Below, piece after piece: positions 1-64,000 of a stretch of DNA of 64,000 bases. The notes beneath the pieces were generated by a model. That model was not told the origin of the DNA, ran no database searches, and saw nothing but the letters and a program-made list of their open reading frames with translations. Position numbers and translations under genes: made by a program. The stretch is taken from assembly GCF_040783975.1 (NCBI RefSeq), contig NZ_CP160631.1, positions 3,596,001-3,660,000 on the forward strand, written 5' to 3'. The DNA comes from Pantoea sp. Ep11b. Its GTDB lineage: Bacteria; Pseudomonadota; Gammaproteobacteria; Enterobacterales; Enterobacteriaceae. The first letter of the stretch is position 1; the number at the start of each line of letters is the position of its first letter.

Positions 1-1942
<1,942 letters not shown>

Positions 1943-1966
1943 TCCCCCGCCGCCGGGCTGCGCGGA

Positions 1967-2710
1967 TTAACGGCCGCCGGCAGCGTCAATGATGCTGCCG
2001 GTGACGTAAGAGGCCGCCTCACTGGCCAGCCAGACGATCGCTTCCGCCACCTCTTCAGCTTCACCGCCGCGTCCCATCGGGATCGCGCTGGCGAGCCGCT
2101 CCACTCTGCCTGCCTCGCCGCCATCGGCATGCATCTCTGTGTAAATAAATCCCGGACGAACGCCGTTCACCCGAATCCCCTGCTGCGCCACTTCCAGTGA
2201 CAATCCGCGCGTCAGCGTATCCATTGCCCCTTTTGAGGCGGCGTAATCAACATATTCGCCCGGCGCACCGAGGCGGGACGCGGCCGATGAGACATTAACG
2301 ATGGCCCCGCCCTGCCCGCCATGATGGGTCCCCATCCGCTTTACCGCCTCGCGGCAGCAGAGAAAGGTTCCGATAACGTTCGTGGCAAAGACCTTCTGCA
2401 GACGCGCCGCATCCAGCTCTTCGGTCCGGCACTGCTGAAACAGAATCCCGGCGTTGTTGACCAGTAACGTCAGCGGTTCCGGCTGCTGGTCGAGCTGCGC
2501 AAACAGGGCCATCACCTCTGCTTCATCGCTGATGTCTGCCCGGATCGCAAAGGCGTTACCTCCCTGCTGCCGGATCTGCGCCACCACCTGCCGGGCTTCC
2601 TCTTCACGCTGACGATAGTTCACCGCAACCCGGTATCCCCGTGCGGCCAGTAACCGCGCCGTGGCACGTCCGATGCCCCGACTGCCGCCTGTCACCAGTG
2701 CCAGTTTCAT
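1967..2710 (-). CDS. ygfF: SDR-family oxidoreductase YgfF
   Basis: Short-chain dehydrogenase/reductase of 247 aa, the usual length. The N-terminal NAD(P)-binding motif GGSRGIGRA is at about residues 8-16, NNAGIL at about 87, and the catalytic YxxxK is in YVDYAASK at about 156-160, preceded by the active-site serine in VNVSSAASR. It closely matches E. coli YgfF, described as a putative glucose-type dehydrogenase; the substrate cannot be told from sequence. It follows gcvP on the same strand, separated by a terminator, and converges with bglA. The same order is found in E. coli. Confidence 0.88.
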   Translation of the reverse strand: MKLALVTGGSRGIGRATARLLAARGYRVAVNYRQREEEARQVVAQIRQQGGNAFAIRADISDEAEVMALFAQLDQQPEPLTLLVNNAGILFQQCRTEELDAARLQKVFATNVIGTFLCCREAVKRMGTHHGGQGGAIVNVSSAASRLGAPGEYVDYAASKGAMDTLTRGLSLEVAQQGIRVNGVRPGFIYTEMHADGGEAGRVERLASAIPMGRGGEAEEVAEAIVWLASEAASYVTGSIIDAAGGR

Positions 2711-2722
2711 GCTGCTTCTCCG

Positions 2723-2752
2723 AAAAAAAAGGGCCGATGAATCGGCCCTTTA
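2723..2752 (-). terminator. Rho-independent terminator after gcvP
   Basis: On the minus strand a 10-bp stem (AAGGGCCGAT / ATCGGCCCTT) with a tiny loop is followed by a run of eight T. It lies 20 bp past the gcvP stop and ends the gcvTHP transcript before ygfF. Confidence 0.85.
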
Positions 2753-2771
2753 GGGGTTATTACTATTTGCT

Positions 2772-5645
2772 CTACTGATAGTCGCTCATCGGCACACAGG
2801 AGCAGAACAGGTTACGGTCACCAAAGACATCATCCAGACGTTTTACCGTCGGCCAGTATTTGTTGTGGCTGCCTGCCGGGAAGACCGCCAGTTCACGGCT
2901 GTAAGGGTGCGACCACTCACTGACGATTTCCAGCTGGGTATGCGGGGCATTTACCAGCGGGTTGTCGTCCAGCGGCCACTCCCCAGCGGCCACCCGATCG
3001 ATCTCCATACGGATAGCCAGCATCGCGTCGATAAAGCGATCCAGTTCGATTTTGCTCTCTGACTCTGTCGGCTCGACCATCAGGGTGCCAGCGACCGGGA
3101 ACGACATGGTCGGTGCATGGAAGCCGTAATCGATCAGGCGCTTCGCAATATCCAGCTCACTGATGCCGGTCTGCTCTTTCAGCGGACGGATGTCGAGAAT
3201 ACATTCGTGCGCCACGCGCCCGTCACGCCCGGTATAGAGCACCGGATAGGCGGATTTCAGGCGGCTGGCGATGTAGTTGGCGTTCAGAATTGCCACCGAA
3301 CTGGCCTGTTTTAACCCCTCTGCGCCCATCATACGGATGTACATCCAGCTGATTGGCAGAATGGAGGCGCTGCCAAACGGCGCTGCGGAGACCGCCCCCT
3401 GCTGCGTCAGGATATCGTCGATCTGCATGACGCTATGTCCCGGTACAAAAGGCGCAAGGTGCGCTTTCACACCAATTGGCCCCATGCCCGGACCACCGCC
3501 GCCATGCGGGATGCAGAAGGTTTTATGCAGGTTCAGGTGCGAGACGTCCGCGCCGATGTAGCCCGGCGTGGTGATGCCGACCTGCGCGTTCATGTTCGCG
3601 CCATCCAGATAAACCTGACCGCCATGCTGATGCACAATCTGGCACACTTCACGGATCGTCTCTTCATAGACGCCGTGCGTAGACGGGTACGTCACCATAA
3701 TGCAGGAGAGCTTATCGCCCGCCTGCGCCGCTTTTTCACGCAGATCGTTCAGGTCGATGTTGCCCTGCTTATCACAGGCCACCACCACCACGTCCATGCC
3801 CGCCATCTGCGCGGAAGCCGGATTGGTGCCGTGCGCCGAACCCGGGATCAGACAGAGGTGGCGATCGCCCTCGCCACGGCTTTCGTGGTAACGACGGATT
3901 GCCAGCAGTCCGGCATATTCGCCCTGCGCGCCGGAGTTAGGCTGCATACAGAGCGCATCATAGCCGGTGAGCTGTACCAGCCACTGAGAAAGCTGGCCGA
4001 TCATCTGCAGGTAGCCGGTGGCCTGCTCAGCCGGGCAGAACGGATGCAGCTCCGCAAATTCCGGCCAGGTGATCGGGATCATCTCGGCGGCGGCGTTGAG
4101 CTTCATGGTGCAGGAGCCGAGCGGGATCAACGCCTGGTTCAGCGCCAGATCCTTTTTCTCCAGGCTGTGCATGTAGCGCATCATCTCGGTTTCGCTGTGA
4201 TGACGATTGAATACCGGATGGGTCAGGATCTCACTCTGACGCTGCAGCCCCGCCGGAATAGCGTGGCCTGCACGGGCGACGTCACTGTCGAGCACGTCCA
4301 GATTCTGACCGTGATCATCGCCCAGCAGAATAGCGAACAGCGCCAGAATATCGTCGCGGCTGGTGGTTTCATCCAGCGTGATGCCGACCGCATTGTGAAT
4401 GTCGCTGCGCAGGTTTACGCCAAAGCTCAGCGCGCGATTCAGCACAGCGGCTTTATCTGCCACCTCAACCGTCAGCGTGTCGAACCAGTGCTGATGGCGC
4501 AGTTTCAGGCCGCCCTGCTGCAGCCCGGCAGCCAGAATGCTGGTGAAGCGGTGAATGCGTGAGGCGATGCGTTTCAGACCCGCCGGGCCATGAAACACCG
4601 CATAGAGACCGGCGATGTTGGCGAGCAACACCTGTGAAGTACAGATGTTGGAGTTAGCCTTTTCACGACGGATATGCTGTTCGCGGGTCTGCATCGCCAT
4701 ACGCAGCGCAGTGTGGCCTGCGGCATCGCGTGACACCCCGATGATACGGCCAGGCATAGAACGCTTATGCTCGTCGCGGCTGGCGAAGAAGGCTGCGTGC
4801 GGGCCGCCGTAGCCCATTGGCACGCCAAAACGCTGGGCTGAACCAAAGACGATGTCTGCGCCCTGCCTGCCTGGTGCCTCCAGTAAAACCAGCGACATAA
4901 AGTCCGCCGCCATGCTCACCACCACTTTGCGCGCTTTCAGGTCGCCGATCAGCGCGCTGTAATCGTGCGCGTCACCGGTGGTGCCCACCTGTTGCAGCAG
5001 CACACCAAACAGGTCCTCATGCTCAACCGCCTTTTCTGCGCGATCGACGATCAGCTCAAAGCCAAAGGTCTCCGCACGGGTGCGGACCACATCCAGCGTC
5101 TGCGGATGAATATCATCGGCGATAAAGAATTTGTTGGCGTTTTTGAGCTTGCTGACGCGCTTTGCCATCGCCATCGCTTCTGCGGCGGCGGTCGCTTCAT
5201 CCAGCAGAGAAGCTGAGGCGATATCCATGCCGGTGAGGTCCAGCGTCAGCTGCTGGAAGTTCAGCAACGCTTCCAGACGGCCCTGGGAAACTTCGGGCTG
5301 ATAAGGGGTATAGGCCGTATACCAGCCTGGATTCTCCAGCATGTTACGCAGGATCACCGGCGGGGTGATCACCGCGCTGTATCCCATCCCAATCCAGGAT
5401 TTGTAGCGCAGGTTCTGGCTGGCAATCGCTTTCAGTTCCGCCAGCGCCTGCTGTTCCGTGACGGCATCGCCCACCGCGGGCGGGCCTGGCAGCTGAATGT
5501 CTGCCGGCACAATCGTACCGATCAGCGCCTCCAGCGAACGGGCGCCAATGGCTTCGAGCATTAGCGCCTGCTGCTCAGGTGAAGGACCAATATGGCGCTC
5601 GATGAAGGCACCGTTGTGTTCAAGCTGGCTGAGAGTCTGGGTCAT
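2772..5645 (-). CDS. gcvP: Glycine dehydrogenase (decarboxylating), P protein
   Basis: PLP enzyme of the glycine cleavage system: it decarboxylates glycine and transfers the aminomethyl group to the lipoyl arm of GcvH. From the ATG at 5645 it is 957 aa, identical to E. coli GcvP in length. The PLP lysine lies in [19 protein letters not shown] near residue 705; the duplicated P-protein architecture (N-terminal half ending near residue 440, C-terminal half with the active lysine) is evident. The longer open frame upstream of 5645 was rejected because AGGA precedes this ATG and the protein then starts [20 protein letters not shown] like its homologues. It is the last gene of gcvTHP. Confidence 0.97.
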
Positions 5646-5725
5646 TAGCAGTAAATCCTGAATCGGGCTGGGGGAACCGGAGGTCAAACAGAAATCTGCG
5701 GCCTCACGGCGAGGCCGCCTGACGA

Positions 5726-6112
5726 CTACTCGTCGATAGACGCTTTATAGGCATCTGCATCCAGCAGCGCGTCGATTTCAGACTCGTCGCTGGCTTTGAT
5801 TTTAAATAACCAGCCGCCGTCATACGGCTCGCTGTTGACCTGCTCAGGTGAGTCGGTCAGCGCGTCGTTAACCGCGACCACTTCACCGCTGATCGGCGCA
5901 TAAATATCTGAGGCGGCCTTAACGGACTCGGCAACGGCGCACTCTTCACCTGCGGCAAAGGTCGCGCCCACTTCCGGCAGGTCGACGAACACCATGTCGC
6001 CCAGTAACTCCTGCGCATGTTCCGTGATGCCTACGGTGTAACTGCCGTCAGCTTCTTTACGTACCCACTCGTGGCTGTCACGGTACTTCAACGTATTTGG
6101 CACATTGCTCAT
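5726..6112 (-). CDS. gcvH: Glycine cleavage system H protein
   Basis: Lipoyl carrier of the glycine cleavage complex, 128 aa (E. coli 129). The lipoylated lysine is K65 in the motif [13 protein letters not shown]. It shuttles the aminomethyl group from GcvP to GcvT and is reoxidised by lipoamide dehydrogenase, which is not in this window. It lies between gcvT and gcvP, 23 bp after gcvT and 80 bp before gcvP. A strong CAGGAG ribosome binding site precedes the ATG. Confidence 0.97.
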
Positions 6113-6135
6113 TGGCCCTTTCTCCTGAATAAAAT

Positions 6136-7233
6136 TTACTGAGCGACCGGTTTACCGGCGCGGACAAAAACGGGACGGGTTACCTGGACCGGCATCTGGC
6201 GGTTACGGATCTCAACGATGGCGCTGCTGCCGATGCTGGCCGGTACGCACGCCAGGGCGATGCTGCAACCCAGTGTCGGTGAGAAAGAGCCGCTGGTGAT
6301 GATCCCCTCCTGCAACTGCCCCTGACTATCGGTGAAGCGTACCGGCAGGCCGTTACGCAGCACCCCTTTTTCTGTGAGGATCAGCCCCACCAGCTTGTCG
6401 GTGCCCCGTTCGCGCTGCATTTCCAGCGCCTCCCGGCCGATGAAATCGCGATCGGTGGGTTCCCAGCAGATAGTCCAGCCCATATTGGCGGCCAGCGGGG
6501 AGACGCTTTCATCCATCTCCTGACCATAGAGGTTCATACCCGCTTCCAGTCGCAGCGTGTCGCGCGCGCCCAGTCCGGCGGGCTTAACGCCGGCAGCCAG
6601 CAGACGCTGCCAGAACCCGGCCGCTTCCGCAGCGGGTAAGGCAATCTCATAGCCCGCCTCTCCGGTGTAGCCGGTAGTGGCGATAAACAGATCACCCGAC
6701 TCCACACCGAAGAAAGGTTTCATGCCCGCCACTGCCTCGCGCTGCGCTGCGGTGAACAGCGTCTGAGCTTTCTGCTGCGCCTGCGGACCCTGCACGGCGA
6801 TCAGTGCCAGGTCATTGCGTTCGGCAATCGTGATGCCATAGCCTTCGGCGTGCTGCGCGATCCAGGCGAGATCCTTTTCACGGGTCGCGGAGTTAACCAC
6901 CAGCCGGAAAAAAGTTTCGCTCATAAAGTAAACAATTAAATCGTCAATGACGCCACCTGAGGCATTCAGCATGCCGGTATAGAGCGCTTTTCCCGGCTGA
7001 GTCAGTTTTGCCACATCGTTTGCCAGCAGATAACGCAGAAACTCACGGGTCCGCGGGCCCGTCAGATCGACAATGGTCATGTGGGAGACGTCAAACATAC
7101 CGGCGTCGGTGCGCACCACATGATGCTCATCCATCTGCGAGCCATAGTGCAGCGGCATCATCCAGCCGTGAAAATCCACCATGCGGGCACCGCAGGCCTG
7201 ATGCTGTTCAAACAGAGGTGTTTGCTGAGTCAT
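6136..7233 (-). CDS. gcvT: Aminomethyltransferase, glycine cleavage T protein
   Basis: Transfers the methylene carbon from aminomethyl-lipoyl-GcvH to tetrahydrofolate, releasing ammonia and giving 5,10-methylene-THF. It is 365 aa (E. coli 364). The N-terminal folate-binding part contains [14 protein letters not shown] and MFDVSHM, and the [10 protein letters not shown] motif is near residue 195. It is the first gene of gcvTHP; CAGGA precedes the ATG. The long upstream non-coding region fits control by GcvA, Lrp and PurR as known in E. coli. Confidence 0.97.
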
Positions 7234-7620
7234 AACGATCCTGTGCAGAAGCGAGTGAGTGCAAAAGTGCGCCGGCGTTCAGCACCGACGCAAACGTTCT
7301 CTTACGGCTGACGTTACCACCGAATCTGAAGATTAACCATAAGCAAACCGGGGGCGAAATCAGAAGCACAGCCTAACCAGGAAGGGGAGGCAGCAGGATA
7401 AAAAACTGCGATTTTGTGATTAATCGCGCAATAAATGCAGGTCTTCTAAATATACGTAGCAAATTTATGCGAGACGACGTCCGGGATGTTAAAAAAATGC
7501 CAGCCGCAGAAACGTCGGAAATGAAAAAAACTAATGCGAATTGAGCGGCAAAATTAGAATAAATCAAATGAGGAACCCTGCTGGTGCAGCGTTGCCTTTT
7601 TAGGGTGCAGAGGGCGTTAA
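7234..7620 (-). promoter_or_regulatory. gcvTHP upstream regulatory region with CTAAT motifs
   Basis: A non-coding stretch of about 400 bp that is AT-rich between 7380 and 7570. CTAAT occurs at 7531-7535 and its complement ATTAG at 7552-7556, 21 bp apart, about 300 bp upstream of the gcvT start. In E. coli, GcvA sites at gcvT contain CTAAT and the distal sites lie a few hundred bp upstream, so these are candidate GcvA half-sites. The AT-rich surroundings also suit Lrp. No coding sequence could be supported here. Confidence 0.5.
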
Positions 7621-7625
7621 GCGAT

Positions 7626-7652
7626 AAAAAAAGCCAGCGCAGGCTGGCTTTC
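7626..7652 (-). terminator. Rho-independent terminator after ubiI
   Basis: Minus-strand stem AAGCCAGC / GCTGGCTT with a 4-nt loop followed by a T run, 15 bp beyond the ubiI stop. It closes the pepP-ubiH-ubiI transcript and insulates the gcv promoter. Confidence 0.85.
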
Positions 7653-7664
7653 AGAGGGGGGATA

Positions 7665-8867
7665 TTAGCGGAGCCAGGCGGGCAAGTCGTTCAGCCCCAT
7701 CGCCTGCTTCAGCATCATCGGCTTGACGCCCGGCAGACGATCGGCCAGTTTCAGGCCCACGTCGCGCAGCAGTTTTTTCGCCGGATGATTACCCGCAAAC
7801 ATTTCACGGAAGCCCTGCATGCCTGCCAGCATCATGGCCGCGCTGTGCTTGCGGCTGCGCTCGTAGCGGCGCAGGTAGAGGTGCTGACCGATATCTTTTC
7901 CCTGCTGATGCAGGCGGCGAATTTCACCAATCAGCTCAGCGGCATCCATAAAGCCCAGGTTCACGCCCTGGCCTGCCAGCGGATGAATGGTGTGCGCCGC
8001 GTCGCCCACCAGCGCCAGACGGTGCGCAGCGAACTGACGGGCATAGCGCGCCACCAGCGGGAACGATTTGCGTTCACTCTCCAGCTGGCACAGGCCAAGC
8101 CGCATATCAAACGCCACGGCGAGCTGCTGATTGAACAGCGCGTCCGGCATGGTTTCCAGACGGCTCGCCTCCTGCGGTGAGAGCGACCAGACAATCGAGC
8201 TCAGATGCGGGTCCTGCATCGGCAGGAAGGCCAGAATGCCGTCGCCGTGGAACACCTGACGGGCCACCGCGTCATGCGGCTTTTCCGTGCGAACGTTGGC
8301 CACTAACGCGTGATGATCGTAATCCCAGAAGGTCAGCGGGATGTCAGCCTTGTTGCGCAGCCAGGAGTGGGCACCGTCGGCGGCAATCATCAGTCGCGCA
8401 CTCAGCATGGTGCCATCCTGCAGGGTAATAAAGGCTTCGTTGTCACCAAAGGCAACCTGCTGCAGCTGCGCGGGCGCCATGATCGTAACATCGCTGCACT
8501 CAGTGGCGCGCTGCCAGAGCGCATGATGAATGACCGGATTCTCGATGATATGGCCCAGATGCGACAGGCCCTGCTGCTGATCGTCAAAGGCGATGGTGCC
8601 GAAACTGTCTCTGTCCCACACTTCCATACCGTGATACGCGCGGCATCGCTGTGAGAGAATGGCCGACCAGACATCGAGCTTCTGCAGCAGCCGTTCGCTG
8701 GCGGCATTGATGGCTGACACGCGAATGGAGGGTGACGCACTCAGCGCCATCGATGGCTCTGGCGATTTCTCCAGCACGGCAATGCGCAGTCCGCTGCCCT
8801 GCAGGCCACAGGCTACCGCCAGTCCCACCATACCGCCACCGGCAATCACCACATCAAAAGTTTGCAT
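7665..8867 (-). CDS. ubiI: Ubiquinone biosynthesis FAD-dependent C5-hydroxylase UbiI
   Basis: Flavoprotein monooxygenase of aerobic ubiquinone synthesis, hydroxylating ring carbon C5. From the ATG at 8867 it is 400 aa, the same as E. coli UbiI (VisC). The N-terminal Rossmann motif GGGMVGLAVACGL is at about residues 9-21, and the second FAD motif LVGDAAHTIHPLAGQGVNLG is at about residues 290-309. An upstream extension to 8987 was rejected because it would run back through the end of ubiH. It sits 13 bp after ubiH, with which it shares family and pathway. Confidence 0.95.
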   Translation of the reverse strand: MQTFDVVIAGGGMVGLAVACGLQGSGLRIAVLEKSPEPSMALSASPSIRVSAINAASERLLQKLDVWSAILSQRCRAYHGMEVWDRDSFGTIAFDDQQQGLSHLGHIIENPVIHHALWQRATECSDVTIMAPAQLQQVAFGDNEAFITLQDGTMLSARLMIAADGAHSWLRNKADIPLTFWDYDHHALVANVRTEKPHDAVARQVFHGDGILAFLPMQDPHLSSIVWSLSPQEASRLETMPDALFNQQLAVAFDMRLGLCQLESERKSFPLVARYARQFAAHRLALVGDAAHTIHPLAGQGVNLGFMDAAELIGEIRRLHQQGKDIGQHLYLRRYERSRKHSAAMMLAGMQGFREMFAGNHPAKKLLRDVGLKLADRLPGVKPMMLKQAMGLNDLPAWLR

Positions 8868-8880
8868 CTGAGCCTCTTTA

Positions 8881-10059
8881 TTAACGCTTGACCCAGCCAA
8901 GCGTGCGCTCGGCCAGTTGATTTCGTAGCCACGGCAGATGATCCATCGCCAGCAGGCCCAGGTTACGTCCCGCCACCAGCGGTCCATAACGATTTGCGAA
9001 GATGCGCACCAGCCCGTCGGTGATGCCGATGGTGGCAGTGCGGTCGGCCTGGCGACGCTGCTGATAGTGATGCAGCACCGGATAACTGCCGGGATCCTGC
9101 TGTTGCCGATGGGCGGCGGCCAGCGTTTCAGCCAGCGACATCACATCGCGCAGCCCCAGGTTAAAGCCCTGCCCGGCAATCGGATGCAGCGTCTGAGCCG
9201 CATTGCCGACGACCGCCACGCGGTGCGCAATCGGTGACACCGCCTGATGCAGCGCCAGCGGATAATATTCGCGCCGGCCGGTATGGGTAAATTTGCCCAG
9301 TCGCCAGCCAAAGGCGCGCTGCAGCTGGCTGAGAAAGTCGGCGTCGCTCCATTGTGCAACCCGGTCGCGCTGCGTGTCCGGATGACACCAGACCAGCGAC
9401 AGGCGGTTGTCGGACATCGGCAGCAGCGCCAGCGGGCCATGCTCGGTGAAACGTTCAAACGCCCGTCCCTGATGCGGCAGTGCCGCAGAGACATTCGCGA
9501 TCACAGCAATCTGCTGATAGGCCTCTCTCTGCCACTGGATGCCGCAGGAGGCGGCCAGCGCAGAGCGCGTCCCATCTGCCGCGATCAGCAGCTGACCGCT
9601 GAGCCGCTCGTCATTATCCAGCGTCACCTCCACCTGCTGCGCGGTACGCTCCGCGCGGACTACGCGGGCCGGACAGCGCAGAGTGACACCCGGGGCCTTT
9701 TTCAGCTCCGCAAACAGCCGCTGCCCGACGTCGAACAGACCGACCACCTGCCCCAGCGCCGGAATAGCGTAATCTGCTGCCGTCAGCGAGACAAAACCGG
9801 CGTGACCCCGGTCAGAAACGTGGATATCGGTAATCGGCGTGGCACAACTGGCGATGTGCTGCCACAGGTTAATGTCCGCCAGTTGCTGGCAGGTGCCGGC
9901 AGAAAGCGCAATTGCACGGCCATCAAAACCCGGATGCGCGCGGCTGCCCGGCTCGCTGCTTTCAATCAGCGTAACCGGCAGCGTGCCCTGAGTCAGGTGG
10001 GAGATCGCCAGCGCCAGCGTCGCCCCGGTCATGCCGCCACCGGCAATCAGAATCGTCAT
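8881..10059 (-). CDS. ubiH: 2-octaprenyl-6-methoxyphenyl hydroxylase UbiH
   Basis: FAD-dependent hydroxylase acting on ring carbon C1 in ubiquinone synthesis. It is 392 aa, as in E. coli. The Rossmann motif GGGMTGATLALAIS starts at residue 7, and VVGNAAQTLHPIAGQGFNLG near residue 285 is the second FAD-binding block. The start overlaps the pepP stop by 4 bp (ATGA), indicating translational coupling; ubiI follows closely. UbiH and UbiI are paralogues lying side by side. Confidence 0.95.
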   Translation of the reverse strand: MTILIAGGGMTGATLALAISHLTQGTLPVTLIESSEPGSRAHPGFDGRAIALSAGTCQQLADINLWQHIASCATPITDIHVSDRGHAGFVSLTAADYAIPALGQVVGLFDVGQRLFAELKKAPGVTLRCPARVVRAERTAQQVEVTLDNDERLSGQLLIAADGTRSALAASCGIQWQREAYQQIAVIANVSAALPHQGRAFERFTEHGPLALLPMSDNRLSLVWCHPDTQRDRVAQWSDADFLSQLQRAFGWRLGKFTHTGRREYYPLALHQAVSPIAHRVAVVGNAAQTLHPIAGQGFNLGLRDVMSLAETLAAAHRQQQDPGSYPVLHHYQQRRQADRTATIGITDGLVRIFANRYGPLVAGRNLGLLAMDHLPWLRNQLAERTLGWVKR

Positions 10060-11378
10060 GCCTGTCGAGCCGCCGCCATCAATGCTTCAATCTCATCGGC
10101 CTCTTTCACGACGCTGTCGGTGAGATTCTCGATGCCGGTTTCGGTGATCACGATGTCATCTTCGATGCGGATACCAATCCCGCGATAGCGGGCGGGCACA
10201 TCCGCATCCGGCGCGATATAGAGGCCAGGCTCGACGGTTAACACCATGCCTGGCTCCAGAATCCGATCGCGGCTGGGGGTGCCATAATGACCGACATCAT
10301 GCACATCCAGACCCAGCCAGTGGCTCAGACCATGCATAAAGAATGCGCGATGCGCCTCTTCCGCGATCAGGGTATCGACATCACCCTCCAGGATCTCCAG
10401 CTCCACCAGCCCCGTGACCATGATGCGTACCACTTCATCATTCACTTCACGGATGCTGACGCCGGGACGGAACAGCTCAAGCGAGCGTTTCAGGGAGGCC
10501 AGTACGATGTCATAGATAGCGCGCTGGGCCGGGCTGAATTTGCCGTTCACCGGGAAGGTTCGGGTGATGTCGCCTGCATAGCCCTGGAACTCGCAGCCCG
10601 CATCGATCAGCACCAGATCGCCATCGCGCATCTCACTTTCATTTTCGGTGTAATGCAGAATGCAGCCGTTTTCGCCCGCGCCCACGATGGTGTTATAGGA
10701 GGGATAACGTGCACCGTGACGGGTAAATTCGTGATGAATTTCCCCTTCGAGCTGATACTCGAACATGCCCGGCTGACAGGTCTGCATCGCGCGGGTATGC
10801 GCCAACGCGGATATCTCCCCGGCACGGCGTAGCAGCGCGATCTCATCCTCATCTTTAAACAGGCGCATCTCATGCACCCACGGACGCCAGTCCGTCACGG
10901 TCGCTGGCGCACTGAGATTCTGGCGGAACCCGCGGCGCAGCTTATCCAGCGCGCCGGAGACCAGCGTATCCGCGTAGGCGTATTCGCCCTGCGCGTGGTA
11001 GATCACATCCAGGCCGTTGAGCAGCAGGTGAAGCTGTTCGCCGATGTCGTTCCAGGGTAAAGCGCGATCGACGCCCAGTTTTTCCGGCGCCGCCTGCTGG
11101 CCCAGCCTGCGGCCAGACCAGATTTCTGCGTTGGGATCGCGTACCCGGTTAAACAGCACGCTGTGGTTATGATTTTCATCGCTTTTAATCAACACCAGCA
11201 GCGCCTGCGGTTCATTGAACCCGGTGAAATACCAGAAATCGCTGCTCTGGCGGAACGGATACTCGCTGTCGTTACTGCGGGTTACTTCGGGCGCAGCAAA
11301 AATCAGCGCTGCGCTTCCTGGCGCCATCTCCGCCAGCAGTGCCTGACGGCGCTGCAGGAATCGTTCCAGTGAAATCAT
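10056..11378 (-). CDS. pepP: Xaa-Pro aminopeptidase PepP
   Basis: Metallopeptidase of the M24B family that removes the N-terminal residue in front of proline. From 11378 it is 440 aa (E. coli 441 counting Met). An N-terminal creatinase-like domain precedes the pita-bread catalytic domain; metal ligands are visible in LIDAGCEFQGYAGDITRTF (two Asp), HGLSHWLGLDVHDVGHYG (His), MVLTVEPGLY (Glu) and GIRIEDD (Glu). The start was chosen by GGGAG upstream and the typical beginning MISLERFLQRRQALLAEM. It heads a coupled cluster with ubiH and ubiI, as in E. coli. Confidence 0.95.
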   Translation of the reverse strand: MISLERFLQRRQALLAEMAPGSAALIFAAPEVTRSNDSEYPFRQSSDFWYFTGFNEPQALLVLIKSDENHNHSVLFNRVRDPNAEIWSGRRLGQQAAPEKLGVDRALPWNDIGEQLHLLLNGLDVIYHAQGEYAYADTLVSGALDKLRRGFRQNLSAPATVTDWRPWVHEMRLFKDEDEIALLRRAGEISALAHTRAMQTCQPGMFEYQLEGEIHHEFTRHGARYPSYNTIVGAGENGCILHYTENESEMRDGDLVLIDAGCEFQGYAGDITRTFPVNGKFSPAQRAIYDIVLASLKRSLELFRPGVSIREVNDEVVRIMVTGLVELEILEGDVDTLIAEEAHRAFFMHGLSHWLGLDVHDVGHYGTPSRDRILEPGMVLTVEPGLYIAPDADVPARYRGIGIRIEDDIVITETGIENLTDSVVKEADEIEALMAAARQA

Positions 11379-11424
11379 TTCTGCACTCCCTGTAAACTGA
11401 CCGGTTAAACGGGTTGCCCTGAAA

Positions 11425-12003
11425 TCAGTGTAGCGTCGGCTTCTGAACTTCTGGCGCGGTGGGCTGCGGACGGGTGAAGCTGTCGTGACACAGCAGTGCC
11501 GCCACGCGCACATATTCGATCACCTCTTCCAGCGACTGCTCCAGCTCTTCCTGGTCTTCATCTTCTTCGTAACCGAGCTGTGCAATCGTGCGCAGATCGT
11601 CGATAGCTTCGCCGGTTTCACCGGTGACTTTATCCAGTTTAGGCTGTGTTACGCCCAGGCCGAGCAGAAAATGGTTAACCCAGCCGGCCAGCGCGTCGGC
11701 GCGGTCAAAGACGGTGATGTCATCGTCAGCGGGCAGAAGCAGCTGAAACAGGAAACCGTCATCTTCCAGTGTAGTCGCCGTGTGTTCATGCAGCGCCGCC
11801 AGTGGCACGGCAAGAGTGTGTGAAAACGCCATGCCTTCGTTAGCCAGATCGTGTACCAGCGTCTTCCAGCTGGTGTCCTGGTTACCGCCGCAAAGGATGC
11901 CGCTCAGGAGACCGTGCATTTCTGCTGGTGTCATTCCCACACCCTGCTGTGAGAGTACGGCGGCAAGCGCGTTGTAATCGGGGGTTGCGTTCTGTAAGGA
12001 CAT
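11425..12003 (-). CDS. ygfB: UPF0149 family protein YgfB
   Basis: Acidic protein of 192 aa, the family length. The N-terminal part ([12 protein letters not shown]) and the highly acidic stretch near residue 150 ([20 protein letters not shown]) match YgfB. Its biochemical role in enterobacteria is poorly known; in Pseudomonas a homologue affects antibiotic resistance gene expression. It is 46 bp upstream of pepP on the same strand and divergent from zapA. Confidence 0.9.
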
Positions 12004-12173
12004 AAGTTTTCATCGTCGTTGGCAGAATAAGTTCGTGTTATGCTACCACTAGCTGCCTCAAGGTTTCCAGAAAAGGGGTTGTATCTTATTTCGTGGGTCT
12101 ATATAGTTGCCCGCCTCCCAAGCCATTGACTGCTAAGGGAGTTGCGAGCGAAGTAATCAGTCAGGAAGGTGGC

Positions 12174-12503
12174 ATGTCTGCACAACCGGTAGATTTACAA
12201 ATTTTTGGTCGTTCGTTGAGAGTGAATTGTCCGCCAGAGCAGCAAGATGCGCTCAATAGCGCGGCTGACGATCTCAATCAACGGTTGCAAGATCTAAAAG
12301 TTCGCACTAGAGTCACAAATACAGAACAACTGGTGTTCATCGCCGCGTTAAACATCTGCCACGAGCTGGCGCAGGAGAAAGTGAAAACGCGCGACTATGC
12401 TGCTAATATGGAACAGCGCATCCGTATGTTGCAGCAGACGATTGAACAGGCACTGGTTGAGCAGGGTCGCATCTCTGAACGTGAAGGTGCGAAGTTCGAA
12501 TAA
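12174..12503 (+). CDS. zapA: Cell division protein ZapA
   Basis: Promotes bundling of FtsZ filaments at the division ring and links through ZapB. It is 109 aa, the same as E. coli. The N-terminal globular part ([19 protein letters not shown]) binds FtsZ, and a C-terminal coiled coil from about residue 65 makes dimers and tetramers. The start at 12174 has AGGAAGG just upstream; longer frames back to 12093 have no such site. The 6S RNA gene follows 40 bp downstream, as in E. coli where both are co-transcribed. Confidence 0.95.
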
Positions 12504-12543
12504 AACTTCATGGTTGCTCTGTGTCAGGCAACGGTGAGGTAAA

Positions 12544-12727
12544 TTTTCTCTGAGATGTTTGCATGTGGGCCAGTCCCCTGAGCCGATATTTCGAAAAAAC
12601 AGAATGTGACGCTCTGTAACCTGTGTGCATGCTCGGTTCGTCCGAGAAGCCTGATGGTTACGACGGCATGTTCACCTTGAACCAAGGGTTCAAGGGTTAC
12701 AGCCTGCGGCGGCATCTCGGAGATCTC
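12544..12727 (+). ncRNA. ssrS: 6S RNA
   Basis: The 184-nt stretch closely follows E. coli 6S RNA, with TTTCTCTGAGATGTT at the 5' end pairing with GGCATCTCGGAGATCTC at the 3' end, and the conserved blocks GGGCCAGTCCCCTGAGCCGA, CATGCTCGGTTCGTCCGAG, CCTTGAACCAAGGGTTCAAG and GGTTACAGCCTGCGGC. The molecule mimics an open promoter and sequesters sigma-70 RNA polymerase in stationary phase. Its location between zapA and fau is the conserved one. Ends are set by comparison and may be off by a few bases. Confidence 0.95.
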
Positions 12728-12804
12728 CCTTCTTTTCGTCCTGCTTTTTTCCCCCGACCGACATGTTATAGTGGCTGCTCAGCGGCTTATCCGGCGGGGA
12801 AATC

Positions 12805-13398
12805 ATGTCAGAACCTTCCATGACACAACGTCAGGCGATTCGTCAGCAGGTCCGCCATCTGCGGCGTGCTCTGACCGATGAGCAGCAGGCTCAGGCGGCG
12901 GAACAGCTCGCTGAACTCGCCCTGAACTTCGCGCCACTCTCTGCGGCAGACACTGTGGCGCTGTTCCTCTCTGTCGATGGTGAGCTCAATACCCGGCCAC
13001 TGATCGCCCGGCTCTGGCACCTGAAAAAAACGGTCTGCCTGCCGGTGTTACACCCCTTCTCTCCCGGTCATTTACTCTTTTTACGCTACACGCCCGACAC
13101 CCCGTTGATGACGAACAGGCTGGGCATCCCGGAACCGCCGCTGGATATCCGGCAGTTGATCACGCTGGAGCAGCTGGATCTGATGCTGGTGCCGCTGGTG
13201 GCATTCGATCGCCACGGGCAGCGGCTGGGAATGGGCGGCGGCTTCTACGATCGCACGCTGCAGCACTGGCGGCAGCACGGCTTCCTGCCCGTGGGTGTGG
13301 CGCACGACTGTCAGCAGGTAGAGGAGTTGCCGGTAGCAGAGTGGGATGTGCCGCTGCCTGCGGTCATCACGCCGTCGACGCTCTGGCAGTGGGAGTAG
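12805..13398 (+). CDS. fau: 5-formyltetrahydrofolate cyclo-ligase
   Basis: ATP-dependent conversion of 5-formyl-THF to 5,10-methenyl-THF (also called ygfA). It is 197 aa, slightly longer at the N-terminus than the 182 aa usually given for E. coli. The signature LGMGGGFYDRTL lies near residues 138-149, and the ATP-binding basic start RQQVRHLRRAL is present. ATG 12805 is preceded by GGGG; the ATG at 12820 is an alternative. Location directly after ssrS matches E. coli. It links with gcvTHP in folate one-carbon metabolism and is known to aid persister formation in E. coli. Confidence 0.93.
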   Translation: MSEPSMTQRQAIRQQVRHLRRALTDEQQAQAAEQLAELALNFAPLSAADTVALFLSVDGELNTRPLIARLWHLKKTVCLPVLHPFSPGHLLFLRYTPDTPLMTNRLGIPEPPLDIRQLITLEQLDLMLVPLVAFDRHGQRLGMGGGFYDRTLQHWRQHGFLPVGVAHDCQQVEELPVAEWDVPLPAVITPSTLWQWE

Positions 13399-13548
13399 CA
13401 GCGCCCTTTTCAGACGGCTGAAAAACCCGATCGGGCAGAAAAAAGAGTGCAGCGTAAAAGGAACGGGCTCAGCCGCAAAGCAGCCTGAGCCTGACGTTGC
13501 TGACAACGGGAAGTGGCGCGACCTTGCACCACCTCCTGTCTGAACGAC

Positions 13549-14787
13549 TTAGTAAAGCAGACGGGCGCGGATGGTGCCCGGAATGGCCTTCATCAGCTGC
13601 AGGGCTTTATCCGCCACTTCTGGCTCCGCATCAATATCGATCACCACATAGCCCATAAATGGCGAGGTCTGCAGATACTGCGCGGCAATGTTGATGCCCT
13701 GCTCCGCAAAAATCTGGTTGATGGCCGTCAGCACACCCGGACGGTTCTCATGGATATGCAGCAGACGGCTGGCGCTGATACCGTGGATCGGCAGCGACAC
13801 CTCCGGGAAATTCACCGCTGACAGGGTTGATCCGTTGTCGGAGTATTTCGCCAGCTTGCCCGCCACTTCAATCCCGATGTTCTCCTGCGCTTCTTCCGTT
13901 GAGCCGCCAATGTGCGGCGTCAGGATTACGTTATCGAACTCGCTCAGCGGAGAGATGAAAGGATCGCTGTTGGTGGCCGGCTCGACCGGGAAGACGTCGA
14001 TAGCAGCGCCACCCACCTGCTTGCTGGCCAGCGCGTCGCACAGCGCCGGAATATCGACTACGGTACCGCGTGAGGCGTTAATCAGCAGCGCACCAGGCTT
14101 CATCTGTGCCAGCTGCTCTGCACCAATCATATCCTGCGTGGAGAGGGTTTCCGGTACGTGCAGGCTGACAACATCGCTCATGTTAAGCAGATCGGCCAGA
14201 TGACGAACCTGGGTGGCGTTACCCAGCGGCAGCTTGTTTTCAATGTCGTAGAAGAAGACGTGCATCCCCAGGCTTTCCGCCAGCACGCCCAGCTGCATAC
14301 CGATGTGACCGTAACCGATGATACCCAGCTTCTTGCCGCGCGCTTCAAACGACCCTTTGGCATTCTTGTTCCAGATGCCACGGTGAGCTTTCGCATTCGC
14401 TTCCGGGATGCCACGCAGCATCAGCAGCATCTCACCAATCACCAGTTCCGCTACTGAGCGGGTATTGGAGAACGGCGCGTTGAACACGGGGATCCCGCGG
14501 CTGGCCGCAGCGTCCAGGTCCACCTGGTTGGTCCCGATACAGAAACAGCCCACGGCAACCAGCTTTTCAGCCGCGGCAAAAATCTCTTCAGTGAGCTGGG
14601 AGCGGGAACGGATACCAATGAAATGCGCATCGCGGATCGATGCTTTTAATGCGTCAGAGTCCAGTGCGCCCTTGTGGAATTCGATGTTGGTGTAGCCTGC
14701 TGCCCGCAGGTTATCCAGCGCACTCTGATGGACACCTTCCACCAGCAGGAACTTAATCTTATCTTTTTCCAGTGATACCTTTGCCAT
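13549..14787 (-). CDS. serA: D-3-phosphoglycerate dehydrogenase
   Basis: First step of serine synthesis: oxidises 3-phosphoglycerate to 3-phosphohydroxypyruvate with NAD. It is 412 aa (E. coli 410). The NAD-binding motif is GIIGYGHIGMQLG near residue 160, the catalytic His is in LTPHIGGSTEEAQ and the Arg in LINASRGTVVD. A C-terminal ACT domain from about residue 340 (IHENRPGVLTAINQIFAEQG) is the serine-binding feedback site. It is divergent from nothing close: 280 bp of upstream DNA separates it from rpiA and probably holds the Lrp-controlled promoter known in E. coli. Confidence 0.97.
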   Translation of the reverse strand: MAKVSLEKDKIKFLLVEGVHQSALDNLRAAGYTNIEFHKGALDSDALKASIRDAHFIGIRSRSQLTEEIFAAAEKLVAVGCFCIGTNQVDLDAAASRGIPVFNAPFSNTRSVAELVIGEMLLMLRGIPEANAKAHRGIWNKNAKGSFEARGKKLGIIGYGHIGMQLGVLAESLGMHVFFYDIENKLPLGNATQVRHLADLLNMSDVVSLHVPETLSTQDMIGAEQLAQMKPGALLINASRGTVVDIPALCDALASKQVGGAAIDVFPVEPATNSDPFISPLSEFDNVILTPHIGGSTEEAQENIGIEVAGKLAKYSDNGSTLSAVNFPEVSLPIHGISASRLLHIHENRPGVLTAINQIFAEQGINIAAQYLQTSPFMGYVVIDIDAEPEVADKALQLMKAIPGTIRARLLY

Positions 14788-15066
14788 TTCCCGATCCTAT
14801 TCAGCGTTCAATGAGGACTACCATAAGCCAGCCTTCTGTCAAAATATCAAAAAAATCGCGTCCGGCAATACAAACGATTGCCCGAAGGCCAGCACGGCAA
14901 CGGCTGACGGCAGCACATTGCCGGACAAAATCATGAGGTGGGCGTGGAAGAGAGAACGAACCCGCTGCCGATGACAGTTATGTGACATAAGTCACCAAAT
15001 TTCATCCTGGCGAGAAAAGATGATTTGCAGGCAGAAATAACCGGCGCCGGAGTGACGCCGGCCAGA

Positions 15067-15726
15067 TCATCTTTTGATGGTTTTCACCCCATCCGGCCCG
15101 CCGATCAGCGCGATATCGGCACCGCGCGCGGCAAACAGGCCAACGGTAACCACGCCTGGCAGGGCATTGATAGTTTTTTCCAGTTCGATCGGGTCGAGGA
15201 TACGCAGATTATGCACGTCGAGAATAATGTTGCCGTTGTCGGTAACCACGTTCTGACGATACTCCGGCAGGCCCCCCATTTTCACCAGTTCACGCGCCAC
15301 GTAGCTGCGCGCCATCGGGATCACCTCAACCGGCAGCGGAAAACGGCCCAGGATATCCACCTCTTTGGAGGCGTCCGCAATGCAGATAAAGGTCTGCGCC
15401 ACCGCGGCCACGATTTTCTCCCGCGTCAGCGCCGCCCCGCCGCCTTTGATCATCTGCATCCGGGGATTGATCTCATCCGCGCCATCGACATAGATCGACA
15501 GCTGGTCAACCTCGTTCAGATCGAACACCTGAATGCCCAGGCTTTTCAGCTTCTGGGTCGAGGCATCGGAGCTGGAGACGGCACCGTCAATCTGATGTCT
15601 GACCGTGGCAAGCGCATCGATAAAGTGGGACGCGGTCGATCCGGTACCGACACCAACAATAGTGCCTGGCTGCACGTACTCAAGTGCAGCCCAGCCAACG
15701 GCTTTTTTCAGTTCATCCTGGGTCAT
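15067..15726 (-). CDS. rpiA: Ribose-5-phosphate isomerase A
   Basis: Interconverts ribose-5-phosphate and ribulose-5-phosphate in the pentose phosphate pathway. It is 219 aa, as in E. coli. The substrate loop [15 protein letters not shown] is near residue 25, and the catalytic segment [20 protein letters not shown] followed by TREKIVA carries the Asp, Lys and Glu of the active site around residues 81-103. It is divergent from argP with about 180 bp between them. Works with tktA in this window. Confidence 0.97.
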
Positions 15727-15907
15727 GGTATGTTTAAAACCTGTGCGACAACGAAGTGCGCGTAGTATAAAACAAGGCTTGCTGAAAATGCGCGGCTGAC
15801 CGACGTGGATTTATCGGTTTGGAAGCCAGCCCACAAAAACAAGTGAGCCATCACCGGTGACACTTCTGTGGCATAGTGACGTCCACCCTGAAGGAGAGAA
15901 AACAAAA

Positions 15908-16813
15908 ATGAAACGCCCGGATTATCGAACGCTTCAGGCGCTGGATTCAGTGATCCGCGAACGCGGATTTGAGCGTGCTGCACAGAAATTGTGCATCACT
16001 CAGTCGGCGGTGTCGCAGCGCATCAAGCAGCTGGAGAACCTGTTTGGTCAGCCGCTGCTGGTGCGCACGGTGCCACCGCGGCCCACCGAACAGGGTCAGA
16101 AACTACTGGCATTACTGCATCAGGTGGAACTGCTGGAAGAGGAGTGGCTGGGCGATGAGAACAGTGGCACCACGCCGCTGCTGCTGTCGCTGGCGGTCAA
16201 CGCCGACAGTCTGGCAACCTGGCTGTTGCCTGCGCTGAAGGATGTGCTGGCAGACTCGCCAGTGCGCCTTAACCTGCAGGTTGAAGATGAGACCCGCACG
16301 CAGGAGCGCCTGCGTCGCGGTGAAGTCGTCGGTGCGGTCAGTATCCAGCCGCAGCCTCTGCCCAGTTGCCTGGTGGATCAGCTCGGCGCGCTCGACTACC
16401 TGTTCGTGGCGTCGCGTGACTTTGCCGATCGCTTCTTCCCCAACGGCGTCACACGCTCGGCCCTGCTGAAAGCGCCTGCGGTGGCGTTTGATCATCTTGA
16501 CGATATGCATCAGGCCTTTCTGCAGCAGAACTTTGACCTGTCACCCGGCAGCGTGCCCTGCCACATCGTGAACTCCTCGGAGGCTTTTGTGCAGATGGCA
16601 CGCCAGGGCTCGACCTGCTGTATGATCCCGCATCTGCAGATTGAGCGTGAGCTGGCGAGCGGTGAGTTGATCGATCTGACGCCGGGCCTCTATCAGCGCC
16701 GGATGCTCTACTGGCATCGGTTTGCGCCAGAAAGCCGGTTAATGCGCCGGGTGACCGATGCGCTGATTGCGCATGGACATCGGGTGCTGCGTCAGGATGA
16801 GGCCGCCGCCTGA
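15908..16813 (+). CDS. argP: LysR-type regulator ArgP (IciA)
   Basis: Transcriptional regulator of 301 aa that senses arginine/lysine; in E. coli it activates argO with arginine and regulates lysine genes. The N-terminal winged HTH (residues 4-60: [20 protein letters not shown], then [11 protein letters not shown]) is almost identical to E. coli ArgP, followed by the effector domain. The ATG at 15908 has AAGGAG 9 nt upstream; an upstream in-frame start at 15857 lacks support. Its target gene argO lies 0.9 kb away on the other strand, separated only by yggE. Confidence 0.95.
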
Positions 16814-16817
16814 AAAC

Positions 16818-16846
16818 AAAAACGGGGCATCAGCCCCGTTTTTTTA
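16818..16846. terminator. Bidirectional terminator between argP and yggE
   Basis: Stem AAACGGGGC / GCCCCGTTT with the loop ATCA, a T run on the plus side and A-rich DNA on the other side, directly between the convergent stops of argP and yggE. The yggE stop codon lies in the T run. Confidence 0.85.
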
Positions 16847-17569
16847 TTGTGCCGCGTTGGGCTTGATCTCAAACACCACATCGACCTGATCGTCAAAGTT
16901 GATGCTCTGCTGATCGTAGGTCTCCTGCGCAGAAGTCTCTGGTGCCGCCGCCGCTTTATACATGCGGTTCATCGGCATCGGCTGATAGTTGGCAACCTGA
17001 TAGCGAATGCTGTAGATCGGCCCCAGCTTCGCGTTGAATCCTTCCGCCAGCTGAGAGGCCTGCTGGGTCGCATTCTGAATCGCCGCTTTACGCGCCTGCT
17101 CTTTGTAGCTCTCCGGGTTGGCCACGCCTAACTCGACGCTGCGAACCTCGTTCAGACCGGACTTCAGCGCCCCATCCAGCAGATCGTTCAGCTTATCCAG
17201 CTGACGCAGCGTGACCTGCACCTGACGGACGGCACGGTAGCCTTTCAGCACCGATTTCCCCTCTTTGGTATAGTCATACTCAGGCTGAGTGCTCAGGTTA
17301 GCGGCATCGATATCTTTCTTCTCAATACCGTTTTTCTGCAGAAAATCGAAATATTGTGCAACCCGGCTGTCCGCCTGCTTTTTCGCATCGGCAGCGTCTT
17401 TGGATGAGACATTCACCACAATAGAGAGCGTGGCGATATCGGGACGGGCATCGACTATTGCCTTGCCTGAGGTCACCACGTGGGGCCCGTTTGGTAACTC
17501 ATCAGCGTGTACGCCAGGCAGTGCCCCGGCGCTCATGATTGCGGCCAGAGCCAATGCTTTCAGTTTCAT
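16844..17569 (-). CDS. yggE: SIMPL-domain periplasmic protein YggE
   Basis: Exported SIMPL (DUF541) protein of 241 aa (E. coli 246). A signal peptide is clear (MKLKALALAAIMSAGALPG, likely cut after HA near residue 23). The body contains PHVVTSGKAIVDARPDIATL and a C-terminal VDVVFEIKPNAAQ as in YggE. In E. coli it lowers oxidative stress effects; its mechanism is unknown. The start at 17569 follows a perfect AAGGAGG; upstream open frame was rejected for lack of a signal peptide. Confidence 0.92.
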   Translation of the reverse strand: MKLKALALAAIMSAGALPGVHADELPNGPHVVTSGKAIVDARPDIATLSIVVNVSSKDAADAKKQADSRVAQYFDFLQKNGIEKKDIDAANLSTQPEYDYTKEGKSVLKGYRAVRQVQVTLRQLDKLNDLLDGALKSGLNEVRSVELGVANPESYKEQARKAAIQNATQQASQLAEGFNAKLGPIYSIRYQVANYQPMPMNRMYKAAAAPETSAQETYDQQSINFDDQVDVVFEIKPNAAQ

Positions 17570-17714
17570 GAAAGTCCTCCTTGAAAAGGTCACTATGACG
17601 GCTTCTAACCGGCGAAGCCCAGCAGCGCATCGGTATGCGCCATGCTTTGAGTGGTCATTATGGCAAAAGTTCGCCCGCCATGCGGCAATTACCGGCACGG
17701 ATCGCGGGCCGGGA

Positions 17715-18338
17715 TCAAAAACCAGCCATACCCTGGCGTGCCAGCTGCAGGGCGATAAACCACATGACCGCGCCGACCAGCAGATTGATGATGCGCTGTG
17801 CTCTCACCGTGCGCAGTCGCGGAGAGAGCCACGCTGCCAGCAGCGCCAGACCGAAGAACCACAGAACCGATGCGCTGATGGTCCCCAGTGCGAACCACTG
17901 GCGCGCTGTGGTGGTCGGCAGCTGACCGCCCAGACTGCCCAGTACCACAAAAGTATCAAGGTAGACGTGCGGATTGAGCCAGGTGACCGCCAGCAGCGTT
18001 GCGATAATCCGCCCGCGGCCCTGCTTTAACAGCTCGCCATCCGCCAGATCGGCGTCGCCGCGAAAAGCACTGCGCAGCGCACCCCAGCCGTACCACAACA
18101 GAAAGGCAACGCCTGCCCAGGTGATCGCCATCAGCAGCAGCGGCGACTGGTTCAGCAGTGCGCTGCCGCCGAAGATCCCGCCACAAATCAGCAGAATATC
18201 GCTCAGCGAGCAGAGTGCCGCCGTCATCAGATGATACTGACGCTTCACACCCTGATTCATGACAAACGCGTTCTGTGGGCCCAGTGGCAGGATCAGCGCA
18301 GCACCCAGGGCAAGCCCCTGAAAATAGAGAGATAACAC
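17715..18338 (-). CDS. argO: Arginine exporter ArgO (LysE family), GTG start
   Basis: Inner-membrane exporter of arginine and canavanine, 207 aa (E. coli 211). LysE-family signature is visible at the N-terminus ([19 protein letters not shown]) with six predicted membrane helices; [20 protein letters not shown] is the second conserved block. It starts with GTG at 18338 preceded by GAGGAAG. ArgP, encoded nearby, is its known activator in E. coli; the region 18339-18460 would hold the ArgP site. Confidence 0.93.
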
Positions 18339-18432
18339 GGAATAACTTCCTCACAGGATTGGATGTGATGAAGTATAAGGAGAGAAGATAATAAGCGGAA
18401 ATTGAAAGATTTAATCTGCGATTAGCAAAATT

Positions 18433-18453
18433 AATGGGCGACTGCAGCCGCCC
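18433..18453 (-). terminator. Probable terminator after mscS
   Basis: Minus-strand stem TGGGCG / CGCCCA around a short CTGCAG core is followed by TTAATTTT, a few bases past the mscS stop and ahead of the argO promoter. The T tract is imperfect. Confidence 0.5.
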
Positions 18454-18460
18454 AAAAGGA

Positions 18461-19342
18461 TTACTGCGGCTGTGCCCCGGCTGAAGCGGCCTCCGGCTGA
18501 CGGCTGGTGTGCAGATGCACATCCATCTGCGGATAAGGAATACCGATACCTTTCTCATCCAGCGCCCGCTTGAAGTTCTTCATCAGGTCCCAATAGACAT
18601 TCTGCAGGTCTCCACTGTTACTCCAGCAGCGCACTACGAAGTTGAGAGAGGAGGCAGCCAGCTCGTTCAGGCCGATCTGAATGCCCTTATCTTTCAGCAC
18701 GCGGCTATCAGCTTCAACCACCTGCTGCAGTAAGGCGATCACCTCATCCACATCCGCGTCATAGGCGACGCCAATGATAAATTCATTGCGGCGAACCGGT
18801 TCGCGCGAGAAGTTAACGATGTTGCCACTAATGATCTTGCCGTTGGGCACGACCACAATTTTGCCATCTGCCGTGCGCAGTGTAGTGGAGAAGATCTGCA
18901 CATGCAGGACGGTGCCCATGACGCCGCCCAGATCGACAAATTCACCGGTCCGGAACGGACGGAAGGTCACCAGCAGTACGCCAGCCGCCAGGTTTGAGAG
19001 CGAGCCCTGTAAGGCCAGACCCACGGCCAGACCGGCGGCACCCAGCACGGCGATCACCGAGGCGGTCTGGACGCCAATGCGTCCCAGCGCGGCGATCAGC
19101 GTAAAGGCGATGACGCCGTAACGCACCAGTGCAGAGAGGAAATCCGCGACCGTGGCGTCGATGTGACGGGCGCGCAGCAGGCGATTGACCGTGTTAGAGA
19201 TAATGCGGGCGATAATCATCCCGACAATAAGAATGGCGATGGCCGCAACGATATTAACGGCATAGCTGAGGATCAGCGCCTGATTGCGTATCAGCCAGTT
19301 GCCCGCGTTATTGATGCCGTCGACGACGTGTAACTCTTCCAT
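18461..19342 (-). CDS. mscS: Small-conductance mechanosensitive channel MscS
   Basis: Tension-gated heptameric channel that relieves osmotic downshock. It is 293 aa (E. coli 286). Three membrane helices are followed by the pore helix rich in Ala/Gly ([20 protein letters not shown], residues about 94-113), then a beta domain ([20 protein letters not shown]) and the cytoplasmic cage. The C-terminal tail is Ala/Pro-rich and a little longer than in E. coli. It lies between fbaA and argO as in E. coli, with its own terminator on each side. Confidence 0.95.
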
Positions 19343-19474
19343 TAATAAGCCCTGTTGTTAGATTCCCATCGGGGAATGACAAAACTGCCAGATGTAATCC
19401 GACACCCTGCTAACAAGGGTAATCAATTATCGGATGAAGTGCCAAATCCCCCCGGCTTCCGGCAGGCTTAACGC

Positions 19475-19504
19475 ATAAAAAAAGGCCCTTTCGGGCCTTT
19501 TTTG
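19475..19504. terminator. Terminator between fbaA and mscS
   Basis: Stem AAAGGCCC / GGGCCTTT with the loop TTTC, flanked by an A run on the left and a T run on the right, so it can act on either strand. It lies 19 bp beyond the fbaA stop and ends the epd-pgk-fbaA transcript. Confidence 0.88.
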
Positions 19505-19522
19505 TACGGTAACGGATAAAGG

Positions 19523-20602
19523 TTACAGAACGTCGACAGCGTTAAGCTCTTTGAAAGCCTGCTCCAGACGCACGACCATCGAGGACTGGGCAGAACGCAG
19601 CCAGACGCGTGGGTCGTAATATTTTTTGTTTGGCTTGTCGTCGCCTTCCGGGTTACCCAGCTGCGACTGCAGATAGCCTTCGTTCTTTTTGTAGTACTGC
19701 AGAATGCCGTCCCAGGTCGCCCATTGGGTATCGGTATCGATGTTCATCTTGATCACGCCGTAGCTGATAGACTCTTCGATTTCTGCTGCTGAAGAACCTG
19801 AACCGCCGTGGAAAACGAAGTCCAGCGCGTTGTGCGGCAGGCCATGTTTTTCACACACGAATTTCTGCGAATCGCGCAGGATGGTCGGGGTCAGTTTGAC
19901 GTTGCCTGGCTTGTAAACGCCGTGAACGTTACCGAATGAGGCCGCAATGGTGAAGCGTGGGCTGATCGCATGCAGTTTTTCGTACGCGTAGTTCACATCT
20001 TCTGGCTGGGTGTAAAGTGCTGACGCGTCCATGTGGCTGTTATCCACGCCATCTTCTTCACCACCGGTGCAGCCCAGTTCGATCTCCAGGGTCATGTCGA
20101 GTTTCGCCATGCGCGCCAGGTACTTACTGCTGATTTCGATGTTCTCTTCCAGAGACTCTTCTGACAGGTCGATCATGTGAGATGAGAAGAGTGGCTTACC
20201 ATTTTTCTGGAAATACTCTTCGCCCGCGTCCAGCAGACCGTCAATCCACGGCAGCAGTTTCTTGGCACAGTGGTCGGTGTGCAGGATAACCGGCACGCCA
20301 TACTGCTCTGCCATCAGGTGAACGTGGTGTGCACCGGCGATCGCACCGAAGATGGCCGCGGCCTGTGGCTTGTCACTCTTGAAGCCTTTACCCGCGATAA
20401 AGGCTGCACCGCCGTTAGAGAACTGGATGATGATTGGCGCTTTCACTTTCGCTGCAGCTTCGAGTGCCGCATTGATGGAGTCGGTGCCGACGCAGTTTAC
20501 GGCTGGCAGTGCGAATTTGTTCTCTTTTGCAACTTTGAAGATCTTCTGTACGTCATCACCAGTGACAACGCCGGGTTTTACGAAATCAAAAATTTTAGAC
20601 AT
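19523..20602 (-). CDS. fbaA: Class II fructose-bisphosphate aldolase
   Basis: Zinc-dependent aldolase cleaving fructose-1,6-bisphosphate to DHAP and glyceraldehyde-3-phosphate. It is 359 aa, as in E. coli. Zn and active-site residues are visible in VILHTDHCAKKLLPW (about residue 107), LEIELGCTGGEEDGVDN and DFVFHGGSGSS. It is the last gene of the epd-pgk-fbaA cluster, 105 bp after pgk, with a hairpin in the gap. Confidence 0.97.
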   Translation of the reverse strand: MSKIFDFVKPGVVTGDDVQKIFKVAKENKFALPAVNCVGTDSINAALEAAAKVKAPIIIQFSNGGAAFIAGKGFKSDKPQAAAIFGAIAGAHHVHLMAEQYGVPVILHTDHCAKKLLPWIDGLLDAGEEYFQKNGKPLFSSHMIDLSEESLEENIEISSKYLARMAKLDMTLEIELGCTGGEEDGVDNSHMDASALYTQPEDVNYAYEKLHAISPRFTIAASFGNVHGVYKPGNVKLTPTILRDSQKFVCEKHGLPHNALDFVFHGGSGSSAAEIEESISYGVIKMNIDTDTQWATWDGILQYYKKNEGYLQSQLGNPEGDDKPNKKYYDPRVWLRSAQSSMVVRLEQAFKELNAVDVL

Positions 20603-20676
20603 GATTGTGTCCTGTTTCGTGACCGTTGTTCCCCTTAAGGAACGTCGATTTAAACGCCCAGTCGGGCAAGACTTCA

Positions 20677-20698
20677 GGCGATGCCGTCAGGCATCGCC
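20677..20698 (-). other. Intercistronic hairpin between pgk and fbaA
   Basis: A perfect 9-bp stem GGCGATGCC / GGCATCGCC with a 4-nt loop lies 9 bp downstream of the pgk stop. It has no T tract on the minus strand, so it may stabilise or process the pgk end of the transcript rather than stop it. Confidence 0.5.
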
Positions 20699-20707
20699 CC
20701 CAAAGGA

Positions 20708-21871
20708 TTACTGCTTCGCACGCTCTTCCAGCATGGCAACGGCCGGCAGTTTTTTGCCTTCCACGAACTCCAGGAATGCGCCGCCGCCGGTCGAGATGTA
20801 GGAAATTTTGTCTTCAATGCCGAACAGATCGATAGCCGCTAAGGTATCGCCGCCGCCTGCTACAGAGAACGCGTCGCTGTCTGCAATGGCATTAGCCACG
20901 ATCTCGGTGCCTTTACGGAAGTTAGGGAACTCAAACACGCCTACCGGGCCGTTCCACAGGATGGTTTTAGCATCCTTCAGGATCGCAGCCATCGCCTGTG
21001 CGGTTTCATCACCAAAGTCCATAATCTCTTCGTTATCCGCCACTTCCGAAACCTTTTTCACGGTTGAAGGGGCAGTTTCAGAGAATTCCGTGCCGACGCG
21101 GGAGTCAACCGGAACCGGGATACCATACTGGTCGCGCAGGCCTTTAGCCGCTTCCACGAAGTCTGGCTCATAGAGTGATTTACCGACCTTGTTGTCGATA
21201 GCCACGAAGGTGTTAGCGATGCCGCCGCCGACAATCACGGTGTCCGCGATTTTCACCAGCGACTGCAGCACGTCAAATTTTGTAGAGACTTTAGAGCCAC
21301 CGACGACCGCAACCAGCGGACGCTCAGGGTTGCTCATTACTTTACCCAGCGCTTCCAGCTCAGCAGAGAGCAGCGGGCCTGCACAGGCGACAGGGGCAAA
21401 TTTGCCGACGCCGTGGGTAGAGGCTTGTGCGCGGTGCGCGGTACCAAAGGCATCCATCACAAACACGTCACACAGGGCAGCATATTTTTTAGACAGCGCT
21501 TCGTCGTCTTTCTTTTCGCCTTTGTTGAAGCGAACGTTTTCCAGAACGACCAGCTCGCCAGCGCCGACGTCAACGCCGTCGAGGTAATCTTTAGCCAGCG
21601 TCACGGTGGTGCCGTTCAGCTTCTCTTTCAGGTAGTTAACTACCGGCAGCAGTGAGAACTCTTCGTTGTATTCACCTTCGGTCGGACGACCCAGGTGAGA
21701 GGTAACCATTACTTTCGCGCCCTGTTTCAACGCCGCTTCAATGGTTGGCAGTGAAGCACGGATACGTGCATCAGACGTCACTTTACCTTCTTTAACAGGT
21801 ACGTTCAGATCGGCACGGATCAGCACGCGTTTGCCAGCCAGATCCAGATCGGTCATCTTAATTACAGACAT
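20708..21871 (-). CDS. pgk: Phosphoglycerate kinase
   Basis: Glycolytic kinase transferring phosphate between 1,3-bisphosphoglycerate and ADP. It is 387 aa, the same as E. coli. The N-terminal substrate site is [17 protein letters not shown] (residues about 14-30), HLGRPTEG is near residue 59, and the nucleotide-binding segment [16 protein letters not shown] is near residue 195; the C-terminus has [14 protein letters not shown] precedes the ATG. It lies 51 bp after epd and is probably co-transcribed with epd and fbaA. Confidence 0.97.
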
Positions 21872-21922
21872 GGTGAATCCTCTCGTTGATTCTCATAAGT
21901 TTTGCCAGACGCAAACCGCGTC

Positions 21923-22942
21923 TTACCTGAAACCACTTGCGGCCATCGCTAACGTCGTGTCGAGCATCCGGTTAGCGAAGCCCCATTCGTTGTCACACCA
22001 GACCAGGGTCTTGATAAGGTGTTGACCACTGACCCGCGTTTGTGTTCCATCCACAATGGCACTGTGCGGATCATGGTTAAAATCGACTGAGACTAACGGT
22101 AATTCCGTATAGTCAACTATACCACGAAATGCCCCCTCTGCTGCGCTTTGCAGCAGGGTGTTCACCTCACACGCCTTCACGGCCTGGCGCACAGAGACGC
22201 TGAGATCGATGGCCGTGACGTTAATGGTCGGCACACGCACGGCTATCGCCTCAAAGCGATCGTTGAATTTCGGAAAAATGCGGGTGATTCCGGCCGCCAG
22301 ACGCGTATCGACCGGAATGATCGACTGACTGGCGGCGCGGGTGCGACGCAGATCGCTGTGATAGGCGTCGATCACCTGCTGATCGTGCATCGCGGAGTGG
22401 ATCGTGGTGACGGTGCCGGACTCGATGCCAAATGCGTCATCCAGCAGTTTGATCACCGGAATAATGCAGTTGGTGGTACAGGAGGCGTTGGAGACGATGC
22501 GGTCGCTGGCCGTCAGATCCTGCTGGTTCACGCCATACACGACGGTCGCGTCGAGGTCATGGCCGCCGGGATGCGAGAAGAGTATCTTCTTCGCCCCCGC
22601 CTGCAGATGCGCTTCGCCATCAGCGCGCGAGCCGTAGACGCCCGTGCAGTCCAGCACTATATCCACATCCAGTTCGCGCCAGGGAAGATCGGCAATGGCG
22701 GCGCGGTGCAGAATGCGCAGGGTGTCGCCCCCGACACAGAGCATATCGCGCTCCTGGCGTACATCGAAAGCAAAACGGCCGTGGCTGGTGTCATATTTCA
22801 GCAGGTGCGCCATACCGGTGGCTTCTGCCAGTTCGTTGATGGCGACCACGGTGATTTCCGCCCGCCGGCCCGTTTCATAGAGCGCGCGCAGGACGTTGCG
22901 TCCAATCCGGCCAAAACCATTTATCGCTACCCGTACCGTCAT
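21923..22942 (-). CDS. epd: D-erythrose-4-phosphate dehydrogenase
   Basis: NAD-dependent oxidation of erythrose-4-phosphate to 4-phosphoerythronate, the entry to pyridoxal phosphate synthesis in enterobacteria. It is 339 aa, as in E. coli, and is a GAPDH paralogue: NAD motif [17 protein letters not shown] at residues 7-23 and catalytic Cys in SNASCTTNC near residue 155. Position ahead of pgk and the fit to E. coli Epd rather than GapA (for example [19 protein letters not shown]) support this name. Two Cra-type sites lie upstream. Confidence 0.94.
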
Positions 22943-22984
22943 TTCTCTCCTGCCACGTCAGACTGAAAAAAACGTGCCGTTAGC

Positions 22985-22998
22985 CTGAGCGTTTCACT
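22985..22998 (-). promoter_or_regulatory. Cra (FruR)-type operator, epd proximal
   Basis: Minus strand AGTGAAACGCTCAG fits 13 of 14 positions of the Cra consensus RSTGAAWCSNTHHW, about 45 bp upstream of the epd start. Cra is known to act on the epd-pgk-fbaA region in E. coli. Confidence 0.55.
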
Positions 22999-23058
22999 GC
23001 ATTTTGTACAGGAGATTCTTACCCGGCATTGTCCGAAACCAGGGCGATCTGCCCGGCG

Positions 23059-23072
23059 ACTGAAACGGTTCA
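23059..23072 (+). promoter_or_regulatory. Cra (FruR)-type operator, epd distal
   Basis: ACTGAAACGGTTCA fits all 14 positions of the Cra consensus RSTGAAWCSNTHHW and is itself nearly palindromic. It lies about 118 bp upstream of epd and 74 bp upstream-side of the first site. The 316-bp gap between epd and tktA holds these two sites and the tktA terminator, and no gene that can be supported. Confidence 0.6.
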
Positions 23073-23190
23073 GCTACAATAATAGAAGGAAGGAATAACG
23101 GGAATGACTGTGATCAATCTGCCTGCTTAAATTTGGATCTGCATCACAAAAACGGGCAAAAATCAGTTATTACTGCAGGAATAAAAGAGG

Positions 23191-23214
23191 AAAAAGGGAC
23201 GAAAAGATCGTCCC
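23191..23214 (-). terminator. Rho-independent terminator after tktA
   Basis: Minus-strand stem GGGACGA / TCGTCCC with a 5-nt loop followed by five T, 45 bp beyond the tktA stop. A second GC-rich hairpin (CCAGGCGG arms, about 23226-23251) lies between them without a T tract. Confidence 0.8.
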
Positions 23215-23258
23215 CGAGTTTTACTGCCAGGCGGGTGAAGCGCCGCCTGGCCGCGTTT

Positions 23259-25253
23259 TTACGCCAGCAGCGCCTTCGCTTTCGCGACCACGTTGTCGAC
23301 GGTAAAGCCAAACAGTTCAAACAGCTGATCCGCAGGAGCAGATTCGCCAAAGCTGGTCATGCCCACAATCGCGCCGTTCAGGCCGGTGTATTTGAACCAG
23401 TAATCTGCGATGCCCGCTTCAATAGCAACGCGTGCGCTGACCGCTTTCGGCAGCACAGATTCACGGTACTCTTCGCTCTGCTTGTCGAAAGCATCGGTCG
23501 ATGGCATGGAGACCACGCGCACTTTACGGCCTTCGCTGGTCAGTTTATCCCAGGCGCCTACTGCCAGTTCCACTTCTGAACCGGTAGCGATCAGGATCAG
23601 CTCCGGCGTACCTTCACAGGTTTTCAGCACGTAGCCGCCGCGCGCGACGTTCGCCAGCTGTGCAGCATCACGTTCCTGCTGCGCCAGGTTCTGACGGGAG
23701 AAGATCAGCGCCGTCGGGCCATCTTTACGCTCAATAGCATATTTCCACGCCACCGCAGACTCCACCTGGTCGCAAGGACGCCACAGGCTCATGTTTGGCG
23801 TGGTGCGCAGGCTCGCCATCTGCTCAACCGGCTGATGCGTCGGGCCATCTTCGCCCAGACCAATGGAGTCATGGGTGTAGACCATGATCTGACGGATCTT
23901 CATCAGGGCCGCCATACGCGCGGCGTTACGCGCATACTCCACAAACATCAGGAAGGTTGCGGTGTAAGGCAGGAAGCCGCCGTGCAGCGCCAGGCCATTG
24001 GCGATGGCGGTCATACCGAACTCGCGCACGCCGTAATGGATGTAGTTACCGGCCGCATCTTCATTGATCGGCTTAGAGCCGGACCAGATGGTCAGGTTAC
24101 TTGGCGCCAGATCGGCTGAGCCACCCAGGTACTCTGGCAGAATTTTACCAAAGGCTTCAATGGCGTTCTGTGAGGCCTTACGGCTGGCAATCTTCGCCGG
24201 GTTGGCCTGCAGCTGCTCAACAAATTTCTGTGACTCTTCCTGCCAGTTCGCCGGCAGCTCGTTGCTGACGCGACGTGTGAACTCAGCCGCCAGCTCCGGA
24301 TGCGCCTGCGCATAGGCAGCAAATTTCTCATTCCAGGCAGACTCTTTCGCCTGACCCGCTTCTTTCGCGTCCCACTCAGCGTAGATTTCAGAAGGGATCA
24401 CAAACGGTGCGTGGTTCCAGCCCAGCTGTTTGCGGGTCAGTGCTACTTCGTCATCGCCCAGCGGCGCGCCGTGAGAGTCGTGGGTGCCCGCTTTGTTCGG
24501 TGAACCGAAGCCGATCACGGTTTTGCACATCAGCAGTGAAGGCTTGTCGCTGACGCTTTTCGCTTCGTCGATCGCTTTAGCAATCGCGTCTGCATCGTGG
24601 CCATCGATGCCACGGATCACATGCCAGCCGTACGCTTCAAAGCGCTTCGCGGTGTCATCAGTGAACCAGCCATCAATGTGACCGTCGATAGAGATACCGT
24701 TGTCATCATAGAAGGCCACCAGCTTGCCCAGCTTCAGGGTTCCCGCCAGCGAGCAGACTTCGTGAGAGATGCCTTCCATCATGCAGCCATCGCCCATGAA
24801 GACATAGGTGTTGTGGTCTACGATATCATGACCCGGACGGTTGAACTGGGCTGCCAGTGTGCGCTCAGCAATCGCGAAGCCAACGGCGTTAGCAATGCCC
24901 TGCCCCAGCGGGCCGGTGGTGGTTTCCACGCCTGCGGTGTAGCCATATTCCGGATGACCTGGAGTTTTTGAGTGCAGCTGGCGGAAGTTTTCCAGCTCGC
25001 TCATCGGCAGATCGTAGCCGGTCAGGTGCAGCAGGCTGTAGATCAGCATTGAGCCGTGACCGTTAGAGAGCACGAAACGGTCGCGGTCAGCCCACTGCGG
25101 GTTCGTTGGGTTGTGGTTCAGATAGCCGCGCCAGAGGACTTCAGCGATGTCCGCCATACCCATCGGGGCACCCGGATGTCCCGACTTCGCTTTCTGTACT
25201 GCATCCATACTTAACGCACGAACGGCGTTGGCAAGCTCTTTACGAGAGGGCAT
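23259..25253 (-). CDS. tktA: Transketolase A
   Basis: Thiamine-diphosphate enzyme moving two-carbon units between sugar phosphates in the pentose phosphate pathway. It is 664 aa (E. coli TktA 663). The TPP motif begins [13 protein letters not shown] near residue 154 and ends at the Asn in [10 protein letters not shown]; active-site [19 protein letters not shown] is at about residue 63. The pyrimidine-binding domain contains [18 protein letters not shown] precedes the ATG. It is divergent from loiP; the 270-bp gap between them holds no further gene. Confidence 0.97.
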
Positions 25254-25524
25254 TTTCTACTCCAGGTCGGATTAATGCTTCGCACCTTAACTTATTGTTA
25301 TTAATGAGTTAGCGGGCAAAACAAGGAAAAAGTTGCCCATCAATGTACATGAAAATCGGGGCAAAAGTACATGCTGTAAAACGCTAAATGCAGCCGCTTC
25401 GTCTGGCTTTTCCGGCCAACTCTGCTAGCAAAGTGCGGACGGGCACGCTATAACCAAAACGTTTATTCACCTGACTGCGTTTCAGGTGTTTGTTTTTCTT
25501 ACCTTGTTATGAATGGGATAGAGC

Positions 25525-26280
25525 ATGAAAATCCAGAAAACGGTATGTGCGCTGGGGCTGGCGACGCTGCTCAGCGGCTGTCAGGGTTTAGACAATAACG
25601 GGCTGATGCAGTCGGGCGCACAGGCGTTTCAGGCTTATACCCTGAGCGACGATCAGGTAAAGCAGCTGAGCGATCAATCCTGTGAGCAGATGGACAAGGA
25701 TAATCAGATCGCCCCGGCAAACAGCGACTATCAGCAGCGGCTGAACAAGATCGCGGCCGCGCTGGGCGATAACATTAATGGCGTGCCGGCTAACTACAAG
25801 GTCTATCAGACCAAAGATGTCAACGCCTGGGCGATGGCAAACGGCTGTATCCGTGTTTACAGCGGCCTGATGGATATGATGACCGACAACGAAGTTGAAG
25901 GCGTGCTGGGCCATGAGATGGGCCACGTCGCGCTGGGCCATACGCGCAAGGCGATGCAGCTGGCGTATGCCACCACCGCCGCCCGCACGGCCGCCGCGTC
26001 GGTGGGGGGTGTAATCGGCTCCCTGTCGCAGTCGCAGCTGGGCGAAATGGGTGAAAAGCTGGTTAACGCCCAGTTCTCTCAGTCTCAGGAGTCGCAGGCG
26101 GATGATTACTCTTACGATCTGATGAAGAAGCGCAACATCAACCCGATGGGTCTGGTGACCAGTTTCGAGAAGCTGGCGAAGCTGGAACAGGGTCGTCAGA
26201 GTTCAATGTTTGACTCTCACCCGGCCTCTGAAGCGCGTGCGGAGCATATTCGTGAGCGCATCGCGGCAGACGCGAAGTAA
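25525..26280 (+). CDS. loiP: Outer-membrane lipoprotein metalloprotease LoiP (M48 family)
   Basis: Zinc metalloprotease of the M48 family (formerly yggG), 251 aa (E. coli 252). A lipoprotein signal peptide ends in the lipobox LLSGC, with lipidated C19. The zinc motif HEMGH has H130 and H134, and the third ligand is in SQESQADDYSYDLM. In E. coli it acts in the periplasm at low osmolarity, cleaves Phe-Phe sites and interacts with BepA and Era. Lies upstream of the speB region, as in E. coli, but here a yidB-like gene sits between. Confidence 0.93.
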   Translation: MKIQKTVCALGLATLLSGCQGLDNNGLMQSGAQAFQAYTLSDDQVKQLSDQSCEQMDKDNQIAPANSDYQQRLNKIAAALGDNINGVPANYKVYQTKDVNAWAMANGCIRVYSGLMDMMTDNEVEGVLGHEMGHVALGHTRKAMQLAYATTAARTAAASVGGVIGSLSQSQLGEMGEKLVNAQFSQSQESQADDYSYDLMKKRNINPMGLVTSFEKLAKLEQGRQSSMFDSHPASEARAEHIRERIAADAK

Positions 26281-26332
26281 CGTCAAAGGCGGGTGCAGCC
26301 GGAGGGATGCGCCCGCCATGCGGCTCAGCGGT

Positions 26333-26743
26333 CTAGCGGTGGAAGATCTGATTCACCATAGAGCCCAGATCGAGTTTGTTCTCGTGCAGTGAGGCTTCAT
26401 CCATCTGCCCCTGCGGTGACATCCGGTCAATCAGCTGCGGCAGAATCACCGCCAGCGTCCCCGCCGCCCCCTGCACATCCGTGCCCAGTTTATCCGCCAG
26501 CGACTGCAGCTCAGACTGGCCAAACGCCGAGTGAATATCGTTGTGCGCCAGCGGCTGGTTCGCGCCGGTGCCAATCCACGAGCTGAAAACGTCACCCAGT
26601 CCGCTCTGCTGGAATTTTTGCAGCAACACTTCGACACCGCCCTGCTCCTGCACCCAGTGCCAGACAGCCTGAAGCTGCCCCGGAAGATGCCCGTCACTCT
26701 GGTGGTTCTGGAGTGAACCCGCCAGTTCATCAAGAAAGCCCAT
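26333..26743 (-). CDS. YidB-like DUF937 protein
   Basis: Protein of 136 aa with the DUF937 pattern: MGFLDELAGSLQNHQ, VWHWVQEQGGVEVLLQKFQQ, SGLGDVFSSWIGTGANQPL, LADKLGTDVQGAAGTLAVIL and LIDRMSPQG. E. coli YidB is the same length class and shares this layout, but lies elsewhere in that genome, so this is a YidB family member in a different place. Function is unknown. The ATG at 26743 follows GGAGG; the longer frame to 26875 has a poor start. It converges with loiP; a GC-rich 9-bp hairpin (26288-26317) lies between. Confidence 0.8.
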   Translation of the reverse strand: MGFLDELAGSLQNHQSDGHLPGQLQAVWHWVQEQGGVEVLLQKFQQSGLGDVFSSWIGTGANQPLAHNDIHSAFGQSELQSLADKLGTDVQGAAGTLAVILPQLIDRMSPQGQMDEASLHENKLDLGSMVNQIFHR

Positions 26744-26872
26744 GATTGCCTCCACATTGAGAATGGGTATCAATAAGTTTAGTTGCTGATGCGGGGTTGC
26801 GCCCGGATCACGGGCTGACGTGGCGGGTGGAGACGGTGCGGGCGAGGCGTGGGCACAGAGAGAAACAGAGGA

Positions 26873-26903
26873 CAAACGCCTGCCGGACGCAGCCAGCAGG
26901 CGT
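26873..26903 (-). terminator. Possible terminator after speB
   Basis: Minus-strand stem ACGCCTGC / GCAGGCGT with a 12-nt loop is followed by TTTGTCC, 16 bp past the speB stop. The T tract is short. Confidence 0.4.
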
Positions 26904-26918
26904 GGGATAGCGCGGGGA

Positions 26919-27839
26919 TTAACCTTTGTTCACAGCCTGAACATGCAGCATATCCAGCGCCAGCGTGGCCGCAGCCAGCGCGGTCAGATCGGCGTGGTCA
27001 TAGCCCGGGGCGACTTCAACCAGGTCCATGCCGACAATGTTCATCCCCTGCAGGCCGCGGATCAGTTTGGTCGCCTTGTCGGTGGTAAGACCGCCAATGA
27101 CCGGCGTACCGGTGCCAGGCGCATGGGCCGGGTCCAGGCAGTCGATATCGAACGTCAGATAGACCGGCAGGTCGCCGACGGTACGTTTTACTTCAGCCAG
27201 GATATCATCAACGCTGCGGTCATTGACCTGCGCCGCATCCAGCACGTTGAAGCCCAGGCTCTTGTCGAACTCGGTGCGGATACCGATCTGCACGGAGTGC
27301 TGTGGATCGATCAGCCCCTCTTTCGGCGCGGTAAAGAACATGGTGCCGTGGTCGAACGTCGGGCCATTCGAGTAGGTGTCAGTGTGCGCATCGAAGTGCA
27401 CCAGCGCCATCCTGCCGAAATGTTTCGCATGAGCGCGCAGCAGCGGCAGCGTAACGTAGTGGTCGCCGCCAAAGGTCATCATGCGCTTGCCATTCGCCAG
27501 CAGTTTTTCTGCATGGGCCTGTAACTTGTCGGAGAGATCCTGCGAATCACCGAAGGCGTAAACAAGATCGCCGCAGTCGACGACGTTCAGACGCTGACGC
27601 AGATCGAAATCCCACGGCCAGCGGCAGCCTTCCCACGCCAGGTTGGTGGAGATCTGACGGATCGCTCCCGGCCCCAGGCGGCTGCCCGGACGACCCGAGG
27701 TGGCGGCATCGAAAGGAACGCCGGTGATCACCCATTCGGCGTCGCTGTCATAAGGCTGAAAGTTCAGCGGGAAACGCATAAAGCCGAAGGCGTTAGAGAC
27801 CAGGGAGTTGTCGTACTGATTGCCAAGCGTGTTGTACAT
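26919..27839 (-). CDS. speB: Agmatinase
   Basis: Manganese ureohydrolase converting agmatine to putrescine and urea, the step after SpeA. It is 306 aa, as in E. coli. Metal ligands are seen in [23 protein letters not shown] and [18 protein letters not shown]. It lies 170 bp downstream of speA on the same strand with a hairpin between them, so it may have both read-through and its own promoter, as reported for E. coli. Confidence 0.97.
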
Positions 27840-27898
27840 AATTGCTCTCTCTTTGTGCGTGAGTCGGGCCAGGCCCGCAAGCCATTAAGGTTGAGATG

Positions 27899-27942
27899 AA
27901 AAAAATCCCCTCCGCGTCGTTAGGCCCGACGAGGAAGGGATT
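27899..27942 (-). terminator. Terminator between speA and speB
   Basis: On the minus strand AATCCCTTCC-TCGTCG pairs with CGACG-GGAGGGGATT around a short loop and is followed by seven T. It lies 67 bp past the speA stop and 60 bp before speB, so it would limit read-through into speB. Confidence 0.7.
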
Positions 27943-28009
27943 GAGTGTGTCAGATTATCGACATAGTGAACGGCAACTGCAATATGCGATCGCCGCCTGC
28001 CCGCGTCGG

Positions 28010-29986
28010 TTACTCATCTTCTAAATAGGTGTATCCGTAGAGGCCGCTCTCAAACTCTTCGAGGAACTGCGCACGCAGCTCGTCGTCGATATCGGAGGTC
28101 TGAACCTGATTACGGAACAGCGTCATCAGCTCGTTGGGATCCAGCTGCACGTAGCGCAGCATGTCTGCCACGGTGTCCCCTTCGTCGGAGAGCTGCACTT
28201 CCACTTCCCCGTTCTCGCGCGCGTAGACATCCACCGCCTCGGTGTCGCCGAACAGGTTGTGCATGTTGCCCAGGATCTCCTGATAGGCGCCGACCATAAA
28301 GAAGCCTAGCATCGGCGGGTTATCCAGGTCATATTCCGGCATCGGCAGCGTGGTTGCGATACCGTCGCCATCCACGTAGTGATCGATGGTGCCATCGGAG
28401 TCACAGGTGATGTCGAGCAGCACGGCACGACGCTCCGGCTTTTTGTTCAGCCCTTCCAGCGGCAGCACCGGGAAGAGCTGGTCGATACCCCATGCGTCCG
28501 GCATCGACTGGAACAGCGAGAAGTTCACATAGATCTTATCCGCCATCCGCTCCTGCAGTTCGTCGATGATCGGACGGTGCGCACGGTTGCTGGGATCGAG
28601 ATGCTGCTGGATGTAATGACAGATGCTCAGGTAGAGCTGCTCGGCCCATGAACGCTGTTTAAGATCGTAGGTGCCGGACGAGTAGCCGGTGTGGATATCA
28701 GACAGGTCCATCTGGCTGTCATGCAGCCATTCACGCAGCGAACGGCGGGTGTCCGGCTCGTGCATCTCCTGCCAGGTTTCCCACATGCTGAGGATCGGAC
28801 GTGGCGCATCCGGTTCCGGCGTTTCGGGTTCGCTGAACTCGTTGCGCTCTACGCCGATAATGTTCGAGACCAGCACGGTATGGTGTGCTGTCACGGCACG
28901 GCCCGACTCGGTGATGACCGTCGGGTGTTCCAGACCATGCTCATCACAGGCGGCACCAATCGCCCAGATTACATTGTTCGCGTACTCATTCAGCCCATAG
29001 TTGACCGAGCAGTCAGACTGCGACCGTGTGCCTTCGTAATCGACGCCCAGACCGCCGCCGACGTCGAAGCATTTGATATTAACGCCCAGCTTTGCCAGTT
29101 CCACATAGAAGCGCGCCGACTCACGCACGCCGGTAGCGATATCGCGGATGTTGGCCATCTGCGATCCCAGGTGGAAGTGCAGCAGCTGCAGGCTGTCGAT
29201 ACGACCCGCTTCGCGCATGATCTCAACCAGTTTCAGTACCTGGGTTGCCGACAGACCGAACTTCGACTTTTCGCCGCCGCTTGACTGCCATTTGCCGGAG
29301 CCCTGCGACGCCAGACGCGCACGGATACCCAGACGCGGCACCACGTTGAGACGCTCGGCCTCTTCCAGCACCAGCCGGACCTCGGTCATCTTCTCCAGCA
29401 CCAGATAGACCTTGTGGCCCATCTTTTCGCCAATCAGCGCCAGACGAATATATTCACGGTCTTTGTAGCCGTTACAGACGATCACCGATCGGGTCTGACC
29501 GGCATGCGCCAGCACCGCCATCAGCTCTGCTTTTGAGCCAGCTTCCAGTCCCAGCGGCTCACCGCTGTGGATCAGCGACTCAATCACCCGCTTATGCTGG
29601 TTAACCTTGATCGGGTAAACCAGGAAGTAGTCGCCGGTATAGCCGTAAGATTCACGCGCACGTTTAAAGGCGGCGTTGATAGAGCGCAGACGGTGCTGCA
29701 GGATTTGCGGGAAGCAGAAGAGCGCGGGCAGACGCTGGCCCTGCGCTTCGCGCTCTTTAACCAGCCGGGCTAAATCGACGCGCACCTCGGGGCGATCCGG
29801 GTCCGGGCAGACGCTGATATGGCCCAGCTCGTTAACGTCGTAATAGTTGTTGCCCCACCAGGCGATGTTGTACGTGCGCAACATTTTGCTCGCATCCTGA
29901 TCGTTCATTGCAACCTCCTGCATGGAGCGGAGTGTACCCTGTTCGCCAGCTGACGAACCTTTGATATTCTTCATGTCGTCAGACAT
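28010..29986 (-). CDS. speA: Biosynthetic arginine decarboxylase
   Basis: PLP enzyme making agmatine from arginine, the first step of the agmatine route to putrescine. From 29986 it is 658 aa, identical in length to E. coli SpeA. The PLP lysine is in [19 protein letters not shown] near residue 127; [16 protein letters not shown] and [14 protein letters not shown] are family blocks, and the C-terminus YGYTYLEDE is identical. MSDDM is preceded by GAGG; an ATG four codons upstream is less likely. Works with speB downstream; argO/argP handle its substrate. Confidence 0.97.
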
Positions 29987-30108
29987 CGCGAACCTCAATT
30001 TTCCGTTGAAAGATGAAACTGTTAACCGGCTGTATGGCCGCCAATCTGAAAACCTGTCGCAACATTAAATGCAATGTCCTGTTCACCTGACATTCTCGTC
30101 AGCGCGAT

Positions 30109-30312
30109 TCACGCCTCAGCGTTAAGTGTAAAACACCCTGACCATCCCGGTTTAAACAGAGAACATTTAACCGATCGGTATAGACCAGAGATAACCAGTG
30201 TCGTTCCGCTGCGCAGCCGCAGAGAAGTAACAAAACCCTGAGAACAGAGATAAAGATTAGCCGGTGCCTGTGTCGGTAAAATTACCGCACCGGACAGCGT
30301 GTCGGCAGGCAT
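30109..30312 (-). CDS. Possible YqgB-like small protein upstream of speA
   Basis: A 67-codon frame on the speA strand, ending 122 bp before speA. Its last residues are CFTLN followed by three residues and the stop; E. coli YqgB (about 43 aa), which also lies just upstream of speA in the same orientation, ends with CFTLN plus three residues as I recall it. The rest shows little obvious similarity (a shared GL some 16-20 residues before the end) and the start codon is uncertain because no ribosome binding site precedes 30312. The 844-bp speA-metK gap otherwise shows only the metK control region. Confidence 0.35.
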   Translation of the reverse strand: MPADTLSGAVILPTQAPANLYLCSQGFVTSLRLRSGTTLVISGLYRSVKCSLFKPGWSGCFTLNAEA

Positions 30313-30662
30313 GAGAAACAGATGGGAAGCAGGAGAGAGCCAGCGCAGCCGCGCTGCGCAGAGAACCGAAAGAAGAAAACGCGTGGTTCATTACTTGTAT
30401 CACCTCCGCATATGCCAGGGGCACATGGAGAACAACCAGGGTGAAAGCCAGACCCGGGTCTGACAGGCGCGACGCAGACAGGGGCGTCATCCTTGCTGCT
30501 GCTATCAAAAGCAGCGGCGTTTTATACAGTTTACCGTCTGGAAATGCAAAAAGATTATCGGCGAATTGTGTGTAGCCTCAGTAAATTATGCCGATAACAG
30601 TGGCAGGGCGAACGCGGAAACAGAAAAAGGGCTGGCAATTGGTTTATCCTCTATCCTAAAAT

Positions 30663-30694
30663 AGCCGTCCAGATGGTTTTCCATCTAAACAGGT
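30663..30694 (+). promoter_or_regulatory. Candidate MetJ operator upstream of metK
   Basis: Four contiguous 8-bp units, AGCCGTCC AGATGGTT TTCCATCT AAACAGGT, match the met box AGACGTCT at 6, 5, 4 and 4 positions. MetJ represses metK in E. coli through tandem met boxes of this kind. The site is 137 bp upstream of the metK start, close to an AT-rich stretch that could be the promoter. Confidence 0.45.
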
Positions 30695-30830
30695 TACGAT
30701 CCAGGCGGTGTCAGCCTGCTGTGCTGATACTTCCTCACTGCTCGCGGCTTTGCCTGAAGGGGCGTCAGGCCAGAAACCCTCCCTGACGCTATGCAGTCGT
30801 ACTCAAACCATATTTAAGGTAAAGAACAGA

Positions 30831-31982
30831 ATGGCTAAACACCTTTTCACGTCCGAGTCCGTATCAGAAGGACATCCCGATAAAATCGCCGACCAGATCT
30901 CCGATGCTGTGCTGGATGCGATCCTGGAGCAGGATCCTAAAGCGCGCGTGGCCTGCGAAACCTACGTCAAGACCGGTATGGTGCTGGTTGGCGGTGAAAT
31001 CACGACCAGCGCATGGGTCGATATCGAAGAGATTACCCGTAAAACTGTACGTGAAATCGGCTATGTTCATTCCGATATGGGCTTTGATGCCAACTCCTGC
31101 GCGGTATTAAGCGCGATTGGTAAACAGTCTCAGGATATCAATCAGGGCGTTGACCGTACCGATCCGCTGGAACAGGGTGCGGGCGACCAGGGTCTGATGT
31201 TCGGCTATGCCACAAACGAAACCGACGTGCTGATGCCTGCGCCGGTGACCTATGCGCACCGTCTGGTTCAGCGCCAGGCTGAAGTCCGTAAAGATGGCAC
31301 GCTGCCGTGGCTGCGCCCGGATGCCAAGAGCCAGGTCACCTTCCAGTATGATGATGGCAAAATCGTCGGCATCGATGCCGTGGTTCTGTCGACCCAGCAT
31401 GCCGAATCCATCAGCCAGAAAGATCTGCAGGAAGCGGTGATGGAAGAGATCATCAAGCCGGTTCTGCCAGCAGAGTGGCTGAGCGCCACCACCAAATATC
31501 ACATCAACCCAACCGGTCGCTTTGTGATCGGCGGCCCGATGGGCGACTGCGGCCTGACCGGTCGTAAAATCATCGTGGATACCTACGGCGGCATGGCGCG
31601 TCACGGTGGCGGTGCATTCTCCGGTAAAGATCCCTCTAAAGTAGACCGCTCTGCAGCCTATGCCGCGCGTTACGTAGCGAAAAACATCGTCGCGGCGGGT
31701 CTGGCTGACCGTTGTGAAATCCAGGTCTCCTACGCCATCGGCGTGGCTGAACCGACCTCTATCATGGTAGAAACCTTTGGCACCGAGAAGGTGTCAACCG
31801 AGCAGCTGACGCTGCTGGTGCGTGAGTTCTTCGACCTGCGTCCATACGGTCTGATTCAGATGCTGGATCTGCTGCACCCAATCTACAAAGAGACCGCCGC
31901 ATACGGTCACTTTGGTCGCGAACATTTCCCATGGGAAAAAACCGACAAAGCCGCCCTGCTGCGTGACGCGGCTGGCCTGTAA
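30831..31982 (+). CDS. metK: S-adenosylmethionine synthase
   Basis: Makes S-adenosylmethionine from methionine and ATP. It is 383 aa (E. coli 384). Signatures include [20 protein letters not shown] at the N-terminus, [12 protein letters not shown] near residue 116, and the P-loop-like [17 protein letters not shown] near residue 258. The ATG at 30831 was chosen because the family begins [18 protein letters not shown]; upstream frame to 30708 is unsupported. SAM is also the aminopropyl source for spermidine, linking it to speA/B/C. Confidence 0.97.
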
Positions 31983-32003
31983 GGTCACCGGCTGCCCATG
32001 AAG

Positions 32004-32029
32004 CCCTGCCTTCCGGCAGGGTTTTTTTA
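32004..32029 (+). terminator. Rho-independent terminator after metK
   Basis: Stem CCCTGCC / GGCAGGG with the loop TTCC and seven T, 22 bp beyond the metK stop. Confidence 0.88.
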
Positions 32030-32410
32030 TGCCCTTTTCAGCCGCATCACTGACGGCAGGCGCAGATTCTTCCTTTCCGCACTCTGGGCAGCGGCTGTTT
32101 CTGGCCTGGCTTCCCTGCTAAAAACGCAATTTCGGGCGTGATCTTTTCGCGCCAGGGCAATTTCTTATTTCTCAGCTACACTTCCTTTCGCTTTTTCTGA
32201 CAACAAAATGTTAACGATTACAAATCGAAATGCTTTGTTTATCTGATATTTAAGATTTAACGCACGTAGTTATTCTTCTGAAAATGCGTTATTTTCAGCG
32301 TCGTCTGATAGCCGGTAAACAGAGCATTGTCAGAAACTTAATGAGTGCTATACCTCACTGATTAATGAATCTTTACGAGAGAAATAGGCTGAATTTCAGG
32401 GTTTCAGCAT

Positions 32411-32426
32411 GTGTAAGCGATTACAC
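32411..32426 (+). promoter_or_regulatory. GalR/GalS-type operator upstream of galP
   Basis: GTGTAAGCGATTACAC fits the GalR/GalS consensus GTGNAANCGNTTNCAC at every fixed position and is 83 bp upstream of galP. The rest of the 526-bp metK-galP gap is AT-rich and holds no gene that I can support. Confidence 0.7.
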
Positions 32427-32429
32427 TGA

Positions 32430-32445
32430 TGTGATCGGTTTCACT
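32430..32445 (+). promoter_or_regulatory. CRP-type site upstream of galP
   Basis: TGTGA-N6-TCACT matches the CRP consensus TGTGA-N6-TCACA at 9 of 10 fixed positions. It is 3 bp from the GalR-type operator, so binding of both proteins would interact. Confidence 0.65.
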
Positions 32446-32508
32446 TTTTTCTCGCAAAAGGTTTTTTAACATCGATAAAAACAATGATGGATAAACCTGG
32501 AGGCTAAA

Positions 32509-33906
32509 ATGCCTGGCAATACACACAAAAGCAGAACTTCAAATAAGGCGATGACCTTATTTGTCTGCTTTCTGGCGGCCCTTGCGGGTCTGCTGTTCGG
32601 TCTGGATATCGGCGTGATCGCCGGTGCCCTGCCGTTTATCGCAAAGGACTTCAACGTTACCGCTCATCAGCAGGAGTGGATCGTCAGTTCGATGATGTTT
32701 GGTGCCGCCGTCGGCGCGATCGGCAGCGGCTGGATGTCATCCCGTCTGGGCCGTAAAAAAAGCCTGATGACCGGCGCGATTCTGTTCGTCATCGGTTCAC
32801 TCTGGTCGGCAATGTCGCCGAACCCGGAGATGCTGATCAGCGCCCGCGTGCTGCTGGGTCTGGCTGTCGGTATCGCCTCTTATACCGCCCCACTCTATCT
32901 TTCTGAAATTGCACCAGAAAAAATTCGCGGCAGTATGATTTCGCTGTATCAGCTGATGATCACCATCGGTATCCTGGGTGCGTACCTGACCGATACCGCG
33001 TTCAGCTTTACCGGCAACTGGCGCTGGATGCTGGGCATCATCACGATTCCGGCACTGCTGCTGCTGATCGGGGTTTTCTTCCTGCCAAACAGCCCACGCT
33101 GGCTGGCGGCACGAGGCAACTTCCGCGATGCACAACGCGTTCTGGATCGTCTGCGTGACACCAGCGAACAGGCCAAACGTGAGCTGGAAGAGATTCGTGA
33201 AAGCCTGAAAGTTAAGCAGTCTGGCTGGGGTCTGTTCACCAGCAGCAGCCACTTCCGCCGCGCGGTCTATCTTGGCATCCTGTTGCAGGTGATGCAGCAG
33301 TTTACCGGCATGAACGTCATCATGTACTACGCGCCGAAAATCTTTGAAATCGCCGGCTTCGCCAACACCACCCAGCAGATGTGGGGCACGGTGATTGTGG
33401 GTCTGATTAACGTACTCGCGACCTTTATTGCCATCGGTCTGGTGGATCGCTGGGGCCGTAAACCGACCCTGATTCTGGGCTTCATGGTGATGGCGGCCGG
33501 TATGGGCGTGCTGGGTACTATGCTGCACTTCGGCATCCATACTCCGGGCGCGCAGTACTTCGCTATCGGTATGCTGCTGATGTTCATCGTGGGCTTTGCG
33601 ATGTCAGCCGGTCCGCTGATCTGGGTACTCTGCTCCGAGATTCAGCCGCTGAAAGGCCGCGATTTCGGTATCACCGTTTCCACCACCACCAACTGGATCG
33701 CGAACATGATCGTGGGTGCGACCTTCCTGACGATGCTGAACACGCTGGGCAATGCCAACACCTTCTGGGTCTACGCGGCGCTTAACCTGTTCTTCATTCT
33801 GCTGACGGTGATGCTGATCCCGGAGACCAAAAACGTCTCGCTGGAGCACATCGAACGCAATCTGATGGCTGGTAAAAAACTGCGCGATATCGGTTCACGC
33901 GACTAA
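32509..33906 (+). CDS. galP: Galactose/proton symporter GalP
   Basis: Sugar porter of the major facilitator superfamily, 465 aa (E. coli GalP 464), importing galactose and glucose with protons. Twelve membrane helices are expected; the sugar-porter motifs are present: [16 protein letters not shown] after helix 2, [10 protein letters not shown] after helix 8, and PETKNVSLE at the end. The cytoplasmic loop is between about residues 195 and 255. GGAGG precedes the ATG. Its upstream GalR and CRP-type sites fit galactose/catabolite control. Other sugar porters (AraE, XylE) are close relatives, but position after metK supports GalP. Confidence 0.93.
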
Positions 33907-33917
33907 GATTACGCATG

Positions 33918-33958
33918 AAAAAAAGGGCGGGGTTTCTCTGGAAACCCCGCCCTTTTTA
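33918..33958. terminator. Bidirectional terminator between galP and the waaL-like gene
   Basis: A 14-bp stem AAGGGCGGGGTTTC / GAAACCCCGCCCTT with the loop TCTG, flanked by an A run and a T run, between two convergent stops. Confidence 0.9.
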
Positions 33959-33971
33959 TTGGTTCAGCGCA

Positions 33972-35243
33972 TCAGGATGAGGATGTCATCCGCGCCGCCG
34001 GTAAAGCGCGCGGCAGGCAGCAGAGCGCCAGCGCCATAATAAAAATGGTGGCGGTCTGATTATAGGGCAGCACCGAGTCGGTCAGCCCGCAGATAAACAG
34101 CCCCACAATCGGCAGCGCCACGCCGCGCAGAGGGCATCTCTTCAGCCAGCCCGCCAGCACGGTCAGATAGAGTAACGCCAGCGACAGCGTTCCCAGCCAG
34201 CCCTGCAGCGTCGTAACCTCCAGAAACTCGTTGTGCATGTTGTATTTGACGTTGGTGTAGCCTTCGATATTGAGAGGATAGTGCGCCATGATGAACTTCC
34301 GCGCCTCGGTGGTCCGCGCATCCGGCGTCGCAAAGCCATCATGATGTTCGATGAAGTCCATCGCCCCACCCCAGATCGCCACGCGTGCACCCAGCGAGGT
34401 CGAACTGTTCGAGCCGTAGTTCTCAATATCCTGAACGCCTTCCACCCAGCGATTACCGGTCATCAGCACCAGCACCGCCAGCAGCCCCACCAGCAGCGAG
34501 CCCGTCCGCCAGCTGGCGAACAGCGCCAGCCTGTAGGTCTGTAACAGGAACAGCAGCCCGACGGCGACCAGCGCAATCAGGGTGACGCGGGTGCCGCACA
34601 GATAGAGCAGCGCGAGAGTCACCGCCAGCGCCGTGATATCGGCCACCTTCCAGTACGCGTGCGTCTCAAAGCGGCTCAGCCAGAGCCAGGCGCAGTAGAT
34701 AAACAGAATCATATAGGAGGACATCGAGGCCGCTTCGGTGGTGAGCTTAATGCGGACATTCTCCGTATAGAGATGCTCATGAATCCCGAAGCCCAGCGTG
34801 ATCAGCAGCCCCGCCAGCATCAGCAGCCTGCCGATACGCAGCGTAGTTAACGAAACCCGCTGCCCGTAAATGGCCAGACTGAGCAGGACAAAGGCCCCCA
34901 GCAGCAGACGCTTCGCCCCCAGAAGATAGTTGCCGATATTGGTGATGGCGTCGGTCGAGGGCGCAGTTTCAACGCCTTTAACGTGAATCGCCCAGCACAG
35001 ACGAATCAGCGCGAACAGGATCAGCACCGCAAACAGGAGCAGGTAAAAGCGGTTCTCTTTAAAGTCCATCCGCCTGCGCACCACGCCATAGAGCACGGAG
35101 GCGACAGAGAGATAGGAAACCAGATAGAAGATCTTTTGTGGCAGGCCCGTAACAAACATATTCAGCGACAGCGCCAGGCAGAGCGCAATAACGGAGAAAT
35201 TCACCAGCAACGTCAATCCGTTGCGGCTGGTTTTAATCGTCAT
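33972..35243 (-). CDS. O-antigen ligase-like membrane protein (WaaL/Wzy_C family)
   Basis: Polytopic membrane protein of 423 aa with roughly ten to twelve hydrophobic helices and a long periplasmic loop between about residues 260 and 350. The loop ends in NMHNEFLEVTTLQGWLG, where the His-Asn-x-x-Leu pattern is typical of WaaL ligases and O-antigen polymerases. WaaL joins O-antigen to lipid A-core in the periplasm. It overlaps the upstream glycosyltransferase gene by 11 bp, so the two are coupled, supporting a role in LPS outer core or ligation. A polymerase (Wzy) or other Wzy_C family role cannot be excluded. In E. coli this locus has no such gene. Confidence 0.75.
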   Translation of the reverse strand: MTIKTSRNGLTLLVNFSVIALCLALSLNMFVTGLPQKIFYLVSYLSVASVLYGVVRRRMDFKENRFYLLLFAVLILFALIRLCWAIHVKGVETAPSTDAITNIGNYLLGAKRLLLGAFVLLSLAIYGQRVSLTTLRIGRLLMLAGLLITLGFGIHEHLYTENVRIKLTTEAASMSSYMILFIYCAWLWLSRFETHAYWKVADITALAVTLALLYLCGTRVTLIALVAVGLLFLLQTYRLALFASWRTGSLLVGLLAVLVLMTGNRWVEGVQDIENYGSNSSTSLGARVAIWGGAMDFIEHHDGFATPDARTTEARKFIMAHYPLNIEGYTNVKYNMHNEFLEVTTLQGWLGTLSLALLYLTVLAGWLKRCPLRGVALPIVGLFICGLTDSVLPYNQTATIFIMALALCCLPRALPAARMTSSS

Positions 35244-36339
35244 GTTTAACCTCAGTCAGGCGGTTAAACACACTCAGCAGGTGCTTCATATAATTCTCCT
35301 CATAAAAACCGGCAATGCTCGCTTTAATAACCTGATGCTCAGGGAAGTGAAAATCGTCGTTCATGGCGTTGAGAATCGCGGCCAGCGCCATGCTGTCATT
35401 AGTCGGGTAGAGCTGACCATTGAGACCGTTCTGAATAATCTCCGATGGCCCGCTGACGCAGTCGGATGAGACGCAGTAGACACCGCGCGACATCGCCTCC
35501 AGCAGGATCAGCGGGAAGCCCTCAAAGTTAGAGGTCATGATCAGACAGGAGACCTGTTTAATGTGGCTGCTGACATACGCCCAGGCGTCCTCCTGCCAGC
35601 CATGCCAGGTGATGCGATCCTGGAGGCCGAGCTGCGCCGCGTAGTGCTGACACTGCGCCAGATCCTCACCATCGCCCACCATCTCCAGCGTCCAGGGCAG
35701 GGTGAGCTGATGCAGGGCATCAAAGAGATCTTTCAGCTGTTTCTGGCGCTGGAAGTGAACACGGCCGATGTAGAGAAATTTCAGCGCCTGCGGCCTGCCA
35801 ATCACCACGTCGCTGCGCCTGACAGGGTTATGGATGACGTCGACAGCGGCGGCCGGTACGCCCAGCTCCACCAGCTGCTGTTTAATCTGATGACTGATCG
35901 CAAAATGGTGATCGGCCCGTCGCAGATAGTGCGGACGGTAGCGATCCCGCGGGGGCAGATGCATCCAGCTCGACAGGACGATCTTACGGCCGGAGAGCGC
36001 GATTGCCCGGCGGGCCATTAACGTGGGGATCGTGTTCAGGGTCAGCACATGGTCGGGCCGATAGCGACGGAAAAAGGCGGCCATTCTCAGCGTATGAATC
36101 AGATTCTTTATCTTCTTATTCCGCAGCGTGCAGACGCTCTCGGCTAAAACGGCGTTGGCGGTCCAGGCGCGGGAGTGGCTCTCTTCGCCGCTGTTGATAA
36201 TGAACAGCCCCGCTTCCGTTCCGGCCTGGGCATTCAGAGCGGTGATCAGCTGACAGGTCACATTTTCCATGCCGCCGCGGCCAGCCATCAAATCGGTCAC
36301 CAGCACTATCCGCTGTTTCCTGATGTTCTTATTTTTCAT
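35233..36339 (-). CDS. GT4-family glycosyltransferase, WaaB-like
   Basis: About 368 aa from ATG 36339; ATGs at 36363 and 36378 are possible alternatives since no ribosome binding site is decisive. The N-terminal VLVTDLMAGRGGMENVTCQL is a GT-B fold acceptor loop with GG-ME, and FLYIGRVHFQRQKQLKDLFD begins the donor domain. SNFEGFPLILLEAMSRGV is the E-x7-E motif, followed by SSDCVSGPSEIIQNGLNGQL, which resembles LPS 1,6-galactosyltransferase WaaB. The sugar cannot be deduced. Paired and overlapping with the O-antigen ligase-like gene, it is likely an LPS core transferase acting on the cytoplasmic side. Confidence 0.78.
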   Translation of the reverse strand: MKNKNIRKQRIVLVTDLMAGRGGMENVTCQLITALNAQAGTEAGLFIINSGEESHSRAWTANAVLAESVCTLRNKKIKNLIHTLRMAAFFRRYRPDHVLTLNTIPTLMARRAIALSGRKIVLSSWMHLPPRDRYRPHYLRRADHHFAISHQIKQQLVELGVPAAAVDVIHNPVRRSDVVIGRPQALKFLYIGRVHFQRQKQLKDLFDALHQLTLPWTLEMVGDGEDLAQCQHYAAQLGLQDRITWHGWQEDAWAYVSSHIKQVSCLIMTSNFEGFPLILLEAMSRGVYCVSSDCVSGPSEIIQNGLNGQLYPTNDSMALAAILNAMNDDFHFPEHQVIKASIAGFYEENYMKHLLSVFNRLTEVKHDD

Positions 36340-36589
36340 TGCGTTGTCCGTACACTCTGCCATCCGCTTCTTATCCATCCACTCTGCAGTGAACCCTGTC
36401 GACAGGATATTCTATAAGAGGCCATAACCCTATTTAATCCAGAAATTTCAGCCGGTCGCCAGGTCTCTCAAAGCAGGATCGCGATTACAGATTATCTGGC
36501 GGGAAACTGGCGGCAAAGTATAGCTACTGCGCCGCCGATTTTCGCGGACAACGTTGAGTTCCGACGCGACGGCGACTATTCTGGGCGCC

Positions 36590-37102
36590 ATGAAAACGCC
36601 CCGACTTCCCATCGCTCTGCAGCAGGCCGTGATGCGCTCGCTGCGCCAGTCGCTTGAACGCGCCAATCAGACACTGGAGACCGCCTGGCCCGAACCAAAA
36701 CTGCTTTATCAGCAGCGCGGCACGGCGGCGGGCACCGCCTGGCTCAACGCCTGGGAGATCCGCCTTAATCCGGTGCTGCTGCTGGAAAACCAGCAGGCCT
36801 TCATCGATGAAGTGGTGCCGCATGAGCTGGCGCATCTGCTGGTCTGGAAGCAGTTCGGTCGTGTTGCCCCGCACGGCAAAGAGTGGAAATGGATGATGGA
36901 GCAGGTGCTGGGCGTGCCGGCACGACGTACCCATCAGTTTGAGATCGCCTCCGTGCGCAGCAAGACCTTTGCGTATCGCTGTCAGTGCCAGCAGCATCAG
37001 CTGACCGTGCGCCGCCACAATCGCGTGCTGCGCAAAGAGAGCGAATATCGCTGCGTACACTGCGGCAGCCTGCTTATTGCGGGCGAGTTTATCGCGACCT
37101 GA
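36590..37102 (+). CDS. sprT: SprT family zinc protein
   Basis: SprT-like protein of 170 aa (E. coli 165). The metalloprotease-like motif HELAH has H78, E79 and H82, with further conserved [16 protein letters not shown]-terminal zinc ribbon is present: CQCQQHQ and CVHCG. SprT is related to eukaryotic Spartan, but activity in bacteria is not proven. The start [18 protein letters not shown] matches the family. It begins the conserved sprT-endA-rsmE-gshB run; the ribosome binding site is weak. Confidence 0.93.
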
Positions 37103-37178
37103 GAAGAATCCCCATTCCGCCCTATTCCACATTCTGTTAACCTGCCGCCCTTTTTCGTACCGAGTAAAAATCCGGAAT

Positions 37179-37883
37179 ATGTCTCGCATAATAAGTCTGG
37201 CGCTGGCGCTGCTGTTTGCGCCCGCCGCTGACGCCCTCAATCTGAATAACTATCACCAGAATAATTTCCAGCAGGCCAAAACCTTTGCCGCGGCGATCAA
37301 CGCCGATGCGCCTGGATCGTTCTACTGTGGCTGTAAAATTACCTGGCAGGGGAAAAAAGGCGTTCCCGATCTCAACAGCTGCGGCTATCAGGTGCGTAAA
37401 AACGCCAATCGCGCTGCGCGTATTGAGTGGGAACATGTGATGCCAGCCTGGGAGTTTGGTCATCAGCGCCAGTGCTGGCAGGCGGGCGGCCGTAAAAACT
37501 GCAGCAAAGATCCCGACTATCGTCGTATCGAAACCGACCTGCATAACCTGCAGCCTGCGGTGGGTGAAGTGAACGGCGACCGGGGCAACTTCGCCTACAG
37601 TCAGTGGAACGGCAGCGAAAAGCAGTATGGCCAGTGCGAGATGAAGATCGACTTTAAACTCAAACAGGCTGAGCCGCCTGCGCGGGCACGCGGCGCGATT
37701 GCCCGCACCTACTTCTACATGCGTGACCAGTATCATCTGCGTATTTCGCGCCAGCAGACGCAGCTGTTTACGGCCTGGGATAAGCTCTATCCGGTCACAA
37801 AATGGGAGTGTGAACGCGACCAGCGCATCGCCAGAGTCCAGGGCAATCACAATCCTTATGTGCAGCAGGCTTGCCAGCGCTAA
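37179..37883 (+). CDS. endA: Endonuclease I, periplasmic
   Basis: Periplasmic double-strand DNA endonuclease of 234 aa (E. coli 235). Signal peptide [19 protein letters not shown] is followed by [18 protein letters not shown]. The catalytic region [13 protein letters not shown] and [18 protein letters not shown] are the beta-beta-alpha metal nuclease core. Eight or so Cys fit disulphide bonds formed in the periplasm. Start was taken at 37179 because it gives the signal peptide; no upstream start does. Confidence 0.95.
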
Positions 37884-37954
37884 AATCCCTGCCCTACACT
37901 AGCTTTTTTTCCCCATGACGCCGCCGCCGTGCGGCGTCCGGTTTCAGGAAACTT

Positions 37955-38686
37955 ATGCGCATACCTCGCATCTATCACCCCGAGCCCCTCAGCATCGGCA
38001 GTGAAATTACCCTGGATGAAGATGCATCCAATCATGTCGGCCGGGTGCTGCGGATGACGGCCGGTCAGCGTCTGGAACTCTTTGATGGCACTAATCTGAC
38101 TTTTGCAGCAGAGATCACGCATGTTGATAAAAAGCGTGTAAAAGTATCGGTCACAGAGAGCCAGCCGGACGATCGCGAGTCACCCCTGCACCTGCATTTA
38201 GGTCAGGTGATGTCGCGCGGTGAAAAAATGGAATTCACTATCCAGAAATCGATCGAACTGGGCGTGAATGTCATTACACCCTTGTTTTCCGAGCGCTGTG
38301 GCGTAAAGCTTGATGCTGAGCGTCTGGCAAAGAAGATCCAGCAGTGGCAGAAAATTACGATTGCCGCCTGTGAGCAGTGTGGCCGCAATCGCGTGCCGCT
38401 GATTCGTGACGCGATGACGCTGGAGGCCTGGTGTGCGGAGGCGGACAGCGGTCTGAAGCTCAACCTGCATCCCCGCGCCAGCCACAGCATCAATACGCTG
38501 CCGCAGCCTGTCGGACGGGTGCGGCTGCTGATTGGCCCTGAAGGCGGGCTGTCTGCGGATGAGATTGCGATGACAGCAGAGCACGGTTTTACTGACATTC
38601 TGCTTGGCCCACGGGTACTGCGAACCGAAACCACCGCGCTGACGGCTATTACGGCACTTCAGGTGAGGTTTGGCGACCTGGGTTAA
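37955..38686 (+). CDS. rsmE: 16S rRNA (uracil1498-N3)-methyltransferase
   Basis: SPOUT-class methyltransferase modifying U1498 in 16S rRNA, 243 aa as in E. coli. N-terminal PUA-like domain begins [12 protein letters not shown]; the SAM-binding trefoil knot is at the C-terminus with [15 protein letters not shown] and [16 protein letters not shown]. Conserved position between endA and gshB. Confidence 0.96.
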
Positions 38687-38792
38687 GCGATACTTTCAGC
38701 GGTGAGAGCGCAGGCATAATGTCCTGACCCATCGGCCCACTGCAGACCGAACCAGACGAGGCGGCAGACGCCGCCTCACCGAGGAGATAATA

Positions 38793-39737
38793 ATGATTAA
38801 ACTTGGCATCGTGATGGACCCGATTTCGTCCATCAATATTAAAAAAGACACCAGCTTCGCCATGCTGCTGGAAGCACAGCGCCGTGGTTACGAAATTCAC
38901 TACATGGAGATGCAGGATCTCTCCCTGCGCGGTGGCGTGGCCTCTGCCCGTACCCGCCTGCTGAGCGTCGAGCAGAACCCTGACAACTGGTATCAGTTTG
39001 GCAGTGAGCAGGTGATCCCGCTGGCCGATCTGAACGTAGTGCTGATGCGTAAAGATCCCCCTTTCGACACCGAGTTTATCTATGCGACTTATATTCTGGA
39101 GCGCGCAGAAGAGCTGGGTACGCTGATCGTCAACAAACCGCAGAGCCTGCGTGACTGCAACGAAAAGCTTTACACCGCCTGGTTTGCCGAATTCACGCCA
39201 GATACGCTGGTCACCCGCAGCAAGGCGCAGCTGCGCGACTTCTGGCAGGAGCATGGTGACATCATCATGAAGCCGCTGGATGGCATGGGCGGCGCCTCTA
39301 TCTTCCGCGTGAAGCAGGATGATCCGAACTTTGGCGTCATTACCGAAACCCTGACCGAACATGGCAGCCGCTTCTGCATGGCGCAGAACTACATTCCGGC
39401 GATCAAAGAGGGTGACAAACGCGTGCTGGTCGTGGACGGCGAGCCGGTGCCTTACTGCCTGGCGCGTATCCCGCAGGGCGGCGAGACCCGGGGCAACCTG
39501 GCGGCCGGTGGACGCGGTGAAGCGCGCCCGCTCAGCGAAAGCGACTGGGAGATTGCACGTCGTGTCGGTCCGACGCTGAAAGCAAAAGGGCTGATTTTTG
39601 TCGGTCTGGACATCATCGGTGATAAACTAACTGAAGTTAACGTAACCAGCCCGACCTGCGTACGTGAAATTGAGGCTGCGTTCCCGATCTCCATCACCGG
39701 CATGTTGATGGATGCCATTGAGAAACGCCTGGGCTGA
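38793..39737 (+). CDS. gshB: Glutathione synthetase
   Basis: ATP-grasp ligase joining glycine to gamma-glutamylcysteine, 314 aa (E. coli 316). N-terminus [23 protein letters not shown]-grasp features [18 protein letters not shown], and the C-terminal metal-binding [26 protein letters not shown]-like site (CGAGGAGAT) lies before the ATG. About 106 bp follows rsmE; it is followed by yqgE. Confidence 0.97.
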
Positions 39738-39823
39738 GCAAGACGCCGGGGCGTAGCTCCGTGATCAACCCAATACCGGTGCGGCCGTCGCGTGCCGGTT
39801 ATTTTTTGGTACATCGTGTGAGA

Positions 39824-40387
39824 ATGAATTTACAACATCACTTTTTGATTGCCATGCCTTCATTGCAGGATCCTTTCTTCAAACGTTCCGTAGTCTATCT
39901 CTGCGAACATAATGAAGAGGGTGCAATGGGACTGATCATCAATAAACCCATGGAAAACCTGACGGTTGAAGGCATTCTGAAAAAGCTGAAAATCTCCGCT
40001 GAGGATCGCGACCCGGCGATCCGGCTGGACAAACCGGTCTTTACCGGCGGTCCGCTGGCGGAAGATCGCGGTTTTATTCTGCATTCAGCGCAACGCACAT
40101 TTACCTCCAGCATTCGTGTCTCCGATAACACGGTCATCACCACGTCCCGCGATGTGCTGGAGTCGATAGGCACCCCTTCTCAGCCTGCTAACGTGCTGGT
40201 GGCGCTGGGCTACTGTGCCTGGGAGAAAGATCAGCTGGAGAATGAGTTGATGGAAAACGCCTGGCTGACCACACCCGCTAACAGCAACATCCTGTTCCAG
40301 ACGCCGGTGTCAGAGCGCTGGCGCGAAGCGGCGCGCAGTATTGGCGTCGATATTCACAATATGGCCAGCGACGCCGGACACGCCTGA
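39824..40387 (+). CDS. yqgE: UPF0301/AlgH family protein YqgE
   Basis: Protein of 187 aa, the same as E. coli YqgE. Family motifs are [53 protein letters not shown] and [18 protein letters not shown]. Function unknown. The stop overlaps the start of yqgF by one base (TGATG), indicating coupling. The ATG at 39824 was chosen by family alignment; the frame is open upstream to 39761. Confidence 0.94.
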
Positions 40388-40806
40388 TGTCAACGCAGAC
40401 TCTGTTAGGTTTCGATTTCGGCACTAAAAGTATTGGTGTCGCCGTGGGTCAGCAACTCACCGGCAGCGCCCGCCCGCTGGCGGCGCTGAAAGCGCAGGAT
40501 GGCACCCCCGACTGGCTGCTGATCGAAAAACTGCTGAAAGAGTGGCAGCCCGACTTCGTGGTAGTGGGACTGCCGCTGAATATGGATGGCACCGAGCAGC
40601 CGCTGACGGCCCGCGCCCGTAAATTTGCCAATCGCCTGCATGGCCGCTTTGGCATACGGGTTGAGCTGCAGGATGAACGCCTCAGCACGGTAGAAGCGCG
40701 GGCCGGGCTGTTCGAGCGCGGCGGCTATCGTGCGCTCAACAAAGGGTCGGTCGATTCACAGTCTGCCGCCATCATTTTGCAGGACTGGTTCGAAAACCAT
40801 TACTGA
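40387..40806 (+). CDS. yqgF: Pre-16S rRNA nuclease YqgF (RuvX)
   Basis: RNase H-fold nuclease finishing the 5' end of 16S rRNA, 139 aa (E. coli 138). The first catalytic Asp is D10 in [29 protein letters not shown] and [11 protein letters not shown] carry the remaining conserved residues, and [13 protein letters not shown] is the C-terminal block. Coupled to yqgE; converges with yggR across 6 bp. Confidence 0.95.
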
Positions 40807-40812
40807 TGCCCG

Positions 40813-41805
40813 CTAAATAAGACCGGCGGCCTGCCGCGCCAGACGGCTCTGCTCAAACGTCTGCATACCGGCCTGCGCGCCGGTCTGCAACAGCGCGGGG
40901 ATCTGGTGCATCTTCCCCTCGCGGATCAGATTGGTGATGCCGGGCGTGGCGATCAGTATCTCAAACAGTCCAATGCGCCCGCCCGCCGCTGACGGCACCA
41001 GACGCTGCGCGATCACCGCCTTCAGGCTGCCCGCCAGCTGGCTCCGCACCAGCGGCTTCTCCTCCGCCGGAAAGACATCCACCAGCCGATCCACCGCCTG
41101 CGCCGCCCCCCGGGTATGCAGCGTTGCCAGCACCAGATGGCCGGTTTCCGCCGCCGTCAGCGCCTGACGAATGGTGTCGCTGTCGCGAAGCTCACCCAGC
41201 AGGATAACGTCCGGGTCTTCACGCAGTGCCGCCCTGATGCCCAGCGCGAACGACGCGCAGTGCAGACCGATCTCCCGCTGCTGAATCAGCGACTGCCGGC
41301 TCTGATGGATAAACTCAATCGGATCTTCCAGCGTGATGATATGACACGCCGGCTGGCGGTTCAGCGCATCCACCAGCGCCGCCAGCGTGGTGGATTTGCC
41401 GCTGCCCGTCGCACCGGTCACCAGAATCAGCCCATCCTGCTGCGCCAGCAGTGGGGGTACGCTGGCGGGCAGTTGCAGTTCTGCCAGTGTCGGGCATGTC
41501 GTGGCGATAATCCGCAGCGCCAGCGACAGACCCTCGCGCTGCCTGAAGAGATTTGCACGCAGCCGTGAGCCGTCCGCCATACTCAGGGCAAAATCGATCT
41601 GGCCCGCCTGCGCCAGCTGCTGGCGCTGTGAGTCACTGAGCCACTGTGCCATAAACTGCGCGATGCCCTCCGTGGTGATGCGGGGCTGCTGCGGCATCGT
41701 CTCCAGCCTTCCCTGCCGCCGCCAGCAGGGCAAATGTCCGCTGCAAAGGTGCAGATCGGCGGCATTATGCTTTACACTAAGCGCCACCATTTCATCCAGA
41801 TCCAT
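40813..41805 (-). CDS. yggR: PilT-like ATPase YggR
   Basis: Secretion/twitching ATPase of the PilT family, 330 aa (E. coli 326). Walker A GATGSGKST starts at residue 131; Walker B-like LREDPDVILLGELRDSDTI and the His-box ETGHLVLATLHTRGAAQ follow. No type IV pilus genes lie next to it here; its role outside pilus clusters in enterobacteria is unknown. Divergent from yggS with only 14 bp between starts, so their promoters overlap the opposite coding regions. Confidence 0.92.
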   Translation of the reverse strand: MDLDEMVALSVKHNAADLHLCSGHLPCWRRQGRLETMPQQPRITTEGIAQFMAQWLSDSQRQQLAQAGQIDFALSMADGSRLRANLFRQREGLSLALRIIATTCPTLAELQLPASVPPLLAQQDGLILVTGATGSGKSTTLAALVDALNRQPACHIITLEDPIEFIHQSRQSLIQQREIGLHCASFALGIRAALREDPDVILLGELRDSDTIRQALTAAETGHLVLATLHTRGAAQAVDRLVDVFPAEEKPLVRSQLAGSLKAVIAQRLVPSAAGGRIGLFEILIATPGITNLIREGKMHQIPALLQTGAQAGMQTFEQSRLARQAAGLI

Positions 41806-41819
41806 GATTTCTCCTGACT

Positions 41820-42527
41820 ATGACCTCAATCCAGCAGAACCTACAGCAAGTGCGGCAGAGAATCGCCGCCGCTGCCGCGCGTTGCGGCCGCGCACCAGAA
41901 GAAATTACCCTGCTTGCAGTCAGCAAAACCAAACCTGCGAGCGCGATCGAAGAGGCGTTTGCCGCTGGCCAGATAGCCTTCGGCGAAAATTACGTTCAGG
42001 AGGGGGTTGAAAAGGTTCAGGCGCTGGCCGCACATCCTGAGCTGGCGTGGCACTTCATTGGCCCGCTGCAGTCCAACAAAAGTCGTCTGGTGGCGGAAAA
42101 CTTTGCCTGGTGTCATACGATCGACCGTCAGCGCATCGCGCAGCGGCTCAACGATCAGCGGCCTGCAACGCTGCCTCCCCTGAATGTGTTAATTCAGGTA
42201 AATATCAGTGACGAGAACAGCAAATCTGGCATCATGCTGGAGGCCGTTTCCGGGCTGGCAGAGCAGATCGCAGCCCTGCCACACCTGCGACTGCGCGGGC
42301 TGATGGCGATTCCGGCCGCGGAGAGTGATTACGCACAGCAGCTGGCGGTATGCCAGCAGATGGCGGAGGCCTTCCGGCAGTTGCAGCAGCACTATCCAGG
42401 CGTTGATACGCTCTCGCTGGGAATGAGCGATGACATGGAGGCGGCAATCGCCGCAGGCAGTACAATGGTGCGTATCGGCACCGCCATTTTTGGCGCACGA
42501 GACTATGCGCACAACTCACAAAAATAA
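41820..42527 (+). CDS. yggS: PLP homeostasis protein YggS
   Basis: Single-domain alanine-racemase-fold protein binding PLP, 235 aa (E. coli 234). PLP lysine is K36 in LLAVSKTKPA; AFGENYVQEGVEKV, WHFIGPLQSNKSR and LSLGMSDDMEAAI are the conserved blocks. It regulates vitamin B6 and amino/keto acid pools without a known catalytic reaction. First gene of yggS-yggT-rdgB-hemW. Confidence 0.95.
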   Translation: MTSIQQNLQQVRQRIAAAAARCGRAPEEITLLAVSKTKPASAIEEAFAAGQIAFGENYVQEGVEKVQALAAHPELAWHFIGPLQSNKSRLVAENFAWCHTIDRQRIAQRLNDQRPATLPPLNVLIQVNISDENSKSGIMLEAVSGLAEQIAALPHLRLRGLMAIPAAESDYAQQLAVCQQMAEAFRQLQQHYPGVDTLSLGMSDDMEAAIAAGSTMVRIGTAIFGARDYAHNSQK

Positions 42528-42539
42528 CAGAGGAACTTC

Positions 42540-43094
42540 ATGTTAACACTGACGTTTTTAGTAAAAACGCTAATCGATCTCTACGTGATGGTGCTGCTGC
42601 TGCGCATCTGGATGCAGTGGTCGCGCTGCGATTTTTATAATCCCGTGGCGCAGTTTGTCGTGAAAGTAACGCAGCCGGTTGTGAAGCCGCTGCGCCGCAT
42701 CATTCCGGCGCTGGGGCCAATCGATACCGCCTCGCTGCTGCTGGCCTTTGTGCTGACCACCCTGAAATACCCGATTCTGCTGCTGATTCAGGTCGGCGTG
42801 TTCTCGGTCGATCCGACCAATCTGCTGGTCGGTCTGCTGTCGCTGCTGAAATCCGCCGGTTATCTGGTCTTCTGGGTCATCATTGTCCGCTCGCTGATGA
42901 GCTGGATCAGTCAGGGCCGTGGCCCCGTTGATTACCTGCTGGTGCAGTTAACCGAGCCGCTGATGGCCCCTGTTCGCCGCATTCTGCCTGCGATGGGCGG
43001 CATCGATTTCTCGGCGATGATCGTCATCCTGGTGCTGTATGCCCTGAACTTTCTCGGCATGGACCTGTTCCCGGGTCTCTGGTATCTGCTGTAA
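42540..43094 (+). CDS. yggT: YggT family membrane protein
   Basis: Integral membrane protein of 184 aa (E. coli 188) with two YGGT repeats: each has a helix, then PVVKPLRRIIPALGPID in the first and PLMAPVRRILPAMGGIDFS in the second. Function unclear; a role in osmotic stress has been proposed in E. coli. GAGGAAC precedes the ATG. In E. coli yggU follows; here rdgB follows directly. Confidence 0.93.
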   Translation: MLTLTFLVKTLIDLYVMVLLLRIWMQWSRCDFYNPVAQFVVKVTQPVVKPLRRIIPALGPIDTASLLLAFVLTTLKYPILLLIQVGVFSVDPTNLLVGLLSLLKSAGYLVFWVIIVRSLMSWISQGRGPVDYLLVQLTEPLMAPVRRILPAMGGIDFSAMIVILVLYALNFLGMDLFPGLWYLL

Positions 43095-43115
43095 ATGAAT
43101 CAAACTGGAACCGTT

Positions 43116-43709
43116 ATGCAAAAAGTTGTCCTCGCCACCGGCAATCCCGGCAAGGTACGTGAACTGGCGGAGTTACTCTCCGCTTTTGGTCTGGATATCG
43201 TCGCACAGAGTGACCTCGGGGTTGAGTCGGCGGAAGAGACCGGCCTGACCTTTATTGAGAATGCGATTCTCAAGGCGCGTCACGCGGCGCAGATCACCGG
43301 CTTACCGGCAATTGCCGATGATTCCGGCCTGGCCGTAGATGCGCTGGGCGGCGCGCCTGGCATCTATTCGGCGCGCTATGCCGGCGAGAATGCCAGCGAT
43401 CAGCAGAATCTGGAGAAGCTGCTGCAGGCGCTGGAAAACGTGCCGGACGGTCAGCGTCAGGCGCAGTTTCACTGCGTGCTGGTCTATCTGCGCCATGCGG
43501 CAGATCCGACGCCGCTGGTGTTCCACGGCAGCTGGGCAGGTGAGATCACCCGCTCTGCCGCTGGCAACGGTGGCTTTGGTTACGACCCGATTTTCGCTGT
43601 TCCGGCGCTGGGTAAAACTGCTGCCGAGCTGAGCAAAGCGGAAAAAGGTGCCGTGTCTCACCGGGGTAAAGCATTGACGCTGTTGCTGGAAGCGATGCGT
43701 AATGCCTAA
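43116..43709 (+). CDS. rdgB: dITP/XTP pyrophosphatase RdgB
   Basis: House-cleaning nucleotidase that hydrolyses dITP, XTP and dHAPTP, 197 aa as in E. coli. N-terminal [20 protein letters not shown], central [15 protein letters not shown] and [20 protein letters not shown], and C-terminal GFGYDPIF and SHRGKAL are diagnostic. Starting at 43116 gives the family N-terminus and has GGAA upstream; the ATG at 43095, right after the yggT stop, is less likely. It overlaps hemW by 8 bp. Confidence 0.96.
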
Positions 43710-44841
43710 TCTGCCGCCACTGAGTCTCTATATCCACATTCCATGGTGCGTACAGAAGTGTCCCTACTGTGATTTTAACTCCCATGCGCTGAAAGATGAG
43801 GTGCCGCACGTTGAATACGTGCAGCACCTGCTGCGCGATCTGGAGATCGACCTGCCGCTGATTCATGGCCGTGAAGTGCGCACGATCTTTATTGGCGGCG
43901 GCACACCCAGCCTGCTGAGCAGCAGCGCGATGCAGATGCTGATGGATGGCGTGCGGGCGCGTCTGAACCTGGCGCCGGATGCGGAAGTGACCATGGAAGC
44001 CAACCCCGGCACCGTGGAAGCGGACCGCTTCAGCGCCTATCAGCGCGCCGGTATTAATCGTATTTCGATTGGCGTTCAGAGCTTCAGCCCGCAGAAACTG
44101 CAGCGTCTGGGCCGTATTCATGGCCCGGAAGAGGCGGTTCGCGCCGCTGAGCTGGCGGCTTCTCTGTCGCTGCGCAGCTTTAACCTCGACCTGATGCATG
44201 GTCTGCCCGATCAGTCGCTGGAGGAGGCGCTCGACGATTTACGCCGGGCGATTGCGCTTAATCCGCCGCATCTCTCCTGGTATCAGCTCACCATCGAGCC
44301 CAACACGCTGTTTGGTTCGCGTCCGCCGGTGCTGCCGGACGATGATGCGCTGTGGGATATCTTCGAACAGGGCGATCGGCTGCTGCGGGAGGCCGGTTAT
44401 CAGCAGTATGAAACCTCCGCCTATGCGAAGCCGGGCTACCGCTGTGAACACAACCTCAACTACTGGCGCTTTGGCGACTATCTGGGGATTGGCTGTGGTG
44501 CGCATGGCAAGCTGACGCAGCCGGATGGCCGCATCGTCCGCACGGTAAAAACCCGTCATCCGCGTGGCTTTATGCAGGGCAACTACCGCGAAAAGCAGTA
44601 TGAGGTAGCAGACAGCGACAAGCCGTTTGAATATTTCATGAACCGTTTTCGCCTGCTGGAAGCCGCGCCGCGCGACGCGTTCAGCCGCTATACCGGCTTA
44701 GCCGAACAGGCGATCCGTCCACAGATGGATGCCGCCATCGCTGCCGGTTACGTGATCGAAACCCCGGCGCAGTGGCAGATTACGGAGAAAGGGAAACTGT
44801 TCCTGAATTCGCTGCTGGAGCTGTTCTTAGCGGAAGAGTAA
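43702..44841 (+). CDS. hemW: Heme chaperone HemW (radical SAM)
   Basis: Radical SAM protein related to coproporphyrinogen oxidase HemN but acting as a heme chaperone; 379 aa (E. coli 378). The cluster cysteines are C16, C20 and C23 in [42 protein letters not shown] and [16 protein letters not shown] are radical SAM barrel blocks, and a C-terminal HemN domain begins near residue 300. Translation is probably coupled to rdgB. Confidence 0.95.
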
Positions 44842-44846
44842 GCAGG

Positions 44847-44873
44847 ACGCCTCAGCCCGGCAGGCTGAGGCGT
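44847..44873. terminator. Probable terminator between convergent hemW and yggN
   Basis: A perfect 11-bp stem ACGCCTCAGCC / GGCTGAGGCGT with a 5-nt loop, 6 bp beyond hemW and 5 bp before the yggN stop. The T tract is poor on both strands. Confidence 0.5.
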
Positions 44874-44877
44874 TGAC

Positions 44878-45594
44878 TTAGTTTTTCAGTGCGCCAGCGA
44901 GCTGTTTACGCTGGTCTTCCAGGGAGATGACGCGGTTGCAGACTTCGTGACCGAAGTTCTGGAAATCCTGCTCCTGTTTGCTCCACTCAGCCTGAATCGA
45001 CTGCTGCAGCCCCCCCAGATTTCCCATAATCGCCTGCAGCGGGTTGCTGCCGCCACCGCCCTGCTGACTGCCCATCTCATTCAGACTGTCCTGCATCACG
45101 CCGCCCAGCGTCGACTGCACCAGCCGTTCGCCTTCGGCGCGCACCTTGTCGATCGCCTGATGGTGGAACGTCAGGCCATCTTCGCGATGCTCAATGATGC
45201 GGTTCATCTGCTGTTTCAGCTGACCGTTCAGGGTCGTCAGACGGTTACGGACGTTGCTGCCGCTTCCCAGCTTTTCGACGATGACCCGATCCAGTGCCGC
45301 ACGCCCTTTCTCCAGACGTGACGTCGCCCCGCTGTCAATCCAGGGCAGATCGCGGCGCAGCGCATTCTGGTAGTCGATCGCTTTCTGACGGCCGGCCGCA
45401 TCCAGCGTGACCCGCTTGCCGTTGAACTGCACATCGCCCTGCGGCGAGATTTCCATGTTGCCGTTGGCCCCGACCACCTGCACGCTCTGCGGCTTAATCA
45501 CCACGTCGTCCTGCGGCTTAACGCTGCATTCATAGGCGGCCTGCGCCTGGGTCGCTGCCACCAGCAGCACAGCAAGAAGCGCTTTACGCATCAT
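44878..45594 (-). CDS. yggN: DUF2884 periplasmic protein YggN
   Basis: Exported protein of 238 aa (E. coli YggN 239). Signal peptide MMRKALLAVLLVAATQAQA precedes AYECSVKPQDDV. Family blocks are VQFNGKRVTLDAAGRQKAI, MNRIIEHREDGLTFHHQAID and a Gly/Gln-rich segment (GSQQGGGGSNPL). Function unknown. GGGAG is 5 nt before ATG 45594; a GTG at 45600 and ATG at 45591 are alternatives. Confidence 0.9.
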   Translation of the reverse strand: MMRKALLAVLLVAATQAQAAYECSVKPQDDVVIKPQSVQVVGANGNMEISPQGDVQFNGKRVTLDAAGRQKAIDYQNALRRDLPWIDSGATSRLEKGRAALDRVIVEKLGSGSNVRNRLTTLNGQLKQQMNRIIEHREDGLTFHHQAIDKVRAEGERLVQSTLGGVMQDSLNEMGSQQGGGGSNPLQAIMGNLGGLQQSIQAEWSKQEQDFQNFGHEVCNRVISLEDQRKQLAGALKN

Positions 45595-45698
45595 ATCCAC
45601 TCCCTAACATCTGGTCTGAAACCGTTCAGAGATCGGGACTCAGCCCGACGCTGTGTAACTGAAAACCTGGCCCGCGATACGCATCGGGGGCGTGGCTA

Positions 45699-46025
45699 TT
45701 AGTCCCACCAGACGTCAAAGAGTTCCGTCATCTGCACATCCTGCAGCTTGCGATCTTCCAGCCATTTGCGCACCAGCGCACGATGTTCTTCGGTGCATTT
45801 GCCGGTTTTCTGCAGGCAGACCAGACCTTCCCACACCAGATAGCCGCTGCCATCGAAGGCCAGACCGTTAGGATCGATCGCTTCATTGATGAACTGGTTC
45901 AGCGTCTCATCGATTTCGCTTTCGCTGGTGCCTTCCGGGAAGCGCCAGGCAACGGAGAAACCCAGCTCCTGAAACTCGTCGATGTGCAGTTTTTTACGTA
46001 AACGGCGGCTGCGTTGTGTGGCCAT
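45699..46025 (-). CDS. yggL: YggL family 50S ribosome-binding protein
   Basis: Protein of 108 aa, as in E. coli YggL (DUF469). Begins [20 protein letters not shown] and contains FSVAWRFPEGTSESEIDETL and YLVWEGLVCLQKTGKCTEEH. Reported to associate with the 50S subunit. Starts within one base of the trmB stop (TAATG), so coupled to trmB. Confidence 0.93.
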   Translation of the reverse strand: MATQRSRRLRKKLHIDEFQELGFSVAWRFPEGTSESEIDETLNQFINEAIDPNGLAFDGSGYLVWEGLVCLQKTGKCTEEHRALVRKWLEDRKLQDVQMTELFDVWWD

Positions 46026-46744
46026 TATTTCACCCTCTCAAACATTAAATCCCATACGCCGTGGCCTAAACGCTGCCCGCGCTGCTCAAACTTGGTCAGT
46101 GGACGCGTTTCAGGACGCGGCACGTAATTCTGTTGTTCTGACTGATTGCGATAGCCGTCGATGCTGTTCATCACTTCCAGCATATGTTCGGCGTAGGCTT
46201 CCCAGTCGGTCGCCATGTGGAATACGCCACCCGGTTTCAGCTTGCGCATCACCAGCTCGGCGAAAGGCACCTGAACGATACGGCGTTTGTTGTGACGCGC
46301 TTTATGCCAGGGATCGGGGAAGAAGAGCTGAACCATGCGCAGCGAGTTATCCGGAATCATCTTCTCCAGCACTTCCACCGCGTCATGACACATCACCCGC
46401 AGGTTCTGCACACCGGCCTCTTTCGCAGAGGCCAGGCAGGCACCGACGCCCGGCGCATGCACTTCAATTCCCAGGAAGTTCTGGTGCGGCGTGTTCTGCG
46501 CCATCGTCACCAGCGAAGCGCCCATGCCAAAGCCGATCTCCAGCGTCACCGGGGCATCACGGCCAAACAGCTCGGTCAGATCGACAGGTTCCGGCTGGTA
46601 TTCCACGCCCATAACCGGCCACAGGGTATCCAGCGCCTGCTGCTGGCCTTTTGTTAAGCGACCCTGGCGGCGCACAAAGCTGCGGATCCGGCGCAATGGC
46701 CGCCCGTTCTCATCAAATTCTGGGGTGATGACGTCATTAATCAT
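46025..46744 (-). CDS. trmB: tRNA (guanine46-N7)-methyltransferase
   Basis: SAM-dependent enzyme making m7G46 in tRNA, 239 aa as in E. coli. SAM motif [15 protein letters not shown] starts at about residue 69; [20 protein letters not shown] near residue 142 is the signature; [14 protein letters not shown] follows. Divergent from mutY with about 157 bp between. Confidence 0.96.
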
Positions 46745-46901
46745 GTAAAAGCCTGCTGGTTAGCCTGTTCCGGGAAACGGGCATTATGCAAAGTTCATAA
46801 GCAGAAGCAAGCCTTTGCAATCTTCCGGTTTACACCCAGGTGCGCATGTGCTGGAATTCCTGCCTGAGTGTAGAGTAAACACGGAAAATTTCCTTCTTAT
46901 G

Positions 46902-47984
46902 ATGCAAGCGCCGCAGTTCGCGCAACAGGTGCTGGACTGGTATCAGCGCTTCGGTCGCAAAACCCTGCCGTGGCAGCTGGAGAAGACACCTTACAAGGTG
47001 TGGCTCTCCGAAGTAATGCTCCAGCAGACCCAGGTTGCCACGGTTATCCCCTATTTTGAACGCTTTATGGCGCGTTTCCCCACGGTCACCGATCTGGCTG
47101 CGGCACCGCTGGACGAAGTGCTGCATCTCTGGACCGGCCTCGGCTACTACGCCCGTGCGCGTAATCTGCATAAAGCCGCAAAGCAGGTGGTCGAAGTTCA
47201 TCACGGCGAGTTTCCGCAGAACTTTGAGGATGTCTCCGCCCTGCCCGGCGTTGGCCGCTCGACGGCAGGCGCGATCCTGTCGCTCTCCCTGGGTCAGCAT
47301 TTTCCGATTCTGGATGGCAACGTTAAGCGCGTACTGGCGCGCTGCTACGCCGTCAGCGGCTGGCCGGGTAAAAAAGAGGTGGAGAAGCGGCTCTGGCAGA
47401 TCAGCGAAGAGGTCACGCCCGCCAGAGGCGTCAGCCAGTTCAATCAGGCGATGATGGATCTGGGGGCGATCGTCTGTACCCGCTCGAAGCCGAAGTGCGA
47501 GATCTGCCCGCTGAACAGCGGCTGTGAGGCCTACGCCAGCAGCAGCTGGGCGAGCTATCCCGGCAGGAAGCCGAAGCAGGTGCTGCCGGAGCGCAGTGGC
47601 TGGTTCCTGATGATGCAGAATGGCGATGAGGTCTGGCTGGAGCAGCGTCCGCCGGTGGGGTTGTGGGGCGGTCTGTTCTGCTTCCCGCAGTTCACCACCG
47701 AAGCGGCCATGACCGACTGGCTGGCGGCGCGGGGCATCCATGCGAAACCGCAGCAGATGACCGCTTTCCGTCACACCTTCAGCCATTTCCATCTGGATAT
47801 TGTTCCGATGTGGCTGGCATGGCCTTCTGCCGGGGCGGCGATGGATGAAGCAGGCGGTCTCTGGTATAACTTAGCGCTGCCACCATCTGTGGGATTAGCC
47901 GCACCCGTTGAGCGACTTTTGCACGAGCTGCGCCATCCCCGACAACTGGCTTTGAACAGTTGTGAGATTAATGAGGAAGAGTAA
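46902..47984 (+). CDS. mutY: Adenine DNA glycosylase MutY
   Basis: Removes A paired with 8-oxoguanine or G; 360 aa (E. coli 350). Helix-hairpin-helix [13 protein letters not shown] with catalytic Asp in [18 protein letters not shown], active Glu in [11 protein letters not shown], and the iron-sulphur ligands in [17 protein letters not shown] (C-x6-C-x2-C-x5-C). A C-terminal NUDIX-like domain recognises 8-oxoG ([12 protein letters not shown]). Start at 46902 ([11 protein letters not shown]) aligns with the family; 46899 is an adjacent ATG. Overlaps yggX by one base. Confidence 0.96.
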
Positions 47985-48256
47985 TGAGCCGCACGATTTT
48001 TTGTACCTTTTTACAGCGCGACGCGGAAGGACAGGATTTTCAGCTCTACCCGGGCGATCTGGGTAAGCGTATTTATAATGAGATTTCCAAAGAAGCCTGG
48101 CAGAAGTGGATGGCCAAACAGACCATGTTGATCAACGAAAAGAAGCTCAACATGATGAATCCTGAGGATCGTAAAGTGCTGGAGAAGGAGATGGTTAATT
48201 TCCTGTTCGAAGGCAAGGACGTTCATATCGAAGGCTATACTCCGCCAGAAGCGTAA
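47984..48256 (+). CDS. yggX: Fe(II) trafficking protein YggX
   Basis: Small iron-trafficking protein protecting iron-sulphur clusters from oxidation, 90 aa (E. coli 91). Starts [16 protein letters not shown] with the conserved Cys7, then [20 protein letters not shown]. Coupled to mutY through TAATG, which itself carries an iron-sulphur cluster. Part of the SoxRS response in E. coli. Confidence 0.96.
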
Positions 48257-48310
48257 ACATTCCGGGCCTCTTCAGTGAGGCCGGTTATCCAGGTCAGGCT
48301 TGCACTCCCA

Positions 48311-49390
48311 ATGAATAAAAAATTAATCGCCTTATTGGTGATAGCTCCACTTTTGGTCTCCTGTTCCGGGTCGAAGCATCAGCAGTCTCACGAAGAGTGG
48401 GTAAAAGATACCAATGGCTTTGATATTCTGATGGGGCAGTTTGCTCACAATATTGAGAATATCTGGGGTATCAATGAGGTCCTGATTGCCGGACCAAAAG
48501 ATTACGTCAAATACAGCGACAACTATTACACCCGCAGCCACATCAACTTTGAGAGCGGTAAGCTGACGATCGAAACGATCTCAGGCACCGATCCTATGGC
48601 CAGCCTGCGCCAGGCGATCGTAACCACCCTGTTGATTGGCGAAGATCCGGGCAATGTCGATCTCTACTCCGATGCCAACGACATCGAGATCAGTAAAGAG
48701 CCGCTGCTCTATGGTCAGGTACTGGACAACACCGGTCAGCCGATTCGCTGGCAGGGCCGCGCTGAAGCCTTTGCGGACTATCTGATCCAGCACAAACTGA
48801 TGCGCCGCACGTCCGGTCTGCATGTGATTTACTCTATTTCGATTCCGATGGTGCCGAACCACCTCGACAAGCGTGCGCACAAATATCTGCCGATGGTGCG
48901 TAAAGCCGCCGAAGAGTATGGTGTCGATGCGTCGCTGATCCTGGCGATTATGCAGACCGAGTCGAGCTTTAACCCCTATGCGGTCAGTCACTCAGATGCG
49001 CTGGGCCTGATGCAGGTCGTGCAGCATACCGCCGGTGTGGATGTGTTCCGTATGAAGGGCAAATGGGGCAAGCCGAGCCGCAGCTATCTGCTGGATCCGG
49101 AGAATAATATCGACGCCGGTACGGCCTATCTGGCGCTGTTGCAGCGCAACTATCTGGGCGGCATTCAGGACCCCCTGTCACGCCGCTATGCAGTGATCAC
49201 GGCTTATAACGGCGGGGCTGGCAGCGTGCTGCGCGTCTTCTCAAGCGATAAAGATCGGGCGTTTGCGATGATAAACAATATGTCACCGGGTAAGGTTTAT
49301 CAGACCCTGACCAGTCAGCATCCGTCGGCGGAGTCGCGCCGTTATCTTTATAAGGTGAATACTGCGCAGAAGAGTTACAGAGGGTTCTGA
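48311..49390 (+). CDS. mltC: Membrane-bound lytic murein transglycosylase C
   Basis: Outer-membrane lipoprotein transglycosylase, 359 aa as in E. coli. Lipobox LLVSC with lipidated C18. The N-terminal DUF3393 domain spans roughly residues 25-190; the SLT domain follows, with the catalytic Glu in [20 protein letters not shown] and [15 protein letters not shown]. It cuts peptidoglycan to 1,6-anhydromuropeptides. Start at 48311 gives the lipoprotein signal; the frame is open to 48275. In E. coli nupG follows; here a repeat element starts 9 bp past the stop. Confidence 0.95.
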
Positions 49391-49398
49391 CTGGGGGT

Positions 49399-49735
49399 GT
49401 TTGCTGCGCAAACAGGCTGGGCTTCGCCTGGCAGTCGTTTTACCCTGTGCGGGTTTCGTTCGCCTGGTGGCTGGGGCAGTTTCAGGCCCGCTTCAGCAGG
49501 CGACCGACAAGGGGGCGCCAGTCGCCGCGCCCCCCTGACCCCGGGCTCCGGCCTGCATCACCGCCGCTTCGATTCTTCCGGGTTTCTCACGGACCGGCGG
49601 GACGCGCCATCCCTGGCGTGAGCCCGCCTCTTCGCGACATCCCTGTCGCTCGTCCTGAAATCCCTCATCCGCTCAGCGGCTCTGACGGCCTCCCTCCCCG
49701 CTGTAACTTCTTCTTTCTGTGTTGGGTACTTTATC
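49399..49735 (+). repeat. Structured repeat element, copy 1, in the mltC 3' region
   Basis: A GC-rich element of about 340 bp starting 9 bp after the mltC stop. In order: hairpin GTTTG-CTGCG-CAAAC (49399-49413); GCGGGTTTCG (49449-49458) able to pair with TTCGC; GC hairpin GGGGGCGC / GCGCCCCC (49511-49534); a block ending CGGACCG and hairpin CGCCA-TCCC-TGGCG (49590-49618); hairpin GCGACA-TCCC-TGTCGC (49634-49649); then a T-rich end (49709-49735). The same modules recur in the same order on the opposite strand at copy 2. Several frames are open here but none shows protein-like features. Element boundaries are approximate. Confidence 0.7.
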
Positions 49736-49799
49736 GCTTCAGGTTCAGAGGATCAGCTCTGGCTCTGGCTCTGGCTTCCAGGCCAGCAGACAACGCTGC

Positions 49800-50144
49800 A
49801 TCGTAATAAACAAAAAGAATTCGCAGACGACAGTCTGACAGAGGCGTCCGCAGCGCCGGGGAACAACCGGAGGCCAGGATGAGCCGACAGGACGTCGGCG
49901 AAAGGACGGCACGCGCCAGGGATGGCGCGTCCGGACGGTCCGCAGGCCGCAGGGCGTGACGAGGGTACCGCACGAAGCGGGGCGCGAAGGCAGCCGGACG
50001 CCGGGATTGTTAAGGGGCGGGCGTCCGCCCCTTGACGCGTCCGCCCGCACGGGTGAACTGAAACTCCTTCTCGCCTGGCGGGCGAAACCCGCTCAGCGTA
50101 AATCCGCTGCCCGGCAAAACCATTGCCCCGTTCGCGCAGCGAAC
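49800..50144 (-). repeat. Structured repeat element, copy 2, in the speC 3' region
   Basis: Inverted, diverged copy of the element at 49399-49735, starting 37 bp after the speC stop and read on the speC strand. Order: hairpin GTTCG-CTGCG-CGAAC (50144-50130); GCGGG-TTTCG-CCCGC (from 50092); AAGGGGCGG hairpin (50033-50012); CGGACCG block with CGCCA-TCCC-TGGCG (49942-49914; 26 of 29 bases equal copy 1, including 19 in a row); hairpin GCCGAC / GTCGGC (49899-49883); and hairpin CAGAC / GTCTG followed by a T-rich end near 49815, which looks like an intrinsic terminator. Between the copies, 49757-49775 has three tandem CTCTGG units. Confidence 0.7.
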
Positions 50145-50180
50145 TCCCCTTCACCCGGCGGGCCGCTGCCCCGGCTTAAA

Positions 50181-52334
50181 TCAGCCCGCCACCATCATAT
50201 TCGCCACCAGATATTTTCGTCCCTGCTCATCCTCTTCGGTGTAAACACCCTGCAGCTCCGGCGAGAAGCCAGGCAACAGATTCAGCCCCTCTTCCAGCGC
50301 CAGGAAATAGCGCTGCACCGCGCCGCCCCAGATCTCTCCCGGCACCACGCAGAGCACGCCCGGCGGATAAGGCAGCGCCCCTTCCGCCGCGATTCGCCCT
50401 TCTGCCTCGGCTATCGGCACCAGCTCCACCTCGCCGCGAATATAGGCCTGATGCGCATCCTGTGGATTCACCCTGACCGCCGGGAACTCTGCGGCGCGGA
50501 ACATCAGGCGCTGCAGATCCTTCACATTGTGGCTGACGTAGAGATCGTGCATCTCCTGACAGAGACGCCGCAGGGTGTAACCCGCATAGCGTCCGGCATT
50601 TTTGCGGTAGAGGGTCGGCAGCACTTCGGCCAGCGGCGCATCCTCTTTAACGTGCTGCTCAAACTGCGCCAGCATCGCCACCAGATTGGCCATCTTCTCC
50701 GGACTCTCTGCGGGCGTCAGCAGGAACAGGATTGAATTGAGATCGCACTTCTCCGGCACGATGCCGTTCTCACGCAGGTAGTTCGCCAGGATCGTCGCCG
50801 GTATACCAAACTCACTATACTCACCGCTGGCCGCGTCGATGCCCGGCGTGGTCAGCAGCAGCTTACAGGGATCGACCCGATACTGATCGCGCGCATATCC
50901 GGCAAATCCGTGCCACTTCTCCTGCGGTTCAAAGCTGAAGTAACGCAGATCGCGGGCGATCGTCTCCGTCGGGGCATCCTGCCAGCGCTGTCCCGCTACT
51001 TTCTCCGGCACAAACGGCAGGATCATTTCGCAACGTTCCAGGATCGCTTTGCGCGCATCAATCCCCAGCCTGACGCACTCATCCCACATCCGACGCCCCG
51101 CTTCGCCCTGATGCATTCTGGCGTTGATATCCAGCGCGGCAAACAGCGGGTAAAACGGGCTGGTGGATGCGTGCAGCATAAATGCGTTATTCAGGCGCTT
51201 ATGCGGGCAGAAGCGCCGCTGGCCACGGATGTGATTATCCTTTTTATGAATCTGCGACGTCTGCGAAAAACCGGCCAGCTGCTTGTGCACGGACTGCGTC
51301 ACAAAGATGCCGGGATCGTTCTCATTCAGCTCCAGCGTCAGCGGTGAACAGCCCTCCATCAGCGGAATGAACTGCTCATAGCCGAGCCACGCGGAGTCGA
51401 ACAGGATGTAGTCGCACAGGTGGCCGATGCGGTCCACCACCTGACGCGCGTTGTAAACCGTGCCGTCATAGGTGCCCAGCTGAATAATCGCCAGACGGAA
51501 CGGCCTCTCTTCTCCGGCACGCTCGGGCGCTACCGCCGCAATCTGCCTGCGCAGATAAGCGTCATCAAAGCAGTGCGCATCAATGCCGCCAATAAAGCCA
51601 AAGGGATTACGCGCCGCTTCCAGATAAACCGGCGTCGCGCCCGCCTGAATCAGCGCACCATGATGGTTCGACTTGTGGTTGTTGCGGTCGAACAGCACCA
51701 GATCGCCACGGGTCAGCAGCGCATTGGTAACAACCTTATTGGCGCTGGAGGTGCCGTTCAGCACAAAGTAGGTTTTGTCGGCGTTAAACACCTTCGCAGC
51801 ATACTTCTGCGCATCTTTGGCGGAGCCTTCATGGATCAGCAGGTCGCCCAGCTTGACGTCGGCATTGCACATGTCCGAACGGAAAACGTTCTCGCCATAA
51901 AAGTCGAAGAACTGTTTGCCTGCCGGATGCTTTTTAAAGAACGCACCGCCCTGATGACCGGGACAGGCAAAGGTGCTGTTCTGCATATCGACATAGCGGC
52001 TCAGCGTCTCAAAGAACGGCGGCAGCAGCGCCGCTTCATACGCCTGCGCAGCCGCCTCCAGCGCCTGCCACGCCTCCGGCTCGCCATTCAGCTCACCGCT
52101 GACGCCGGGCAGGTGCATCACCTCCTCTTCAAAGGCGTTCGCGACAAAGACCGGCAGATTGAAGCCGGTGTGGCGCAGCAGGGCCAGTACCCCGCTGCGG
52201 GTATCCGCCAGCGAGACGACAACCGCCGCCACATCGGTAAAGTCGGTGTTATCCAGCGTCACTACATCACGCGCGGTGTTCAGGGTCAGGCTGGGCGCAA
52301 CGGCGGCGCTGGCAGCAATTTTCAGTGGAGTCAT
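50181..52334 (-). CDS. speC: Ornithine decarboxylase SpeC
   Basis: PLP decarboxylase making putrescine from ornithine, 717 aa (E. coli SpeC 711). N-terminal response-regulator-like wing domain (to about residue 110), then the fold-type I core with NSTFACPGHQGGAFFKKHP, NGTSSANKVV, and the PLP lysine in TQSVHKQLAGFSQTSQIHKK near residue 355; C-terminal domain ends near 717. The position between mltC and the rest matches constitutive SpeC, not inducible SpeF, which is normally followed by potE. Together with speA/speB it gives two routes to putrescine in this window. Confidence 0.94.
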   Translation of the reverse strand: MTPLKIAASAAVAPSLTLNTARDVVTLDNTDFTDVAAVVVSLADTRSGVLALLRHTGFNLPVFVANAFEEEVMHLPGVSGELNGEPEAWQALEAAAQAYEAALLPPFFETLSRYVDMQNSTFACPGHQGGAFFKKHPAGKQFFDFYGENVFRSDMCNADVKLGDLLIHEGSAKDAQKYAAKVFNADKTYFVLNGTSSANKVVTNALLTRGDLVLFDRNNHKSNHHGALIQAGATPVYLEAARNPFGFIGGIDAHCFDDAYLRRQIAAVAPERAGEERPFRLAIIQLGTYDGTVYNARQVVDRIGHLCDYILFDSAWLGYEQFIPLMEGCSPLTLELNENDPGIFVTQSVHKQLAGFSQTSQIHKKDNHIRGQRRFCPHKRLNNAFMLHASTSPFYPLFAALDINARMHQGEAGRRMWDECVRLGIDARKAILERCEMILPFVPEKVAGQRWQDAPTETIARDLRYFSFEPQEKWHGFAGYARDQYRVDPCKLLLTTPGIDAASGEYSEFGIPATILANYLRENGIVPEKCDLNSILFLLTPAESPEKMANLVAMLAQFEQHVKEDAPLAEVLPTLYRKNAGRYAGYTLRRLCQEMHDLYVSHNVKDLQRLMFRAAEFPAVRVNPQDAHQAYIRGEVELVPIAEAEGRIAAEGALPYPPGVLCVVPGEIWGGAVQRYFLALEEGLNLLPGFSPELQGVYTEEDEQGRKYLVANMMVAG

Positions 52335-52374
52335 AGCGAATCCCCAACGTCAGGGAGAAGTGCCTGCGGCACAA

Positions 52375-52620
52375 TTATGGGGACGGTGCCCCGGCGAATA
52401 ATGAACGTTCGGCAGGCATTACGCAGCGGGTGAAGGGTGCTTCACCGCCACCGCCTGACGGACTCACCGCATGGTCAGTAACGGAGAGATCGGGAAAGAG
52501 AAAAGCCCGCAGTGCGCCGGAAAACGCGAACGGTAAGACGGGCGGATGCGCGGTAAACCGGACATGGCGACGTCCTCGATGGTGAAGAAGCAGGGTCAAA
52601 AAAGTGGCGCTCATCATGTC
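52375..52620 (-). CDS. Candidate leader ORF upstream of speC
   Basis: Frame of about 81 codons from ATGATG on the speC strand, ending 41 bp before speC. It starts MMSATFLTLLLHHRGRRHVR and continues with a proline- and alanine-rich stretch. No homologue is recognised. A leader peptide is conceivable because the inducible speF has one (SpeFL), but no sequence similarity to it is evident and no strong ribosome binding site is seen. The remainder of the 563-bp speC-acuI gap (52640-52790) is AT-rich and looks like promoter DNA. Confidence 0.2.
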   Translation of the reverse strand, partial: DMMSATFLTLLLHHRGRRHVRFTAHPPVLPFAFSGALRAFLFPDLSVTDHAVSPSGGGGEAPFTRCVMPAERSLFAGAPSP

Positions 52621-52897
52621 ATCTTTTTTAAGCACCGACAAGCCAGAGACGGGAATTGTTCATTCATTGAATTAAAACTCAACCTTATGATTTATATACC
52701 ATAATCCAAACAACAGCCTTTTCAGGCACGATTAATTATATGAAATATATGCAGATTTATGCACTCATGCCTGCCAGCGTTAAACGCGTATTTTCCAGGC
52801 CGTCGCTCTGCTGGCCCGCACACGCACCCCGTGCCCTACCGCATTGCAACCGCCTGGCGTAGACTTAGCCTCTCTTTTCCACTCTGCCGGAGGCTGC

Positions 52898-53881
52898 ATG
52901 TTCAAGGCACTGGTCATTGAAAATGACGAACAGGGTTACCGTTCTCTGCTGAAAGATCTTCCCGAATCCCAACTGCCCGACCACGATGTCACGCTCGACG
53001 TCAGCTACTCATCCCTGAACTACAAAGATGCCCTCGCGATCTGCAATAAAGGCCCGATCGTGCGCCAGTTTCCGATGGTGCCGGGTATCGATTTTGTTGG
53101 CCGGGTGACGGCCAGCCGCCATCCTGACTGGAAAGAGGATGATGTGGCGCTGCTGACGGGCTGGGGCGTCGGTGAAAAACAGTGGGGCGGCCTGGCACAG
53201 AAAGCCAGCGTCAGTGGTGACTGGCTGGTGAAGCTGCCCGCCACGCTGAGTCCGTTGCAGACAATGGCGATCGGCACGGCGGGCCTGACCGCGATGCTCT
53301 GTGTGATGGCGCTGGAAAAGCAGGGCATCACGCCGGAACGGGGGCCGGTGCTGGTGACCGGCGCCAGCGGCGGCGTCGGCAGCTATAGCGTCAGCCTGCT
53401 GGCGCGTCTGGGCTATGAGGTCACGGCGTCGAGCGGACGCGCCAGCGACCACGGCTGGTTAATCGACACTCTGGGCGCAACCTCGGTGATGGATCGTGAA
53501 GAGCTCTCACAGCCCGGCAAACCGCTGGTTAAAGAGCAGTGGGCCGCCGCCATCGACAGCGTCGGCAGCCACACGCTGGCGAATGTCCTGGCCGCCACCC
53601 GGCGGGACGGCGTGGTCGCAGCCTGCGGCATGGCCCAGGGGCTCGACCTGCCAGCCAGCGTCGCGCCCTTTATCCTGCGTGGCGTGACCCTGGCCGGTGT
53701 CGATAGCGTGATGTGTCCGAAACCGCTTCGCCAGCAGGCGTGGCAGCGCCTCGGTGAGTTGCTGGATAGCGAACGGCTCAGCAGGCTGAGCCGGGTGATC
53801 CCGCTGAGCGAAGCCAGAGAGGGCGCGCAGGCTCTGCTGGAGGGCCGTGTGCAGGGTCGGCTGATCGTCGACTGTCGCTGA
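52898..53881 (+). CDS. acuI: Acrylyl-CoA reductase AcuI (YhdH), MDR family
   Basis: NADPH-dependent medium-chain reductase reducing acrylyl-CoA to propionyl-CoA, 327 aa (E. coli 324). N-terminal FKALVIENDEQGYRSLLKDL and SYSSLNYKDALAICNKGPIV, cofactor motif VLVTGASGGVGSYSVSLLA near residue 151, no catalytic zinc cysteines. GGAGG precedes ATG 52898; the open frame extends further upstream without support. A different location from E. coli yhdH. Substrate is assigned by family only. Confidence 0.88.
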   Translation: MFKALVIENDEQGYRSLLKDLPESQLPDHDVTLDVSYSSLNYKDALAICNKGPIVRQFPMVPGIDFVGRVTASRHPDWKEDDVALLTGWGVGEKQWGGLAQKASVSGDWLVKLPATLSPLQTMAIGTAGLTAMLCVMALEKQGITPERGPVLVTGASGGVGSYSVSLLARLGYEVTASSGRASDHGWLIDTLGATSVMDREELSQPGKPLVKEQWAAAIDSVGSHTLANVLAATRRDGVVAACGMAQGLDLPASVAPFILRGVTLAGVDSVMCPKPLRQQAWQRLGELLDSERLSRLSRVIPLSEAREGAQALLEGRVQGRLIVDCR

Positions 53882-53906
53882 ATCCAGAAAGGTGCGGTGC
53901 GCGCCT

Positions 53907-54404
53907 CTAGCGGGCGGCCCGCCGTAACCGTTTGATCAGCCCCTGCAGCGCGAACTCTGTGCCCTGCTCCATCACGGATTTTGGATCGCCGCTGAACTGG
54001 TGGCACTCCGCCTCATCCGTGCCATCCGGCAGCATCCAGCCGAACCAGATGGTGCCCGCCGGGGTACCATCGTCTCCGCCATCCGGCCCGGCATAGCCGG
54101 TAATCGATAATCCCACCGGTTCACCCGAACGGGCGCAGGCCCCCTGCACCATCTCCCTCGCCGTCTGTTCGCTTACCGCCGTATGCTGCTTCAGCGTGTC
54201 GGGATGTACTCCCAGCAGGCGGATTTTGGCGTTTTCGCTGTAGGTCACAAAGCCGCTGGTGTAAAAGTCGCCGCTGCTCTCTACTGCAGCCAGCGTCATG
54301 CTGATCAGCCCGGCGGTGCAGGATTCAGCGGTGGTCAGATGCCATCCGGAAGCGAGTAAAATTTTACCCAGTTGTTCAGCGGTCTGATCAAGTGATGTCG
54401 CCAT
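53907..54404 (-). CDS. CinA C-terminal-domain protein (nicotinamide-nucleotide amidase type)
   Basis: Single-domain CinA family protein of 165 aa, the length of E. coli PncC and YdeJ. Motifs LTTAESCTAGLISMTLAAV, GFVTYSENAKIRLLGV, AVSEQTAREM and SITGYAGPDGG with TIWFGW are those of NMN deamidases, which recycle nicotinamide mononucleotide for NAD synthesis. It is not next to recA as pncC is, so it may be a second paralogue; activity is inferred only from family. Converges with acuI. Confidence 0.85.
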   Translation of the reverse strand: MATSLDQTAEQLGKILLASGWHLTTAESCTAGLISMTLAAVESSGDFYTSGFVTYSENAKIRLLGVHPDTLKQHTAVSEQTAREMVQGACARSGEPVGLSITGYAGPDGGDDGTPAGTIWFGWMLPDGTDEAECHQFSGDPKSVMEQGTEFALQGLIKRLRRAAR

Positions 54405-54882
54405 AGTGGTCTCCTCAGTCTGTCAGGCACTCCAGGTATAGCGCAAAATCGGCAATTAAAAGCGCGCAAAGCAATGTTTTTAAAAGCGAAACGGCCAGAA
54501 ATCAGGGTTGAATATCAGGCGGGTTACACTTAGCATGACCCTGAGGATCGGGCTGAGCGCGCCGTGGCAGAGGCTGTCCGGCAGCGCGTACACGCGGCCG
54601 CGCGGCCTCTCCGCAGGCAGGCGGGAAGCTGCGTCAATCGCTGAAAAACGGGTCGCAGAGGCGCGCAGCCACGGATTAGTTGTTACTCTTCGCCTCCCTG
54701 CCTGCCGGCAGCATAAAAAAGCACGCGGTCAACGCGGCACCAGGCATGAGCACCATGCCGACGATCCAGACTTTTTACCCGCCTCTATGCCCTCTGGCAG
54801 GTTTAACGGGATAACTCACCACAGCGCACAGATTTTTAACCCGAATGCATCTGCATTTATTAATACATAAAGGAAGAGAGTG
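54405..54882. other. Intergenic region without a supportable gene
   Basis: A 478-bp gap between the divergent CinA-like gene and the SelW-like gene. An open frame at 54508-54870 has arginine/histidine-rich, non-protein-like composition and no good start, so it is not called. The final 60 bp is AT-rich and ends in AGGAAGAGAG, the ribosome binding site of the next gene. Confidence 0.5.
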
Positions 54883-55179
54883 ATGGCGCAAAAACCGGTG
54901 GTTGTTATTCATTACTGTATGCAGTGCAACTGGCTGATGCGGTCAGCGTGGATGGCACAGGAGCTTCTGCACACTTTTGCGGAGGATCTGGCGGAAGTGA
55001 CACTGAAACCGGGCACCGGCGGTGTCTTTGAAATTACGCTGGATGAGCATCTGTTGTGGGAACGTAAGCGCGATGGCGGCTTCCCCGACGCGACCACGCT
55101 GAAGCAGCGCGTGCGCGACATCTGCTTCCCGGACCGCACGCTGGGTCATATCGACAAGCACAAAACGGAAATCAGCTAA
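54883..55179 (+). CDS. SelT/SelW/SelH (Rdx) family protein, Cys form
   Basis: Small thioredoxin-like protein of 98 aa. The N-terminal HYCMQCNW holds the redox CxxC (C12, C15) where SelW has Cys-x-x-Sec; then WMAQELLHTFAEDLAEVTLK, the family PGTGGVFEI motif, and FPDATTLKQRVRDICFPDR. Eukaryotic homologues are selenoproteins; bacterial members use Cys. Physiological role unknown; a redox function is likely. GTG at 54880 is an alternative start directly before ATG. Ends 3 bp before the convergent yqjI stop. Confidence 0.85.
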   Translation: MAQKPVVVIHYCMQCNWLMRSAWMAQELLHTFAEDLAEVTLKPGTGGVFEITLDEHLLWERKRDGGFPDATTLKQRVRDICFPDRTLGHIDKHKTEIS

Positions 55180-55182
55180 GGG

Positions 55183-55713
55183 CTATTCGCTGCCGGTGAT
55201 TTTCTCTGCCGCGTCATGCAGCGCCTGAATCAGCGTTTGCAGCGCGGCGTCTGAGATATCCTCCTGCGCCAGCCGCCGATTCAGCGCGACCTTCAGCCCG
55301 TGAATCGCCTGCTCCACGGCAGGAATGCTGCGGTTGTTGACCAGCACCGCCAGTGAAGAGAGCCGCGCAATCAGGCTGAGAACCATTTCACGCTGTTCGG
55401 CCAGCTGCGCCCTGCCTGCGGGCGTCAGGCGATAGGCTTTGCGTGTGGCCTGCGCATCCACCACCTGAATCGCCTCCATCTCCTCCAGCAGCGTCAGATT
55501 GGGATAGATAATTCCCGGACTCGGTGAATACTCTCCCTTTGACAGCTCCTCAACCGACTTAATCAGCTCATAGCCGTGCGCCGCACGCTGTTCCAGAAAG
55601 TGCAGCATCAGCAGGCGGATCTCACTCGCTTCCAGCATTTTTTCACGTCGTTTACGACGCCCGCCGCAGCCAGCCTGCGCGTCAGAGGAAGTGGAAGTCG
55701 GATACGGTTTCAT
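55183..55713 (-). CDS. yqjI: PadR-family regulator, YqjI-like
   Basis: Regulator of 176 aa. The winged-helix PadR domain covers about residues 28-110 (IRLLMLHFLEQRAAHGYELI, SKGEYSPSPGIIYPNLTLLE), followed by a C-terminal dimer helix region (LAQEDISDAALQTLIQAL), both like E. coli YqjI, which represses yqjH and responds to nickel. The E. coli protein has a long His/Cys-rich N-terminal arm; here the first 34 residues have one Cys and no His. Yet the gene is next to yqjH, here on the same strand and downstream, so the pair is kept. Confidence 0.82.
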   Translation of the reverse strand: MKPYPTSTSSDAQAGCGGRRKRREKMLEASEIRLLMLHFLEQRAAHGYELIKSVEELSKGEYSPSPGIIYPNLTLLEEMEAIQVVDAQATRKAYRLTPAGRAQLAEQREMVLSLIARLSSLAVLVNNRSIPAVEQAIHGLKVALNRRLAQEDISDAALQTLIQALHDAAEKITGSE

Positions 55714-55784
55714 GGCCTGCCCTGCGGAGAAAAAGGAGGTTGATGGTAGTTCGCCGCCTGACAAAACTCAATTACCGTAACCGC

Positions 55785-56564
55785 CTACTTCGCGTGCCAG
55801 TAGGCCACCGCCCGCACGAAGCGGCTGTCGAGGCCGCGCTGCAGCGTGAAGTAGTCCGAGAGGGCTTTCACCGCCTCCCCCTCGCCGGTCAGCCAGATAA
55901 AGTAATCCTCTGCCGGCAGCGCGATCGCATCCAGCCGGGCCATCAGTTCGCTGATCTGCGCCTTCTGCATCTGACCGCTGCCGAGCCAGTGTGCTGTGAG
56001 GTTATCCGTCTCCGACAGATAGTCGCGGCCCGTCGCGCTATCGGTAAAGGCGTAAAGATGCAGCGCCTGCGCCTGAACGTCACGCTGACGACGCGCAAAG
56101 GCAGGCAGACCGGTTTCATCGCAGACGCAGAGCTGGAAGGCATAATCGGTCGGCACCACCAGCGAACCGCGCGGCCCGCCGATAATCAGCCGATCGCCCG
56201 GCTGTGCCCGCGTTGCCCAGTCACTGGCTACACCCTGCTGGTGAATATAGAAGTCCAGGGTCAGTGAAGACTCACCATCAAACGCCAGCGGCGTGTAGTC
56301 CCGCGCCTGGGGACGCTGCCCCTCCGGCCAGACAATCCCCTCTTCCGTGATTTGCGGCAGAGCGAGTGGCGTATCGTCAGCCGGGAAGAAGACTTTGATG
56401 TGATCGTCAAAGCCTGGCGAGGTAAAGCCCGCCAGATCGCTGCCGCTGAAGCGGATGCGCCAGAAATGACCGGCGACCCGCGTTTTACTGACCACTTCAA
56501 TATGACGGAAACGTAATTCATTACGGACGCGCTGCGGCGTGCGTGGGTTCGCTGATAAAGGCAA
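55785..56564 (-). CDS. yqjH: NADPH-dependent ferric-chelate reductase YqjH (siderophore-interacting protein)
   Basis: FAD-binding siderophore-interacting protein, 259 aa (E. coli 254), reducing ferric chelates to release iron. RVRNELRFRHIEVV, GFTSPGFDDHIKVFFP, RDYTPLAFDG (FAD-binding) and the C-terminal FIWLTGEGEAVK and VRAVAYWHAK match. TTG at 56564 is taken as start because GGGAGAG lies 5 nt upstream and a Fur-like box lies just beyond; the frame continues upstream to 56624 but would then include the operator. yqjI follows 71 bp downstream. Confidence 0.88.
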   Translation of the reverse strand: MPLSANPRTPQRVRNELRFRHIEVVSKTRVAGHFWRIRFSGSDLAGFTSPGFDDHIKVFFPADDTPLALPQITEEGIVWPEGQRPQARDYTPLAFDGESSLTLDFYIHQQGVASDWATRAQPGDRLIIGGPRGSLVVPTDYAFQLCVCDETGLPAFARRQRDVQAQALHLYAFTDSATGRDYLSETDNLTAHWLGSGQMQKAQISELMARLDAIALPAEDYFIWLTGEGEAVKALSDYFTLQRGLDSRFVRAVAYWHAK

Positions 56565-56613
56565 AGTGTCTCTCCCGGAAACCGGTGTGCCCGCAGGCCG
56601 GGGCGCGCCGGAG

Positions 56614-56632
56614 TTAAATAACAATCATTCGC
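56614..56632 (-). promoter_or_regulatory. Fur-box-like sequence upstream of yqjH
   Basis: Minus-strand GCGAATGATTGTTATTTAA matches 11 of 19 positions of the Fur consensus, including the AATGAT core, 50 bp upstream of the proposed yqjH start. Iron control would fit a ferric reductase. Confidence 0.4.
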
Positions 56633-56656
56633 ATCTGAAGCCAGAAGATTAGCTAT

Positions 56657-56710
56657 GATATATCTTCAGCACAAGAACGAAAAATGCGATCGGCCGGGAT
56701 AAGATATATT
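56657..56710 (-). promoter_or_regulatory. Candidate PadR-type operator pair upstream of yqjH
   Basis: A perfect 8-bp palindrome GATATATC (56657-56664) and a near copy GATATATT (56703-56710), 46 bp apart, in the yqjH promoter zone. They are plausible binding sites for the linked YqjI-like regulator; this is inference from position and symmetry. Confidence 0.35.
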
Positions 56711-56907
56711 TTACGCAACGGACGCGAGGCGTCATCCAGCGCAGGAGCGACAGAGAAAAGAGAGGCAGGAAGAGCGTCGTAGCCAGCAGAAAAGTCAGAC
56801 AGATAGAGCAGGTGAAAAGGAGCCAGGCGTCGGATTGCGTAAGCGCGTCCGGCTGCTGCTGAGCCGGACACGGTTGTGCGCCGCAGATGTTGGCAGCGCA
56901 GCCACGC

Positions 56908-57102
56908 TTACAGCGTGTCGTTAAATCCGGAGAGAGAAGAGTGGGAAGTGGTGTGCGCCGGCAGCTCCCCGTCGCCCAGAATTTCATGCTGAGAGCTTTG
57001 AGCATGCGGATGCAGTCCGTCAGGCGGTGAGAAAGGCTCAGCCTGCTGCGCCACTGCTATAACAGGCAATGCCAGAATAAGTGAAATCAATAAGCGTCGC
57101 AT
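56908..57102 (-). CDS. Small exported protein of unknown function
   Basis: Frame of 64 aa with a clean signal peptide (MRRLLISLILALPVIAVAQQ, likely cut after VAQ or VA near residue 18), then a His- and Ser-rich mature part of about 45 residues (HPHAQSSQHE, PAHTTSHSSL). Histidines could bind metal, which would fit the neighbouring yqjH/yqjI. No homologue recognised. The ribosome binding site is weak. The 56565-57307 stretch otherwise holds the yqjH control sites, an overlapping hydrophobic frame that I did not call, and AT-rich DNA upstream of this gene. Confidence 0.45.
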   Translation of the reverse strand: MRRLLISLILALPVIAVAQQAEPFSPPDGLHPHAQSSQHEILGDGELPAHTTSHSSLSGFNDTL

Positions 57103-57307
57103 AGTGGTCTTCGGTTGTCGTTCTGGCCGGAAACGGCCTGAAATGCAGATGAATATTCCAGCCCCATCACAGATGCACGATGATTAAGGTATGATGAGGT
57201 TTCGGAGGAGGATTTTACGCCAGTCGGGCGCGTTATTTTATAAAATCGTGCGGTTTGTCACGGTATACCGCACGAAAGATGAATGAGCCATTCCCCTGCC
57301 CGGCTGC

Positions 57308-58174
57308 TTACGCCTGCGTCACCGGAATGGAAAAGACGCCGCTCAGCCAGTCGGCTCTGCAGTGCGCGAAATCGAGTCGCAGCAGATCTTTGCCCGGACG
57401 GCGCGACACGCCCAGCGCGGGCAGATGCTGATAGTAGATATCTTCGATAAAGCGCGTCAGCTGCTCCGGTTTGCCGCTCCAGCGGAGCGACGCGTAGAGG
57501 CCGCACTCCTCGTGCCAGCGGGTGGTCTCTCCCAGCAGCCCGGCATGCTGCGGCTCCAGCGCCTGAAACAGGCTGATATTCTGCTGGTCGGCAGAGCTGT
57601 AGCCTGGGCCATACTGAAAACCCAGCCAGCCCTGCGTCACCCTGCTGCCCGCCAGCGCGACGAGCTGCCGCGCCTGACTGGCGACCCGGTGGTCGCGATC
57701 GGCGATGTAATCTCCAAACTTACACTCCCACTCCAGCGTCTCACCGCACAGAGGCAGCGCTTCCTCGCGCTCCACCAGCGTTGCGCGCTCGGCCAGGGTT
57801 CGCACCAGGATGCGACCATGAAAGTTCTTTACCGGCAGATGGGGAATGCGGCGAAACGCGCCAGGCGTCAGCGAAAAGTGACCTTTAAAAACCCGGGTAA
57901 AGTTTTGCTGATTATCAAAGCCAAAACGAACGGCGATATCGATCAGCGTCATGCGCGTCAGTCGCAACGCCATCGCCGCCATCGTCAGACGCCGTTTGCG
58001 GGTATAGGCCGCCAGCGTCTGCCCGGTCATCTCCTTGAACATGCGCTGCATGTGCCACTTGGAATACCCGGACTTGAGGGTGATTTGATCGATATTGAGG
58101 TCGTCGGTGAGATTGGCTTCTATCCACTCAACCAGATCGTTGATGTGCTGTTTTTTAATGGCCTGAGTGAGCAT
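57308..58174 (-). CDS. AraC/XylS-family regulator, Rob/MarA-like
   Basis: Regulator of 288 aa with an N-terminal pair of helix-turn-helix motifs (residues about 8-110: DQITLKSGYSKWHMQRMFKE, then IAVRFGFDNQQNFTRVFKGH) like MarA, SoxS and Rob. The remainder (about 115-288) resembles a GyrI-like effector domain as in Rob (289 aa), ending near RRPGKDLLRLDFA. Rob-like proteins activate efflux and stress genes and sense small hydrophobic ligands. It is not orthologous Rob by position; targets are unknown. Confidence 0.85.
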   Translation of the reverse strand: MLTQAIKKQHINDLVEWIEANLTDDLNIDQITLKSGYSKWHMQRMFKEMTGQTLAAYTRKRRLTMAAMALRLTRMTLIDIAVRFGFDNQQNFTRVFKGHFSLTPGAFRRIPHLPVKNFHGRILVRTLAERATLVEREEALPLCGETLEWECKFGDYIADRDHRVASQARQLVALAGSRVTQGWLGFQYGPGYSSADQQNISLFQALEPQHAGLLGETTRWHEECGLYASLRWSGKPEQLTRFIEDIYYQHLPALGVSRRPGKDLLRLDFAHCRADWLSGVFSIPVTQA

Positions 58175-58313
58175 GATGGCAAGTTACGGTGCAGTTTAGC
58201 GCTGGAATTTTCGGCACAAGAGAATAGCAAAAATCGCCATTCGCCATAAGATGAGAGGTGCGATAAACCGCGATTTCAGCGGCATACCGCATTAATTGCT
58301 TAGGTTACTAATT

Positions 58314-58340
58314 AAAAAAGGCTGACCCGCGTCAGCCTTT
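58314..58340 (-). terminator. Rho-independent terminator after the cio operon
   Basis: Minus-strand stem AAAGGCTGAC / GTCAGCCTTT with the loop GCGG followed by a T run, 115 bp past the DUF2474 gene. The region 58175-58454 otherwise contains the AraC-type gene promoter and nothing else recognised. Confidence 0.85.
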
Positions 58341-58454
58341 CACGTAACACTACCCGGCGTGACGGGCGCACCTCAGAGTGAGGAGCAGGCCGCCCGCACC
58401 GGGCATATCGCAGAGAGCGCCCCTGCAAAAGGATCGGCTCTCTGCTGCCTGCGA

Positions 58455-58622
58455 CTAATGGCTGCGCATGCCCGCTGCCGTCATCATCATACGGAACAGC
58501 GAGGCAACAACGCCCAGCGCCAGTACGCTGGCGGCATAGATAACGACCAGCCACATCACACGCTTCCACCAGGGGGCTTTCGTTTCGTCCTTGTGGTCTT
58601 TCATGCTGCTGAGGCTTTTCAT
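58455..58622 (-). CDS. DUF2474 small subunit of CioAB-type oxidase
   Basis: Protein of 55 aa with one membrane helix: a charged start (MKSLSSMKDHKDE) then WWKRVMWLVVIYAASVLALG and a short tail. DUF2474 proteins are encoded right after cioB-type genes and are the counterpart of CydX. Its ATG starts one base after the cioB stop, so it is coupled. Longer upstream starts overlap cioB and are less likely. Confidence 0.85.
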   Translation of the reverse strand: MKSLSSMKDHKDETKAPWWKRVMWLVVIYAASVLALGVVASLFRMMMTAAGMRSH

Positions 58623-58623
58623 A

Positions 58624-59628
58624 TCAATGGTATCCTGCGTCTGCTTTGATTTTTCCACGGAACACGTAGTAGCTCCAGAAGGTGTAGCCCAGGATCATCG
58701 GGATAATCAGCAGGCTACCGACCAGCATGAAGGCCTGGCTCTGCGGTGGCGATGCCGCATCCCAGATTGTGACCGATGGCGGAATAATGTTTGGCCAGAC
58801 GCTGATACCCAGCCCGGAGAAGCCCAGGAAGATCAGGGCCAGCGTCAGCAGGAACGGCGAGTAGTGCGCCTCGCGCTTGATGGCGCGCACAATTCCCCAC
58901 GAGCAGAGCAGCACCAGCACCGGAACCGGCAGGAACAGGAACAGGTTTGGCCGGCTGAACCAGCGATGGGCGATGTCCGCGTGTGAGAACGGCGTCCACA
59001 GGCTGACGATACCGATGATCACTAACAGCGCGATGACCAGCGGCGTCGCCAGCGCGGACATCTTACGGTGCAGCTCGTTTTCGGTCTTCATGATAAGCCA
59101 GGTGCAGCCCAGCAACGCATAGGCGACGACCAGACCCAGGCCGCAGAACAGCGGGAACGGCGCCAGCCAGTCCATGGCCGAACCGGCGAAGCGACGGCCC
59201 TCAACCGGGATGCCATCCAGGAAAGCGCCGACCGCCACCCCCTGACTGAAGGTCGCGATGACCGAACCCGCAATAAAGGATTTGTCCCAGAATGCCCGGT
59301 GGCCTTCAACCGCCTTGAAGCGGAACTCAAAGGCGACACCACGAAAAATCAGGCCAATCAGCATGGCGGTCAGCGGAATCGACAGCGCGTCGGTGATCAC
59401 CGCGTAGGCCAGCGGAAACGCACCAAACAGGCCCGCGCCGCCCAGCACCAGCCAGGTTTCGTTGCCATCCCAGACCGGCGCGACGGTGTTCACCATCATG
59501 TCGCGCTCACCGGCATCTTTATTGAACGGGAACAGCAGACCAATCCCCAGGTCGAAGCCATCCATCACGATATACATCAGGGTTGCGAAGACGATAATCA
59601 CAAACCAGATTACGGAAAAATCGATCAT
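58624..59628 (-). CDS. cioB: Cytochrome bd-type quinol oxidase subunit II (CioB-like)
   Basis: Membrane subunit of 334 aa, shorter than E. coli CydB (379) and matching CioB. Begins MIDFSVIWFVIIVFATLMYI; conserved DGFDLGIGLLFPF, TVAPVWDGNETWLVLGGAGL, and GIVSLWTPF. Eight or nine helices are expected. It forms the oxidase with CioA, oxidising quinol with oxygen and tolerating cyanide. Its ATG lies one base after the cioA stop. Confidence 0.92.
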   Translation of the reverse strand: MIDFSVIWFVIIVFATLMYIVMDGFDLGIGLLFPFNKDAGERDMMVNTVAPVWDGNETWLVLGGAGLFGAFPLAYAVITDALSIPLTAMLIGLIFRGVAFEFRFKAVEGHRAFWDKSFIAGSVIATFSQGVAVGAFLDGIPVEGRRFAGSAMDWLAPFPLFCGLGLVVAYALLGCTWLIMKTENELHRKMSALATPLVIALLVIIGIVSLWTPFSHADIAHRWFSRPNLFLFLPVPVLVLLCSWGIVRAIKREAHYSPFLLTLALIFLGFSGLGISVWPNIIPPSVTIWDAASPPQSQAFMLVGSLLIIPMILGYTFWSYYVFRGKIKADAGYH

Positions 59629-59629
59629 C

Positions 59630-61042
59630 TTAGTGCTCTCCATCCTTAAAGGTGGCAGCGGAAAGCGGACGTGCCGGGGTTTTCTTCTGACCGGGCCCGC
59701 CCTCTTCGGTAACGTGACCTTCGCCGACAACCGGTCCCTGCTTAATCAGGCGCATCATATAGTGATACCCCACGCCAAATACCGAGCTGTAAACCAGAAT
59801 AAAGGCCAGCAGACTGATGCTCATGTGCATGTCGCCATGCGCGGAGACCGCATCAACCGTTCGCTGTACGCCATAGACGACCCACGGCTGACGACCAATC
59901 TCTGTCGTGAACCAGCCCGCCAGAATCGCAATCAGACCCGATGGCCCCATCAGCAGCGCAAACCACAGGAAAGGACGCGACTCATAGAGGCGGCCTTTAA
60001 AGCGCAGCCACAGGCTGACCACACCCAGCGTAATCATCAGCAGGCCCAGCGCCACCATTACGCGGAAGGACCAGAAAATGACCGTTGAGTTCGGCCGATC
60101 CTCTTTCGGGAACGACTTCAGTGCCGGCACCTGCTTATCCAGACTGTGCGTCAGGATCAGGCTGCCGAGATAAGGCACTTCCAGCGCATATTTGGTCCGC
60201 TCCTGCTCCATATCGGGGATGCCGAACAGGATCAGCGGCGTCGCTTCGCCCGGCGGGTTTTCCCAGTGTCCTTCGATCGCCGCGATTTTGGCTGGCTGAT
60301 GCTCCAGGGTGTTCAGACCGTGCGCATCACCAATCATCGCCTGAATCGGGGCGACAATCAGGGCCATCCACAGCGCCATGGAAAACATCTTGCGGATAGC
60401 CGGATTATTGTTGCCCTTCAGCAGATGCCAGGCCGCCGACGATCCCACAAAGAAAGCGCTCGCCAGGAAGGCCGCCACCGACATATGGAACAGGCGGTAA
60501 GGGAATGAGGGGTTAAAGACGATTTTCAGCCAGTCCTGCGGAACCACCACGCCGTTCTGGATCAGATAACCCTGCGGGGTGTGCATCCAGCTGTTGGATG
60601 CCAGGATCCAGAAAGTGGAGATCAGCGTGCCCAGGGCGACCATGCAGGTGGCAAAGAAGTGCAGACCCGGACCGACGCGATTCCAGCCGAACAGCATCAC
60701 GCCCAGAAAGCCCGCTTCCAGGAAGAACGCCGTCAGTACTTCATAGGTCAGCAGCGGACCGGTGATACTGCCCGCAAACTCCGAGAAGCCGCTCCAGTTG
60801 GTGCCGAACTGATAGGCCATGACCAGCCCGGAGACCACACCCATGCCGAAGTTAACGGCAAAGATTTTCGACCAGAAGTGGTAGAGATCGCGATAGGTCT
60901 GATCGCGGGTTTTGAGCCACATACCTTCGAGGACGGCCAGGAAGCTGGCGAGACCGATGGTGATGGCGGGAAAGATAATATGGAAGGAAACAGTAAATGC
61001 GAACTGTATCCTGGCCAGATGAAAGGCATCTAATCCGAACAT
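59630..61042 (-). CDS. cioA: Cytochrome bd-type quinol oxidase subunit I (CioA-like)
   Basis: Heme-carrying subunit of 470 aa, shorter than E. coli CydA (522) because the quinol (Q) loop is short, as in CioA. Heme ligands are expected in FHIIFPAITIG (His, about residue 21) and FHMSVAAFLASAF (His near 186), with GDAHGLNTLEHQPAKIAAIE and GWFTTEIGRQPWVVYG as signatures. AGAGGTAA precedes ATG. First gene of the three-gene operon with cioB and the DUF2474 gene. Confidence 0.93.
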   Translation of the reverse strand: MFGLDAFHLARIQFAFTVSFHIIFPAITIGLASFLAVLEGMWLKTRDQTYRDLYHFWSKIFAVNFGMGVVSGLVMAYQFGTNWSGFSEFAGSITGPLLTYEVLTAFFLEAGFLGVMLFGWNRVGPGLHFFATCMVALGTLISTFWILASNSWMHTPQGYLIQNGVVVPQDWLKIVFNPSFPYRLFHMSVAAFLASAFFVGSSAAWHLLKGNNNPAIRKMFSMALWMALIVAPIQAMIGDAHGLNTLEHQPAKIAAIEGHWENPPGEATPLILFGIPDMEQERTKYALEVPYLGSLILTHSLDKQVPALKSFPKEDRPNSTVIFWSFRVMVALGLLMITLGVVSLWLRFKGRLYESRPFLWFALLMGPSGLIAILAGWFTTEIGRQPWVVYGVQRTVDAVSAHGDMHMSISLLAFILVYSSVFGVGYHYMMRLIKQGPVVGEGHVTEEGGPGQKKTPARPLSAATFKDGEH

Positions 61043-61829
61043 TGCTTACCTCTTTGCCACATAGATTTGCCACATAGAACACCATGTATTTACTTATAAT
61101 TAACAACTTAAGCCTGATACGCGACTTCTCTGCGCTTATTGAAATTCCCGCCGCAAATTTAGAACTATTCGCGGCGAGGAAACAGAAACAGTGGGGTTAA
61201 TGAAAACTATAACAGTCTTTTTTGATTTTGATCATTGTTTTTAGCAGGAATTATCTATTTAAAAATAAGGCTTAAAGGTTAACCACAGGGTGTTTTTGTG
61301 TCATTAATGTTACGGTATTTGCCGCATTAAAAAGCGGGCCGGCGAACACAAATTCCGCCTGAAAAAGGGTCTCAACGGCCTGTTTTCAGACACTATTTTG
61401 CTGATCACACTGACCACGCGGGCCGAAAAGTGACGCAGGAAAAATGAAATCATCTTATTTCTTAACAGGTTAAACCTGAAAACAGCCGTCTCTGCCGCTT
61501 TGTTTTATTTTTGGTTTTACTCCGGCAGATCCCGTCGGGGATTCTGACAAAATAAACGGCGGAGCCGGGAATTAAGAGGCCGCAGGAATGTTAATAAAAT
61601 GAGTCAAAATTTACGGATGAATTAACAATGAAAGCCAGGCCGCAGATTATTGCTGGCCCGGACCGGATAAATCGATTTAATTAGCGGCAATAAGTTGGGA
61701 GGCCGGCTGGGTTATTTGCGCCACCCTGCCGGTGGCACGGTGACGGTGCAGAAATGCGCTGGGCCGAAAAGCAGAATTGCAGATTAAAAAATGCCGGTGT
61801 CGTCACATTCTGACCACCAGCGCGGAAAT
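61043..61829. other. Long intergenic region upstream of cioA
   Basis: About 790 bp, AT-rich from 61080 to 61700. It carries an FNR-type box near cioA; the rest shows no gene above about 20 codons with a ribosome binding site. It probably contains the cioA promoter and control DNA and the 3' flank of qorR. Confidence 0.5.
61222..61235 (-). promoter_or_regulatory. FNR/ANR-type site upstream of cioA
   Basis: TTGAT-TTTG-ATCAT matches the FNR consensus TTGAT-N4-ATCAA at 9 of 10 fixed positions, 180 bp upstream of cioA. The cio genes of Pseudomonas are controlled by the FNR relative ANR. Confidence 0.55.
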
Positions 61830-62210
61830 TCAGGCTGCCGGAAGGCTGCCGCGCTGCGCCAGAATCCGGCCCAGATTCTCTTCCAGCCAGTCCGCCAGCC
61901 CCACGACCTGCTCCCCGACCTCGCGACCGAGCGGTGTCAGGCGATACTCAACGTGCGGCGGCACCACATCAAAAGCGATGCGCTGCACAAAACCATCCTC
62001 CTCCAGGTAACGCAGGTTCTGCGCCAGCATCCGTTCGCTGACGCCGCCGACGGCCCGGCGCAGCGCGCTGAAGCGCAGCGTCTGGTCCTGCAGCGCCAGC
62101 AGAATCAGTACGCTCCAGCGGCTGGTGACCCGCTTCAGGACGTCACGCGAGGGGCAATCAACGTTAAGCAGTTCGCCACGAATAAATTTTTCACTCAGTT
62201 TTTCAGCCAT
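61830..62210 (-). CDS. qorR: HxlR-family redox regulator, QorR/YtfH-like
   Basis: Winged-helix regulator of 126 aa, similar along its length to E. coli YtfH (126 aa): CPSRDVLKRVTSRWSVLILL, GVSERMLAQNLRYLEEDGF and VPPHVEYRLTPLG. C19, next to the HTH, is the conserved redox Cys of HypR/QorR-type regulators that sense quinones or diamide. Divergent from qorB across 98 bp with a palindrome between, as in the E. coli ytfH-ytfG pair. Confidence 0.9.
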   Translation of the reverse strand: MAEKLSEKFIRGELLNVDCPSRDVLKRVTSRWSVLILLALQDQTLRFSALRRAVGGVSERMLAQNLRYLEEDGFVQRIAFDVVPPHVEYRLTPLGREVGEQVVGLADWLEENLGRILAQRGSLPAA

Positions 62211-62240
62211 TTACTTTGCCTTTCCCACACTAACAATTCT

Positions 62241-62252
62241 GTAAGTACTTAC
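62241..62252. promoter_or_regulatory. Palindromic operator candidate between qorR and qorB
   Basis: GTAAGTACTTAC is a perfect 12-bp palindrome, midway between the divergent qorR and qorB starts (31 and 57 bp away). HxlR-type dimers bind such symmetric sites, so it likely serves both promoters; this is inference from position. Confidence 0.5.
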
Positions 62253-62308
62253 TTAAAGTTAGTTTATCCCCTAGTCTGAATTTCACCAACAGCCACAGGA
62301 GAAAGATC

Positions 62309-63166
<858 letters not shown>

Positions 63167-63176
63167 TGCGCCAGAT

Positions 63177-63203
63177 GCTGAGCGGGAGCCCCTCCCGCTC
63201 AGC
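63177..63203 (+). terminator. Strong hairpin after qorB
   Basis: Perfect 12-bp stem GCTGAGCGGGAG / CTCCCGCTCAGC with a 3-nt loop, 10 bp past the qorB stop. No T tract follows, so termination by this alone is uncertain. The 63204-63450 gap to treF is AT-rich with no gene. Confidence 0.5.
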
Positions 63204-63451
63204 GCCGCCGTCCGCCCCGCTTTCCCGTTGCGTATGCCATTTTTTGTCCCCTTTCCGGCCCGGGATTCTGTGTCAGAATGTTAACAGACGTCGATTTTCT
63301 TCAGGTTAATTTTTTAAATTCAGGCCGCTAAGAGATTCATCCGAAATGTGTTTTTGGTGAACAGCGCTATATTTGGTTGAATTGACTGAAATTTATTAAA
63401 AAACCTCGATTAATAGACAATTTTTATTACGTTCATAGATATTCTGCATTG

Positions 63452-63479
63452 TTGTTCCGCAGGTCGGGGAGGCTATAAT
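63452..63479 (+). promoter_or_regulatory. treF promoter
   Basis: TATAAT at 63474-63479 preceded by C at the -13 position, with TTGTTC at 63452-63457 (16-bp spacing). A C at -13 is favoured by sigma-S, and E. coli treF depends on sigma-S in part. A transcript starting near 63486 would have about 32 nt ahead of the coding region. Confidence 0.55.
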
Positions 63480-63517
63480 TTGTCCTTTGTGCAACCCCGA
63501 CCGCTCAGGAGGCCGCT

Positions 63518-64000
63518 ATTAATACTTATCGCCAGCAACAGAATGCACTTGAAGAGGTTCGTGCCGGGGCGGAAGTTGAGTATCAATACGATCCCCATGA
63601 ACTGAAACTGGAGCGTATGCAGGATTCCGAACCGGAGCCGGAGCTGATTGAAGGCCTGCCTGCCCCGGATGCGCTCACGCCTGCCGATCGTTATCTGGAA
63701 CTGTTTGAACATGTCCAGATGTCGCGGATCTTCGAGGACAGCAAAACCTTCCCCGACTGTTCGCCAAAGTACGATCCGCTGGATGTGCTGATGCGCTATC
63801 GTCGTCAGAAACGCAGCAGCGACTTCGACCTGTCGCGTTTTGTCGCCGATCACTTTTATCTGCCTGGCGTAAACGAAAGCTTTTATGTCTCCAACCCGGA
63901 TAAAACGCTCAACGAGCATATCGATGATCTGTGGCCGGTCCTGACCAAAATGCCGCAGCAGCATATGCCGCACTCATCGCTGCTGCCGCTGCCGAAACCC
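63518..64000 (+). CDS. treF: Cytoplasmic trehalase TreF, apparent ATT start (3'-truncated by window end)
   Basis: GH37 trehalase splitting trehalose to two glucose. Visible sequence includes [58 protein letters not shown] and [20 protein letters not shown], closely following E. coli TreF. Homology begins upstream of the first in-frame ATG (63617). Between the in-frame stop at 63476 and that ATG there is no ATG, GTG or TTG. AGGAGG at 63507-63512 is 5 nt before ATT 63518, giving [18 protein letters not shown] at residue 29 is the only other near-cognate start and would cut conserved sequence. The gene runs off the window; signal peptide is absent as for TreF. Confidence 0.8.

Follow-up and report, generated by a model that had tools for sequence, protein, structure and literature searches.

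A dispersed 644-bp unit with outward TwoAYGGAY-type arms between mltC and speC of Pantoea sp. Ep11b, probably the empty form of a two-armed element

Introduction

Between the stop codons of the convergent genes mltC (49390) and speC (50181) of Pantoea sp. Ep11b lie two diverged, oppositely oriented modules, and the question addressed here is what they are. The window analysed is a stretch of 64,000 nucleotides of contig NZ_CP160631.1, and positions are given in its own numbering. A sequence-only reading had described the modules as two copies of a structured element in a region from which nupG is missing, and had proposed a 3'-end RNA family, a mobile non-coding repeat, or both. The modules are present in the sequence, and no nupG-like gene occurs between mltC and speC. 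The names of these two genes are those of the earlier reading, the other gene names were recognised from translations, and none was taken from annotation.

One of the modules belongs to the TwoAYGGAY RNA family (RF01731), which Rfam types as cis-regulatory and places in clan CL00106, which we take to be the clan of CsrA-binding RNAs. The 2010 table of Weinberg et al. lists TwoAYGGAY as probably an RNA and probably not cis-regulatory, found in human gut, gamma-Proteobacteria and Clostridiales (PMC2864571). Matches to CsrA sites, or predicted CsrA binding, were published for the family in 2014, and the tandem-GAs of the family are mentioned in a passage of the same source (PMC4333381). Both the family and its proposed link with CsrA were already known; for two-armed units or defence slots we found no published description in the open-licence literature. 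We consider it probable that the 644-bp mltC-speC element is an empty dispersed unit, in which outward-facing TwoAYGGAY-type arms surround a slot, and that the arms, when transcribed outward, would likely bind CsrA.

Organization of the unit

Both modules are arms of one 644-bp unit, the bounds of which were set at 49449-50092 because its ends there are inverted repeats. The left terminal repeat, GCGGGTTTCG (49449-49458, plus strand), is the counterpart of CGAAACCCGC (50083-50092), which belongs to the right terminal hairpin TCGCC/GGGCGA (50071-50092, plus strand); an outer end resembling this hairpin, TCGCCgaCAgGGCGaAA, is found in the consensus of the arms of family f12. The left arm (49449-49695), which aligns with other arms, has its structured strand on the minus strand, towards the mltC stop, and contains hairpin 1, GCGACAGGGATGTCGC (49634-49649, minus), and hairpin 2, CGCCAGGGATGGCG (49605-49618, minus), both with GGA in the loop. 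The right arm (49839-50092) is structured on the plus strand, towards the speC stop. Its hairpin 1, GCCGACAGGACGTCGGC (49883-49899, plus), with a GGA loop and tandem G.A pairs at the base, and its hairpin 2, CGCGCCAGGGATGGCGCG (49912-49929, plus), also with a GGA loop, were both recovered in parses, folds and the Rfam alignment. In the outer part of each arm folding gives a GC-rich hairpin, at 49511-49536 (minus) on the left, with similar ones in the own-genome copies, and AAGGGGCGGGCGTCCGCCCCTT at 50012-50033 (plus) on the right, with similar ones in some of these copies. The centre is 143 bp long (49696-49838) and is the positional counterpart of a variable, gene-holding slot in other families. 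This succession of left arm, short centre and right arm, termed here the empty state, is seen from the terminal inverted repeats, from two further whole-unit copies in the genome (L013, L015) and from the units at the mltC-speC site of relatives.

Outside the unit are a flanking hairpin with a CTGCG loop, GTTTGCTGCGCAAAC (49399-49413, plus), and its match on the speC side, GTTCGCGCAGCGAAC (50131-50145, minus). Similar hairpins recur in the mltC-speC flanks of relatives, some of which contain GTTCGCTGCGCGAAC hairpins that resemble the two just named (49399, 50131). These flanking hairpins, the CGCCATCCCTGGCG block and the pairing-preserving base changes had all been pointed out by the sequence-only reading and are all in the sequence. 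A protein-coding remnant, which that reading had named as an outcome that would tell against it, was rejected: the open reading frames of the unit overlap on both strands and five of them gave no Pfam match. Elsewhere in the window an ordinary 6S RNA (RF00013, 128 bits) is located at 12544-12727.

Match to RF01731 and the structured strand

The right arm matches RF01731 at 49875-49942 on the plus strand with 45.6 bits, above the curated gathering cut-off of 43, and is therefore the one arm filed as a member of the family; the left arm matches at 49556-49687 on the minus strand with 41.5 bits, 1.5 bits under the cut-off. Since the matches are on the plus strand at the right and on the minus strand at the left, both arms point outward, to the 3' ends of the neighbouring genes. 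The arms share with TwoAYGGAY RNA the two GGA-loop hairpins, the common closing stem and the tandem G.A pairs. They differ from it in that the window loops, AGGAC and AGGGAT, keep the GGA of the family's A-Y-GGA-Y but not the Y at position 2 (f12 arms have the loop ATGGAT), and in their pairing as arms of a unit, which is not among the features described in the published passages on the family.

The strand was assessed with 63 distinct Pantoea-type arms from the own genome, relatives and named Pantoea records, which gave 47 distinct parses; a degenerate pattern run against the genome contigs picked out 21 stretches, every one from Pantoea. When only Watson-Crick pairs were scored, G.U exceeded A.C by 35 to 6 and G.A exceeded C.T by 150 to 3, with 13 other oppositions, these being counts over related arm sequences and so not independent of each other. 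Without the base of hairpin 1 the neutral scoring gave 61 G.A to 3 C.T, and an earlier count, in which the scoring was biased to G.U and G.A, had given 33:6 and 154:1. Because G.U so exceeds A.C, and G.A so exceeds C.T, the structure is placed on the GGA-loop strand, that is the outward one. Nearly all arms have tandem G.A at the base of hairpin 1, and in two other stems tandem G.A alternates with Watson-Crick pairs; the arm stems also carry compensatory changes (GGCGGG/CCCGCC, GGCGGG/CCTGCC, GGCAGG/CCTGCC). Pairs were counted from per-sequence parses because the MAFFT alignment, in which two types of hairpin 1 loop are out of register, yielded a poor RNAalifold consensus on both strands, though a somewhat better one on the sense strand (-17.4 versus -8.5).

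The element is not, as suggested earlier, a 3'-end RNA read on the strands of mltC and speC: the structure is on the opposite strand and points towards both genes, and elsewhere arms occur in other settings, in L015 upstream of a gene resembling cbl and in L088 in the interval that separates a leuD-like from a leuB-like gene.

Both pair parsers had sought GGA loops, which they found in 93 of 94 loops, and the loops were for this reason counted again in pattern-free MFE folds. At least two hairpin loops with GGA were present in 56 of the 62 arms that were long enough, against 13 of 62 shuffled sequences. In the alignment 62 of 63 arms retain the GGA columns of hairpin 1 and 60 of 63 those of hairpin 2, the three exceptions in hairpin 2 being two arms shifted by a shorter loop and one that is cut off. 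This constancy bears on the view that the unit is a passive interspersed repeat between convergent genes, its hairpins serving as terminators or stabilisers of mRNA 3' ends and its GGA loops being incidental. The location of the window unit agrees with it, REPs having been reported in a similar location (PMC3733652), and a terminator-like match follows the mltC stop at 49416 (two such matches were found where 0.9 were expected). The stems vary while the GGA columns are kept, however, the hairpins of the window arms are not followed by a U run, and other arms are upstream of the cbl-like gene (L015) or inside the leu-type row (L088); we regard a passive repeat as decidedly unlikely.

Copies in the Pantoea genome and on other replicons

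The genome holds three whole units, one partial copy and one that is internally deleted. When the left module was used as a blast query against it, it returned itself and four more places on the plus strand (E 1e-114 to 2e-33, 78-91% identity), as well as three minus-strand matches; these correspond to the right arm of the window unit and those of two other units. The window unit is 84% identical over 699 columns to the copy between nac and cbl (L015) and aligns in two blocks (91% and 89%) with that behind putA (L013); the amn-side copy is partial and the adeP-side copy is without its middle. The "two copies" of the sequence-only reading are accordingly real and repeated beyond chance, but they are the two ends of one 644-bp unit which recurs as a whole. 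At the amn-adeP site of the own genome (L014) the units are partial or have lost their middle. In genome G267 two LuxR/PAS genes at this site are flanked by two complete units (L187); such a pair was considered as cargo of the own-genome unit and was rejected, being in G267 between two complete units and not inside one.

An origin from a phage, a plasmid or E. coli was likewise rejected, since neither the phage records nor the E. coli genomes gave a match to the unit (E<=1e-5) and plasmids hold partial pieces only. Parts of an arm occur in two megaplasmids of Pantoea, and in one of the two RF01731 scores 41.8 bits, below the cut-off. Nine Klebsiella records share a 62-79-base outer piece of the left arm. 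This piece is repeated in two Klebsiella pneumoniae records (L047, L049), at 10 places in CP125156, and RF01731 was not found in these two when scanned at E<=0.1; the Klebsiella piece is perhaps a separate repeat which shares the outer hairpin.

Distribution and orientation of the arms

Of 295 genomes in the order, 66 have an RF01731 match above the cut-off and 86 one at E<=0.001, with matches spanning 22 of 99 genera. None of 14 control genomes has such a match; at E<=10 one control gives a match, under the cut-off. The structured, dispersed, non-coding element under selection on its hairpins that had been foreseen is thus borne out, both by further copies, in the own genome and across the order, and by the compensatory stem changes in the per-sequence parses.

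Orientation was examined in 156 matches from 13 genomes, of which 150 are among the matches listed for 12 of 16 genomes and six are from the own genome. Among these listed matches, neighbours on opposite strands within 12 kb were divergent in 20 cases and convergent in none, and 36 were tandem. The 70 arm matches of the fetched loci, weaker ones included, gave 20 divergent, 2 convergent and 19 tandem neighbours in loci picked partly for holding pairs, and both convergent cases are junctions between adjacent pairs. The 34 Pantoea-type loci gave 30 divergent neighbours, from 28 distinct sequences, against a single convergent case, between two units of G267 (p 3e-8), and 11 tandem ones. As opposite-strand neighbours are almost all divergent, the unit is read as a divergent pair of arms, sometimes with extra tandem arms; solo arms also occur. 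The gap between divergent Pantoea-type arms is 128-278 bp (30 pairs), and outside the own family it ranges from 70 to 8816 bp. In locus L086, between genes resembling der and xseA, three arms follow one another in direct tandem, repeating about every 577 bp, and in L088 the arm (1912-2038) is inside a leuD-leuB-like gene row, antisense and some 30 bp from the next gene.

The mltC-speC and nrdD-nrdG sites

The mltC loci of 24 genomes of the genus, own included, were compared, their states being read by eye from sequence. A two-armed unit precedes speC in eight, one arm followed by other sequence is present in one, no arm is found in twelve, where the interval is 47-169 bp (one of these, L073, has a stretch resembling an outer end), and three have other content. 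Also by eye, the unit is oriented one way in three loci (own, L051, L053) and the opposite way in five (L052, L055, L056, L061, L064). In L052 the right arm is a hybrid: its inner half is of the left type (96%) and its outer half of the right type (90%), a pattern such as recombination between arms would leave. The mltC-speC regions of L052, L061 and L064 have tandem repeats of 30-45 bp outside the unit which resemble the terminal repeat. The arm-free sites of relatives look, by eye, too divergent to align, and no target-site duplication was shown.

A second site was followed in genus g26, where each of the 24 genomes searched gave an nrdG-like gene, one of them no more than a weak paralogue, and 23 loci were examined. 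The interval between the nrdD-like and nrdG-like genes is without arms in 15 of these, measuring 2-78 bp in eleven and 177-305 bp in four; it has arms in four (G138, G076, G266, G237), and in the remaining four (G187, G317, G176, G257) the nrdD end was out of range. The arms enclose an 887-aa PHP/ATPase protein (Ppl-like ATPase) in G138 and a DUF2971 protein in G076, and G237 and G266 have a solo arm. In longer DNA of G187, in which nrdD was still not seen, an arm pair is present some kilobases upstream of nrdG with two ORFs between, and longer DNA of G257 and G176 showed no arms at the nrdG site. The nrdD-nrdG interval is therefore one site at which arms enclose different content in different species.

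Presence and absence of this kind, together with the content differences at nrdD-nrdG, the dispersal of the unit, its terminal inverted repeats and terminal hairpin and the divergent orientation of its arms, would also suit arms that work as folded single-stranded DNA, one on each strand near the 3' end, recognised by a recombinase or transposase acting in trans; the hairpins would then function in moving the unit rather than in an RNA. G.T and tandem G.A pairs stabilise folded DNA too, and the strand test does not separate RNA from folded single-stranded DNA. Against this, the search for a cognate transposase of the unit found neither the Y1 transposase domain PF01797 nor a RAYT-like protein in any of the five own-family genomes searched, G257 also had no RAYT-like protein, and paired GGA loops are targets of CsrA, for which no new recognition rule is required. 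We judge folded DNA to be an unlikely basis for the arms, and a RAYT or Y1 transposase as common mobiliser was rejected for the own family and G257.

Homologous recombination between arms as long and similar as these would allow the content of the slot to be swapped or inverted, a process we infer from the like arms that flank different content and from the hybrid arm of L052.

Content of the slot

In families other than the own one, arms are separated either by a short gap or by one that contains genes. Twenty pairs whose arms are more than about 1 kb apart were examined, 17 from family f12, two from f6 and one from f7; the L177 pair was located by arm HMM only, and the HMM reveals one more arm in L182, so that about 660 bp are left there. 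At E<=1e-20, a threshold picked after the results were known, an ORF with a PADLOC match was present in 12 of the 20 slots (f12 10/17, f6 2/2, f7 0/1). Four of the 12 are of one family, PDC-S31 (L118, L124, L175, L180). The others are PDC-S49 (L079), NsnA/PD-T4-2-like (L080), PDC-M11A with RTasSLATT (L115), PDC-S20/KAP NTPase (L119, L184), PDC-M01/PtuA-like (L122) and, with partial coverage of the model, Ppl-like (L121) and a protease-domain match (L185). The PDC models represent candidate defence systems, and the matched slot genes are defence-like by sequence only. Seven long slots (L113, L120, L126, L177, L181, L182, L186) had no match at this threshold, and that of L123, which contains apparent core genes, was left out of the PADLOC scan and counted among the eight of 20 without a match.

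PADLOC was given 33 of the approximately 50 slot ORFs of at least 80 aa, including one that lies in the 604-bp gap of L081. The control set was 20 ORFs from eleven of the loci, all located beyond the divergent slots. At E<=1e-20 the slots have 14 matching ORFs of 33 and the flanks none of 20 (Fisher p 3e-4). Relaxing the threshold to E<=1e-3 leaves a weak contrast, with 14 of 33 in the slots and 3 of 20 in the flanks (p 0.036). The best of the three flank matches (3e-17) is to a methyltransferase-like protein, and all three look like superfamily matches. RAYT-like Y1 transposase genes adjoin the arms in L115 and L122, and by eye one is near nrdG in L179; the RAYT-like family has up to 48 matches in a single f12 genome, many of them fragments.

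A wider reading, which we put forward tentatively and with less than even confidence, is that TwoAYGGAY hairpins are the ends of undescribed gene-carrying units, in which paired, structured arms that face outward enclose an exchangeable slot. Through it anti-phage defence genes would be shuffled between fixed chromosomal sites in several families of the order, and the content of the slot would come under the control of CsrA, the window holding the gene-free form. No gene-loaded slot was seen in the 34 Pantoea-type loci, and since their slot is also short, the Pantoea-type element is probably gene-free, with arms that could act only from read-through or other transcripts.

Predicted binding of CsrA and transcription

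The arms would likely bind CsrA, as predicted from their paired GGA-loop hairpins: the 56 of 62 arms counted above have the two or more GGA hairpin loops per RNA expected of a CsrA-binding RNA. The loop context of the left arm, ACAGGGATGT, fits what we take to be the CsrA consensus, and csrA is present in all 11 arm-bearing genomes tested. If the arms are transcribed outward, RNA modules would result whose paired hairpins could bind CsrA. A transcript which starts in the slot and runs outward would end in an arm, and expression of the slot genes may in this way be tied to CsrA.

No sigma-70-like promoter was found in 49380-50190, in a scan of low power (0.1 sites expected by chance), nor was there an excess of such signals upstream of 61 arms, none of which scored 9 or more (mean 6.75, shuffled 7.01). 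As no promoter was found in the region and none in excess upstream of the arms, arm RNA of empty units may need read-through: a long transcript of mltC would include the sense strand of the right arm, and one of speC that of the left arm.

GGA-loop hairpins are also the hallmark shared with the CsrB/CsrC/RsmX-Z sRNAs, and the arms might be ordinary sponge sRNA genes of the CsrB type arranged in divergent pairs. In favour of this are a suggestion published for the TwoAYGGAY family (PMC4333381) and the three CsrB-like sRNAs that come from one 404-bp intergenic region of Alteromonas (PMC5864184). The arms depart from such genes in having two strong GGA hairpins per core, in the absence of a promoter signal from the scans above and in their divergent pairing around a slot, the cargo of which a sponge leaves unexplained. 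The genome moreover has its own csrB elsewhere (211 bits), so that no extra CsrA sponge is needed, and we consider sponge genes highly improbable. The reading we prefer remains that of an empty two-armed unit with arms that would bind CsrA when transcribed.

Relation to other elements

Like MITE-like and REP/BIME repeats the unit is non-coding and dispersed, with terminal inverted repeats, several copies and often a position between convergent genes; it differs in its longer arms, its strand-specific covarying structure and, elsewhere, its gene-carrying slot. From REP/RAYT it also differs in that all five own-family genomes searched are without a RAYT. In integrons, cassettes with attC are bounded by structured sites, as the slot is by its arms, but the arms form inverted pairs that point outward, each at a single chromosomal locus. 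Anti-phage defence hotspots and islands have in common with the slot that defence-like content differs at one chromosomal site, but the slot is bounded by a structured pair of arms.

An orphan Rfam family thus gains a genomic setting, many of its copies being the ends of a two-armed unit. If the reading of the slot is true, searches with the arm sequences would offer a way to find defence genes, and it could be tested whether Csr regulation is directly linked to defence cargo.
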